Shown in pieces: positions 1 to 46,118 of a stretch of 46,118 bases of DNA. The notes beneath the pieces are model-generated. The model was given only the letters and a program-made list of their open reading frames with translations. It ran no database searches and was not told the DNA's origin. This DNA comes from Clostridia bacterium. GTDB taxonomy: Bacteria > Bacillota > Clostridia > Oscillospirales > CAG-272. How positions within the stretch are numbered: position 1 is the stretch's first letter; the number at the start of each line of letters is the position of its first letter. Where the stretch lies: the NCBI GenBank assembly GCA_017540175.1, contig JAFYBN010000073.1:1-46118 (forward strand), given 5' to 3'. The position numbers and the translations under genes were made by a program.

Positions 1-158
1 ATAATTAAGGAAGGAATCCTGCTGCATTTCGCTCCTTCCGTTCCCGTTTTTTATCGCTAAAACACATCCCGTCCCGGCTTCCTGCTTTCCGGCCAACCTT
101 TTCTCCGTCGGGCCCGTCGGTCTCCGCGGCTTTCGGCACGGGCGGAGGTCGGACCCCA

Positions 159-187
159 TTGACACGCACGCCGCAAATCAGTATAAT
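159..187 (+). promoter_or_regulatory. Sigma-A promoter of the GH95 gene
   Basis: A consensus promoter is visible: -35 TTGACA at 159-164, a 17-base spacer, and -10 TATAAT at 182-187. It lies about 60 bases before the fucosidase start and is the only good promoter in the first 250 bases. No coding region is supported to its left. Confidence 0.85.
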
Positions 188-247
188 AAAAGGAAGGAAA
201 GCCCCATCCACGAATCCAATGAATCAAGAATCGGAAAGGAAACGGAC

Positions 248-2422
248 ATGAAAGAAAACAGACTTTGGTACGCCTCCCCCGCCGCCTCCTGGAACGAAGC
301 CCTGCCCCTCGGAAACGGGCGGCTCGGCATGATGGTCTTCGGCGGAGTCGCCGAGGAGAGGATCCAGCTCAACGAAGAAAGCGTGTGGACTGGCTGGGAA
401 TGCCCGGATTACGACAACCCGGACACCGCGGAGCACCTCGGCGAGATCCGCCGCCTGATCTTTGCGGGAAACTATTCCGAGGCGCAGGAGCTGTGCAACC
501 GCTGGCTCGTCTGCCGGGGTCAGGGGCACCACGACTCAAGCTCCGCTTTCGGATCCTACCAGACGGCGGGAGATCTTTATCTCTCGTTCGGCTCCCCCGC
601 CGTGGAAGATATTCCGGAAAACTACACGCGCGATCTGACCCTTGACGAAGGCCGCGCGACCGTTTCCTTCGGGTCGGAAAAGCCGACGATAAGGGAGTAT
701 TTCGTCTCTCCAACCCACAACACCGCCGTGATCCGCGTCACGGGCTGTTCCGCGGAGCCGGCGATCCGCTATGAGCGGGAAAACACGGCGATCCTGCCCG
801 GAAAAAACGAAATATCGGCGATCGCGTACCTGCCGACGAAATTCGCCTTGCTCATCCGGTGGGATTACGAGGAAAAAAGCGGAACGCTCACCGTCTTCGT
901 CACCGCGGCGACTTCGTATAAATCCGACCGCGATCCGGTCGGGGAATGCCGCGAAACCCTCTCCAAAGCCATGCTTGCCGGGGCGGACGAGCTGCGGCGC
1001 GACACGCGGGCATATTTTTCCGACCTGCTCGGGCGGTGCTCGATCTCCCTCGGCAGCCCGGAGGAGAAAAGAAAGCTCCCCACCGACCGCCGTCTCGCGG
1101 AGCATCCCGACGATCCCGGGCTCGCGGAGCTCTATTTCAATTACGGGCGCTATCTGCTGATCGGCGCGTCCTCCCCCGTCGGCAAGCTGCCGTCAAATCT
1201 CCAAGGGATCTGGTGCGGGGAGTACGCCCCCGCGTGGAGCGCAGATTTCCACATCAACATCAACATTCAGATGGACTACTGGTTCGCCGAGGTCTGCGGT
1301 CTGCCGGAGCTCGAGGAGCCGTTCTTCGATCTCATCCGTATGATCGCAAAGGCGGGCGAGCACACGGCGCGGGTGACGTATCGCTGCCCCGGCTGGGTCG
1401 CCCATTTCGACACCAATCCGTGGGGATACACCGCGCTTGGGTGCAATCCCGTTTACGGCGCGTTTGCCGCGGCGGGGGCGTGGTGCCTGCGCCATGTGAA
1501 GGAGCGCTGGCTCTACGGCGGGAACCGGGACTTCCTCCGCGAGTTTTATCCCGTCATCCGCGGCGCGGCGGAGTTCTTTCAGGCGTATCTCGTCCGCGAC
1601 CCGCGTACGGGATATCTCGTCACCGCTCCCGCGAGCTCGCCGGAAAACAGCTTCATCAGCCCGAACGACGGCCACGTCGTCAACGTCTGCGCCGGTCCCA
1701 CGATGGACACGAGCATCATCCGCGAGCTCTTCGCCTTCTGCGTCGATGCAGCGGAGGCGCTCGGCACGGACGCGGAGTTTGCCGATGGGATCCGGAAAAC
1801 GGCACACCAGCTCCCGCCCCTCAGAATCGGCAAATACGGACAGATCATGGAGTGGTCGGAGGATTTCGACGAGGCGGAGCCGGGACACCGGCACATGTCC
1901 CACCTCTACGGACTGCATCCGGGAAGCGAGATCACCCCGTCCACGCCCGCACTCTTTGAAGCCGCGCGAAAAACGATCGAACGCCGTCTTGTGCACGGCG
2001 GCGGGCACACCGGCTGGTCCCGCGCGTGGATCGTGAATTTCTTCGCCCGCCTCTGCGACGGGAACGCGGCGCGCGAGAATCTCACCGCGCTGTTCGAGAA
2101 GAGCACCCTGCCCAATCTCTTCGACACGCACCCGCCGTTCCAGATCGACGGCAATTTCGGCGGCACCGCGGGGATCACGGAAATGCTGCTGCAGAGCCAT
2201 GACGGCTGCGTCCACGTCCTCCCCGCCCTGCCCGACGCGTGGGCGAACGGATGTTTCGAAGGCCTGCGCGCGCGGGGCGGATTTACCGTCTCCGCGGCGT
2301 GGGAGGACGGGAAGGTCGTTTGGTGCAGGGTTGACGGTGAGGATGGGAAAGCGGTTAAGGTGAGGATCGGGGATGAGGTGGTTGAGGCGAAGGGGGAGTA
2401 TCTGTGGGAGAGGGAGAGGTAA
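248..2422 (+). CDS. GH95 family alpha-L-fucosidase, cytosolic
   Basis: This 724-residue protein matches glycoside hydrolase family 95, inverting enzymes that remove terminal L-fucose (mainly alpha-1,2-linked) from mucin or milk glycans and sometimes L-galactose from plant polymers. The N-terminus has the family's LWYASPAASWNEALPLGNG start and the RIQLNEESVW segment. The (alpha/alpha)6 barrel shows NLQGIW and INIQMDYW, a candidate general acid in SSPENSF (Glu466) and the QIDGNFGG motif (Asp634). No signal peptide is seen, so it should act inside the cell on imported oligosaccharides. It begins at an ATG preceded by AAAGGA and reads from its own consensus promoter. It is at the short end for the family. 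Fucose versus L-galactose specificity cannot be decided here. Confidence 0.9.
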   Translation: MKENRLWYASPAASWNEALPLGNGRLGMMVFGGVAEERIQLNEESVWTGWECPDYDNPDTAEHLGEIRRLIFAGNYSEAQELCNRWLVCRGQGHHDSSSAFGSYQTAGDLYLSFGSPAVEDIPENYTRDLTLDEGRATVSFGSEKPTIREYFVSPTHNTAVIRVTGCSAEPAIRYERENTAILPGKNEISAIAYLPTKFALLIRWDYEEKSGTLTVFVTAATSYKSDRDPVGECRETLSKAMLAGADELRRDTRAYFSDLLGRCSISLGSPEEKRKLPTDRRLAEHPDDPGLAELYFNYGRYLLIGASSPVGKLPSNLQGIWCGEYAPAWSADFHININIQMDYWFAEVCGLPELEEPFFDLIRMIAKAGEHTARVTYRCPGWVAHFDTNPWGYTALGCNPVYGAFAAAGAWCLRHVKERWLYGGNRDFLREFYPVIRGAAEFFQAYLVRDPRTGYLVTAPASSPENSFISPNDGHVVNVCAGPTMDTSIIRELFAFCVDAAEALGTDAEFADGIRKTAHQLPPLRIGKYGQIMEWSEDFDEAEPGHRHMSHLYGLHPGSEITPSTPALFEAARKTIERRLVHGGGHTGWSRAWIVNFFARLCDGNAARENLTALFEKSTLPNLFDTHPPFQIDGNFGGTAGITEMLLQSHDGCVHVLPALPDAWANGCFEGLRARGGFTVSAAWEDGKVVWCRVDGEDGKAVKVRIGDEVVEAKGEYLWERER

Positions 2423-2524
2423 CCTTTCGACAAATCTCTCAGCACAAATCGGAAAAAACGATGGTTCTTCCGAACAGAACGCTTTCAAACATTTTCCTAT
2501 ACGAAGGCAAACAAAGACGATCCG

Positions 2525-2564
2525 AAAAAGGGACCGCGGCAGGAAGTCCGCCCCCGCCGCGGTC
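2525..2564 (-). terminator. Candidate intrinsic terminator, minus strand
   Basis: A perfect 9-bp inverted repeat (GACCGCGGC at 2532-2540, GCCGCGGTC at 2556-2564) is followed on the minus strand by a short T run (2525-2529). It could stop leftward read-through from the thioredoxin operon. On the plus strand the hairpin has no T run, so it is a poor terminator for the fucosidase gene. Confidence 0.45.
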
Positions 2565-2624
2565 TGACAACTGAGCCCAAGAAGACAAAACAGCGCCTCT
2601 GTTTTTGAATTTCGGAGCAGACAC

Positions 2625-2653
2625 TTGCATTTTTACCGACGCTATGCTATACT
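2625..2653 (+). promoter_or_regulatory. Strong promoter in a gene-free region
   Basis: -35 TTGCAT at 2625-2630, a 17-base spacer, an extended -10 TG, and -10 TATACT at 2648-2653. No open reading frame with a ribosome site follows on this strand. The next plus-strand signal is an intrinsic terminator at 2836-2869, so the promoter most likely drives a small RNA. Confidence 0.7.
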
Positions 2654-2659
2654 GTGCAC

Positions 2660-2869
2660 AAGAAAAAAGACCCCTTTCGGAGTCTTCGCACACGCTGTGC
2701 GGTCGGATAATGGTTATGGTTTGGGGCAATGGACAGTTTGAGAGCAGTGCGATTTCATCGGCATCTGCGACCGCGGCCGACGCCGGGGCGCGAAAAAGCA
2801 GCTACACGCCAGCGGCGATGCGGCAGCAGAAAGACAAAGGGACCGCTCCTCACGAGCAGCCCCTTTTTT
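2660..2869 (+). ncRNA. Candidate structured small RNA, about 210 nt, family unknown
   Basis: The interval runs from the predicted start of the 2625-2653 promoter to the T run of the terminator ending near 2869. It has several short hairpins: GCACA/TGTGC near 2687-2701, a bulged stem GCAG-TGC/GCA-CTGC around 2734-2760, and CGCC/GGCG near 2807-2817. A 5' CCCTTT (from about 2672) could pair with AAAGGG at 2836-2841 and so compete with the terminator stem. No conserved protein can be read here. It does not show recognisable 4.5S, tmRNA or RNase P landmarks. 6S RNA is possible on length and context, but I cannot show the diagnostic central bubble. The rest of the 2423-2911 gap holds nothing else I can support. 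Confidence 0.45.
2836..2869 (+). terminator. Intrinsic terminator closing the candidate small RNA
   Basis: Stem AAAGGG...CGCTC / GAGC...CCCTTT with a CTCAC loop, followed on the plus strand by six or more T residues (2864-2869). On the minus strand it is followed by CCCTTTGTCTTT, so it may also partly terminate the trxA operon that ends at 2912. Confidence 0.65.
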
Positions 2870-2911
2870 CGTTTCGGAACAAATATGCGGCGGAACGCTC
2901 CCGCCCTGAGT

Positions 2912-3229
2912 TTACGCGAGGTTCAGTTCCTGCTCCAGCGCGTCCTGCGGGCGGTAGCCGACGGCTTTCGCCGTGACCGCGCCGTCGTCGATGCGCACGA
3001 TCGTCGGGATCGCGGAAACCTGGAACTGCGCCGCGAGCTCGGCCTCGTCGTCCACATTCACCTTGCCGACCTTGATTTTTCCTTCGTATTTCTCCGCGAT
3101 CTTTTCAATGATCGGTGCGACCATGCGGCACGGGCCGCACCACGTCGCCCAGAAATCAAGCACCACCGGGCAATCCGCCCCCAGCACCTCTTTTTCGAAA
3201 TTCGCGGAAGTCACCGTGATCTCAGCCAT
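2912..3229 (-). CDS. trxA: Thioredoxin
   Basis: A 105-residue classical thioredoxin, a cytosolic dithiol protein that reduces disulfides. The active site WATWCGPC places the redox pair at Cys31 and Cys34. The cis-Pro region (SAIPT) and the PVVLDFWA strand are intact, and the length is normal. It is the last gene of a compact minus-strand operon, 28 bases after the FTR-like gene, with ccdA and a TlpA-like gene upstream. That suggests it is the cytosolic electron donor for CcdA-mediated export of reducing power, as well as serving general disulfide reduction. Confidence 0.95.
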   Translation of the reverse strand: MAEITVTSANFEKEVLGADCPVVLDFWATWCGPCRMVAPIIEKIAEKYEGKIKVGKVNVDDEAELAAQFQVSAIPTIVRIDDGAVTAKAVGYRPQDALEQELNLA

Positions 3230-3257
3230 TTTTCTTTCCTCCTTCTACCCTGTCGGG

Positions 3258-3458
3258 TCATTCCTTTGATTTGTAATACAGCATGCAGTGGCAGAAGCCC
3301 TCGTAGTTTGGGTCCTTGATCTGCTCGCGGAACTCCTTGCACATGCATTTCGTTTCCGGGGTCTGTTCGCGGCGGCAGGGGCAGAAGCCTCCCGTGCGCT
3401 CCAGTCCTTCCTTAACGATCCGGACGATCTCCTCATCCGGATTGAGCGTGATTTTCAC
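3258..3458 (-). CDS. Small ferredoxin:thioredoxin reductase beta-like protein
   Basis: This 66-residue protein has the three CxC pairs typical of the catalytic subunit of ferredoxin:thioredoxin reductase: CPC (26-28), CMC (38-40) and CHC (56-58), the last matching the family's CHC signature. In the known enzyme these residues hold a [4Fe-4S] cluster and a redox disulfide that reduces thioredoxin with electrons from ferredoxin. The spacing between pairs differs from the plant/cyanobacterial form, and the protein is much shorter. No variable (alpha) subunit gene is adjacent. It lies between the TlpA-like and thioredoxin genes with 28-base gaps, so its likely partner is the neighbouring TrxA. 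The family call is firm on motif grounds; the electron source is inferred. Confidence 0.8.
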   Translation of the reverse strand: MKITLNPDEEIVRIVKEGLERTGGFCPCRREQTPETKCMCKEFREQIKDPNYEGFCHCMLYYKSKE

Positions 3459-3486
3459 AGCACTTTCTCCTTTCCTATCTCCGCCG

Positions 3487-4155
3487 TCACGGGGTCCCGG
3501 TCCCGGCGGTCAGTTCTTCCAGATAATCGTAAAGCATCTCTTCGTTCATCGCACCGACGCGGGATGCCTGGATGTTTCCGTCGGCGTCGATGAAGACGGT
3601 GAGCGGGATGGAATAGACGGCGTACGCGATCGCGCCGCTCGATTCGGTGTCGAAGTACAGCGGGAAGGTATAGCCCCGCTCTTCGACATAGGCTTTCGCG
3701 CTCTCCACGGTGTCGCGCCGCCCGTCGGTGAGGTCGACCATCAAAAACCGCACCTTACCCTCGTATTCCGCCGCCGCCTTGTCGAAATGCGGCAGCTCGG
3801 AGGCACAGGGCGGGCACCAGGTCGCCCAAAAATTGACGACGATCGGCTCGCCGAAGAAGGACGAAAGCGAAACGGTCTCCCCGTTCATGTCAAGCATCGT
3901 GAAATCCGGCGCGTCGGCGGTTTTCTTTTCTTCCTCTTCATCGTCGGAAAGCCCCGCGGCATCCGCCCCCGCCGAGGGGGTCTGCGGGTCGAACGGCACC
4001 GACTGCGCGGCGGTGTCCGTTTTCACGTCCGACGACGGTTCCGCCCCTATTGGGGTGAACCGCTTTGAGAGTCCGTTATAGAGCAGGACGCCGCCGAGGA
4101 GCACCGCGAACAGAAGCAGCGGGACGAGCAGCGAACGGAGCTGCCGTTTTACCAT
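3487..4155 (-). CDS. TlpA/ResA-like membrane-anchored thiol-disulfide oxidoreductase
   Basis: A 222-residue protein with an N-terminal membrane anchor (about residues 8-27), an acidic and Pro/Ala/Ser-rich linker to about residue 82, and a C-terminal thioredoxin-fold AhpC/TSA-Redoxin domain. The catalytic site is NFWATWCPPC, with Cys114 and Cys117, and a cis-Pro lies in YSIPLT. Such proteins face outside and reduce extracytoplasmic disulfides, or serve cytochrome c or sporulation maturation. The ccdA stop lies 22 bases upstream, the usual partner that re-reduces TlpA/ResA proteins. No cytochrome c genes are visible here, so a general extracellular thiol-reducing role is the more cautious reading. 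Confidence 0.88.
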   Translation of the reverse strand: MVKRQLRSLLVPLLLFAVLLGGVLLYNGLSKRFTPIGAEPSSDVKTDTAAQSVPFDPQTPSAGADAAGLSDDEEEEKKTADAPDFTMLDMNGETVSLSSFFGEPIVVNFWATWCPPCASELPHFDKAAAEYEGKVRFLMVDLTDGRRDTVESAKAYVEERGYTFPLYFDTESSGAIAYAVYSIPLTVFIDADGNIQASRVGAMNEEMLYDYLEELTAGTGTP

Positions 4156-4177
4156 GATAATCTCCTCCTTCCCGCCG

Positions 4178-4828
4178 TCAGCCGGCCGTGACGAAGCGTC
4201 CCATCAGCCCGGTCATCATGAGGATCCCCACAAGGATGAGGAAGACGCCGCAGACGATGTTCACGACGCGGTAATGCTTTTTGATGAAGCCGAAGACGTT
4301 CTTCAGCCGGTCGAGCGTCAGTGCGGTCAGCACGAACGGAATGCCGAGCCCGAGCGAATAGACCAGGAGAAGCAACAGCCCCTTCAGCGCGCTGCCGGAC
4401 GTCGACGCGAGCATGATCGCCGAGCCGAGGAACGCCCCGACGCACGGAGTCAGGCTGACCGAATAGATCACGCCGAAGAGCATCGCGGAGAAGAAGCCCC
4501 GCACTTCGACGGTCTTTTCCATGCCGCGCAGAAACGTCAGCGGGATGATTTCGAGGTATCCGAGCCCGAAGAGCACGACGAGAGCGCCGCAGACCAGATT
4601 CACCGCTGTCGAATAACGCACAAGGAACGCCCCGAGCGTCCCGGCGAACACGCCGAGCAGGCAGAATACCGCCGTAAACCCGAGCACGAACGCAAGGGCG
4701 CGCGGCCACACCCGCCGCCGGGTTTCCCCGCCGCCCGCGAAATACGACACGTACAGGGGGAGCATCGGGAGCATGCACGGGGAAATGAACGAGATGATCC
4801 CTTCGAGAAAGGTGATAAAAAACTGCAT
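4178..4828 (-). CDS. ccdA: CcdA-type thiol:disulfide transporter
   Basis: A 216-residue polytopic membrane protein with about six transmembrane segments, the size of the CcdA/DsbD-beta core. The two conserved proline-flanked cysteines are in SFISPCMLPMLPLYVSYF near the start and SLTPCVGAFLGSA in the middle. Family members carry electrons from cytosolic thioredoxin across the membrane to outside thioredoxin-fold proteins. It is the first gene of the minus-strand set with tlpA, the FTR-like gene and trxA, which supplies a donor, a transmembrane shuttle and an acceptor. It starts at an ATG just inside the divergent region shared with the VanZ-GtrA gene. Confidence 0.92.
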   Translation of the reverse strand: MQFFITFLEGIISFISPCMLPMLPLYVSYFAGGGETRRRVWPRALAFVLGFTAVFCLLGVFAGTLGAFLVRYSTAVNLVCGALVVLFGLGYLEIIPLTFLRGMEKTVEVRGFFSAMLFGVIYSVSLTPCVGAFLGSAIMLASTSGSALKGLLLLLVYSLGLGIPFVLTALTLDRLKNVFGFIKKHYRVVNIVCGVFLILVGILMMTGLMGRFVTAG

Positions 4829-4885
4829 GCCGCCTCCTGTGCCGGAAAACGCGCGGACAAGCGCGAATGATTCCCTTCCGTCATT

Positions 4886-4891
4886 ATTCTA
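4886..4891 (-). promoter_or_regulatory. Possible extended -10 element of the ccdA operon
   Basis: On the minus strand TGG-TAGAAT is visible at 4886-4891, about 58 bases before the ccdA start. The expected -35 position has no good match, so this is a tentative extended -10 promoter. Confidence 0.35.
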
Positions 4892-4952
4892 CCACAGAAA
4901 CCCGGTTTGATGCGACCGAAATGGAATGAATTTCAAAAACTTTGACAATCTG

Positions 4953-4984
4953 TTCACAATGTCCGAAAACGCTTTTTTTATAAT
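4953..4984 (+). promoter_or_regulatory. Possible promoter of the VanZ-GtrA gene
   Basis: TATAAT at 4979-4984 is preceded by TTCACA (4953-4958) at a long 20-base spacing, and a TTGACA lies further up at 4942-4947. The -10 is good but the -35 placement is not, so the exact promoter is uncertain. Confidence 0.35.
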
Positions 4985-5013
4985 GGGGATATCCATCCGT
5001 TCAAAGGTGCTTT

Positions 5014-6018
5014 ATGTTTTATTCTATCTACTCCATGGATCTGAAAACGGCGCTGCTGCTCGCATTCACCGTGCTCGCGTTCTGGTTTGCCCTTGTCATT
5101 CTGACGGGCGAGCGGCATCCGAAGGGCTGGCGGCGCTTCCATGCCGCCGCGTTCTTAGTCTGGCTCGTCCTTCTCGTTTCGGCGACGCTCGTTTTCCGAA
5201 AAGCCGCACCCCGGGAGAGTGTTTTCGAACCCTTCCGCGTGCTCCGGCAGTATTTCGCGACCGGGCAGGAGTATCTGCTCCGCTCGTTCGTCATGAACGT
5301 CTTATTGTTCGTCCCCGGCGGGCTCGCGCTTTCGAACGCGCTGCCGGACAGAAAGGGCGTGTCCCGCATACGCGGCTCGCTCGAGCGCACGCTCGTCACC
5401 ACCGGGGCGGGACTCGCGCTGAGTCTCGTCGTCGAAGGGCTGCAGCTGGCGCTTTCCCTCGGTCAGTTCGAGGTCGACGACCTTCTCGCGAACACCATCG
5501 GCGCGTTCCTCGGCTGTTCGTCCGCCTTCCTTGCCTCCGTTCTTCTCACCTGGCTGGAGAATCCCCCCTCCCGCGGTCTCCTCGGCAAGCTCTGGACCAA
5601 GGGGATCGAAAAGCGCGAGATTTTCACCTACCTCTACTGGGGCGGCATGACCACCGTCATCAACTGGGACACCTTTTTCCTGCTCGAGCCCCTCGTCAAC
5701 CATTTTATCGCGAACGCCGCCGCGTGGGTGGTATCCGTCTCGTTCGCGTTCGTCACCGAGCGCGTCTATGTGTTCGGCAGCGAATCGAAGGGAACGGACA
5801 CCTTCAAGGAAGTTCTGCTCTTCGCGCCCAGCCGCGTCATTTCCTTCGGCGTGGAGCAGGCGATCATCTGGCTCGGTCTGGATCTGCTCGGTCTGCCCTC
5901 CTTCCCCGTCGTATTCGTCAAATCCATCGTGACCGCGGTGCTCAATTTCATCTTCGGCAAATTCATTTTCCGCAAAAAACACGGCGAAAAGGCCTCCGCC
6001 TCCGAAGAAAACCCTTAA
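5014..6018 (+). CDS. VanZ-GtrA fusion membrane protein
   Basis: A 334-residue integral membrane protein made of two families. Residues about 1-185 resemble VanZ: several transmembrane segments, RSFVMNVLLFVPGG, and EGLQLALSLGQFEVDDLLANTIGAFLG written here in two parts, EGLQLALSLGQFEVDD and LLANTIGAFLG. Residues about 200-325 match the GtrA four-helix family (WGGMTTVINWDTFF; FAFVTERVYVF; NFIFGKFIFRK). VanZ proteins are linked to glycopeptide tolerance and surface functions, while GtrA proteins are thought to help flip lipid-linked sugars. The fusion suggests a role in cell-surface polymer assembly, which is inference. The start is the ATG preceded by AAAGGTG; a second in-frame ATG lies seven codons later. 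Confidence 0.82.
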   Translation: MFYSIYSMDLKTALLLAFTVLAFWFALVILTGERHPKGWRRFHAAAFLVWLVLLVSATLVFRKAAPRESVFEPFRVLRQYFATGQEYLLRSFVMNVLLFVPGGLALSNALPDRKGVSRIRGSLERTLVTTGAGLALSLVVEGLQLALSLGQFEVDDLLANTIGAFLGCSSAFLASVLLTWLENPPSRGLLGKLWTKGIEKREIFTYLYWGGMTTVINWDTFFLLEPLVNHFIANAAAWVVSVSFAFVTERVYVFGSESKGTDTFKEVLLFAPSRVISFGVEQAIIWLGLDLLGLPSFPVVFVKSIVTAVLNFIFGKFIFRKKHGEKASASEENP

Positions 6019-6055
6019 AAATTTCCCGGATGTGAAATCTTTTTTCAAAAAAGAC

Positions 6056-6084
6056 TTGACAAGGACCCTCCGGCGATATATAAT
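6056..6084 (+). promoter_or_regulatory. Consensus promoter of rpmH
   Basis: TTGACA at 6056-6061, a 17-base spacer and TATAAT at 6079-6084, both perfect. It lies about 80 bases before rpmH and probably drives the whole rpmH-rnpA-yidD-yidC-jag block, since no equally good promoter is seen until after the terminator at 10471. Confidence 0.9.
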
Positions 6085-6163
6085 ATTTGTTGTCTATCTG
6101 CGCGAGTGAACTACAGTCACACGCCGAACGGAAACTTTGAAACGAAAAGAAGGAGGTGTGATG

Positions 6164-6298
6164 ATGCTCAGAACATATCAGCCCAAAAAGAGACAGAGAA
6201 GCAAGGTACACGGCTTCAGAAAAAGAATGGCGACCGCCGACGGCAGAAAGGTTCTCAAGAGAAGACGCGCGAAGGGTCGTGCCAGACTTACCCACTAA
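6164..6298 (+). CDS. rpmH: 50S ribosomal protein L34
   Basis: A 44-residue, strongly basic protein with the L34 hallmark [20 protein letters not shown] and the [14 protein letters not shown] tail, ending in LTH. It is a structural protein of the large ribosomal subunit. Two ATGs are adjacent (6161 and 6164). I chose 6164 because it gives the standard length and a 7-base spacing from GGAGG in AGGAGGTG (6151-6158). It heads the conserved rpmH-rnpA-yidD-yidC-jag string. Confidence 0.97.
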
Positions 6299-6312
6299 TG
6301 AGAGAAGTATGA

Positions 6313-6348
6313 ATAGCCTCCGCGTTCTTTCATGATCCCGGAGGTTAT
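6313..6348 (+). promoter_or_regulatory. Hairpin hiding the GGAGG upstream of rnpA
   Basis: ATAGCCTCCG (6313-6322) can pair with CGGAGGTTAT (6339-6348): ten pairs including one G-U, with a 16-base loop. The 3' arm contains the only GGAGG before rnpA. It is followed by ACTTTTG, a weak T run. It could act as an attenuator or processing hairpin that lowers rnpA expression relative to rpmH. Confidence 0.5.
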
Positions 6349-6362
6349 ACTTTTGAAAAGCG

Positions 6363-6755
6363 ATGAAGCTGTACGCCCTCAAAGACAATTTCCTTTTCCG
6401 CAAGGTTTACCGCGCCGGGCGCAAAAAGTCCGCCCGCACCCTCACGGTCTACGCCCTGAGGGACAAGTCCGCGGGACTCCTTCGCAAACGCAATCCGCAG
6501 AAAGAAACCCTGAACCGGGTCGGCATCTCAGCCTCTAAAAAAGTCGGAGGCGCGGTGCAGAGAAACCGGGCGAAAAGACTGATTCGGGAAGCCTTCCGTC
6601 AGATAGACAAATCCGTCGGCATCCGTAAAGGCTGGCTCATCGTCATCGTCCCGAAAACCGAATGCACCGTCAGCAAAATGCAGGATGTGAAGCGCGACCT
6701 TTCTGTCTGTCTCGGCTCGCTCGAACTGCTTGCCTCAGAGGAAGAAAAGTCATGA
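6363..6755 (+). CDS. rnpA: Ribonuclease P protein component
   Basis: A 130-residue basic protein, the protein subunit of RNase P, which assists the catalytic RNA in removing 5' leaders from pre-tRNAs. The [15 protein letters not shown] start and the signature block [21 protein letters not shown] (written here as [13 protein letters not shown] then RLIREAFR) are clear. A TGA lies in frame three codons before the ATG at 6363, so this is the first usable ATG. Its Shine-Dalgarno is weak, since the only GGAGG lies about 20 bases upstream inside a predicted hairpin. Its stop overlaps the yidD start by four bases (ATGA). Confidence 0.96.
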
Positions 6756-7186
6756 AGCGCGCATCCCCGACATTCGAAAAAGCCGCCCGTCTGCCCCTCG
6801 CACTGCTCAGGAAAGCGCATGACGCGCTGGTGTGGGTCTGGCTTCTGCCCGTCCGCTTTTATCGGAGGTTCATCTCTCCGCTCAAACCCGGCGGCGGCTC
6901 CTGCCGATTCACCCCGACCTGCTCGCGCTATGCCGTGGAAGCCGTGCTGGAATGGGGCATCCTATGCGGCACCGCCCTCGCGATTTGGCGCGTCCTCCGC
7001 TGCAATCCCTTCTCGAAGGGTGGGGAGGATCCCGTGCCGAAAAGACGGGAGGCGGCCGCCCGGCTGCGCTCTCTTTTTCGCGTCCGCCGGAACAAAGGGC
7101 GCGCGGACCTTCCCGAAGAGTTCCGCGCCGAAAATCCTCAGACAGGCGGGGATACGCCCCGCGAAGAAAATCCCGAAATGGAGTAG
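6752..7186 (+). CDS. yidD: Membrane protein insertion efficiency factor YidD
   Basis: A 144-residue protein. The YidD core is at about residues 25-95: [21 protein letters not shown] then [12 protein letters not shown], with the conserved cysteines and the RCNPFSKGG block. YidD is a small membrane-associated factor thought to help YidC/Sec insert membrane proteins. The ATG at 6752 overlaps the rnpA stop (ATGA), arguing for translational coupling. The C-terminal ~50 residues are a charged extension beyond the usual 70-90-residue family length, and an N-terminal basic segment of about 24 residues is also extra. Confidence 0.93.
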
Positions 7187-7189
7187 CAA

Positions 7190-8362
7190 ATGTTAGGATC
7201 ACTCTTCGACCTTGTGTCCAAGCCCTTCGGTCTTCTGATGCGGGGCATGTACGCGCTGACGCACAATTACATCGCGGCGATCTTCCTGTTCACGCTGGTC
7301 TGCGAGCTCCTTCTGATCCCGTTCGCGATCAAGCAGCAGAAAAACCAGATCAAACAGGCTTCCCTCGGTCCCCGCACTGCCGCGATCCGCAAGAAATACG
7401 CCGGACGCAACGACAACGCGACCAAGCAGAAGATGCAGCAGGAAATCATGGATATGTACCAGCAGGAGCATTTCAACCCTGCTTCGGGCTGCGGTACGCT
7501 CCTCATCCAGTTCCCCATCATCATCCTGCTTTACAACATCATCCGGAAGCCGCTGACCTTTATTTCCCAGCTGACGGACGTTGATCTCTCGGCGCTCGCG
7601 GGCAGATTCGGGCAGGGCGAGGGAATCAGCGCCGGCGCTGTGGACCAGATCAAGCTCATCTCGGACATCCGCGACAATCTGTCGTCGCTCTCCACGGCTC
7701 AGTATCCGTCGCTGGAAGGGGCTCTGATCCCGCAGACGCAGGTGGGACCGTTCGATCTCACAAAAACGCCGACGCTCGAGTTCAATCCCTTCGACTGGCT
7801 GATGCTCATCCCGCTCGTCACGCTCGTCGTCATGATCGTCTCGCAGAAGATCATGAAGCGCTACACCTACCAGGACCCCACGATGGCGGAGCAGCAGAAC
7901 GGACTTTCCATGAAGATCCTCGAGTGGGCGATGCCCCTCTTCTCCGTCTATATCGAGTTCCAGTTCGCGGCGGCGATCGGCATTTACTGGATCTTCCGCA
8001 GCATCCTGCAGATGGTGGAGAAGATCGTGATCTCGAAGTTCTACCCCCTGCCGAAATTCACGGAGCAGGATTACAAGGAAGCGGAACGGCAGGCAAACCT
8101 GTCGAACAAGCAGAAGAAACGCGAACTCAAGGAACGGGACCCGAACCGACCGCCCGTCCGCAGTCTCCATCACATCGACGACGAGGAATACCTCGCCCGT
8201 CACGCGGCTGACTTCGCCGCCGAAAACGACGGCAGCAGCGACGGGGAAACGAACGCGGACGAGAACAAGCCTTCCGACGGTCAGAACGACAAGAAGGAGA
8301 AGAAGGAACCTCCCGTCCCGCTGAAGGAAGACGCGAACACCGAATTCAAAAAGAAAAAATAA
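7190..8362 (+). CDS. yidC: Membrane protein insertase YidC/Oxa1 family
   Basis: A 390-residue insertase for membrane proteins. The 60KD_IMP/Oxa1 core runs from about residue 25 to 290, with hydrophobic segments at ~28-48 (AAIFLFTLVCELLLIPF), ~103-125 (GTLLIQFPIIILLYNII), ~200-222 and ~245-285 (FAAAIGIYWIFRSILQ). The charged hairpin KQQKNQIKQ with the following helix matches the cytosolic C1 loop. The last ~90 residues are a hydrophilic Lys/Glu/Asp-rich tail, which in such proteins can contact the ribosome. It lies four bases after yidD and 26 before jag. A GGAG ribosome site precedes the ATG. No lipobox signal is seen, as is common in clostridial forms. Confidence 0.94.
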   Translation: MLGSLFDLVSKPFGLLMRGMYALTHNYIAAIFLFTLVCELLLIPFAIKQQKNQIKQASLGPRTAAIRKKYAGRNDNATKQKMQQEIMDMYQQEHFNPASGCGTLLIQFPIIILLYNIIRKPLTFISQLTDVDLSALAGRFGQGEGISAGAVDQIKLISDIRDNLSSLSTAQYPSLEGALIPQTQVGPFDLTKTPTLEFNPFDWLMLIPLVTLVVMIVSQKIMKRYTYQDPTMAEQQNGLSMKILEWAMPLFSVYIEFQFAAAIGIYWIFRSILQMVEKIVISKFYPLPKFTEQDYKEAERQANLSNKQKKRELKERDPNRPPVRSLHHIDDEEYLARHAADFAAENDGSSDGETNADENKPSDGQNDKKEKKEPPVPLKEDANTEFKKKK

Positions 8363-8388
8363 GAAAGAGAACCTCAAGGAAATCGTAT

Positions 8389-10461
8389 ATGGCAGACACA
8401 TATATCATCACCGCGAAGACCGTCGAGGAAGCGATCGCCATCGCCAAACGGCAGTATGAGGACGCTTCCCACGAGGTCTCCTGCGATATTCTCGAAATGC
8501 CGAAAAAGGGCATCTTCTTCGGCATCGGCGCGAAAGAGGCTAAAATCAAGGTCACCGTCTCGAAGATCTCTTCGGTCGAATCCGAGCTTGGTTCCCTCGT
8601 CGCGGACATCAAAAACATGAAGGCCGTCACCGACCGCGGTTCCGACGGCGAAAAGCCCGAAAGCGGCAAAAAGCAGCAGAACGACCGCAATCAGCAGAAG
8701 CAGGGTCAGCAGAACCAGCAGAAGCAGAACCAACAGGGTCAGCAAAAGCAGGGCCAGCAGAACCAGAATCAGCAAAAGCAGGGTCAGCAGAAGCAGAACC
8801 AGCAAAAGCAGGGCCAGCAGAACCAGAATCAGCAAAAGCAGGGTCAGCAGAACCAGCAGAAGCAGGGCCAGCAGAAGCAGAACCAGCAGAACCAGAATCA
8901 GCAGAAGAACGAACAGAAGCCCGCGGCCGCTCCGGCCGCTCCCGCCGAGCAGGCCGCCGCGCCGGCTGCCGCTGCTGAGGCTCCGTCCCAGACCCAGTCC
9001 TTCGGGAACGCGGACGCCGCTTACAAATCCTCGCTGGGCAATCAGGCGAAGCCCTCCCGCAGAGCGCGTCAGAAGAAGGGCGCGTCCCACGCCGACGAAT
9101 CCTCCGCCGTCACCGTATCCTCCCCCGTCGGTCTTTCCGACTTTGTGAGCGAGACCTCCGCGGAAGGCTTCGGCTCGGGAGAACAGGCAAACGCCGGCGG
9201 CAGAATGAACAACGACATCCGCCGCAAGAACCGCCAGCAGAAGCAGGCGGAGAAGCCCGCGGCCGAAAAGCCCGAAGCCTCCGTCCCCGCCCCGCTGAAG
9301 AGCCGCCCGCCGAGAAACCGTTCCGACCGCTCCGGTCCGCTCCAGCGCTCCGCGACCGAGGCCATGTCCTCGAAATACGACGTCGCCGAAACCGACGAGG
9401 ATTACGCGAAGCTCGACCGTCTCGTCGCCGAGGCGGAAGGCTACACGCCCGCCTTCTCCGGGACCGACGCCGGGGATGCCGCCGCGCAGCGCGAGAACCG
9501 CCGCCGCGAGCCCATCACCGAGGAAGAAATGAAGTACGCGCTCGAGTTCGCGAACATGATCCTCAGGGACATGAACCTCGACGCGTCCGCCGTTCCCGCC
9601 GAATGCCCCGAGGGAGAGGATTTCGAGGTCACCGAGACCGCGACCGTCTACCCGAAGATCAACATCATCGGCGAAGACACAGGCATCCTCATCGGGCACC
9701 ACGGCGAGACCCTCGATTCCATCCAGTACCTCGTGAATCTCTCCGCCCTGCGCAAGACCAAGTCGAAGGACGGCGATTACGTCAAGATCGTGGTGGACAT
9801 CGAAAACTACCGTCAGAAACGGGAAGACACCCTCCGCGCTCTGGCGAGAAGGATGGCGGCGCGCGCCGTGAAATACCGCCGCAACGTCTTCCTCGAGCCC
9901 ATGAACGCCTATGAGCGCCGCATCATCCACAGCGAGCTGCAGAGCTTTGAAAACGTGTCGACGCACTCCGTCGGCGCGGACCGCGACCGCAAGATCATCA
10001 TCACCTACGAGGGTCCGGACAAGGCTCCCGACAACCGCAGACGCAGAAAGGGCGAGGACGCCCCCGAGGCCGAGGTCCAGCAGAAGAGCGAGCAGCCGAA
10101 GAAGCGCTCCCGCAGCCGGAACCGGAATCGCAACCGCTCCGAACAGCCGAAAACCGGTGAATTCGGCGTCGAATCCGTTCTGACGGAGACGGCGTCCGCC
10201 GCTGAGAGCGGCATCGAAAAGGAAGTTCGCCGCCCGAAGAAGCAACAGCGGATCCCGATCGAAATGCTCGGCGAATGGCTCCCGGACGCGGGAGAAGCCG
10301 ATGAGAACGGACTCGAAGAGGACACCCTGAAGGTCCTCTCCAGCGTCCGCGCCGCCGCCGACGCCCTCGAAAACGACACCGATGAGGAATCGTTCGAGGC
10401 CAAAGCCGACGCGCTCGAAGAAGCCCTCGAAGCGCTCGGCAAGAGCACCGACGAAGAATAA
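8389..10461 (+). CDS. jag: Extended KhpB/Jag RNA-binding protein with Q/N/K repeat
   Basis: A 690-residue version of KhpB (Jag/EloR), an RNA-binding protein linked in Gram-positives to cell elongation and post-transcriptional control with KhpA. The Jag_N domain is at residues ~1-55 (AKTVEEAIAIA; EMPKKGIFFGIGAKEAKIKV). Residues 95-177 are almost only Gln, Lys, Asn and Gly; residues ~178-380 are Ala/Pro/Ser-rich. A KH domain at ~415-480 carries the GHHG loop (436-439, IGHHGETLDSIQYL), and an R3H domain follows at ~485-545 (EPMNAYERRIIHSEL). A charged ~145-residue tail ends the protein. Family members are usually 200-350 residues, so more than half is an unusual disordered insertion. It is followed by a strong terminator. 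Confidence 0.93.
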   Translation: MADTYIITAKTVEEAIAIAKRQYEDASHEVSCDILEMPKKGIFFGIGAKEAKIKVTVSKISSVESELGSLVADIKNMKAVTDRGSDGEKPESGKKQQNDRNQQKQGQQNQQKQNQQGQQKQGQQNQNQQKQGQQKQNQQKQGQQNQNQQKQGQQNQQKQGQQKQNQQNQNQQKNEQKPAAAPAAPAEQAAAPAAAAEAPSQTQSFGNADAAYKSSLGNQAKPSRRARQKKGASHADESSAVTVSSPVGLSDFVSETSAEGFGSGEQANAGGRMNNDIRRKNRQQKQAEKPAAEKPEASVPAPLKSRPPRNRSDRSGPLQRSATEAMSSKYDVAETDEDYAKLDRLVAEAEGYTPAFSGTDAGDAAAQRENRRREPITEEEMKYALEFANMILRDMNLDASAVPAECPEGEDFEVTETATVYPKINIIGEDTGILIGHHGETLDSIQYLVNLSALRKTKSKDGDYVKIVVDIENYRQKREDTLRALARRMAARAVKYRRNVFLEPMNAYERRIIHSELQSFENVSTHSVGADRDRKIIITYEGPDKAPDNRRRRKGEDAPEAEVQQKSEQPKKRSRSRNRNRNRSEQPKTGEFGVESVLTETASAAESGIEKEVRRPKKQQRIPIEMLGEWLPDAGEADENGLEEDTLKVLSSVRAAADALENDTDEESFEAKADALEEALEALGKSTDEE
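8671..8919 (+). repeat. In-frame Q/N/K/G codon repeat inside jag
   Basis: An imperfect tandem array of CAG/AAG/AAC/GGT codons encodes units such as QQKQGQQNQN. A 50-base stretch at 8741-8790 is repeated exactly at 8801-8850 (period 60), which points to recent slippage or unequal recombination. Confidence 0.9.
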
Positions 10462-10470
10462 CCGCCTGAA

Positions 10471-10506
10471 ACAGGGCTGACGAGAACCGCTCAGCCCTGT
10501 TTTTTT
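10471..10506 (+). terminator. Intrinsic terminator after jag
   Basis: Perfect 10-bp stem ACAGGGCTGA (10471-10480) / TCAGCCCTGT (10491-10500) with a 10-base loop, followed by six or more T. It ends the rpmH-jag transcription unit. Confidence 0.92.
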
Positions 10507-10552
10507 GGTAACCCGCCCACCGCCGCTGCCCCTTGTGCACCGCCGTACCCCA

Positions 10553-10618
10553 ACTCGCCGAAGGCGAATTTCACTGGCGTGACTGCGTCGACGCGGCGAA
10601 ACGGAATTTCACTCCTCC
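10553..10618. repeat. REP-like intergenic repeat before mnmE
   Basis: Between jag and mnmE two copies of GAATTTCACT (about 10566 and 10604) flank GACTGCGTCG (10581-10590), the reverse complement of a 10-mer that recurs at 16211, 16229 and 43010. The segment has no coding signal. Confidence 0.5.
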
Positions 10619-10628
10619 CGGGGGTTTT

Positions 10629-12035
10629 ATGAACGATCTCACAAAAACCATCGCCGCCGTCTCCACCCCGCGCGGCAAGGGCGGCATCGCCGTGATCCGC
10701 CTGTCCGGTCCGGACGCGCTGCGCGTCGCGGACGCCATGTTCCGCCCGGCGTCGGGGAAAGAGCTCTCGCAGTACCCGCCCCGCGCCGCCGTGTTCGGCA
10801 CGATCCTCGATTCTTCGGATTCCCCCTGCGATGAGGGGATCGCCGTATGCTTCGCCGCGCCGCGCTCGTTCACCGGCGAGGACACCGCGGAGTTTTCCTG
10901 CCACGGCGGTCCCGCGGTGACGGAAGCGGTGTATGTTTCCGCGCTTGCGCACGGGGCATGCGCCGCCGGGCCGGGTGAGTTCACCCGCCGCGCGTTCGTG
11001 CATGGCAGGCTCTCCCTCACCGAAGCCGAGGCGGTCGGCGCTCTGATCGACGCGGACACGAAGGAGAGGCTTTCCCTCTCCCTCGGAGCGGTTCGCGGCA
11101 ACGTGAGCCGGGAGATCGAAAAAATCTCCGATTCCCTGCTCTCCGTCATGACCGCCCTGTACGCCGCCATCGACTACCCGGAGGAGGACGTCGGGGACGA
11201 GGGCGAGCGGGAGATCGGAAACGTGCTGAAAACCGCCCTTTCCGACGTGGAGAGGCTGCTTGCCACCTACAAAACGGGCCGCGCCGTCGCGAACGGGGTC
11301 AAAACCGTGCTCTGCGGCGCGCCGAACGCCGGAAAGAGCTCGCTGTTCAACCGCATCACCGGGGAGGACGCCGCCATCGTGACCGAAATCGCCGGAACGA
11401 CGCGGGACGTGCTCCGCGAGACCGTCTCCTTCGGCGGCGTGACGCTCCGGCTGTCCGACACGGCTGGTATGAGGCGTACGGACAACGTCATCGAGAAGAT
11501 CGGCGTGGACCGCGCGGCCGCGGAGATCGCGGACGCGGAGCTGATCCTTGCCCTGTTCGACGGAAGCCGCCCCCTTTCGGAGGAGGACCGCGAGCTGATC
11601 CGTCTGCTCGGTGAAAACGGGCAGGGCTCGGCAGGCGGCGCGAAAATCGCCGTGCTGACGAAAAGCGACGCGGGACTTGTCCTCACCGAGGATGAGCTTG
11701 CCTCAGTCGACGCGGTCTGCTCCATGCGCGTCTCCGTCAGCGCGAAGAACGGGGAGATCGGAAAGCTCGCCGACGCGATCGCCTCCCTGTACGAAAGCGG
11801 CTCGGTCGATCTCAAAAACGACGCGGTAATCTGGGACGCGCGCCACCGGCAGGCGCTGGAGCACAGCCGCGCCTCCCTCTCCGCCGCCGTGCGGGCGATC
11901 GAAGCGGGGGATCCCATCGACTGCGTCTGCACCCTCGCCGAAGAGGCCATGGCGGCGCTCAGCGAAACGGATGGGCGCGGGGTCGAGGAAAAGATCGTCG
12001 CGGAAATCTTCTCGCGCTTCTGCGTGGGGAAATGA
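10629..12035 (+). CDS. mnmE: tRNA modification GTPase MnmE
   Basis: A 468-residue GTPase that, with MnmG, installs the (carboxymethyl)aminomethyl group on U34 of tRNAs. The N-terminal folate-binding domain starts with KTIAAVSTPRGKGGIAVIRLSG and includes the GEFTRRAFVHGRLSL segment. The inserted G domain has the P-loop GAPNAGKSSLFN (from residue ~230), GTTRD and DTAG, with LTKSD as the guanine-specificity motif. It ends in CVGK, matching the family's C-terminal CxGK signature. I start at the ATG at 10629, preceded by a G-rich site, because it gives the normal length; the open frame upstream runs into a repeat. mnmG is not in this window. Confidence 0.96.
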   Translation: MNDLTKTIAAVSTPRGKGGIAVIRLSGPDALRVADAMFRPASGKELSQYPPRAAVFGTILDSSDSPCDEGIAVCFAAPRSFTGEDTAEFSCHGGPAVTEAVYVSALAHGACAAGPGEFTRRAFVHGRLSLTEAEAVGALIDADTKERLSLSLGAVRGNVSREIEKISDSLLSVMTALYAAIDYPEEDVGDEGEREIGNVLKTALSDVERLLATYKTGRAVANGVKTVLCGAPNAGKSSLFNRITGEDAAIVTEIAGTTRDVLRETVSFGGVTLRLSDTAGMRRTDNVIEKIGVDRAAAEIADAELILALFDGSRPLSEEDRELIRLLGENGQGSAGGAKIAVLTKSDAGLVLTEDELASVDAVCSMRVSVSAKNGEIGKLADAIASLYESGSVDLKNDAVIWDARHRQALEHSRASLSAAVRAIEAGDPIDCVCTLAEEAMAALSETDGRGVEEKIVAEIFSRFCVGK

Positions 12036-12059
12036 CGGGGGAGGACGCAGGGGAACGTG

Positions 12060-12225
12060 GGGGAACGCGGCTTTCTTGGAAATGAAAGCTCGCGATGCTC
12101 CGCATCGCCGGCAAAGAGCTTTCAAAAATAGGAACAGCGGACTGCTCAAAGTGCAGATTGGGGCAACGTAAAGCTCACCGATGAACTGCCCTGCCCGGCA
12201 AGGTGTGCGGCAGGAAACTTCGCCG
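12060..12225. repeat. Diverged fold-back repeat, copy A
   Basis: This intergenic stretch resembles the left arm and centre of the element at 33471-33676. Shared landmarks in order are the end GGGGAACGCGGCTTTCTT, GAAATGAA, a side hairpin (here GCGATG/CATCGC), GGCAAAGAGCTTTCA, CTCAAAGTGCAG, GGGGCAACGT, and a further GTGCGGCAGGAAACTT. The right terminal repeat is missing, so this is a truncated or decayed copy. Confidence 0.6.
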
Positions 12226-12229
12226 AACG

Positions 12230-12266
12230 AAAAAACGGCTGCGTGATTTACGCAAGCCGTTTTTTA
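12230..12266. terminator. Bidirectional terminator between mnmE and the synthase gene
   Basis: AAAAACGGCT-GCGT / ACGC-AAGCCGTTTTTT forms a stem with A and T runs on both sides. It can stop mnmE transcripts on the plus strand and those of the convergent minus-strand gene ending at 12279. Confidence 0.85.
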
Positions 12267-12278
12267 TGTGGATCGATC

Positions 12279-13730
12279 TCAGTCCTCGATTCGGTACGCC
12301 GCGCGGCCGCCGGTCTCCTGTTTGGCGGTCCGGTAGAAGGCGAGCAGTTCGGCGTCGCTCATGGTGGTGGTTCTGCCGCTCTCGTATTCGGCGTCGATGA
12401 GCTCCTTCATGCGTTTCACGACCGGGGAGCGCTTATCGGCGAAGGCGGCGTCCTTGTCGGGGCAGCGGTGGGCGAGCCAATGCGCGATGCCGGCGAGACC
12501 GCTCGTCGCGCTGATCGCCACCTGCGCGGGACGCTTCAGAAGCTTTTCGGTATTGAAGATGTTGTAGATCTCCTCGTCCTTCATCAGCCCGTCGGCGTGA
12601 ACGCCCGCGCGGGTGATGTTGAAGTCCCGCCCCACGAACGGGGTGCGGACGGGGATCTCGTAGCCGATCTCGTGTTCGAAGTATTCCCCGATCTCGGTGA
12701 TGACGGTGGTGTCCATGCCGTTCGTCGTGCCGCGGAGGGAGGCGTATTCCATGATCATCGCCTCAAGCGGGGTGTTGCCGCACCGCTCCCCGATGCCGAG
12801 CAGAGCGCAGTTGACCGAGGACGCGCCGTAGAGCCACGCCGTGGAGCTGTTCGAGACGGCCTTATAGAAATCGTTGTGCCCGTGCCACTCGAGCATTTCG
12901 GACGGGATGCCCGCGTAGTGCGTCAGACCGTAGACGATGCCGGGGACGGAGCGCGGAAGCGCCGCACCGGGATAGGAGACGCCGTAGCCCATGGTGTCGC
13001 ACGCGCGGATCTTGATCGGGATGCCCGATTCGTCGGACAGCCGCTGCAGCTCCTCCGCGAAGGGGACGACGAAACCGTAGAAGTCCGCGCGGGTGATGTC
13101 CTCGAAGTGACAGCGCGGGGAAATGCCAAGCGAAAGGATCTCCTTCACCACGCCGAGGTATTTGTCCATCGCGCTCTGGCGGGTGAGTCCCATCTTATTG
13201 TAAATATGGTAGTCCGAGCAGGAGACGAGCACGCCGGTTTCCCGCACGCCGAGGGATTTCACGAGCTGGAAGTCCTTCGTCGCGGCGCGGATCCATGTGG
13301 TGATCTCCGGGAATTCGTACCCCAGCGCCTGGCAGGCGGCGAGCGCCTCGCGGTCCTTTTCGGAATAAACGAAGAACTCCGCCTGGCGGATCATACCGTT
13401 CGGGCCGCCGAGCCGGTGGAGGAAGGTGAAAAGATCGGTGATCTGCTTCACGGTGAAGGGAGCCTGCGCCTGCTGGCCGTCGCGGAAGGTCGTGTCGGTG
13501 ATCCAGATCTCCTCCGGCATGTTGACCGGCACGAAGCGGTGGTTGAACGACACCTTCGGCACGGATTCGTAATCGTAGAGCTGGCGGTACAGATTCGGCG
13601 TCGCGCGCTCCTGAAGCGAGTAGCGGTAGGAGGACTGCTCGATCAGGTGCGTGTTCTCGGAGTATTCGATTTTTGTGTCATGCTGGCGCGTGACCACGCC
13701 CGCGGGGTTGGTGTATTCTTCGTTTTGCAT
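12279..13730 (-). CDS. Re-citrate synthase / homocitrate synthase family enzyme
   Basis: A 483-residue HMGL-like (DRE-TIM metallolyase) acyl transferase that condenses an acetyl-CoA-type donor with a 2-oxo acid. The metal/substrate motif is TDTTFRDGQQA, followed by RLGGPNGMIRQAEFF, CHFEDITRAD, CDTMGYGV and the HGHND metal ligand. This combination resembles the clostridial Re-face citrate synthase, which makes citrate from oxaloacetate and acetyl-CoA in anaerobes. Homocitrate synthase or 2-isopropylmalate synthase activity cannot be excluded. No leucine or lysine pathway genes are adjacent and no LeuA-type allosteric domain is evident, which favours the citrate reading. It is a single-gene unit with its own consensus promoter and a downstream terminator. 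Confidence 0.8.
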   Translation of the reverse strand: MQNEEYTNPAGVVTRQHDTKIEYSENTHLIEQSSYRYSLQERATPNLYRQLYDYESVPKVSFNHRFVPVNMPEEIWITDTTFRDGQQAQAPFTVKQITDLFTFLHRLGGPNGMIRQAEFFVYSEKDREALAACQALGYEFPEITTWIRAATKDFQLVKSLGVRETGVLVSCSDYHIYNKMGLTRQSAMDKYLGVVKEILSLGISPRCHFEDITRADFYGFVVPFAEELQRLSDESGIPIKIRACDTMGYGVSYPGAALPRSVPGIVYGLTHYAGIPSEMLEWHGHNDFYKAVSNSSTAWLYGASSVNCALLGIGERCGNTPLEAMIMEYASLRGTTNGMDTTVITEIGEYFEHEIGYEIPVRTPFVGRDFNITRAGVHADGLMKDEEIYNIFNTEKLLKRPAQVAISATSGLAGIAHWLAHRCPDKDAAFADKRSPVVKRMKELIDAEYESGRTTTMSDAELLAFYRTAKQETGGRAAYRIED

Positions 13731-13772
13731 ATCCGCGTCCCTCGGAATTCATCCTGTTTCGATAATAAAGCT

Positions 13773-13801
13773 ATTATAGCACGATTTCTGCATGCAGTCA
13801 A
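13773..13801 (-). promoter_or_regulatory. Promoter of the Re-citrate synthase-like gene
   Basis: On the minus strand -35 TTGACT (13796-13801), a 17-base spacer, and -10 TATAAT (13773-13778), about 43 bases before the start codon. The neighbouring 13802-14074 stretch holds no gene or structure I can support. Confidence 0.85.
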
Positions 13802-14074
13802 GAGCGCCGATTCATTTTTATTGAAAAAACGGAACGCAAAACGCTCCTCTTTCCCCGCTCCCCGCCGTTATGGGCTCACGCGGGCGGCATGATCGCGGGC
13901 GTTTTCCCGCGCGGCGCGCGGATCCCCGGGACCGCCACCGCCCACGGCTCTCCCGCGCCCCTCACAAAGCGCAGGAATGGGCCGACGGACTCTTCTCTTC
14001 CCCTTCGGGATTCTCCCTCCTCGTCGATCGATCCGCCGATCCCTCTCCCTTTTTCCTCCTTTGCGAAAAAACTC

Positions 14075-14103
14075 TTGTCTCCCGCTCCGGTTTGTGGTAC
14101 AAT
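14075..14103 (+). promoter_or_regulatory. Promoter of uvrB
   Basis: -35 TTGTCT at 14075-14080, a 17-base spacer with an extended TGG, and -10 TACAAT at 14098-14103. It lies about 35 bases before the chosen uvrB start. No SOS-type operator is obvious. Confidence 0.75.
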
Positions 14104-14138
14104 AAAGAAAATGATCCTCATCAGTTTTGGGACCTCAG

Positions 14139-16148
14139 ATGAAACAGAACAAATTCCGCCTCGCCGCGCCCTATCAGCCCACCGGCGACCAGCCCGAGGC
14201 GATCGAAAAGCTCACCGCCGGGATCGAAGCGGGCATGAAATGGCAGACCCTGCTCGGCGTCACGGGCTCGGGCAAGACCTTCACGATGGCGAACGTCATC
14301 GCGAACCTCAACCGCCCCACCCTCGTCCTCTCCCACAACAAGACCCTCGCCGCCCAGCTCTGCACCGAGTTCCGCTCCTTCTTTCCGGACAACGCGGTGG
14401 AGTATTTTGTCTCGTACTACGACTACTACCAGCCGGAGGCGTACATCCCCGGCCGGGACATGTACATCGAAAAGGATGCGCTCGTCAACGAGGAGATCGA
14501 CAAGCTGCGCCATTCGGCGACCTCCGCCCTGTTCGAGCGGCGCGACGTCATCATCGTCTCGTCCGTCTCCTGCATCTACTCCCTCGGTCCGCCGGAGGAA
14601 TACGCCGGGCAGATCGTCGGCATCCGTCCGGGCATGGAGATCTCGATGGAAAATCTGATGGGGAAGCTCGTTTCCATCGCTTACGAGCGCAACGACGTGA
14701 ACTTCGTGCGCGACAAATTCCGCGTGCGGGGCGACACGCTCGAGATCTACCCCGCGGGCTACACCGACCGTGCCGTCCGCGTGGAGTTTTTCGGCGACGA
14801 GATCGACCGTGTATCCGAGGTCAGCCCCCTGACCGGGGAGGTCTTCGAGGTCGTGAACTACGTCGCGATCTACCCCGCCACGCACTACATGATCGATCCC
14901 GCGCAGAGGGAGCGGGCATTCCGCGAGATCGAGGAGGAGATGGAGGAGCGCGCCGAGTGGTTCCGCTCCCAGAACAAGCTGCTCGAAGCCCAGCGGATCG
15001 AGGAGCGCACGCGCTACGACCTCGAAATGCTGCGCGAGGTGGGGATGTGCTCCGGCATCGAAAACTATTCCCGCGTCTTCGCGGGACGCGCGCCGGGCTC
15101 CACCCCGTACTGCCTGCTCGACTACTTCCCGAAGGACTACATCGTCTTCATCGACGAAAGCCACGTCACCATCCCGCAGGTGCGGGGCATGAGCGGCGGG
15201 GACCGGGCGCGGAAAACCAATCTCGTGGAATACGGCTTCCGCCTGCCCTCCGCATACGACAACCGCCCGCTGTTCTTCGACGAATTCGAAAAGAAGATCG
15301 GGCAGGTCGTCATGGTCTCGGCGACCCCGGCAGAATTCGAGGAAAAGGTCTCCGAGCAGACGGTGGAGCAGATCATCCGCCCGACGGGGCTGATCGACCC
15401 CGAGGTGGAGATCCGGCCCGTTGAAACGCAGGTCGACGACCTCATCGGGGAGATCCGCGAACGGACGTCGCGGGGCGAGCGGGTGCTCGTCACCACCCTC
15501 ACGAAGAAAATGGCGGAGGACCTCACGGAATATCTCGACGAGCAGGGCATCCGGGTGAAATACATCCACCATAACGTGGAGATGATGGAGCGCACGGAGC
15601 TGCTGCGCAATCTCCGGCTCGGGCTCTACGACGTGCTCGTGGGCATCAATCTGCTGCGCGAGGGCATCGACCTGCCCGAAGTAACCCTGGTCGCCATCCT
15701 CGACGCGGACAAGGAGGGGCTGTTCCGCTCCGCCCGCTCGCTGATCCAGATGATAGGACGCGCGGCGCGCAACGCCGGAGGCAAGGTCATTCTCTACGCC
15801 GACCGCGTCACCGCCTCTATGAAGGAGGCCATCGACGAGACAAACCGCCGCCGCTCGATCCAGGAGGCGTACAACGAGGCGCACGGCATCACGCCGCAGA
15901 CGATCAAAAAGGAGATCGCCGACCTCATCCAGATCGGCGTCTCGGAGGAAAACAAAAACAAAAAATCCCGCCGGGACAGAAAGACCGGCTCCCCGTCCTC
16001 CGCGGCGCGCGCTCAGACCTCCGTCGAGAGCGTCGAAAGCCTCCGCGCCGAGATGCTGCAAGCGGCAAAGGAGCTTCGCTTCGAGGAAGCGGCGTTTTTG
16101 CGCGACAAGATCCGGGAGCTCGAGAAGAAGCAGGGCGGGAAAGCGTGA
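14139..16148 (+). CDS. uvrB: Excinuclease ABC subunit UvrB
   Basis: A 669-residue DNA-damage recognition helicase of nucleotide excision repair. Walker A is [10 protein letters not shown], the beta-hairpin region reads [12 protein letters not shown], the Walker B region is VFIDESHVT, and motif VI is QMIGRAARN. The C-terminal UVR domain (about residues 625-665, [20 protein letters not shown]) binds UvrC. I start at ATG 14139; a TTG four codons earlier is also open. The Shine-Dalgarno is weak. uvrA and uvrC are not next to it; a repeat-bearing gap and recA follow. Confidence 0.97.
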
Positions 16149-16210
16149 GAACGCGGCGGGCAGCATACTCCGCGCGTTCGGTTGGGTTCGACTCCTTCAG
16201 CCAGCCGTGC

Positions 16211-16270
16211 CGACGCAGTCGCACTTGCCGACGCAGTCGCACTTGCCGCCAGCTCCCTCGGGGAGGGAGC
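16211..16270. repeat. REP-like element: 18-bp tandem repeat plus hairpin
   Basis: CGACGCAGTCGCACTTGC occurs twice in perfect tandem (16211-16228, 16229-16246), followed by a perfect hairpin GCTCCCTC-GGG-GAGGGAGC (16252-16270). It sits in the gap between uvrB and recA and has no coding potential. The CGACGCAGTC core recurs at 43010 and, inverted, at 10581. Confidence 0.7.
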
Positions 16271-16320
16271 CTGAAAGGTTCCTTTTGTGAAAGGGGATCA
16301 GCCGCTCTCAATCTTAAATA

Positions 16321-16373
16321 AAATGTAAACATTTCCCGTTTCCCTTGCACTTTCAGCCGTTATGCGCTATAAT
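16321..16373 (+). promoter_or_regulatory. recA promoter with upstream palindrome
   Basis: -35 TTGCAC (16345-16350), a 17-base spacer and -10 TATAAT (16368-16373) form a strong promoter 58 bases before recA. Eleven bases before the -35 is a perfect short palindrome AAATGT-AA-ACATTT (16321-16334), a possible operator or AT-rich UP element. A Gram-positive LexA box (GAAC-N4-GTTC) was not found. Confidence 0.8.
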
Positions 16374-16431
16374 AAAGCCAATGAAAGTACCGAAGCGGTA
16401 CAATTAAAACGCAGCGGAAAGGAAACCGAAC

Positions 16432-17577
16432 ATGGCCGCAAAGACCCCCAAGACCCCGGCAAAGAAGGCCGCGGGAAGCGAATCCATCGACAGAACACCC
16501 GAAGAGAGAAAGAAAGCGCTTGACACCGCCATCGCCCAGCTCGAGAAGAATTTCGGCAAGGGCACGGTTATCAAAATGGGCGAAAACCCGAAAATGAACG
16601 TATCCGCGATCTCGACCGGCTCCATCGCGCTCGACATCGCGCTCGGCGTCGGCGGTCTTCCGCGCGGACGCATCGTGGAGGTCTACGGGCCTGAATCCTC
16701 GGGTAAAACGACTCTGACCCTGCACGCCATCGCGGAGGTGCAGAAGGTCGGCGGCACGGCGGCGTTCATCGACGCGGAGCACGCGCTCGACCCCGTTTAC
16801 GCGAAGAACGTCGGCGTGGACATCGACAATCTGCTCGTGTCCCAGCCGGATTCCGGCGAGCAGGCGCTCGAGATCTGCGACGCGCTCGTGCGCTCGGGCG
16901 CGGTGGACATCGTGGTCATCGACTCGGTCGCGGCTCTCGTGCCCCAGCAGGAAATCGACGGCGACATGGGCGCGTCCCACGTCGGGCTTCAGGCGCGGCT
17001 GATGTCTCAGGCGCTGCGCAAGCTCTCCGGCACGATCTCGAAGACCAACTGCATCGTCATCTTCATCAACCAGCTGCGCGAAAAGGTCGGCGTGATGTAC
17101 GGCAACCCCGAGACCACCACCGGCGGCCGCGCGCTGAAATTCTACGCCTCCGTGCGCATCGAGATCCGCAAGGCGGAAGCGCTGAAAAACGGCGCGGACG
17201 TGTACGGCAACCGCGTGAAATGCAAGGTCGTGAAGAACAAGGTCGCCCCGCCCTTCAAGGTCGCGGAGTTCGACATTCTCTACGGCACGGGCATTTCGAA
17301 GGCAAGCGAGATCGTCGAAATGGGCGTGAACCTCGGCATCATCGAAAAGAGCGGCGCATGGTTCTACTACGACGGAAACCGCCTCGCACAGGGCCGCGAC
17401 AACGCCCGCGTCGCGATCGAAAACGACCCCGCCCTCGCCGCGGAGATCGAGGAGAAGATCAAGTCGAAGGGCACGGCGGAGGAAATGCCGCTCGAAGAGA
17501 CCGGCGACGACGAGCTCTCCCTCGACGACGAAGCCCTCGACATCCGGATCCTGGAACTCGACGAGGACGAGGAATAA
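16432..17577 (+). CDS. recA: Recombinase RecA
   Basis: A 381-residue strand-exchange ATPase central to homologous recombination and the SOS response. Walker A is GPESSGKTT (86-94), Walker B is in [10 protein letters not shown], loop L1 has [19 protein letters not shown] and loop L2 has [19 protein letters not shown] (written within the length limit). The N-terminus has a short Lys/Ala/Pro-rich extension, and the C-terminus is strongly acidic, as in most RecAs. A GGAAAGGAA site precedes the ATG. It is followed by recF (24 bases) and recX, apparently one transcript from the promoter at 16345-16373. Confidence 0.98.
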
Positions 17578-17601
17578 ATAGAGCAAGAAAGCGATCCTTC
17601 C

Positions 17602-18750
17602 ATGATCGTCTCATCCGTCACTTACGAAAACTGGCGCAACATCGTCTCCTCGCGCGTCGCCCTCACGGGGGGCATCAACGTGCTCTGGGGACACAACGCG
17701 CAGGGAAAATCCAATATCCTCGAGGGGATCTACTACTTCGCCCGCGGGCGCTCGTTCCGCGGCGCGAAGGAGAGGGAGCTCGTCGGCTTCGGCGCGGAAT
17801 ACGCGCGGGCCGTGCTCTCCTTCCGGCGCAACGGGTATGAAAACGACACCGTGCTCGAGGCCGCGCTTCCCCTGGCCGGCAAAAAGAAGCTCCTGAGAAA
17901 CGGAGCTCCTTTGTCGTCCTCGGCGGAAATGCTCGGCACCTTCCGCGCGACCCTGTTCTGCCCGGCGAACCTTACCCTCGTGACCGGGGGCCCCGCCGAG
18001 CGCCGCGCCTTTCTCGACATCGCGCTCTCCCAGATCAGCGGGGAGTATCTCGCCCGCGTGCGCCGGTACGCGAAGCTGCTCGCCGAGAGGGGCGCCCTCA
18101 TCCGCCGCGCCGCGGACGGCCTTCCCGTCTCCCGCGAGGAATGGGACGTCTACGCCGAAGGGCTCGCCGAGAACGGGGTCTGGATCGCGGCGTACCGAAA
18201 ACAGTACGTGAAGCTGCTCGACGAGGCGGCCGCGCGCTATTTCGCCGGAATGACCGACGGCGCGGAGGTCCCCTCCCTCGTCTACCGCTCCCACGCGGAC
18301 GCGCCGGAGCTGCCCTCCCCCCTGTTCGCCGCCTGCCCCGCACCGGATCCCTCCGCGCTTGCGGAAAAGCTGTGCGCGAACCGGGATCGGGAAATCGCCG
18401 CGGGCACGACGCTCTGGGGCGTGCACAAGGACGACGTGTTCCTCTCGCTCAACGGCATGGACGCGCGCTCGTTCGCCTCGCAGGGACAGCAGCGGAGCAT
18501 GGCGCTTTCCATGAAGCTCGGCGAGGCGGAGATCGCAAAGGCTGTGGGCGGCGAATACCCCGTCATCCTGCTGGACGACGTGTTCTCCGAGCTGGACGAA
18601 AACCGCCGCCGCTACATTCTCGACTCCCTGACCGAGGGCGCGGAGGGCGAGCGGCAGATCATCATCACCTCGTGCGAGCCGGACGTCATACCCGGGAACC
18701 GGAGCGCGCGGGTCAATTTCAGACATGTAAAAAACGGGGAGGTCGAATGA
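17602..18750 (+). CDS. recF: DNA replication and repair protein RecF
   Basis: A 382-residue SMC-like ATPase that with RecO and RecR loads RecA at gaps. Walker A is GHNAQGKSN (30-38), the ABC signature is SQGQQRSMALSMKL, and Walker B with the D-loop is VILLDDVFSELDENRR. Length is normal. Its place is unusual: recF normally lies between dnaN and gyrB beside dnaA, but here it is 24 bases after recA and one base before recX, so it is probably co-expressed with its partner RecA. Confidence 0.96.
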   Translation: MIVSSVTYENWRNIVSSRVALTGGINVLWGHNAQGKSNILEGIYYFARGRSFRGAKERELVGFGAEYARAVLSFRRNGYENDTVLEAALPLAGKKKLLRNGAPLSSSAEMLGTFRATLFCPANLTLVTGGPAERRAFLDIALSQISGEYLARVRRYAKLLAERGALIRRAADGLPVSREEWDVYAEGLAENGVWIAAYRKQYVKLLDEAAARYFAGMTDGAEVPSLVYRSHADAPELPSPLFAACPAPDPSALAEKLCANRDREIAAGTTLWGVHKDDVFLSLNGMDARSFASQGQQRSMALSMKLGEAEIAKAVGGEYPVILLDDVFSELDENRRRYILDSLTEGAEGERQIIITSCEPDVIPGNRSARVNFRHVKNGEVE

Positions 18751-18751
18751 T

Positions 18752-19420
18752 ATGATTCTCCGCTCCGTCCGTGAAACGAAGGAATGCGTGCTTCTCACCG
18801 CCGTCTCCGACCTCTCGGAAAACGGGGGGGAAGAGTTTTTCCTGTCTCCCTCCGAATGGAAGCGCGTGAACCGCCTGCTCGGCTACGATCCGGACGCGGG
18901 CCTGTTTTTGAGAGCCGGCGCCCTGCTCGACGAGGTCATGCTCGGACGTCTGCGGGAAGCGGCGCAGAGGACCGGCGCGCTCCGAGCCGCCGCCGCGATG
19001 CTCTCGCAGTCCGACCACAGCCGGGCACAGCTCATCCGCAGGCTCCGCGCCAAGGGGTATCCGGAAGACGCGGCACAGTCCGCGCTCGAGCGTCTCGAGC
19101 AGAAGGGCTTTTTCGACGAGGAGTCCGCGTGCCGCCGGTACGCGGAGGCGATTCTCCATACCAAGCGTTACGGCAGGCGCCGCATTCTCGACGCCCTGCT
19201 TGCGAAGCGGTATCCGTCGGAGCTGGCACGCGCCGCCGTGGACGACCTCGATGAAGAAGAGCTCCGCGCCGCGCTGCGCGATCAGATCCGACGCAAGTGC
19301 CCCGCCCTCGCCGAACGCCCCTGCCCGCTTGAGCGAGCGCAGAAGCAGAAAGCGATCTCCGCGCTCATGAGGCTGGGATTCAGCGCGGAGGAGATCCTCG
19401 AGGCGATCCGGGGCGAATGA
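18752..19420 (+). CDS. recX: Regulatory protein RecX
   Basis: A 222-residue helical-repeat protein that binds RecA filaments and modulates them. The RecX core at about residues 85-150 reads LSQSDHSRAQLIRRLRAKGY followed by EDAAQSALERLEQKGFFDEE, the typical three-helix repeat; further repeats follow (RRILDALLAKRYP, ALMRLGFSAEEI). The N-terminal ~80 residues are a less conserved extension. Its ATG is one base after the recF stop and a terminator follows, closing a recA-recF-recX operon. Confidence 0.9.
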   Translation: MILRSVRETKECVLLTAVSDLSENGGEEFFLSPSEWKRVNRLLGYDPDAGLFLRAGALLDEVMLGRLREAAQRTGALRAAAAMLSQSDHSRAQLIRRLRAKGYPEDAAQSALERLEQKGFFDEESACRRYAEAILHTKRYGRRRILDALLAKRYPSELARAAVDDLDEEELRAALRDQIRRKCPALAERPCPLERAQKQKAISALMRLGFSAEEILEAIRGE

Positions 19421-19456
19421 AATACGAAGACGCTTCGGTCATGCAGGCAGAAAGCC

Positions 19457-19499
19457 GGGGCTGCGCATTTCTTTTTTGGGGCAATGCGGCAGCCCCTTT
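19457..19499 (+). terminator. Intrinsic terminator after recX
   Basis: Stem GGGGCTGCGCATT / AATGCGGCAGCCCC (19457-19469 and 19483-19496, one mismatch) followed by TTTGTGTTT. It ends the recA-recF-recX unit. Confidence 0.85.
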
Positions 19500-19553
19500 G
19501 TGTTTCCCCTCCCGGGAAAACCGCTCTCCTTCCCGCTTTTTTTCGTTTTCCCC

Positions 19554-19582
19554 TATACATTTTCCGGCAGATATGATATAAT
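19554..19582 (+). promoter_or_regulatory. Promoter of the DUF6062 gene
   Basis: TATACA (19554-19559), a 17-base spacer with an extended TGA, and a perfect -10 TATAAT (19577-19582), 30 bases before the start codon. Confidence 0.65.
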
Positions 19583-19611
19583 AGGACAAACCCCCACGAT
19601 CGGAGGCAAAT

Positions 19612-20352
19612 ATGGAGCAAATCTACACGATTCCCGTCAACGAGGCGTTCGAGAAGGTACAGGAGGACGGGCACATCTGCCCCTTCTGCCTGATGTACAA
19701 CCGGCTTGAGAAGAACGAGCTCGACCTCATCCTCGGCGCGTCCATGATGGAGCCGGACGTGCGGCTGAAAACCAACGATCTCGGCTTCTGCGACACCCAT
19801 CTCGGGCTGATGTTCGGACGCCCGAAGCGGCTTCCCCTCGCGCTGATGCTCGAAAGCCACCTCGACAGCATCTCGAAGGAGCTGGAGGGTAATATGGGAC
19901 TCTTCATTCAGAAGACGGGCGAGAACGCCGCCAAGCGTCTGGCGCGGCTGGAGCAAACCTGCTACATCTGCGACCGGATCGAATACAGCTTTTCCCGCAT
20001 GCTCGAAACCGCCGCGCTGCTCTGGCAGAGCGACAGCGCCTTCCACGACAAGGTGAAGGCCGCGCCGTTCTTCTGCCTGCCCCATTACGGCCGCTTCATC
20101 CGCGCCGCGAAGGACCGCCTGTCCAAAAAGGATTTCGCGCAGTTTTTCGAAGCCGTCTCGAAGATCGAGAGCGCCTATTTCGACGAGCTGAAGAGCGACG
20201 TGAGCTGGTTCTGCAAGAAATTCGACTACCGCTACGAAAACGAGCCTTGGGGCAACGCGAAGGACGCCCCCGAGCGCGCCCGTCTCTTCCTCTCCGGCAA
20301 TCTGCATGTGTACGAGGAGGACCTCAAGAAGAACGACGGCGGGTTGACCTGA
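19612..20352 (+). CDS. DUF6062 family protein, Cys-rich
   Basis: A 246-residue soluble protein resembling the DUF6062 family common in Clostridia; its function is unknown. Four Cys/His groups are visible: CPFC (residues ~23-26), CDTH (~61-64), CYIC (~120-123) and CLPHY (~160-164). They look like two split metal-binding sites, each a CxxC plus a C-x2-H, suggesting zinc or a redox metal. The rest is mainly helical. A GGAGG site precedes the ATG. It is 22 bases upstream of a zinc-ribbon membrane protein and may be co-transcribed with it. Confidence 0.75.
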   Translation: MEQIYTIPVNEAFEKVQEDGHICPFCLMYNRLEKNELDLILGASMMEPDVRLKTNDLGFCDTHLGLMFGRPKRLPLALMLESHLDSISKELEGNMGLFIQKTGENAAKRLARLEQTCYICDRIEYSFSRMLETAALLWQSDSAFHDKVKAAPFFCLPHYGRFIRAAKDRLSKKDFAQFFEAVSKIESAYFDELKSDVSWFCKKFDYRYENEPWGNAKDAPERARLFLSGNLHVYEEDLKKNDGGLT

Positions 20353-20374
20353 ATAACGCTCATAGGAGTTTATC

Positions 20375-21085
20375 ATGAAGTGTCCCGAATGCGGCAGGAG
20401 CATCGACGGCTCCCCGCGGAACTGCCCGGGGTGCGGCGCGGCTCTGCCTTCTTACGACTACAGGAAAACCGCGGACAGCTCCGGCGGAAGCTGGCTGTGT
20501 CCCGGATGCGGCTTCCGGCTTTCGAAAAACGCATGGCAATGTCCGAAATGCGGATACCGGCGTCCGCTTGAAGAAGCAACGGCGGTATACCGTGACCCGG
20601 CGGAAAATCTGCCGATGAACTGGCACACCTTCGTCGTATACGCTCTGCTCCCGATTCTCGCTTTGATTTGTACGATCAGGGTCTTTCAGATCGTCATGCT
20701 GTCCTTCGCGGCGGGGTTCGGTCCCGGTTTTCTCGGATTGGTCTGCTGGATGCTGAGCATCCTGTATCTTATTCTGCTGCTTTTCCTCGGCAGACTGTTC
20801 CGGGGCATGAGAGGCTTTAAGGACGGCGCGCCGAAACGTTTTCTGATCCTGACCGCCGTTTTTTTCGGCGCGGAGATCATTTTCGGTCTGATTCACGCGC
20901 AGCACCATCGTTCCGACCGTTTCTTCCAGTGGCTTTACGACTGGCTGCTCATACGTTTTGATTACAAACCCGACAACTTTCCCTACCGGGTCTGGCTTTT
21001 TGTCCTGCTTCTCGGAGGGATTGCCTTCATCCTTCTGAACCGCCTGTATTACAAAAGGCGCGAAACCCTTTTCTTCCACTTCTGA
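20375..21085 (+). CDS. Double zinc-ribbon membrane protein, function unknown
   Basis: A 236-residue protein. The N-terminus has two zinc ribbons: CPECGRSIDGSPRNCPGCG (residues 3-21) and CPGCGFRLSKNAWQCPKCG (~42-60). After residue ~85 come four to five hydrophobic segments (FVVYALLPILALICTI; LGLVCWMLSILYLILLLFL; FLILTAVFFGAEIIFGLI; VWLFVLLLGGIAFILL). It is therefore an inner-membrane protein with a cytosolic zinc-binding head. No enzymatic motif is seen. An AGGAG site precedes the ATG. A broken relative follows downstream. Confidence 0.75.
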   Translation: MKCPECGRSIDGSPRNCPGCGAALPSYDYRKTADSSGGSWLCPGCGFRLSKNAWQCPKCGYRRPLEEATAVYRDPAENLPMNWHTFVVYALLPILALICTIRVFQIVMLSFAAGFGPGFLGLVCWMLSILYLILLLFLGRLFRGMRGFKDGAPKRFLILTAVFFGAEIIFGLIHAQHHRSDRFFQWLYDWLLIRFDYKPDNFPYRVWLFVLLLGGIAFILLNRLYYKRRETLFFHF

Positions 21086-21188
21086 CCCCTGCGGGATCGC
21101 CCGCAGAAAAGCGTTCTCACGGCGGAGGATTTCGCACAATGCCGCGGATCGAAAAATGGAATGCGCCAACCGGGAGAAAGATTCCGGA

Positions 21189-21692
21189 ATGAACCGTATG
21201 TATTGTCCGAAATGCAAGGAACGCTCGAAGACGGCGGCGCATACCGTAGTTTTGCGGCTCTTCCGTCGATTTCGCACAGACCGGGCCGGAGCCCGCGCCG
21301 CACAGCGCGTCTGAATCGCAGGTCGGTCCGAAGCGGTACCGTTTTCCGATACGCGGCGGTCTGTGGCTGCTCGCTGTGTGCTGTATCGTCTCGGGCGCCG
21401 CGCCCGCGTCTGCCCCGAGGAGCAGCAAAGCCGCGGCGGCGATCCCGCTCTTTGGTGTCTTCGCGCTCTATGCCGGGTATCTTCTGTTCGTCCGGCAGGC
21501 GCTTCTGCGCCGAAAAAACGCGCCCTTCTTATACGATATCCCGATCTGTGCGGGACCCGTCCACACGCTCGCCGTCCGGGCGGTACTGAATGCCGTCCCT
21601 GACGACCGGAGCTTCGCCGTCACCGACGGCGGGCGGAGCTCTTCCCGAACATCCGTTATTTTGGCAACCGCGCGGCTCTCTTTGCGGAATAA
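21189..21692 (+). pseudogene. Frameshifted zinc-ribbon membrane protein remnant
   Basis: At 21189 a frame starts MNRMYCPKCKERSK, like the zinc-ribbon head of the preceding gene, but it stops about 40 codons on. Protein-like sequence continues in another frame with a linker and two hydrophobic segments (GLWLLAVCCIVSGAA; IPLFGVFALYAGYLLFV) to about 21640. It then shifts again to a third frame reading AELFPNIRYFGNRAALFAE before TAA at 21690-21692. Two frame changes in a gene-sized region imply a decayed gene or assembly errors. Confidence 0.5.
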
Positions 21693-21726
21693 GGGAGCGC
21701 GGAAATATAAGAAAAGGAGTATTATC

Positions 21727-22269
21727 ATGGCTGAAGATTCGGTCAACTACGCGGAGTATACCGTAGAGAAAAAACCGGAGGGCAAGAACCTCAAAAAGCG
21801 CCTCGCGCTGATCGCGCTTTACATCGCTGTCGCGGCCGCGTTCGTTGTGGTCATCGTTCTCACTCAGGGCGGCGGCGCAGTATGGGCGACGGTCGTCGTT
21901 CCGATGTACATTGCTCTCATCTGGTTCACCCAGCGTCTGGTGCGCGAGGACCGCAAATACGAAGTTGCAAACGCCAAGCTCGTCATCTCCGAACTGAACG
22001 CGAGCGGCAAGGGTACCGTCGTCTCCGACGATCTCATTTCCGCCTACTCCATCATCGCCCCCACGACGGACGAGTACAAGGACAAGTGGTCCGTTGCCGA
22101 TGAGATCAAGGATTTCCGCGGCGACTCGAAGAGTCCGGACTCCTATTTCGCGCGCCTCGAGAAGGACGGCAAGAGCACCGTCGTGCTGTTCGAGGTCACG
22201 AACAAAATGCTCAAGGTCATGAAGTTCTACAATTCGAAGGGAACCGTCGTGACCGAGGTCAGACGGTAA
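21727..22269 (+). CDS. Unknown protein with two N-terminal membrane segments
   Basis: A 180-residue protein. After a short charged start come two membrane segments (about residues 25-45, LALIALYIAVAAAFVVVIVL, and 51-68, AVWATVVVPMYIALIWF), then a ~110-residue soluble domain with alternating strands and helices (KLVISELNASGKGTVVSDDL; YFARLEKDGKSTVVLFEV). The start at 21727 is chosen because AAAAGGAG precedes it; the frame is open further upstream only through the pseudogene. No family is recognised. Confidence 0.7.
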   Translation: MAEDSVNYAEYTVEKKPEGKNLKKRLALIALYIAVAAAFVVVIVLTQGGGAVWATVVVPMYIALIWFTQRLVREDRKYEVANAKLVISELNASGKGTVVSDDLISAYSIIAPTTDEYKDKWSVADEIKDFRGDSKSPDSYFARLEKDGKSTVVLFEVTNKMLKVMKFYNSKGTVVTEVRR

Positions 22270-22364
22270 GCTCTGTGCGCATAAAACTCCCTTCCCCCGC
22301 GTAAACTGATCCGAAGCACGGGGGGATCGTCCCCGTTCCGATCACAGAAACGGGGGATCTTATC

Positions 22365-22988
22365 ATGCCTCACAGATCTTCGGCCCGCACCGGAATTCGT
22401 CGGCGCGTCCGCCAGGCGTCGGCACTCGCGCTCCTGCCGCTCGCTCTCCTGTTGGTTTTCACCGCGCCGCTGTGCGCGTCGTGCGGCAAAAAAGCCCGGC
22501 AGGACGCCCTTTCCCGGCTCACCGCGTCGGACGCCGCATTCACGGTTTGTTTTCCGTCCTGCGCGGCGGACCTGCCGGACGTGATCTGCTCGGGTGAGAA
22601 GACCGGCTCCGTCGTGACGCTGACCGTCCGCTCTCCCGAACGCTCGGCGGGCGTGAGCGTGCGCGCGGACTGCTCTCCCCATGCGGCGCGGGTCGTGATC
22701 CTTCCCTCCCCTGCCGGCGACGAAGAGATCCCCGTGACGGAAGAGGCGGCGGCGTTTTTGCTTTCCGTGTTCCGCGGGCTCTGCGGAGCACAGGAACCTT
22801 TAGAGACAAAAGGCGTTTTTGCGCTCCCCGCCGTGAAGAAGACCCCGGACGGGCGGGGGACCGAAATCGCCTTTTCCTCCGCGGTGCTGACGCTCGGGGA
22901 AAGCGGCATGCCCGAAAGTGTGCGGGCGGCCGACCTCGGCGGCGGCACACGGGTCGTCCTCTTTGAGGATTACCGACTCAGATCGTGA
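22365..22988 (+). CDS. Putative secreted or lipid-anchored protein, unknown
   Basis: A 207-residue protein with an Arg-rich start, a hydrophobic stretch (~20-35, LALLPLALLLVFTAPL) and then CASCGKK, which could be a weak lipobox with Cys40 as the lipidated residue. The remaining domain has many short strands and two later cysteine pairs (CFPSC; CSPH). No family is recognised. A GGGGGAT site precedes the ATG. It ends next to the alanine racemase gene, whose GTG alternative start would overlap its stop. Confidence 0.6.
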   Translation: MPHRSSARTGIRRRVRQASALALLPLALLLVFTAPLCASCGKKARQDALSRLTASDAAFTVCFPSCAADLPDVICSGEKTGSVVTLTVRSPERSAGVSVRADCSPHAARVVILPSPAGDEEIPVTEEAAAFLLSVFRGLCGAQEPLETKGVFALPAVKKTPDGRGTEIAFSSAVLTLGESGMPESVRAADLGGGTRVVLFEDYRLRS

Positions 22989-23011
22989 TTTTTCAGGAAG
23001 TTGAAACGGAT

Positions 23012-24229
23012 ATGAAGCACAAAAACACGGCGTATATTTCGAGAGAAGCCCTCAGACAGAATTATCTTGCGATCGACAAAATCGTCGCGGAGCAGTCCGC
23101 GGCGCAGGGCGCGAAAAAGCCCCGCGTCATCTGCGTCGTCAAGGCGGACGGCTACGGGCACGGCATCGCGGCGGTCGCCGGTACGCTCGGCGGCGCGGGC
23201 TGTGATTTCTTCGCGGTCTCGTCCGAGGATGAGGCGGTGGAGCTGAGAGAAATCGAAAATCGGAACGGACGGCACCCGGACATTCTGATCCTCGGGCACA
23301 TCATGCCGGAGAACGTGGGCGAGATGATCGAAAAGGACATCACCTGCGCCTGCGTGTCGCTCGACAACGCGCGGGAGCTTTCGGAAGCGGCCGCCCGGTA
23401 CAGCCGCCGGGAACGCGCCGCCGACCGGCTGAAGATCCACATCAAGCTCGACACGGGCATGAACCGCGTGGGCTTCCCCGCGGACGAGCAGCGTCAGGAA
23501 AAGACGGTGCGGGAGATCGAAGAGGTCTCGGCGGACGAGAACCTTGCCGTCTGCGGCATTTTCACGCATTTCTCCTGCGCGGACGACGAGCTCATGGACG
23601 GGCGCACCCTCAGCGGATACGAGATCTTCGGGGGTTATACCGGGCTGCAGCTCATGCGCTACCGCGCTGTGACGGACGAGCTCATGCGCCGCGGAGTGGA
23701 CGTGGGCGTGCGGCATACCGCGAATTCCGCCGCAGCGCTGTGCTTCCCGGAGGCGTATTTCGACGCGGTGCGCGCGGGCGTGATCATTTACGGGCTCATG
23801 CCCAACGGCGGGATCGACGAGCGGTTCCGCCCCGTCATGCGTTTTGACTCCTCCGTGGTCCATCTGCACGAGATGAGACCCGGAGACCGGGTGAGCTACG
23901 GCGCGCAGTTCGTCGCGGAGCATCCGATGACCGTCGCGACGGTCGCGGCGGGCTACGCGGACGGCTTCGAGCGGGCGTACAGCGGATGCTGCGTCAAGAT
24001 CGGCGACCGGATGTACCGCCAGATCGGGCGCATCTGCATGGACCAGTTCATGGTGGACGTGACCCCGCTCGAGGGCGAGGAACTGGACGTCCGCGTCGGT
24101 GATCCCGTGACCCTCTTCGGCGGCGACGACGGTCAGATGACCGACACCCTCGCCCGCCTCGCCGGGACCATCAACTACGAGGTCGTGTGCAAGGTCTCAA
24201 AGCGCGTCCCGCGGGAAGTGATCGAATAG
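23012..24229 (+). CDS. alr: Alanine racemase
   Basis: A 405-residue PLP enzyme that interconverts L- and D-alanine for peptidoglycan. The PLP lysine is in VVKADGYGHG (Lys44), the second catalytic tyrosine lies in SYGAQF, and the RICMDQFMVD motif and the C-terminal beta domain are present. I choose ATG 23012 (AGGAAG upstream). A GTG at 22985, overlapping the previous stop, would add nine residues and cannot be excluded. A terminator hairpin follows. Confidence 0.95.
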   Translation: MKHKNTAYISREALRQNYLAIDKIVAEQSAAQGAKKPRVICVVKADGYGHGIAAVAGTLGGAGCDFFAVSSEDEAVELREIENRNGRHPDILILGHIMPENVGEMIEKDITCACVSLDNARELSEAAARYSRRERAADRLKIHIKLDTGMNRVGFPADEQRQEKTVREIEEVSADENLAVCGIFTHFSCADDELMDGRTLSGYEIFGGYTGLQLMRYRAVTDELMRRGVDVGVRHTANSAAALCFPEAYFDAVRAGVIIYGLMPNGGIDERFRPVMRFDSSVVHLHEMRPGDRVSYGAQFVAEHPMTVATVAAGYADGFERAYSGCCVKIGDRMYRQIGRICMDQFMVDVTPLEGEELDVRVGDPVTLFGGDDGQMTDTLARLAGTINYEVVCKVSKRVPREVIE

Positions 24230-24263
24230 GCGCTCCGGCATACTTTTTCAGAATATCGAAAAT

Positions 24264-24319
24264 GCTCCCTCCGTGTCAGTGTTTCCTACTTCACCGACAC
24301 GGAGGGAGCATCGCTTTTT
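24264..24319. terminator. Terminator between convergent alr and LRR genes
   Basis: Perfect 14-bp stem GCTCCCTCCGTGTC (24264-24277) / GACACGGAGGGAGC (24296-24309), followed by TCGCTTTTTG on the plus strand and ATTTTCG on the minus strand. It can serve both converging units. Confidence 0.85.
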
Positions 24320-24364
24320 GTATCGTTCCGGGTTTTCGTTCTCCTGCCCAGGCTCGCCGATTTA

Positions 24365-26257
24365 TCAACCCTTTCGCGGCTGTGTCACGGCCGAGGGGTT
24401 TTCCTGCGGATCCCGCTGCCGATAGATGATCTCGGCCTGCGGGCAGTTCTGTCTCAGCGCTTCCTCCAGCTCCGGATTCTCCCCCGGACTGCCTTTCAGA
24501 CGGACGGTTTTGACGCCGGAGCATCCGCCGAAAGCGTTCCAAAACTGCGTCACGCCGGTGGGAACGGAAATGCTTGTGAGCTTCGGCTTATCCATGAACA
24601 CATACCAGGCGATGGACTGTACCCAGTCCGGGATCTCCACGTCCGCGGCATCGTCCGAACAATCCGCGACCACGGCGCTCTCGCGATTCAGCAGAAGACC
24701 GTTTTCCCACCGGAACGGAAAATCCCTGTGCATGCCGAGGACGCGGTCCCCGCAGAATATCTCCGTGCGAAGATAGGACAAACACTGCGTTATCACAAGA
24801 TGATCCACGCCGTCCTCATCCGTTTTAATATAGTGGTCATAATCGAAATCCCCGCCCCAGGTATTGTGCAGGTAAGTCCAGCCTTCGCGCTCCCGCCGGA
24901 TATCCGGCGCGGCTCTGTTCCCGCGGGGCCAGTCATACTTGTAAGACCCCTTGGCTTTCATGCGTTTCAGCTTCCGGGGCGTCAGCCTTTTCAGGAAGGA
25001 AAGCATATCCCGGACACAGAGAATCTCCGCGCGGATGAGCGCGCGGTCCCCTTCGTCGGACAGAACGTCCAGAAGCCGCGCGGTCACGATATAGGATTCT
25101 TCCAGGGACGCCGTGCGGAAGATCGCGCTGAAACGGTTTCCGATTCGGCAGGCAAAGGGATATGCCGCCTTCACCGTAAGAACGCTGTGCGCGCGGGGCA
25201 GAGCATCCCCCCAGTCTATGGAACAGGACGCTGCGAGTTTGGCTCCGCGAAAGCTTCCGTCGTTGCGTATATCGGGCACCTTGTCGTCGCCCATGTGCTC
25301 CGTATGCGGTTTGTGCAGAATCAGCGTTTTTCGCTTCGCTTCGGAGCGCGGGGCGCGGCCGGTGGGCTGCTGTTCGCTTTCCGCGCGATCCGCTCTGAAA
25401 TGGACGCGGATCCCTTCCTCGTCGCCGTTCCACTTCTGAGCGCAGATCCTTTTCCACTGCCTTTTCGTGCCGCCGAACCAAATGTCGGACAAGGAAGTGC
25501 AGTCGTCGAACGCCCTTTCTTCGATTTGGGTCAGGGAGGCGGGCAGAAAAATCTTCTCAAGACTGCCGCAGGAAGAGAAGGCATACGCTCCGATCTTTGT
25601 CACGCCGTCCCGGATTTCCACGCTTATGAGATTGTCGCACCGCTTGAACGCGTCCGGTCCGATATCCGTCACGCTGCCGGGAATGACGATCGAGCACAGA
25701 CTTTTGCAGCACCAGAAGGCTTCTCTCCCGATGTGCGCCGTATGCTGCGGGATTTCGAACACCGCCGCTTTCCCGTTCGGCCAGAGCAGAAGCGTGCTCC
25801 GGTCCCCCGAATACAGGACCCCGTCCATCGCCGAGAAGGCGGGATTGTCCTCGTCCAGCCGGAACCGTTCAAGCGCCTCGCAGCCGACAAAAGCCCCGGA
25901 CCATATCTGTTCCAGTCCCGACGGCAGGGTAACGCTCCTCAGCGCGCGGCAGTGACTGAAAGCCCCGCCTTCGATTATTTTTACGCCGTTCGGTATCACG
26001 ATATCCTCAAGGGCGCCGCAATCTTCGAACGCATAGCCTCCGATGCTTGTCAAGCCTTCGGGGAGCGTGACGTGCGCCAGCATGCCGCATCCTGCGAACG
26101 CAAAACTGCCGATGCCCGTCACCCCGATCCCTTCGATCGCCGCCGGTACGGCAGCCGCGGTCCCGTCCCCCGTGTATTTCGTGACCGTGATCCCGTCGGG
26201 CCCGGTCTCCCACTTGAAATCTTTGATTTTGGTATCCACGTCGTTTCTCTCCGCCAT
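24365..26257 (-). CDS. Cytosolic BspA-type leucine-rich-repeat protein
   Basis: A 630-residue protein. Residues ~25-275 hold about eight LRR_5 (BspA/TpLRR) repeats of the form IGSYAFxxCxxLxxVxLPxGL. The centre (~310-545) is a non-repeat domain rich in charged and aromatic residues (SCSIDWGDALPRAH; GSYKYDWPRGNR; NTWGGDFDYDHYIKTDEDG) that I do not recognise. One or two LRR-like units return at ~545-600. Most BspA-like proteins are secreted, but no signal peptide or anchor is seen here. Start choice is uncertain: ATG 26257 follows GGAAAAGGAC at some distance, and ATG 26302 would add 15 residues but has no ribosome site. Confidence 0.7.
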   Translation of the reverse strand: MAERNDVDTKIKDFKWETGPDGITVTKYTGDGTAAAVPAAIEGIGVTGIGSFAFAGCGMLAHVTLPEGLTSIGGYAFEDCGALEDIVIPNGVKIIEGGAFSHCRALRSVTLPSGLEQIWSGAFVGCEALERFRLDEDNPAFSAMDGVLYSGDRSTLLLWPNGKAAVFEIPQHTAHIGREAFWCCKSLCSIVIPGSVTDIGPDAFKRCDNLISVEIRDGVTKIGAYAFSSCGSLEKIFLPASLTQIEERAFDDCTSLSDIWFGGTKRQWKRICAQKWNGDEEGIRVHFRADRAESEQQPTGRAPRSEAKRKTLILHKPHTEHMGDDKVPDIRNDGSFRGAKLAASCSIDWGDALPRAHSVLTVKAAYPFACRIGNRFSAIFRTASLEESYIVTARLLDVLSDEGDRALIRAEILCVRDMLSFLKRLTPRKLKRMKAKGSYKYDWPRGNRAAPDIRREREGWTYLHNTWGGDFDYDHYIKTDEDGVDHLVITQCLSYLRTEIFCGDRVLGMHRDFPFRWENGLLLNRESAVVADCSDDAADVEIPDWVQSIAWYVFMDKPKLTSISVPTGVTQFWNAFGGCSGVKTVRLKGSPGENPELEEALRQNCPQAEIIYRQRDPQENPSAVTQPRKG

Positions 26258-26317
26258 ATTTGTCTCAGCGCGTCGTCCTTTTCCAAGGACATGCGCCGAC
26301 ATTCTGCTGTCAGACCG

Positions 26318-26351
26318 GACGTAATTACGTCAGGATGCTTCTGCCGATCAA
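26318..26351 (-). promoter_or_regulatory. Possible promoter overlapped by a 14-bp palindrome
   Basis: GACGTAATTACGTC (26318-26331) is a perfect palindrome. On the minus strand TAATTA within it lies 18 bases from TTGATC (26346-26351), so the palindrome would cover a weak -10, as a repressor operator would. It precedes the LRR protein gene by about 60 bases. Confidence 0.4.
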
Positions 26352-26382
26352 GTCACGCCTCCGCGCCCGATCGGACAAGAAG

Positions 26383-26431
26383 CGGGAGCCGCCGCATGAA
26401 TCTCCGGAAAGGAGAAACGCGTCAGCTCCCG
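26383..26431 (-). terminator. Candidate terminator downstream of nanA
   Basis: CGGGAGC (26383-26389) / GCTCCCG (26425-26431) enclose an inner stem TCTCC/GGAGA. On the minus strand the stem is followed by CTTCTTGT; on the plus strand by TTTTGGGTTTT. It lies just after the stop of the minus-strand lyase gene. Confidence 0.5.
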
Positions 26432-26440
26432 TTTTGGGTT

Positions 26441-27310
26441 TTACTCCACCTTCACCTTCGCCAGCGCCGCGAGCGCTTCGTCGGACAGCGGGAGGAAGGG
26501 TTCGCGGCAGACGCCGTAATCCCGGCCGTTCAGCTTGAGAAGCGCCTTGCACGACGGCATGACGCCCCAGCGGAGGACCTCTTCGATCACCGCGTTCGCC
26601 TCGGACTGGTACTTCATGGCGAGCGCAACGTCGTTCGCGCGGAAGGCGTTGTAGATCGCCAGAATGCGCTTCGGCATGACGTTGTAGGTCGAGCCGATGC
26701 CGCCGTCCGCGCCCGCCGCGAGTCCGGAGCAGAGCATCTCGTCCGAGCCGTTGTAGAAAACCTTATCCGGGAACGCCGTATGAAGGCGCTCGAACTGGAA
26801 GAAATCGGACGCCGTGAACTTCATGCCGCCCACGTTCGGGATCGAAAGGAGCTCTTTGAGCTGCGCGGTGGAAAGCGCCGCGCCGGTCAGCGCAGGGATG
26901 TTGTAGATGATGACCGGGAGCGAGGTCGCGTCGGCGACGCGCTCGTAATAATTCTTCAGCTCGCGGAAGCTGTACTTGAAATAGAACGGTGTCACGGAAG
27001 AGAGCGCGTGCGCGCCGGTCTTTTCCGCGTGCCGCGCGAGCTCGAGCGCGGCGGCCGTTGAGGTGGAGCCGATGTGCGCGATCACGGTGATCCGATTCCC
27101 GACCGTGCCGACCACGGTCTCGAGCAGCTCCTTGCGCTCGTTCTGCGTCATGAGGAGCATTTCGCCGCTCGAGCCGCCGACGTACAGTCCGTGTACGCCG
27201 CAGTCCGCGAGATAGGACACAAAGGACGCGGCTTTTTTCGTATCAACGCCGTTTTCCGAAAACGGCGTGAGCAGCGCGGGCATGATGCCGCACAGTTTCT
27301 GGTTTTTCAT
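26441..27310 (-). CDS. nanA: N-acetylneuraminate lyase
   Basis: A 289-residue TIM-barrel class I aldolase of the DapA superfamily that splits sialic acid into N-acetylmannosamine and pyruvate. GGSSGE binds the pyruvate carboxylate, Tyr136 sits in YNIPAL and the Schiff-base Lys164 in GGMKFT, matching E. coli NanA Tyr137 and Lys165. SVTPFYFKYSF and ADGGIGSTYN are also NanA-like rather than DapA-like. I start at 27310 because GGAGG lies just upstream; the longer frame has no ribosome site. No NanE/NanK or sialic acid transporter is beside it. With the GH95 fucosidase it fits foraging on host mucin glycans. Confidence 0.88.
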   Translation of the reverse strand: MKNQKLCGIMPALLTPFSENGVDTKKAASFVSYLADCGVHGLYVGGSSGEMLLMTQNERKELLETVVGTVGNRITVIAHIGSTSTAAALELARHAEKTGAHALSSVTPFYFKYSFRELKNYYERVADATSLPVIIYNIPALTGAALSTAQLKELLSIPNVGGMKFTASDFFQFERLHTAFPDKVFYNGSDEMLCSGLAAGADGGIGSTYNVMPKRILAIYNAFRANDVALAMKYQSEANAVIEEVLRWGVMPSCKALLKLNGRDYGVCREPFLPLSDEALAALAKVKVE

Positions 27311-27360
27311 TGAGCTGAAACCTCCGTCGATGAAATCGTGATGTTTTGCGAATCCACCCC

Positions 27361-27389
27361 ATTCTACCATAAAACTCCCGCGTTTGCAA
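27361..27389 (-). promoter_or_regulatory. Promoter of nanA
   Basis: On the minus strand -35 TTGCAA (27384-27389), a 17-base spacer with extended TGG, and -10 TAGAAT (27361-27366), about 50 bases before the nanA start. Confidence 0.8.
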
Positions 27390-27424
27390 GAATTTTCGGA
27401 TTCCTTTCTTCTCCGAAATTTGTT

Positions 27425-27454
27425 TTCATCCCGTTCACAACTCCATGCTATAAT
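27425..27454 (+). promoter_or_regulatory. Promoter of the PHP-domain gene
   Basis: Perfect -10 TATAAT (27449-27454) with extended TGC, and a weak TTCATC -35 (27425-27430) at 18 bases. It is divergent from the nanA promoter. Confidence 0.55.
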
Positions 27455-27485
27455 CAGACGAACCTGAGCAAGCGGGAGGGACAAT

Positions 27486-28382
27486 ATGATTCGCGACAGA
27501 AACGGCTGTATCTGGTACAAGGGCAATCTCCACACCCACACGACCCTTTCGGACGGGCGGCTGACGCCCGAGGAAAGCGCCGCGCTCTACCGGGCGCGGG
27601 GCTATGATTTTCTCGCGTTTACCGACCACTGGAAGCCTTCGGAAAACCGGGTCGACGAGAGCGGGCTGCTTCTGCTTTCCGGCGCGGAATACGATTTCGG
27701 CAGGAATGTGCGGGAGGGCGTGTACCACGTCGTCGCGATCGGATGCGAAAGGGACCCACAGATCACCCGCGCCGAATCCTCCGTCGAGGGGGCGCAGGCG
27801 GCGATCGACAAGATCCACGAAGCGGGCGGGCTCGCCGACCTCGCGCACCCCGCGTGGTCGATGAATTCGCTCGATCAGCTCCTGCCGCTCAGGGGCGTGG
27901 ATCTCACGGAAATCTTCAATTCCGTCTCCGATCTGCCGCGCAACTGCCGTCCCTATTCTGGGGGAGAGATCGACCGGCTCGCTGCGCGCGGGGTTTTCTG
28001 GAAGACCGCCGCGGTGGACGACACGCATTGGTACGGCGAGCTTGACGCGGCGCGGAGCTTCGTTTACGTGAAGGCCGAGGAGTGCACGCGCGAAGCCGTC
28101 CTTGCGGCGCTCAGACGCGGGGACTTTTATTCCTCCCAGGGTCCGCGGCTCGACGCGCGGTTCGACCGCAGCACGAACGCGGTGCGCGTGCGGTGCGAAG
28201 CCGAGGACGATATCCGCTCGATCGTGTACTTCACGGACGCGGTCTGGACGAATCACCGCGCGGACGTCGGGGAGCGTCTGACCGAATCCGTCTTCCGGCT
28301 GACCGGACGCGAAACCTTCGTCCGCGTGGAGGTCCGGGACGCGGCGGGGCGGTACGCGTGGAGCCAGACCTTTGCCGTATAG
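27486..28382 (+). CDS. PHP-domain metallohydrolase, CehA/McbA-like
   Basis: A 298-residue protein of the PHP phosphoesterase superfamily. Metal ligands typical of the fold are visible: NLHTHTTLSDG (His16, His18, Asp23), FTDHW, GAEYDF, LAHPAWS and VDDTHWYG. This layout fits the CehA/McbA-type proteins, which hydrolyse phosphoesters or carbamate-like bonds with divalent metals. The true substrate is unknown. The C-terminal ~80 residues form a beta-rich domain. It has no signal peptide. A GGGAGG site precedes the ATG. It is divergent from nanA and 93 bases upstream of copA. Confidence 0.8.
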   Translation: MIRDRNGCIWYKGNLHTHTTLSDGRLTPEESAALYRARGYDFLAFTDHWKPSENRVDESGLLLLSGAEYDFGRNVREGVYHVVAIGCERDPQITRAESSVEGAQAAIDKIHEAGGLADLAHPAWSMNSLDQLLPLRGVDLTEIFNSVSDLPRNCRPYSGGEIDRLAARGVFWKTAAVDDTHWYGELDAARSFVYVKAEECTREAVLAALRRGDFYSSQGPRLDARFDRSTNAVRVRCEAEDDIRSIVYFTDAVWTNHRADVGERLTESVFRLTGRETFVRVEVRDAAGRYAWSQTFAV

Positions 28383-28399
28383 GTATAATAAGTATAATA
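28372..28399 (+). promoter_or_regulatory. Possible copA promoter
   Basis: Two TATAAT hexamers (28384-28389, 28394-28399) lie between the PHP gene and copA. TTGCCG (28372-28377) is 16 bases before the second. No CsoR or CopY operator could be recognised. Confidence 0.45.
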
Positions 28400-28475
28400 T
28401 AGATGGATACGGCTGCCCCGCAAGCCCGGCAAGGAGCTTTCGGAACAGCACAAAACGCGTTCGGAGGAGGTATTT

Positions 28476-31028
28476 ATGGAACAGTACACCATCACAGGCA
28501 TGAGCTGCGCGGCGTGCAGCGCGCGGGTCGAAAAAGCCGTCTCCGGCGTGGAGGGCGTGACCGCCTGCTCCGTCAGCCTGCTTACGAATTCGATGGGCGT
28601 GGAGGGCACGGCGTCCCCCGCTGCGATCATCGCCGCCGTGGAGAACGCGGGTTACGGCGCGGCAAAAAAGGACGGCAGGGACAAGGCGGCGTCTTCCGCC
28701 CCTTTATCCACCGAGGAGGACGCGCTGCGCGACCGGGAAACGCCCGCCTTAAAGCGCCGTCTCATCGCCTCGCTCGGCTTTCTCGCCGTACTCATGTATT
28801 TCTCGATGGGACACACGATGCTCTCCTGGCCCGTGCCCCCGTTTTTCGAACACAACCACATCGCGCTCGGGCTGCTCCAGCTGCTGCTCGCGGCGGCGGT
28901 CATGGTGATCAACCAGAAATTCTTCGTAAGTGGAACGAAAGGCCTGCTCCACGGCGCGCCGAACATGGACACGCTCGTTGCCCTCGGCTCCGCCGCGGCT
29001 TTCGGGTACAGCACCGCCGCGCTCTTTCTGATGACCTCTGCGGCGAACGCGGAGGAGCAGATGCGCCTTCTCCACGGGCTCTATTTTGAGTCCGCCGCCA
29101 TGATCCTCGCGCTCATCACCGTCGGGAAAATGCTCGAGGCGCGTTCCAAGGGCAAAACCACCGACGCGCTGAGGGGCCTCATGAAGCTCGCGCCGAAAAC
29201 CGCCGTCGTCATTCGAGACGGCGCGGAGACGAGCGTTCCCGTCTCGGAAGTGAAAAAAGGCGATATCTTTGTCGTGCGGCCCGGCGAGAACGTCCCGGTG
29301 GACGGGGTCGTGCTCGAGGGGGAAAGCGCGGTCGACGAATCCGCCCTAACGGGGGAAAGCATCCCGGTCGACAAAGCGCCCGGAGACGCGGTCTCCTCGG
29401 CGACCCTCAATCAGTCCGGCTTCCTGCGCTGTGAAGCGACCCGTGTCGGAGAGGACACGACGCTATCGCAGATCATCCGGCTCATGAGCGATGCCGCCGC
29501 CACGAAAGCCCCCATCGCGAAGATCGCGGATCGGGTGTCCGGCGTCTTCGTGCCCGTCGTCATCGGCATCGCCGCCGTCACCGTCGCCGTCTGGCTGCTG
29601 CTCGGGCGCGAGATCGGCTTCGCGCTGGCGCGGGGCATTTCGGTGCTCGTCATCAGCTGTCCGTGCGCGCTCGGCCTCGCCACGCCCGTCGCCATCATGG
29701 TGGGGAACGGCGTCGGCGCGAAAAACGGCATTCTCTTCAAAACCTCCGCCGCGCTCGAGGAATGCGGACGGGTCGGCATCGTCGTCCTCGACAAGACCGG
29801 CACCGTCACGAAGGGCGAACCTGCCGTCACCGATCTCATCCCCGCGCCGGGGGTCTCCGAAGACGAACTCCTATCCCTTGCCGCCGCGCTGGAGGCGAAG
29901 AGCGAGCATCCACTCGCTCACGCGGTCACGCGCCGCGCCGAGGAGCGGGGGATCGCGCCGACCGATGCGTCCGATTTCCGCATTTTCCCCGGCAACGGTC
30001 TGCGGGGGACGGTGAACGGTCGTGCGGTCGTCGGCGGGAGCGAACGCTTTCTCTCATCGAACGCCGAATTTCCCGCGGAGCTCGGAGAAGCGTGCGGCAG
30101 ACTCGCTGAGGAGGGGAAGACGCCCCTCTGCTTTGCCGCGGACGGGCGTGCGCTCGGGGTGATCGCCGTCGCCGACGTGCTCAAGGAGTCCAGCCCCGCC
30201 GCGATCCGGGAGCTGAAAAACATGGGGATCCGCGTCGTGATGCTCACCGGGGACAACGAACGCACCGCCCGGGCGGTGGGCGCGCTCGCCGGGATCTCAG
30301 CGGACGACGTGATCGCGGACGTGCGTCCGGACGGCAAGGAAGCCGTCGTGCGTGAGCTTGCCGCCCGCGCGAAGGTCGCCATGATCGGGGACGGCATCAA
30401 CGACGCGCCCGCCCTCGCGCGCGCGGACGTCGGCATCGCCATCGGTGCGGGTACGGACGTCGCCGTGGACGCCGCGGACGTGGTGCTGATGAAGAGCACC
30501 CTGTCCGACGCCTCCGCCGCGATCCGCCTGAGCCGCGCGACGCTGAAGATCATTCACGAGAACCTATTCTGGGCGTTCTTCTACAACGTGATCGGCATCC
30601 TGATCGCCGCGGGGGTCTTCATCTCCGCGTTCGGCTGGCAGCTGAACCCGATGCTCGGCGCGGCTGCGATGAGCCTTTCGAGCTTCTGCGTCGTCATGAA
30701 CGCCCTGCGGCTCAATCTCTTCCGCCCGCACGACGCGAAGAACGATAAAAAGCTGAAGCACCCCTATACCGGGGAGATCCCGAAAATCAATTCCCGAAAG
30801 GAGTCAAACGATATGAAGAAAACCATGAAGATCGAGGGCATGATGTGCGCCCACTGCGAGGCGAGAGTCAAAAAAGCGCTCGAGGCGATCGACGGCGTGA
30901 TCTCCGCTGCCCCGGATCACGAAAAGAACGAGGCGGTCCTCGTGCTTTCAAAGGACGTGGATTATGCCGTCCTCAAGGCCGCCGTCGAAAAAGAAGGCTA
31001 CGACGTGAAGGGGATCGTGGGAGAATGA
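28476..31028 (+). CDS. copA: Copper-exporting P1B-type ATPase with N- and C-terminal HMA domains
   Basis: An 850-residue Cu(+) transporter. The N-terminal HMA domain has GMSCAAC (Cys11, Cys14). Eight membrane segments, the TGES actuator motif, the copper-binding CPC (395-397), DKTGT (phosphorylated Asp439), the HP motif (SEHPLAHA) and [10 protein letters not shown] are all intact. After the last membrane segments ([19 protein letters not shown]) and a 40-residue linker, a second HMA domain at 780-850 carries GMMCAHC. That domain looks like a free-standing CopZ chaperone joined in frame, and it has its own ribosome site (separate entry). The gene overlaps the following metalloprotease gene by ATGA. 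A CsoR regulator is not in the window. Confidence 0.95.
30796..31028 (+). CDS. copZ: Internal in-frame start: CopZ-like copper chaperone
   Basis: Inside copA, GAAAGGAG (30796-30803) is followed nine bases later by ATG at 30813, in the copA frame, giving a 71-residue protein starting [20 protein letters not shown]. It is a complete HMA domain of normal CopZ length with the CxxC copper site. The start, spacing and length are those of an independent gene, so ribosomes may make both the fusion and a free chaperone. Coding sequence is 30813-31028; the listed span includes the ribosome site. Internal initiation is inference. Confidence 0.55.
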
Positions 31029-31651
31029 AGTCCTCCCCCGCCCTCCCCGCAGCCTCGACCCTGCGCCTGCCCTTTTCCCCCTCCGCCGGGCTCCCGGAGA
31101 CCGCGCCCCTGCTGCGCACCGACCGCAAGACGCTCGCCGTTCAGCTGAGACCCGACGGCTCGCTCGTCATCCGCGCGCCGCGGCGCATGAAGGACGACGA
31201 GATCCTGCGCTTCGTCCGGTCCCGCGAGACGTGGCTCCGTCAGCATCTTGACCGGATCCGCGCCGAACGGGAAAAGCGGGAAAACACCGAAAGGCTCTCC
31301 GACGAGGAGTTGAAACGACTGGCGCGGCTCGCCGCACAGATCCTTCCTCTCCGCGTCTCGTTTTTCGCGTCCCTCGTCGGCGCGGATTACGGGCGGATCA
31401 CCGTGCGCTGTCAGAAGACCCGCTGGGGAAGCTGTTCGTCGCAGGGAAATCTGAACTTCAACTGTCTGTTGATGCTCGCGCCGCCGGAGGTCAGGGATTA
31501 CGTCGTCGTGCACGAGCTCTGCCACCGGCTCGAAATGAACCACTCCCGCCGCTTCTGGGCGGCGGTGGAGCGCGTCTGCCCGGATTATCAAGATCATAAA
31601 AAATGGCTCCGCGAAAACGGCCCCGCCCTTCTCGCGCGGGTGTTCGGGTGA
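31025..31651 (+). CDS. YgjP/SprT-like M48-type metallopeptidase (DUF45)
   Basis: A 208-residue protein of the YgjP (DUF45) family, putative zinc metallopeptidases. The motif HELCH (in [14 protein letters not shown]) provides the two His ligands and catalytic Glu, with a downstream His in NHSRRFW. The [16 protein letters not shown] segment is the other family signature. The N-terminal half has the usual beta-rich DUF45 domain ([19 protein letters not shown]). The ATG overlaps the copA stop (ATGA), so it should be translationally coupled to copper export, although a link in function is not established. Confidence 0.88.
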
Positions 31652-31706
31652 ACGGACGCCCTCAGTTTCATACGCATCTGGTTTTGACCGCAAGAAAGGA
31701 GCAGCC

Positions 31707-33470
31707 ATGCTGACCGTCAAAAACGCTCAAATCATCGTATCGCCCGAAACCCTTAGAGATCCGGATTCCTCCGCGCTCTACGCGGCGAAGGAGCTGAGAT
31801 ACTACCTCGACCGGATGACGGGGACAAGTCTGCCCCTGCTCTCCTCCGCCGAGGGAGAGGGAGAAGGCGCGATCCTTGTCGGAACGGCGTCCGGACTGGA
31901 CACCTCCGGCTGCACGGACGACGGATTCGTCATCGAATCCTCCGGAAACACCGTGCGGCTCGGGGGAGGATGCCGGGGCGTGCTCTACGCCGCTTACGAG
32001 CTGCTCGAGCGGCTCGGCGTGCGCTTCTTCACGCCGACCTGCGAGAAGGTCCCGACCGCGCCCGACGCCGTGATCCCCGATTTCTCGCTCCGCTCGGAGC
32101 CAGAATTCGAATATCGTGCGCACAATTACGCCTCGGTCCGGCAGTACCCCCGTTTTTCAGCGAAGCTGCGCTTCAACGGAGTGGTCGGCAGCGGACCGAT
32201 CCCCGCGCGTCTCGGCGGATCGATGAACTACGGCATGTTCGTGCATTCGTTCGAGTCCCTGATCCCCACAGGGGAATTCGGTGAGACCCATCCCGAATAC
32301 TTCGCTCTGGTCGACGGGGTGCGCGTGACGAGGGGCGGGGGCAGGACCCAGCTCTGCCTGACAAATCCCGACGTGATCCGGCTTCTCACCGAGCGGACCC
32401 GCGCGTTTCTCCGCTCCCGTCCCGGCGTGCGGCTGATGTCGCTCTCCCAAAACGACTGGTACGGAAACTGCCAGTGTGAGAACTGCCGCAGAACGGACGA
32501 GGAGGAGGGCTCCCCCTCCGGCACGCTGCTGCGCGCGGTCAACGCCGTCGCCGAAGCGCTCGAGGAGGAATTCCCGAACGTGATTTTCGACACCCTCGCC
32601 TATGTGTACAGCCGTCCCGCGCCGCATATCACCCGCAACCGGCACAACGTCTGCGTGCGGCTCTGCTCCATCGAATGCTGCTTCTGCCATCCCTTCGACG
32701 CCTGCGACGACGAGGGACGCTCGGTCACCCGTCCGGACGGGACGAAATCGAACTTCATCACCGATCTCAGGGACTGGGGAAAGATCTGCGACCGGATGTA
32801 CATCTGGGACTACACGACCTGCTTTGCCCACTACCCGACGCCCCATCCCAACTGGCGCGTCCTGCAGCGCAACGCGCAACTGATGGCGGAAAACAATGTG
32901 AAGGGCGTATTCGAGCAGGCGAACGGCGCGTCGCAGGGCGGCGTCGATTTCAACGAAATGCGGGCGTACCTCATCTCGAAGCTCCTGTGGGATCCGTACT
33001 GCGATCTCGAAGCGCACCGGCGCGAGTTCATGGAGACCTATTACGGCGCGGCGGCCCCCTTCCTCGACGCTTATCTGAATCTCCTGTGCGATACAGCCGA
33101 GAAGTACGATCACGTCGGCTTCAACGACAACCCGACGCACCGCTTCCTCGAGGAGGACATGCTTGAGAAATACTTCGCCCTCTTTGACCGGGCGGCCGAC
33201 GCGGTGCGCGGCGATCCCGCCCGGATGATGCGCGTGGACAAAGCCCGCCTGTCGATCCGCTGGGTCGCCCTGAAGCGGAAGACCATGCTCCGCGGCGAGT
33301 TCGATCCCGAAGAGATCAACGCGTTCTTCACCGACTGGAAGACGCACGGACTGTCCCGCATCGACGAGTGGTGCAACGTGGAGACGACGCACCGCGCCCT
33401 CCTTGACGGCCTGTGGCGCGGCGTGGAGTATTTCGACCACTGGACCGGCGAAGAGGCGGAGTATCTGTAA
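31707..33470 (+). CDS. DUF4838 family protein, glycosidase-like
   Basis: A 587-residue protein with the DUF4838 architecture: an N-terminal alpha/beta domain (about 1-130; AAKELRYYLDRMTG, VLYAAYELLERLGVRFFTP), like the domain that precedes GH20/GH67 catalytic barrels, then a TIM-barrel-like domain with SLSQNDWYGNCQCENC, YVYSRPAPH and YIWDYTTCFAHY. The family occurs in polysaccharide-use loci of gut bacteria; enzymatic activity is not settled. The absence of a signal peptide implies action on imported oligosaccharides. GAAAGGAG precedes the ATG. A sugar isomerase-like gene lies convergently beyond a repeat element. Confidence 0.8.
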   Translation: MLTVKNAQIIVSPETLRDPDSSALYAAKELRYYLDRMTGTSLPLLSSAEGEGEGAILVGTASGLDTSGCTDDGFVIESSGNTVRLGGGCRGVLYAAYELLERLGVRFFTPTCEKVPTAPDAVIPDFSLRSEPEFEYRAHNYASVRQYPRFSAKLRFNGVVGSGPIPARLGGSMNYGMFVHSFESLIPTGEFGETHPEYFALVDGVRVTRGGGRTQLCLTNPDVIRLLTERTRAFLRSRPGVRLMSLSQNDWYGNCQCENCRRTDEEEGSPSGTLLRAVNAVAEALEEEFPNVIFDTLAYVYSRPAPHITRNRHNVCVRLCSIECCFCHPFDACDDEGRSVTRPDGTKSNFITDLRDWGKICDRMYIWDYTTCFAHYPTPHPNWRVLQRNAQLMAENNVKGVFEQANGASQGGVDFNEMRAYLISKLLWDPYCDLEAHRREFMETYYGAAAPFLDAYLNLLCDTAEKYDHVGFNDNPTHRFLEEDMLEKYFALFDRAADAVRGDPARMMRVDKARLSIRWVALKRKTMLRGEFDPEEINAFFTDWKTHGLSRIDEWCNVETTHRALLDGLWRGVEYFDHWTGEEAEYL

Positions 33471-33676
33471 GGGGTACGCGGCTTCTTTGAAAATGAAGCC
33501 CTGCACAGCAAGCTGTGCGGCAAGAAACTTTAATACAACTGGTTCAGCGTCCTCTCAACGTGCAGCTCGGGGTAATGTGCGCTTCACACTGCCCCGAGAT
33601 GCACTTTGAACGGTTGGCTGTACCAATCGTATGAAAGTTCTTTGCCAGGATTTCTTTTAAGAAAGCCGCGTACCCC
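33471..33676. repeat. Long fold-back (palindromic) repeat element, copy B
   Basis: The ends are inverted copies of GGGGTACGCGGCTT (33471-33484 and 33663-33676). Inside, the left arm GGCAAGAAACTTTAATACAA and the reverse complement of the right arm GGCAAAGAACTTTCATACGA match, as do TGGT-CAGC and GTGCA-CTCGGGG, up to a centre near 33578. The whole 206 bp is an imperfect palindrome with one extra side hairpin GCACAG-CAAG-CTGTGC on the left. It has no open reading frame and ends within a dozen bases of the stop codons of both convergent genes. It resembles a MITE-like element and may also end transcription of both genes. Confidence 0.8.
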
Positions 33677-33688
33677 TTTCGTATTATA

Positions 33689-34561
33689 TTACGCCTTTCT
33701 CGCTCTCTGCACGAGCGCGGCGACCCGGCACGCTCTCTGATACGCCTGCGCGGCGAATTCCGCGGGGCTGAGCTTTGCGTAGAGGTCGTTGTCGTGCCGT
33801 CCGGGCTTGCTCCGCGTCGTCAACTCGAAGGTGAGGGGGCCGTCGAAATCCGCGAGCCGGCGGGCGATGTTCTCCCAGTCCCCGATGCCGTCGAAGGGGA
33901 GCAGGTGCAGATCGTCATGCCATGTTATCCCGCCGCTGAGATCCCGGATGCCGAGATTGTCGTTGATGTGCGTCGCGATCAGCCTGCCGGGGAATCTTCC
34001 GGGCATGTCCGCGCCCCGGTTGTAGCACATTTCATGCCCCGTGTCCCAGCAGAAGCCGACCGTTTCGGGGTACGCCGGGGCGATAGCGCGCATGACCGCT
34101 TCGAGATATTCCTCACCCTCCGTATTTTCGAGGGCAAGCTTCACGCCGAGCTCCCGCGCGCGTTTCGCCAAGCGGTCGAAATACGCGATTCCTCTCTCGT
34201 TCGGCGCGTGATCCTCAAATCCAATGAAGACGTGAGCGACCATGATCGGCACAGAGACCGCGGCGCAGTCCTCGAGACACTTCATCTGCTCGCCGAGCGC
34301 GGCCTCCGCCTCCTCCGCACCGGAGTGCCACAGCGCGCGGATCTTCGTAAACGGCGCGTGCACGGACTGATAGAGCAGTCCCCGCTCGTTCGCGAGCCTG
34401 CGGTACAGCCCGAGCCGCTCTGACCCGCTCCATCCCGTGAAAAAGCCCTCAAATCCCGCGTCCGCGACGAGCGAAATCTCCTCCTCCGGCGTGAGCGGAA
34501 AGGGCTTTTCCGCCGAGCCGTAGGAGCCGAGCAAACCGAAACAGCACGGTTGGTTCCACAT
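33689..34561 (-). CDS. Xylose isomerase-like TIM-barrel protein
   Basis: A 290-residue member of the AP-endonuclease 2/xylose isomerase-like barrel family (sugar phosphate isomerases/epimerases). Metal and substrate residues fitting the family are visible: SVHAPF, VAHVF, LALENTEG (Glu), GFCWDTGHE (Asp, His), THINDN, HLLPFDG.GDW and the final FELTTRS (Glu). Such proteins isomerise keto-sugars, inositol derivatives or sugar acids; the substrate is unknown here. AAGGAGG precedes the ATG. It is convergent with the DUF4838 gene, a likely sugar-catabolic partner. Confidence 0.82.
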   Translation of the reverse strand: MWNQPCCFGLLGSYGSAEKPFPLTPEEEISLVADAGFEGFFTGWSGSERLGLYRRLANERGLLYQSVHAPFTKIRALWHSGAEEAEAALGEQMKCLEDCAAVSVPIMVAHVFIGFEDHAPNERGIAYFDRLAKRARELGVKLALENTEGEEYLEAVMRAIAPAYPETVGFCWDTGHEMCYNRGADMPGRFPGRLIATHINDNLGIRDLSGGITWHDDLHLLPFDGIGDWENIARRLADFDGPLTFELTTRSKPGRHDNDLYAKLSPAEFAAQAYQRACRVAALVQRARKA

Positions 34562-34649
34562 ATTCTTTTCCTCCTTGCAGTCAGAATCGGGGCGGCGTGC
34601 CGCTCCGCGTCTTTTTTTCTTGCGCCGCGGGCAATCGAATAAAATCCTC

Positions 34650-34678
34650 TTGCAAATCCCCGCGGGGTCTGTTATAAT
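34650..34678 (+). promoter_or_regulatory. Promoter of the homocysteine methyltransferase-like gene
   Basis: -35 TTGCAA (34650-34655), a 17-base spacer with extended TGT, and -10 TATAAT (34673-34678), about 42 bases before the start. The spacer contains a CCCCGCGGGG palindrome. Confidence 0.85.
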
Positions 34679-34720
34679 GGTTTATCGATCCGAAATTCCC
34701 GAAAGAACAGGAGAGCATAC

Positions 34721-35572
34721 ATGAAAGAAAACATCACCCTCATGGACGGCGCGGTCGGCACCTCTCTCTGGGCGAAGGCCGAAGCGAAAGGCTTCAAAAA
34801 GGATCCCGTCTGGCGCTACAACATCGAGCACCCCGAGCTGATCGCCGAGCTCGCCGTGGAATACGCGGAGGCGGGCGCCGAGCTCATCCTCGCGAACACC
34901 TTCGGCGCGAACGGTCCCGCCGTCAAGCGTTCCTCTTCCTACACCGCTCCCGAGGTCGTCTCCGCGGGCGTTCGCGTCGCGAAGCAGGCGCTCGCCGGAA
35001 GGAATGTGAAGATCGCGATGTCGATCGGTCCCCTCTCCGCGCTCATGGAGCCCTACGGCGATCTGACCGAGGAAGAGGTCACCGAAATCTACGCGGAAAT
35101 GATCGGCGCGGGCATGAAGGAAGGTCCCGATATCATCCTGCTGCAGACCTTCATCGATCTCGAGATGATGCGCGTCGCAGCGGTCGAGGCGAAGAAATAC
35201 GGCGTACCCGTCTTCTGCTGCCTCACCTTTGAGCGCAAGGGCAAAACCATGATGGGCAATTCCGTCGAGGACATGATCGAGACGCTCGAGCCCCTCGGCG
35301 TGGACGCGCTCGGCATGAACTGCTCCCTCGGCCCTGACCTCGCGGTCCCGGTCATCAAGGAATTCGTCGGCAAGACCTCCCTGCCCCTCGTCTTCAAGCC
35401 CAACGCCGGCAAGCCCATTCTCGCCGCGGACGGCACGACCGCCACGGCGTACAGCGCGAAGGTCTTCGCGGACGACGTAGTCCCCGCGCTCGATTTCGTG
35501 GACTACGTCGGCGGCTGCTGCGGAAGCGACCCGTCCTACATCCGCGAGCTGGCGTCCAGAATGGGGAAATAA
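34721..35572 (+). CDS. Homocysteine S-methyltransferase domain protein
   Basis: A 283-residue stand-alone Hcy-binding TIM barrel, as in the N-terminal module of MetH or in BHMT. MDGAVGTSLWA starts the barrel and ILANTFGAN follows. The zinc cysteines sit in GMNCSLGP and GGCCGSDP. Such domains move a methyl group to homocysteine or, in acetogenic corrinoid systems, handle other thiol acceptors. There is no MetH B12 or folate domain, but a separate corrinoid protein gene lies 4 kb away, so the two may cooperate (inference). AGGAGAG precedes the ATG; it is a single-gene unit. Confidence 0.87.
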   Translation: MKENITLMDGAVGTSLWAKAEAKGFKKDPVWRYNIEHPELIAELAVEYAEAGAELILANTFGANGPAVKRSSSYTAPEVVSAGVRVAKQALAGRNVKIAMSIGPLSALMEPYGDLTEEEVTEIYAEMIGAGMKEGPDIILLQTFIDLEMMRVAAVEAKKYGVPVFCCLTFERKGKTMMGNSVEDMIETLEPLGVDALGMNCSLGPDLAVPVIKEFVGKTSLPLVFKPNAGKPILAADGTTATAYSAKVFADDVVPALDFVDYVGGCCGSDPSYIRELASRMGK

Positions 35573-35703
35573 GGGACGCCGAAGGCCGTATTCTCATCGC
35601 AAACCGCCCGCTGATCAGTTTTACGCACGGGAGAGCTGCCGATCGGACAAAGCAGAAACGCCGCCGCCCCGATAAGTTCTACCGCCGTTCGACAGCGGGC
35701 ATC

Positions 35704-35732
35704 TTGCATTTTGCGCAGAGGCCCGGTATAAT
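35704..35732 (+). promoter_or_regulatory. Promoter of the HTH-kinase-CYTH gene
   Basis: -35 TTGCAT (35704-35709), a 17-base spacer and -10 TATAAT (35727-35732), 24 bases before the start codon. GGAGGGG follows as the ribosome site. The product has a DNA-binding domain and could act here, but no palindrome is obvious. Confidence 0.85.
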
Positions 35733-35755
35733 CATAAGTACAGGAGGGGAATTCC

Positions 35756-37099
35756 ATGAACGATTATGAATTCGGAAACTATATTTATGAGCTGCGCAAA
35801 CGCGCGGGGCTTTCCCAGACGGAGCTTGCCGCCGAGATCGGCGTGACCGGCAAGGCGGTATCCAAATGGGAGGTCGGAAAAGCAAAGCCGGGCGTGGAGA
35901 CGATCCGGAAGCTCGCGGCGCTGTTTCAGGTCAGCGTGGACGAGCTTCTCAAAAAGAGAGAAGGCGGAAAACGACCCGCGGTCACGAAGATCGTCGTCAC
36001 GGGCGGTCCGTGCGCCGGGAAGTCCACCGCAATGAGCTGGATGCAGAACGCGTTCACGCAGATGGGCTACACCGTTCTCTTCGTTCCGGAAACGGCAACG
36101 GAGCTGATCACCGGCGGCATCGCCCCCTGGACCTGCGGAACGAACTGCGATTTTCAGAAGTGTCTGCTCCGACTCCAGCTCGAAAAGGAAAGGGTCTACG
36201 AACAGGCGGCTCAGTCCATGAACGTCGAAAAGGTCCTGCTCATCTGCGATCGCGGGGCGCTCGACAACAAGGCGTACATGGACAGTCTCGAATTTGCCCG
36301 GGTCCTCGCATTCCTCGGAACGAACGAGATCGAGCTGCGGGACCGTTACGACGCCGTGTTCCATCTCGTGACGGCGGCGAAGGGGGCGGAGGAATTCTAT
36401 ACGAACGTCAACAACACCGCAAGGAAGGAAACGCCCGCCGAAGCCGCCGCCCTGGACGACAAGCTGATTGCCGCCTGGACGGGACACCCGCATCTGCGCG
36501 TGATCGACAATTCCACGGATTTCGAAAACAAGATAAAGCGCCTGATCGCGGAGGTTTCCTCCTTCCTCGGAGAACCGGAACCGTTTGAAATCGAACGAAA
36601 ATTCCTGATCGAATACCCGGATATCAAATGGCTCGCGTCCCTTCCGACCTGTCGGCGCGTCGAGATCATCCAGACCTATCTGAAATCAAGCGGGGACGAA
36701 GAGATCCGGGTCCGCCAGCGCGGGGGCGACGGACACTATATCTACTACCTGACAACGAAGCGCAGGATCAGCGGGATGAAGCGCGTGGAGATCGAGCGCA
36801 GGCTTTCGGGGAGCGAATACCTCCGGCTCCTGATGAACGCGGACACCTCCAGACGTCAGATCCGCAAGGATCGGTACTGCCTCACCTACGACAATCAGTA
36901 CTTCGAGATCGACGTATACCCGTTCTGGAACGATCGGGCGATCGCAGAGATCGAGCTCAGCGACGAAGCAGCCGAAATCCGATTCCCGAAGCAGATCAAG
37001 GTGATCCGGGAGGTCACCGACGACGAATCCTACAAAAACGCCTCGCTGGCGAGGATACAGGAAGGGGAGGGTGCGCCGAATGCCGGGAAGATTCTTTGA
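35756..37099 (+). CDS. XRE HTH - NadR-like P-loop kinase - CYTH fusion protein
   Basis: A 447-residue three-domain protein. Residues 1-66 are an XRE/Cro-C1 helix-turn-helix (GLSQTELAAEIGVTGKAVSKWE). Residues ~76-270 are a P-loop NTPase of the AAA_28 (NadR/Ttd14-like) type, with Walker A GGPCAGKST (83-91), PETATELI and a CDRGALD motif. Residues ~276-435 are a CYTH/triphosphate tunnel domain with the EIERK signature (278-282) and alternating charged strands (EIRVRQR, TTKRRI, EIERRL, FEIDVY, AEIEL) typical of the tunnel. The first domain suggests gene regulation, the second phosphorylation of a nucleoside or vitamin-like molecule, the third binding or hydrolysis of triphosphates. Its end overlaps an ECF S-component gene. 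Substrate unknown. Confidence 0.85.
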   Translation: MNDYEFGNYIYELRKRAGLSQTELAAEIGVTGKAVSKWEVGKAKPGVETIRKLAALFQVSVDELLKKREGGKRPAVTKIVVTGGPCAGKSTAMSWMQNAFTQMGYTVLFVPETATELITGGIAPWTCGTNCDFQKCLLRLQLEKERVYEQAAQSMNVEKVLLICDRGALDNKAYMDSLEFARVLAFLGTNEIELRDRYDAVFHLVTAAKGAEEFYTNVNNTARKETPAEAAALDDKLIAAWTGHPHLRVIDNSTDFENKIKRLIAEVSSFLGEPEPFEIERKFLIEYPDIKWLASLPTCRRVEIIQTYLKSSGDEEIRVRQRGGDGHYIYYLTTKRRISGMKRVEIERRLSGSEYLRLLMNADTSRRQIRKDRYCLTYDNQYFEIDVYPFWNDRAIAEIELSDEAAEIRFPKQIKVIREVTDDESYKNASLARIQEGEGAPNAGKIL

Positions 37100-37679
37100 G
37101 AAAGCGGACGCGGAAAAAGCCCGCGACGGTCTCAGACTGCTCTGCGTCACGGCGGTCTCAACCGCGCTTTTCGTCGTGCTGACGCTGTGTCTTCAGGTAC
37201 CCGTATTTGAAAACTATTATCTCTGCCTCGGCTATGTCGTGATGGGCGTCTGCCTGTATTCCTTCGGAACCTTGAGCGGCACGTTCGTCGGCGTCGTCGG
37301 CACGGCGCTGTACTGCCTGCTCATCAGCGGGCTCCGCGGCATGCCGGGATGGGCAGCCGGCAATCTCGTCATCGGGCTCGTTGTGGGTCCGACGTTCAAA
37401 CTGACAAAACGGATGGGAAAGCCGCTGCTTGGGGCAGTTCTGAACTTTCTTGCCATCGCCGCCTCGACCGCGCTCGGGATCCTCATTCTCAAGTCCCTCG
37501 TCGAATGCGTCCTGTACGGGCAGCCCATGGCGGTCCGGATGGGTAAAAACGTTTTCGCGTTTGTCGCGGACGTATTTGTGCTTGAGCTGAGCCTGCCGAT
37601 CTGCGCGGCGCTTGACAAGCCCGTCACGAAGCTCCTGAGATCGCGGCGCCTGCCGCCCGCGGATCCGAGCCGGACATGA
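37080..37679 (+). CDS. ECF-type transporter S component-like membrane protein
   Basis: A 199-residue protein with about five or six membrane segments (AVSTALFVVLTLCLQVPV; YVVMGVCLYSFGTLSGTFVG; ALYCLLISGLRG; NLVIGLVVGPTF; AVLNFLAIAASTALGILIL; FAFVADVFVLELSLPICAAL). The pattern with GTLSGTFVGVVGTALYCLL and a Gly-Trp-Ala-Gly-Asn turn resembles substrate-binding S components of energy-coupling-factor vitamin importers. No EcfA/EcfT genes are nearby, as is usual for group II systems. The ATG at 37080 lies within the previous gene (20-base overlap) behind GGGGAGG; a GTG at 37071 is an alternative. Substrate unknown. Confidence 0.75.
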   Translation: MPGRFFEKADAEKARDGLRLLCVTAVSTALFVVLTLCLQVPVFENYYLCLGYVVMGVCLYSFGTLSGTFVGVVGTALYCLLISGLRGMPGWAAGNLVIGLVVGPTFKLTKRMGKPLLGAVLNFLAIAASTALGILILKSLVECVLYGQPMAVRMGKNVFAFVADVFVLELSLPICAALDKPVTKLLRSRRLPPADPSRT

Positions 37680-37710
37680 CCCGAACGGGCAGACATTTCT
37701 CCGCAAATAA

Positions 37711-37754
37711 ACGCCGCGGCTTTCCCGGTATCGATCACACGGGAACCGCGGCGT
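37711..37754. terminator. Convergent terminator between ECF S and RACo genes
   Basis: ACGCCGCGG (37711-37719) / CCGCGGCGT (37746-37754) with an inner TTCCCG/CGGGAA extension. Followed by CTTTCTTTAT on the plus strand and TTATTT on the minus strand. Confidence 0.8.
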
Positions 37755-37829
37755 CTTTCTTTATGATGATGCCGGTCTCGCGCCGACGCACGGCGGACCG
37801 CGCCGCACCGCCGTTCCCGGGGCGCGGGT

Positions 37830-39350
37830 TCAGAACATCATTCTTTCCATATACTCCGACGTGAACACCGGGTTCGATGCGAGGTTCACGAGGCTGATTC
37901 TCTTCGTTCTCTCCTCGCACGCCGCCCGCAGTCCGCCGGACAGAAGGATCATGGACGCGCCGCCGAGCGCCGCGTTGCCGAGGACGTTGACCTTATCCCC
38001 GAGCTCCTCGGGCAGAAGCCCGATGGCGACGGCGTTTTTGATGTCGAGATAGCTCCCGAAGCCGCCCGCCACGTCGAGCTCTTCCACCTCGTCCGGGGAA
38101 ACGCCCGATTCCTTGAGCAGGGTGCGCATTCCGGCGTGGATCGCGCTTTTCGCGAGCTGGACCGCGCGGATGTCGTTCTGCGTGAGCGAGACGTCTCCGC
38201 GGATCACGGCGGCGGGATCGTCCTCAAGGTAGCCGGTTTCGTCGAGCTGTTCCGTCTCGAGCAGGCAGGCGACCGCGTCGACGAGCCCGCTTCCGCAGAC
38301 GCCCGCCGGATCGCCGTCCCCGATCACGTGACAGCACAGTTCCCCGTCCTCGGTCCAGACCCGGTCGACCGCGCCTTCCTTTCCGCCCATGCCGCAGGAA
38401 ATGCCCGCTCCCTCAAACGCGGGTCCCGCCGCCGTGGAGGTCGCGCGGATCATGCCGTCCTTCGCGAGCACCATTTCTCCGTTCGTGCCGATGTCGACGA
38501 GCACCGCGGTCTTTCCGGATTCGCAGATGCCGGACGCCGTGAGCGCGGTCATGATATCCGCCCCGACGAACGCGCCCGCGCAAGGAGGCAGATAAACCGC
38601 CGCGTTTTCACCGAGGGAGCATAGTCCGACCTCCCCCGCGGTCACGAATTCGCCGAAGAGCCGGTTCGCGTGAAACGGCGCGTGGGTCAGGGGCTCCGTA
38701 TCCGTTTCCGTGAGAAAGCTGAGCATGACCGTGTTGCCCGTGATCACCGCCGCGTCGATCTCACTCGGATCGATCCCCGCGCAAGCCGCCATGCCCGAGA
38801 GCATTCCGTCGATCGCGTCCCGGACCAGAGAAGCAAGCTCGCCGCCGTGGGAGGCGAGAGCGGCTTCCATGCGCGAAATCACGTCCGCGCCGAAGCGCGC
38901 CTGCGGATTCAGCCGGCTGTCCGAGGCGAGCAGAGTGCCCGCGCGGTCATAGAGCCGCGCCGCAAGCGTGGTCGTGCCGATATCGACCGCCGCGCCATAG
39001 GAATGAAAAATCGGCGCGAGTGGGCACGAGGGGAGCGCGCCGTCGGTTTTGATCTGCGCCGCGCCGCCCTTTTTTTCGACCGATACGGAAAAATCCCCGC
39101 GCACGGTGACACAGCAGGCGAGCCGCGTGCCCATGCCGAGGTCTTCTTCCGAGAGAAAGCGTTTTTCCCGCTCCGACGGCTCGCTCAGCGCCCCCGCCGC
39201 CGTGACCCGGCATTTTCCGCACTTGCCGTGCCCGCCGCAGGGATAGTCCCCGAAGCCGAGCCCGGCAAGGAAATCGCCGAGGTTCGCGCCGAGCGCGCAG
39301 GGGTATGCCGCGCCGTTTACCAGAGCGGAAACGATTTTTTCATCCGTCAT
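37830..39350 (-). CDS. RACo-type reductive activator of corrinoid proteins
   Basis: A 506-residue protein with an N-terminal [2Fe-2S] ferredoxin domain (cysteines 38, 44, 47 in YPCGGHGKCGKC, plus Cys79 or 80) and a large DUF4445/ASKHA ATPase part (AVDIGTTTLAARL; VDIGTNGEMVL; GMGGKEGAVD; VCGSGLVDAV; DVAGGFGSYL). Such proteins use ATP to drive electrons uphill and reduce accidentally oxidised Co(II) corrinoid back to active Co(I). The ATG at 39350 is chosen because GGAGG lies eight bases upstream; an upstream ATG in the same frame has no ribosome site. It ends a four-gene minus-strand operon with the corrinoid protein it should serve. Confidence 0.92.
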   Translation of the reverse strand: MTDEKIVSALVNGAAYPCALGANLGDFLAGLGFGDYPCGGHGKCGKCRVTAAGALSEPSEREKRFLSEEDLGMGTRLACCVTVRGDFSVSVEKKGGAAQIKTDGALPSCPLAPIFHSYGAAVDIGTTTLAARLYDRAGTLLASDSRLNPQARFGADVISRMEAALASHGGELASLVRDAIDGMLSGMAACAGIDPSEIDAAVITGNTVMLSFLTETDTEPLTHAPFHANRLFGEFVTAGEVGLCSLGENAAVYLPPCAGAFVGADIMTALTASGICESGKTAVLVDIGTNGEMVLAKDGMIRATSTAAGPAFEGAGISCGMGGKEGAVDRVWTEDGELCCHVIGDGDPAGVCGSGLVDAVACLLETEQLDETGYLEDDPAAVIRGDVSLTQNDIRAVQLAKSAIHAGMRTLLKESGVSPDEVEELDVAGGFGSYLDIKNAVAIGLLPEELGDKVNVLGNAALGGASMILLSGGLRAACEERTKRISLVNLASNPVFTSEYMERMMF

Positions 39351-39373
39351 TCTGTCACCCTCCGCGGGGCGCT

Positions 39374-39955
39374 TCACAGATCGAACAGCGCCGCGCCGAA
39401 ATAGGTCACGGTATTCTGCCCGTTGATGTATTTCATGCCCGCCGTTTTCGCGAGCGAGGATACGTTGATGCCGTAGGTCTCGAGCGACGAGACGGCCTTA
39501 TCCGGATGGCGGCAGGGCTTGTCCTCGCGCTTGGCGCAGGTTTCGCACACTCCGCACCCGCCGGAGCCGAGATGCAGACAGCGGGAAAAGGGCTCGTCCC
39601 CGAGCAGGACGCCGAGCCGCGACGTAAGCTCGTTCTGCCGCTTCCCGGCCTCCGTCATGCCCTCGAAATCGTAGCTGTCCTCGAGCATGCCGACCGTCTG
39701 ATACACGAGAGCGTACTCATAGGAATAGACCTCGTCGATCAGTTTGTCGATCTCTCCCGCAAAGGGGGGACACATCCAGTTTTTGCCGTAATTGCCGCAC
39801 AGGTTCTGCTCGCAGAGCGCACGAAAGGAGGGGGAGGTTTCAATGTCGGCGGTTTTCACGACCGCCGCCTTGAACGCTCCCTCCCTGACTGCCAGCCCGG
39901 CAAGATGCGCAAACAGCGCTTCCGGTTCGGCTTCCCGTTCCGTTTCCGCGCTCAC
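39374..39955 (-). CDS. DUF2284 metal-binding protein
   Basis: A 193-residue Cys-rich protein of the DUF2284 family (putative metal-binding). Cysteines appear in ALCEQNLCGNYGKNWMCPP and as a ferredoxin-like run CGVCETCAKREDKPCRHP, suggesting an iron-sulfur cluster. The start is a GTG whose GTGA overlaps the stop of the corrinoid protein gene, so translation is coupled. Such genes often accompany corrinoid methyltransferase clusters; a role in electron supply or cluster maintenance is plausible but unproven. Confidence 0.85.
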   Translation of the reverse strand: MSAETEREAEPEALFAHLAGLAVREGAFKAAVVKTADIETSPSFRALCEQNLCGNYGKNWMCPPFAGEIDKLIDEVYSYEYALVYQTVGMLEDSYDFEGMTEAGKRQNELTSRLGVLLGDEPFSRCLHLGSGGCGVCETCAKREDKPCRHPDKAVSSLETYGINVSSLAKTAGMKYINGQNTVTYFGAALFDL

Positions 39956-40611
39956 GCCGACTTGCCCGCCAGCTCGAGGCAGAATTCGACCGCCTTGTCC
40001 GCCGCACTCGCCGCGTCGGGAGTATAGGCGTCCGCGCCGATCTTCTTGCAGAACGCGTCGTCCACGGGCGCGCCGCCGACCATGATCTTCACCTTGTCGC
40101 GGATGCCCGCAGCTTCCGCCTTCTTCACGACCTCTTCCATCACGCCCATCGTAGTGGTGAGCAGAGCGGAGCAGGCGATGATCTGGCAGTTCTGATCGAT
40201 CGCGGTCTGCACGAAGGTGTCGGGGGAGACGTCCGTGCCGAGGTCGACGACCTCAAGCCCCTTGCCCTCGAGCATGAGCTTCACAAGGTTCTTGCCGATG
40301 TCGTGCAGGTCGCCCTGCACCGTGCCGATGCAGACCTTCCCTGCCGCCTTGACGCCCGCCTCGGCGAGCAGGGGCTTCAATACGCCCACGCCCATGTTCA
40401 TGGCTCTCGCCGCGATGAGGACTTCGGGAACGTAGACTTCGTTCGCCTTGAATTTCTCGCCGATGACGTCCATGCCGGAAAGCAGGCCTTCGCGCAGGAT
40501 GACGTCCGGGTCAAGACCCTCGTCGACCGCCTTCTGGACCAGTTCCTTCACGACCTTCGCTTTGCCGCGCTGAAGATTCTCCGAGATTTCGTTTAAGAGT
40601 TCCGTGCTCAT
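39952..40611 (-). CDS. Corrinoid (B12-binding) protein of a methyltransferase system
   Basis: A 219-residue protein of the MtbC/MtaC/MtvC-like class. An N-terminal four-helix cap (about 1-90, GLLSGMDVIGEKFKANEVYV then PEVLIAARAMNMG) precedes a Rossmann B12 domain with the base-off signature DLHDIGKN, where His103 would ligate cobalt, and SALLTTTM and GGAPV for the cofactor tail. It carries methyl groups from a substrate-specific methyltransferase to an acceptor. AAAGGAG precedes the ATG. The UroD-type gene 74 bases upstream is its likely methyl donor enzyme. Confidence 0.94.
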   Translation of the reverse strand: MSTELLNEISENLQRGKAKVVKELVQKAVDEGLDPDVILREGLLSGMDVIGEKFKANEVYVPEVLIAARAMNMGVGVLKPLLAEAGVKAAGKVCIGTVQGDLHDIGKNLVKLMLEGKGLEVVDLGTDVSPDTFVQTAIDQNCQIIACSALLTTTMGVMEEVVKKAEAAGIRDKVKIMVGGAPVDDAFCKKIGADAYTPDAASAADKAVEFCLELAGKSA

Positions 40612-40685
40612 GTTATTCTCTCCTTTTGGGATTATGGATGAAATTTTGCCGCGCCGGGCGCGTCCGGATCGGGCTGCGGGGCCCG

Positions 40686-41804
40686 TCAGATGCGGATTTT
40701 TTTGATTTCCTCGGCGTAATACTGCACAAGCTCAAACTTCGTGCCGGGCATCAGCCGGTGGTCGGGACAGGGGATGAAGCCCCCGAGCGACACGAGCCGT
40801 TTCATGCGCTCGATCTCCTTGTCCACGGCGGCCTTGTCCTTGCGCAGCGCCGTTTTGTCCATGGCGCCGACGCCGAGCATGCCGGGGCCGAATTTCTTTC
40901 TTGCCGGCTCGAACTGGTCGCCCCACACGCCCACCTCGATGGGGAACATGGTGTTGACGCCGTTTTCGTACCAGGTGGGAAGAAGCTGACCGACCACGCC
41001 GTCGCAGTCGAGGGAAATGACGTCGATGCCGTATTCGTGGCAGAGGTCGCAGCGCTTTTTATAGTGCTTCCCGCACAGCTCGTCGAAGAGCTCGGGGGAG
41101 ATCAGGGGACCGTTCTTGAAGCAGATGTCTTCCCAATAATGGGCGAAATCGAATTTCGCGCCCGTCTCGAGGATGGTCTTCGCGCATTCGTACTGCATGT
41201 CCGCCCAGGTATCCACGATGTCGGCGAAGAGGTCTTCGTCCTCGTCGTAGATCAGATAGCTCATGCCCACGACCGAGGTCATGTCGCGGATGCTGCCGAG
41301 TACCGAGCCGAGATGGATGCCGATGGGCACGTCCCACGACCGCGTTTCGTTGAAATGCTTATAGTACTCGACGTTCACCCGCTCCGGGAAAAACTTCATC
41401 TTCGGGCGGAAGAGCGTCTCGAACGCTTCGCGATCCTTCAGAAGATAGTCGTCCTCGGATGGGATCGACGTGATGCCGGGTTTGTGCCGCTCGATGATGC
41501 CGTTGCCGTTCAGAATGCGGCGCGAGCCGTCGGGCAGAACCTCGAGCTCCTTCCACTCAAAGGCGGGGGAAAGGCCGTTCGACGAGCCGGAGCAGTGGTT
41601 CCAGTTGAAGTCCCAGCCGATGAGCTTGTCGAGAGCGACGTCCTTTTCGCTCCCGTCCCAGTTGCCCTCGGCGAGCTCGCGCGGGATCTTTCCCTGATCC
41701 GCCCATTCGGTGAGAAGCTCGCCCCAGTAGCCGAAATGCACCGCGGGGATGCGGTCGACCGGCTTATAGTGAAGAAGATTCATCGCGCGTTCCCGGTTCG
41801 TCAT
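40686..41804 (-). CDS. UroD-family corrinoid methyltransferase
   Basis: A 372-residue TIM barrel of the uroporphyrinogen decarboxylase superfamily (MtaA/MtbA/MtvB side), beginning with the usual MTNRERAMNLLHYKPVDRIP. Family landmarks include YWEDICFKNGPLISPELF, DVISLDCDGVV and a C-terminal GGFIPCPDHRLMPG with His and Cys that can bind zinc. In these enzymes the metal activates a methylated substrate (an O-methyl or N-methyl compound) for transfer to the corrinoid. Synteny with a corrinoid protein and RACo argues against a role in haem synthesis. First gene of the minus-strand operon, with its own strong promoter. Substrate unknown. Confidence 0.85.
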   Translation of the reverse strand: MTNRERAMNLLHYKPVDRIPAVHFGYWGELLTEWADQGKIPRELAEGNWDGSEKDVALDKLIGWDFNWNHCSGSSNGLSPAFEWKELEVLPDGSRRILNGNGIIERHKPGITSIPSEDDYLLKDREAFETLFRPKMKFFPERVNVEYYKHFNETRSWDVPIGIHLGSVLGSIRDMTSVVGMSYLIYDEDEDLFADIVDTWADMQYECAKTILETGAKFDFAHYWEDICFKNGPLISPELFDELCGKHYKKRCDLCHEYGIDVISLDCDGVVGQLLPTWYENGVNTMFPIEVGVWGDQFEPARKKFGPGMLGVGAMDKTALRKDKAAVDKEIERMKRLVSLGGFIPCPDHRLMPGTKFELVQYYAEEIKKIRI

Positions 41805-41835
41805 TGCATACTCCCTCTATTTTATCCTTATCCGT

Positions 41836-41864
41836 ATTGTAGCACATCCCGCGTGAAAGTGCAA
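41836..41864 (-). promoter_or_regulatory. Promoter of the corrinoid operon
   Basis: On the minus strand -35 TTGCAC (41859-41864), a 17-base spacer and -10 TACAAT (41836-41841), about 30 bases before the UroD-type gene. The first 11 bases, TTGCACTTTCA, are identical to those of the recA promoter. Confidence 0.85.
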
Positions 41865-41915
41865 GGACTTTGCGTTTTTTCTCACCGAAAAAGTATGCGC
41901 GAAAAAGTACGTCCC

Positions 41916-41944
41916 TTGACACGCTTCTGCGCGTATGTTATAAT
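41916..41944 (+). promoter_or_regulatory. Divergent promoter of the second UroD-type gene
   Basis: Perfect TTGACA (41916-41921), a 17-base spacer with extended TGT, and TATAAT (41939-41944). It is 51 bases from the -35 of the oppositely directed promoter, so the two could share control. Confidence 0.9.
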
Positions 41945-41988
41945 GGGATCAAATCAAAAGAACGGATCCGAACGGAAGGAGAACCGCC

Positions 41989-42960
41989 ATGACCTTACGC
42001 GAACGCGCCATCGCCGCCCTCGAATGCAGGGTGCCGGACGCCATTCCCACCTTCGAGCTGGAATTCCAGCTCACGCCGGAGCTGCGCGGCGCGGGTACGG
42101 ACTTTATTTCGAGCTGGTCCCTCGACCGCATGAACCTTTCCGAGAAGGAAAGGGACGAGAAGCTGTACAAAAACGCCGAGCTGATGGTCTCGGTCTATTC
42201 CGAGCTTGAATATTCCATTTTCAACGTTGCGTATCTGAACTATCCGGACATCGTAAAGACCGTGCGCTGGATCAAGGAGCTTTCCGGCGACAAATTCCTT
42301 CTGACCCACCACGGGGACGGCACCTTCGCCATTCCGGACGGGAACGACATGTTCGGCTTCGCCTACCGCATCGCGGACGACCCGGAGGGGGTCCACGCGG
42401 ACGCGCGGCGGATGGCGGACGGGGCGATCGAATACAACAAAAAGCTCTTCGATCTCGGCATCGAAAGCTTCATGCTCTGCTCGGACTACTGCTACAACTC
42501 CGGTCCCTTCCTCTCCCCCGCCATGTTCTCGGAGTACATCACGCCCTATCTCTATGACATCATCGACAACATCCGCAAGATGGGCGGATACGCCATCAAG
42601 CACACCGACGGCAACATCATGCCGATCCTCGATCAGCTCATTTCCTGCCGTCCGCACTGCATCCATTCCATCGACCCGATGGCGGGCGTGGACATTGCCG
42701 AGGTGAAGCGGCAGACCTATCCGAAGGGCATCGCGATGTGCGGCAACGTCAACTGCGCGCTCATGCAGACGGGCACGGACGAGGAGGTCCGCGAAAGCGC
42801 GCTCTACGCGATTCACAGCGGCAAGCCCGGCGGCGGGTATATCTTCTCGACGAGCAACGTGCCCTTCCGCGGGCTGGATCTGAACCGGTATCTGATGATT
42901 CTCGATATTTGGAAGGAGAATCGGTATTATACGGCGGAGGATATGGAATACAAGGGGTAA
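41989..42960 (+). CDS. Second UroD-family methyltransferase-like protein
   Basis: A 323-residue protein of the same superfamily as the 40686-41804 product but clearly diverged and shorter. It has TLRERAIAALECRVPDAIP at the start, LLTHHGDGTFAIPDG, SDYCYNSGPFLSPAMFSEYI, KHTDGNIMPILDQLIS and IAMCGNVNCALMQTG; the HTDGN and CGNVNC motifs match UroD-like methyltransferases. It lacks a conventional haem operon context. GGAAGGAG precedes the ATG. Divergent promoters with the corrinoid operon suggest a shared pathway, possibly a second substrate or the second half-reaction. Confidence 0.8.
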   Translation: MTLRERAIAALECRVPDAIPTFELEFQLTPELRGAGTDFISSWSLDRMNLSEKERDEKLYKNAELMVSVYSELEYSIFNVAYLNYPDIVKTVRWIKELSGDKFLLTHHGDGTFAIPDGNDMFGFAYRIADDPEGVHADARRMADGAIEYNKKLFDLGIESFMLCSDYCYNSGPFLSPAMFSEYITPYLYDIIDNIRKMGGYAIKHTDGNIMPILDQLISCRPHCIHSIDPMAGVDIAEVKRQTYPKGIAMCGNVNCALMQTGTDEEVRESALYAIHSGKPGGGYIFSTSNVPFRGLDLNRYLMILDIWKENRYYTAEDMEYKG

Positions 42961-43001
42961 GGGCGGAACCTTTTGAAAACGCCTTTTGGCCCTGCGCCGC
43001 C

Positions 43002-43027
43002 TGCCCCCTCGACGCAGTCAGGGGGCA
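43002..43027. repeat. REP-like hairpin with CGACGCAGTC loop
   Basis: TGCCCCCT (43002-43009) / AGGGGGCA (43020-43027) enclose the 10-base loop CGACGCAGTC, the same 10-mer found in the repeat before recA and, inverted, before mnmE. No T run follows, so it is not a good terminator. Confidence 0.65.
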
Positions 43028-43146
43028 ATACAAATCCGTAATTCCCAAACGCGTAGCGTTTGTTTCCTTCTAAGATAAACAAGCAAGAAAGAATCAAGAA
43101 AGAACGAAAGAAAGTTAAAGGAAGAAGAATTAGAAAGGACCCTCCC

Positions 43147-45120
43147 ATGCCGAACTATCTCCCCCTCGATCTCTCCGTCCTCACCCCCGACACCGTCGGG
43201 GTTTCGCCTGACACAGCCCTCTATACCTTCCCGGGAGGCCGGGGAAAGCTGACCGTCCCGATGAAGGACGGCGCGCTCGCCGGCGTGCCGCTGGAGCCCG
43301 ATTCCTGGATCGCCATGGACGTGACCTGCGAGAGCAGCCGCTGCGCCGTGCTCGGCTGGTTCTTCCATACCGCGGACGGACGGTTCTGCGGCGTGAAGAT
43401 GGGCGTGCTCGCGGGCATCCGCACCCGCATCGCCCTCCCCGCATCCGTCGCCGGGGGAAAAACCCTCTTCCTGCGCCGCACGCCCGGCAAGCTCAAATCC
43501 GTGACGGAGGGCGAGCCGATCGACTACCGGGACGCCGTGACCTTCACGGTGCGCTCCGCCCCCTCCGTGGAGGACGTCGTTTTCCGCATTCATTCCTTCG
43601 GCGTGTACAACGCGGAGCCGGATTTCCCGGTGGAAACACGCGTGCTTGTGGACGAGCTCGGGCAGAAGGCGCTCGCGGACTGGCCCGGCAAAACGAAATC
43701 CTTTGACGAAATGGCGGCCCGGATGCGCGCCGCGCTCGACGCCCCCGAAGCGGACGCCGCTCTGCCTCCCCGGTCGCGCTGGGGCGGAGATCTCAGCCTG
43801 CGCCTGACGGAGGGAACAGGTTTCTTCACGCTCGAGAAGCACGAAGGGCGGTATCTTCTCGCCGACCCGGACGGGTACGCCTTCTTCTCGACGGGACTCG
43901 ACTGCGTGAACATCGACGGGGACTGCAACCTCGAAGGCATCCGCTCCCTCGTGGACGAGCCGGATCACGCCTCCCCCGGATGGGTGCGCGGACCGGAGGG
44001 GAATTTCTTCTCGTGGCACCGCCACAATCTCTGGCGCGTGTTCGGCGACGACTACCGGAACAAATGGAAAGAGCTCACCGCCCGCCGGATGCGGGAATGG
44101 GGCTTCAACACCGTGGCATGCTGGTCGGACATCGCCTTCGCGGAGGAGATGAACCTGCCCCACGTCATGATCATGTGGGGCTATCCGAAGACCGAGGCGT
44201 ACATCTTCCGCGATTTTCCGGACACCCTCTCGCCGGAGTTTCAGAAGAACGCCGACGAATGGGCGAAGCAGATCATCCCCCACGCAGCCACGGCTTCCCT
44301 GCTCGGGTATTTTCTCGGCAACGAGCCGCAGTGGGCGTTCGTGAACAATCTCAACATTGCCGCCCGCGCGCTCGAATGTGAAAAGCCTACCCATTGCCGC
44401 CGCGCCTTGATCGACAGAATGCGCGAACGGTATGACGGCATCGCCGCGCTGAACGAGGCGTGGGGCTCGGATTATCTTTCGTTCGAGGATATGGAGAATC
44501 CCCGCCCGACGCACGGTTTCACCGATCGGGCGAAGGCGGAGCTGGACGAGTTCTCCGGGATCATGATCCGCGAATACATCCGCGTGCCGTCGGAGGCGAT
44601 CCGCAAATATGACAAAAACCACCTGAACCTCGGCATCCGCTACGCGTGGCTCTCGTCGAAGATCCTCGCGGCGGGCTCGGAATACACGGACGTCTTCAGC
44701 TTCAACAGCTATTCGATGGATCCGACGTCCATGATCGAGAGCTTTTCCTCCCTCGTCGGAAAGCCCGTGATGATCGGGGAATTCCACTTCGGCGCGCTCG
44801 ACCGGGGGCTGGACGCGACGGGCATCCGCGGCGTGACCTCACAGGCGGAGCGCGGCGCGGCATACCGGCACTATATGCAGAAGGCGGCGGCGCACCCCAT
44901 GTGCCTCGGCGCGCACTATTTCACCCTGAACGATCAGGCGTACCTCGGGCGCTTCGACGGCGAGAACTATCAAATCGGCGTGGTGGACGTGACGCAGAAG
45001 CCCTATGAGGAGTTCGTCGCGGGCATCGTTCGGACGCACCGCGAGATCTACGACATCGCCGAGGGCAAGAAGCCCGCGGACGCGAGAAAAGCGGAAGAGA
45101 TCCCGGCGATCTTCTTCTGA
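43147..45120 (+). CDS. GH50-like (clan GH-A) glycoside hydrolase
   Basis: A 657-residue protein. The first ~200 residues are a beta-sandwich-like accessory region. The rest is a TIM barrel resembling beta-agarase/GH50-type enzymes: LADPDGYAFFSTGLDCV, MREWGFNTVACWSD, the acid/base candidate Glu393 in FLGNEPQW and the nucleophile candidate Glu545 in MIGEFHFGALDRG. Known relatives cut agar-type galactans, but gut homologues may act on other beta-galactosides, so specificity is open. There is no signal peptide. I start at ATG 43147 (AAAGGA upstream); the frame open before it is AAG-rich intergenic sequence. It may be co-transcribed with the UroD-type gene 186 bases upstream. Confidence 0.75.
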   Translation: MPNYLPLDLSVLTPDTVGVSPDTALYTFPGGRGKLTVPMKDGALAGVPLEPDSWIAMDVTCESSRCAVLGWFFHTADGRFCGVKMGVLAGIRTRIALPASVAGGKTLFLRRTPGKLKSVTEGEPIDYRDAVTFTVRSAPSVEDVVFRIHSFGVYNAEPDFPVETRVLVDELGQKALADWPGKTKSFDEMAARMRAALDAPEADAALPPRSRWGGDLSLRLTEGTGFFTLEKHEGRYLLADPDGYAFFSTGLDCVNIDGDCNLEGIRSLVDEPDHASPGWVRGPEGNFFSWHRHNLWRVFGDDYRNKWKELTARRMREWGFNTVACWSDIAFAEEMNLPHVMIMWGYPKTEAYIFRDFPDTLSPEFQKNADEWAKQIIPHAATASLLGYFLGNEPQWAFVNNLNIAARALECEKPTHCRRALIDRMRERYDGIAALNEAWGSDYLSFEDMENPRPTHGFTDRAKAELDEFSGIMIREYIRVPSEAIRKYDKNHLNLGIRYAWLSSKILAAGSEYTDVFSFNSYSMDPTSMIESFSSLVGKPVMIGEFHFGALDRGLDATGIRGVTSQAERGAAYRHYMQKAAAHPMCLGAHYFTLNDQAYLGRFDGENYQIGVVDVTQKPYEEFVAGIVRTHREIYDIAEGKKPADARKAEEIPAIFF

Positions 45121-45350
45121 GAAAGGGCAACAGGCAAACCCGATCCGACATCACGGCGGACGAACGCGCGATCGAAAACACCGGGCGTCGAAATCATGAA
45201 CGGTCCGTCAAGGTCTGACGGAGCCGCGGCAGACCGCGAAAGCGCTCGGCATCACGGCGCCGTTCTCCGGAAAAGCGCTCAAATATGTTACGGAAGATAA
45301 ACGTTCCCGAAAAAATATATTCCCGTCAGAACGGGAGGTGGGAAAAAACA

Positions 45351-46118
45351 ATGTTGAAACGCATCGCATCGCTCATCATCGCGGCGCTGTTCATTCTGCC
45401 GCTTATCCCGACGGCGGCGTCCGCTATGCAGATATCCGTTAAACTGACGGTCGCGGACGGCGCCGGGCAGACGGTCACGCTGGACGTCGAACCGTCCGAT
45501 TCGATCGACGCCGTCAAAGCGAAGATACAGGATAAAGAGGGCTGCCCCCCGGACCGGCAGCGGCTGTATTGGGGCAGCGCGCTTTTAGAGGACGGTAAAA
45601 CCCTTGCGGAATACGGTATTCAAAATGAAAGCACGCTGTATCTGATCGTTCCGCCCGCAGATTCCTTCACCGTTATTATGCTTCCGGGCGAAAGCGAGGG
45701 CGAGCCGATCACGTACACCTGTCCTTTTGACGAGTATGAGGATCTGCCGACCTGGGCCGGAACCCTGCAGTTTTATAAAGACAAGAACAATCTGGCCAAC
45801 TTCAATCTGGACGCCGATTACTGCCCCGACAGCTTCATTCCTCAGGAGAACTATCTGTTTGACGGCTGGGAAGGGCTCAAAGACCTCCACCATATCATAA
45901 AGGACAGGCCGGTGACCGTCACCGCGAAATGGAAGCTCGACCGGCTCCGCGCGTACGGTCCGATAGAAAAGATCCCGGCGGCGGACGGCGGGAATATCTA
46001 TCTCGGCGGGATCCGCTGGCGCGTGATCGGAGAGAAAGATCAGACGCGGCTCCTCGTTTCCTCGGACGTGCTGGGAGACCGGCTGACCTTTGACGAAGCG
46101 GAAGCGTACCGCGACAGG
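45351..46118 (+). CDS. Secreted protein with eukaryotic-type ubiquitin domain (3' end missing)
   Basis: The frame is open from ATG 45351 (GGGAGGTGG upstream) to the window edge, 256 codons. Residues 1-25 are a signal peptide ending TAASA, so cleavage would expose MQISVK, the ubiquitin N-terminus. Residues 26-100 align to ubiquitin 1-71 with a 4-residue loop insertion; I count 44 identical positions, including [25 protein letters not shown] and ESTL. Lys6, 27, 29 and 33 remain; Lys11, 48 and 63 are Gln, Ala and Asn; Ile44 is Tyr. LRLRGG is replaced by VPPADS, so conjugation is not possible. Residues ~105-195 resemble a Listeria-Bacteroides (InlB B-type) repeat (YLFDGWEG...VTVTAKW), and from ~205 a DUF6273-like domain begins ([15 protein letters not shown]). 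The 45121-45350 gap before it holds no supported gene. Confidence 0.85.

Follow-up and report, generated by a model that had tools for sequence, protein, structure and literature searches.

A tail-less ubiquitin domain at the predicted mature end of a putatively secreted Clostridia protein, and the wider bacterial group that shares its layout

Introduction

Why should a bacterial gene carry a near-eukaryotic ubiquitin directly behind an export signal, and what could such a domain do outside the cell without a conjugation tail? The question is raised by a gene at the end of the window, by which we mean the whole stretch of 46,118 nucleotides analysed here, from a Clostridia bacterium. Bacteroides fragilis was termed one of few species with a near-eukaryotic ubiquitin in passages of a 2017 paper (PMC5705921). 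As described in parts of two papers (PMC3352274, PMC5705921), its protein BfUbb is secreted, has its signal-peptide cleavage aligned with ubiquitin residue 1, lacks the tail glycines and is identical to human ubiquitin at 48 of 76 positions; the synthetic mature protein inhibits strains. Passages of the 2017 paper also report that Globodera rostochiensis secretes ubiquitin with a signal peptide and a C-terminal peptide of 12 residues, which is removed by cleavage (PMC5705921). That ubiquitin is exported in the same way as the window protein would be, but it is eukaryotic and carries the C-terminal peptide. Apart from BfUbb and the papers citing it, bacterial proteins with a signal peptide followed by ubiquitin were not described in the literature records considered, which formed part of broad search results; a secreted bacterial ubiquitin is not named in the passages considered of PMC11354881, and the word 'ubiquitin' is absent from the main text of PMC4300822.

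Results

A ubiquitin domain at the predicted mature N-terminus

The gene and its surroundings at the 3' end of the window, together with a candidate continuation on a second contig of the same genome (C66), contain the following features.

45203..45286, + strand: 3' remnant of an ImmA-type metalloprotease gene, 28 residues (tblastn with the intact ImmA of relative L013: residues 108-135, 68% identity, E 4.5e-9)
45333..45339, + strand: likely ribosome-binding site GGGAGGT, 11 bases 5' of the ATG (sequence reading)
45351..45425, + strand: predicted signal peptide (hydrophobic core, alanines at -1 and -3, a layout common to 69 of 80 genome loci, the best 80 of 284)
45426..45656, + strand: ubiquitin domain, tail-less, its first hairpin longer by 4 residues (PF00240 profile, fold)
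45657..45940, + strand: weak InlB B-repeat-like (Flg_new type) region, boundary approximate (sub-cut-off profiles)
45941..46118, + strand: start of a DUF6273-like region, ending at the contig end
G000:C66:20082-22046, - strand: candidate later part of the protein, a 655-residue frame with 73% identity to residues 363-1016 of the L016 body

The window gene has a signal-peptide-like N-terminus, and its predicted mature end is a ubiquitin domain without a conjugation tail. The PF00240 profile scored 67.4 bits on this domain against a curated cut-off of 25.4, and the domain has the ubiquitin fold; profile and fold together confirmed the first-pass annotation, which had read the head as ubiquitin proper. 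It is identical to human ubiquitin at 45 of 73 positions. The same annotation had placed the end of an export signal exactly before ubiquitin Met1. As a prediction from the alanines at -1 and -3 this holds, with cleavage after ASA, between Ala25 and Met26, directly before ubiquitin residue 1. The domain alignment likewise supports the proposed loss of the conjugation tail and the canonical binding patch: Ile44, Lys48, Lys63, His68 and RLRGG are all lost and the first hairpin is altered. The domain has no C-terminal LRLRGG; it ends in LIVPP and runs on into the body. Upstream, ACGGGAGGT precedes the start in the relatives L017 and L018 too.

These features bear on whether the protein could belong to a bacterial ubiquitin-like conjugation system. 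The fold alone would favour such a role, which we consider extremely improbable, given that the glycine tail is absent and an export signal is present. A search for E2 enzymes (PF00179) gave 0 matches in this genome, and the control genomes also gave no match.

A large body with a recurring C-terminal domain

The open frame continues for 180 residues beyond the ubiquitin domain, up to the contig end. The downstream InlB B-type and DUF6273-like domains proposed earlier appeared in the window only as weak or sub-cut-off matches, and were over cut-off in some relatives. On the window part, Flg_new_2 gave E 0.25 (11.8 bits against a cut-off of 23.6) and List_Bact_rpt E 0.037. TIGR02543 reached 21.7 bits for a whole protein against a cut-off of 20.95, scoring best over residues 167-198 of the relative L013, and Flg_new_2 repeats were over cut-off in the full-length relatives L012 and L013. 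DUF6273 gave E 0.18 in L016 and E 3.2e-12 in L009, a more distant ubiquitin-headed protein.

To follow the body past the contig end we used that of L016 as query, which, besides the window, gave one match in the same genome. It lies on C66, a contig of 22047 bases, begins at the very end of that contig and runs inward, and we take this frame as the leading candidate for the 3' portion that the window gene lacks. About 208 residues between the window part and the C66 part are unsequenced. The body search scored 2 candidates per genome, so that its counts are lower bounds, and further copies in the window's own genome are possible because only 2 of 29 first-look candidates were scored there. Two close relatives are open frames of 1121 and 1177 aa. 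Taken from these relatives and the C66 part, the body comprises about 1000 residues, with repeat-like and Ig-like domains.

The first-pass annotation had proposed a large surface protein and a search for an anchor past position 46118. The size stands; no anchor was found. Read directly, the C66 frame ends in LYRYYAAANAYMQDPNG followed by a stop codon, and by eye this C-terminus shows neither an LPXTG motif nor a hydrophobic tail. The scan for repeat profiles in the C66 part covered its last 319 residues. Its last 300 residues form a domain that is found again in further proteins of the window's bacterial family (L109-L123) and that, outside the window clade, ends within 8 residues of the stop in 12 of the 13 fetched loci, the exception being L027 with 173 residues more. 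A model of this domain (pLDDT 87) has two Ig-like sandwiches, with helices after each. Its fold matches were weak, and the members share no Pfam family, the best family matching no more than 2 of 15. Surface proteins with InlB B-repeats or Flg_new repeats resemble L012 and L013 in their repeats; the window protein differs in its ubiquitin head and in a C-terminal double Ig-like domain where a known anchor would stand.

A wider group with the same layout

We scanned 84,980 named species genomes; of 437 pattern matches, 284 were confirmed as relatives, and the best 80 by similarity to the window domain were retained. We classified 97 ORFs from these 80 genome loci and 9 viral loci, and 77 of them had a signal-peptide-like segment directly before ubiquitin. 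The segment was present in 69 of the 80 genome loci, 68 of them with the -1/-3 site exactly before residue 1, and in 4 of the 9 viral loci. Over the 77 ORFs, which include near-copies (three identical viral ones), the cleavage rule fitted at offset 0 in 76; within the bodies of these proteins it fitted at 17% of positions. The segment was called by our own hydropathy rule rather than a trained predictor, and the cleavage rule was counted afterwards. The remaining 20 ORFs, without the segment, comprised polyubiquitin (L037, L096, L098), an Actinomycetota type, and short or truncated frames. The bodies across the group are highly varied (GLUG, Ig-like, X25, beta-helix, SdrD_B, IPTL-CTERM). Because 69 of the 80 loci have the same layout, the window protein belongs, in diverged form, to a group of secreted ubiquitins in bacteria and is not a single fresh capture.

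Carriers of the segment include the isolates Ruminococcus albus 8, R. albus KH2T6, Lachnospira multipara, two Cohnella, Saccharibacillus endophyticus, Pedobacter cryoconitis, Paracidovorax valerianellae and others. Several isolate contigs are long (Cohnella sp. OV330 1.03 Mb, Pedobacter cryoconitis 0.59 Mb, Ruminococcus albus 8 0.11 Mb). In R. albus 7 the gene lies on the complete plasmid pRUMAL01, annotated as a ubiquitin family protein (WP_013483628.1) and surrounded by small proteins with signal-peptide-like starts. WP_013483628.1 is like the window protein in having a signal peptide, then ubiquitin without RGG, and then, by eye, a bacterial extracellular-type domain; it differs in a head far closer to human ubiquitin and a total length of 246 aa. 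PF00240 was found in 7 of 295 genomes of the window's bacterial family and in 7 of 391 of its class, 5 of the latter over cut-off, the window's own genome counted each time, and in 0 of the 8 congeners listed.

These loci also bear on whether the group could reflect independent recent captures from eukaryotes, or eukaryotic contigs contaminating metagenome bins. Several matches do lie on short contigs of metagenome-assembled genomes, and a few either encode polyubiquitin (L037, L096, L098) or start without a signal peptide. We nevertheless hold this explanation to be highly improbable: isolates on long contigs and the complete plasmid pRUMAL01 carry the genes, and the window domain shares its reading frame with a bacterial signal peptide and a bacterial body and has nucleotide relatives in three other genomes.

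The scan yielded several further observations. Another type of bacterial ubiquitin starts without a signal peptide and continues into a conserved domain of some 150 residues, the first of which read GVVTY (L043:6235-7699, L046:6162-7282, L048:6764-8387, L060:6536-7696, L086:6251-7687; two tandem genes in 4 of 5), on contigs labelled Actinomycetota, Acidimicrobiales or Bifidobacterium breve, the last of which we judged mislabelled. Pedobacter cryoconitis has four tandem signal-peptide/ubiquitin genes of about 100 residues each with almost nothing beyond ubiquitin (L092:6183-7588), and a rumen Clostridia bin has two signal-peptide/ubiquitin genes side by side (L058:6902-8043). An IPTL-CTERM sorting signal over cut-off ends such proteins at L067:6881-7333, L081:6914-7345 and L100:2313-2768, and L101 and L102 resemble them by eye. 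On pRUMAL01 (L134:1953-8273) the ubiquitin gene is one of a row of genes for small proteins; by eye, these have one extracellular domain in common, and the same stretch has a PI-PLC-domain gene and a dockerin gene. Distant ubiquitin-like stretches occur in Ig-like or tandem-95 repeat proteins of Pseudoalteromonas plasmids (NZ_CP077771.1:864532-864708, CP076682.1:832935-833108), and two congeneric genomes each have a weak sub-cut-off PF00240 match in a frame of 709 residues (G495:C1:2548540-2548674, G536:C20:224896-225030).

The surface is mostly conserved and the tail is not

Compared with human ubiquitin, the 77 domains ranged from 53 to 99% in identity, with a median of 89%. RGG was kept in 4 of the 77, and a glycine aligned with residue 76 in 7. 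Leu8 was kept in 61, Ile44 in 65, Lys48 in 63, Lys63 in 71, His68 in 69 and Val70 in 57. Our search patterns were taken from ubiquitin positions near 25-32 and 56-64, and conservation there, Lys63 included, is therefore partly built in; positions 8, 44, 48, 68 and 70 fall outside the pattern stretches, where the conservation holds best. One alignment row (L034) was trimmed 13 residues late because its match began there. For 2701 pairs of 74 domains (three of the window's clade left out), the median silent difference was 0.875 and the median replacement difference 0.118. From the residue counts and these pair differences we conclude that the surface is mostly conserved, that the tail is not, and that, measured by silent change, the copies are of long standing. 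A protein that was conserved beforehand and was captured several times would fit the pattern as well.

The simplest cause of conservation in the wider group is a partner that reads the ubiquitin surface. One such arrangement would be a decoy or adhesin outside the cell, aimed at the deubiquitinases or eukaryotic ubiquitin-binding proteins of the host or of rumen protists or fungi, with the lost tail making it uncleavable. That the protein is conserved while silent sites are largely saturated speaks for a partner of this kind, and the wider group mostly keeps the binding patch and loses the tail. For the window protein we regard the decoy or adhesin as unlikely, as the window domain itself is changed at Ile44, Lys48, His68 and the first hairpin; several carriers, moreover, bear the names of groups that we take to be free-living or aquatic, which counts against it.

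The window's clade has relaxed constraint and exchanged parts

The window protein forms a clade with L016, L017 and L018, spanning two genera of one family. Three of the four members are bins from sheep or goat omasum, which places the closest known relatives of the window bacterium in ruminant stomachs. The window and L016 differ little at silent sites (pS 0.037 for the head and 0.040 for 231 codons), and per site their replacement differences are at least as frequent (pN 0.058 and 0.071, respectively). The scarcity of silent differences points to a recent transfer between genera. The excess of dN over dS within the clade was non-significant (p 0.74 for the head, p 0.14 over 231 codons), and relaxed constraint therefore fits as well as retargeting.

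A comparison with other pairs of low divergence showed a clear shift. The window and L016 heads differ by 10 replacement and 2 silent differences, against sums of 19.5 and 53.5 for seven other pairs (Fisher p 3e-4), these having been picked afterwards as the ten pairs with pS < 0.3 minus three pairs of identical viral copies. The same comparison with L017 replacing L016 gave p 0.004. Private sites were distributed very differently along the gene: for the head and the next segment they numbered 44 and 1 in L018 and 9 and 45 in L017 (p 6e-18), and in the signal peptide 21 in L017 and 3 in L018 (p 4e-9 against the head). Because these distributions differ by segment, we conclude that signal peptide, head and body were exchanged as cassettes. 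The clade deviates from the group, with the patch lost, constraint relaxed and parts recombined between genomes.

Could the head then be an inert structural cap or spacer, a small stable fold drifting freely in the window clade? The relaxed constraint there and the very varied bodies are in keeping with this idea. A mere spacer, however, would hardly be expected to give median differences of 0.118 for replacement and 0.875 for silent sites, nor to keep residue 1 at the predicted cleavage site in nearly every ORF, and it strikes us as quite improbable.

A prophage end in two relatives

At nucleotide level, positions 45201-46118 of the window match L013 and positions 45156-46118 match L011. In L013 a repressor (phrog_8) and an ImmA metalloprotease (phrog_87) precede the ubiquitin gene, whose ATG lies 3 bases past the ImmA stop; the intact ImmA matched the phrog_87 metallo-protease with E 2.6e-21. 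On the opposite strand follow a terminase (TerL), portal and capsid, then an internal virion protein, a tail fibre and an endolysin. L011/L017 likewise have repressor, ImmA, terminase, portal and capsid, at 85-90% nucleotide identity. The ubiquitin gene thus stands at a prophage end in L013/L135 and in L011, in two genomes of one genus only. At the window's own locus the ImmA remnant is alone of the prophage genes; its 28 residues are all that is left of the ImmA gene. With tblastn, ImmA found no match better than E 2.2 in L012. Among 50,697 phage records there were 0 matches to a conserved domain of the group at E 1e-5.

For this lineage, the gene is likely prophage cargo. It could instead be a host gene beside which the phage inserted. 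The gene on its other side in L013 is one that we take to encode a surface protein with SLH-like repeats; it matches PHROGs only C-terminally, to a function-unassigned family (E 2e-12) and to a major tail protein (E 2e-11).

Discussion

The window gene most likely encodes a horizontally moved secreted protein with a captured ubiquitin as non-covalent binding head. From established knowledge, a eukaryotic origin of the group is likely. Our tree neither proves nor dates it, because it rests on 75 columns and has one starred branch and a single eukaryotic row.

The head would stand at the free end of a protein that is secreted or held at the surface, and may bind a ligand there non-covalently. 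Members of the wider group would use their retained Ile44 patch to engage proteins that recognise ubiquitin. For the window clade, where the patch is gone, constraint is relaxed and heads have been swapped, the head has probably been retargeted; the new partner would be another extracellular one, most likely on neighbouring microbes. By analogy with BfUbb, competition with such neighbours would best fit the mosaic exchange and the phage link in this clade. We see about an even chance that the best overall explanation, a ligand-binding ubiquitin head retargeted in the window clade, on a prophage-carried factor that acts in conversion or competition much as BfUbb does, is correct. BfUbb and the window protein are alike in signal-peptide register, in tail loss and in their similar identity to human ubiquitin. 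Against the explanation, BfUbb is a lone domain of 76 residues, whereas the window protein is large, at about 1100 residues, with a 4-residue hairpin insert and a mosaic, prophage-linked clade.

Ubiquitin outside conjugation was told as a B. fragilis curiosity in passages of the 2017 paper (PMC5705921); it now appears as a recurring exported head, with 284 confirmed stretches in 84,980 genomes and, in the best 80 of these that were examined, the tail removed and the surface mostly conserved. We tentatively suggest, at rather less than even confidence, that these proteins form a so far unrecognised extracellular class across many phyla, in which a free N-terminal ubiquitin head without tail, strongly selected for its eukaryote-like surface and spread by plasmids and prophages, serves as a general recognition or competition module, and that in the window clade the head has escaped this selection, been exchanged and been retargeted. 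Ubiquitin as an extracellular binding module thereby becomes a testable question, for which the window clade, where the surface was let go, is a natural experiment.
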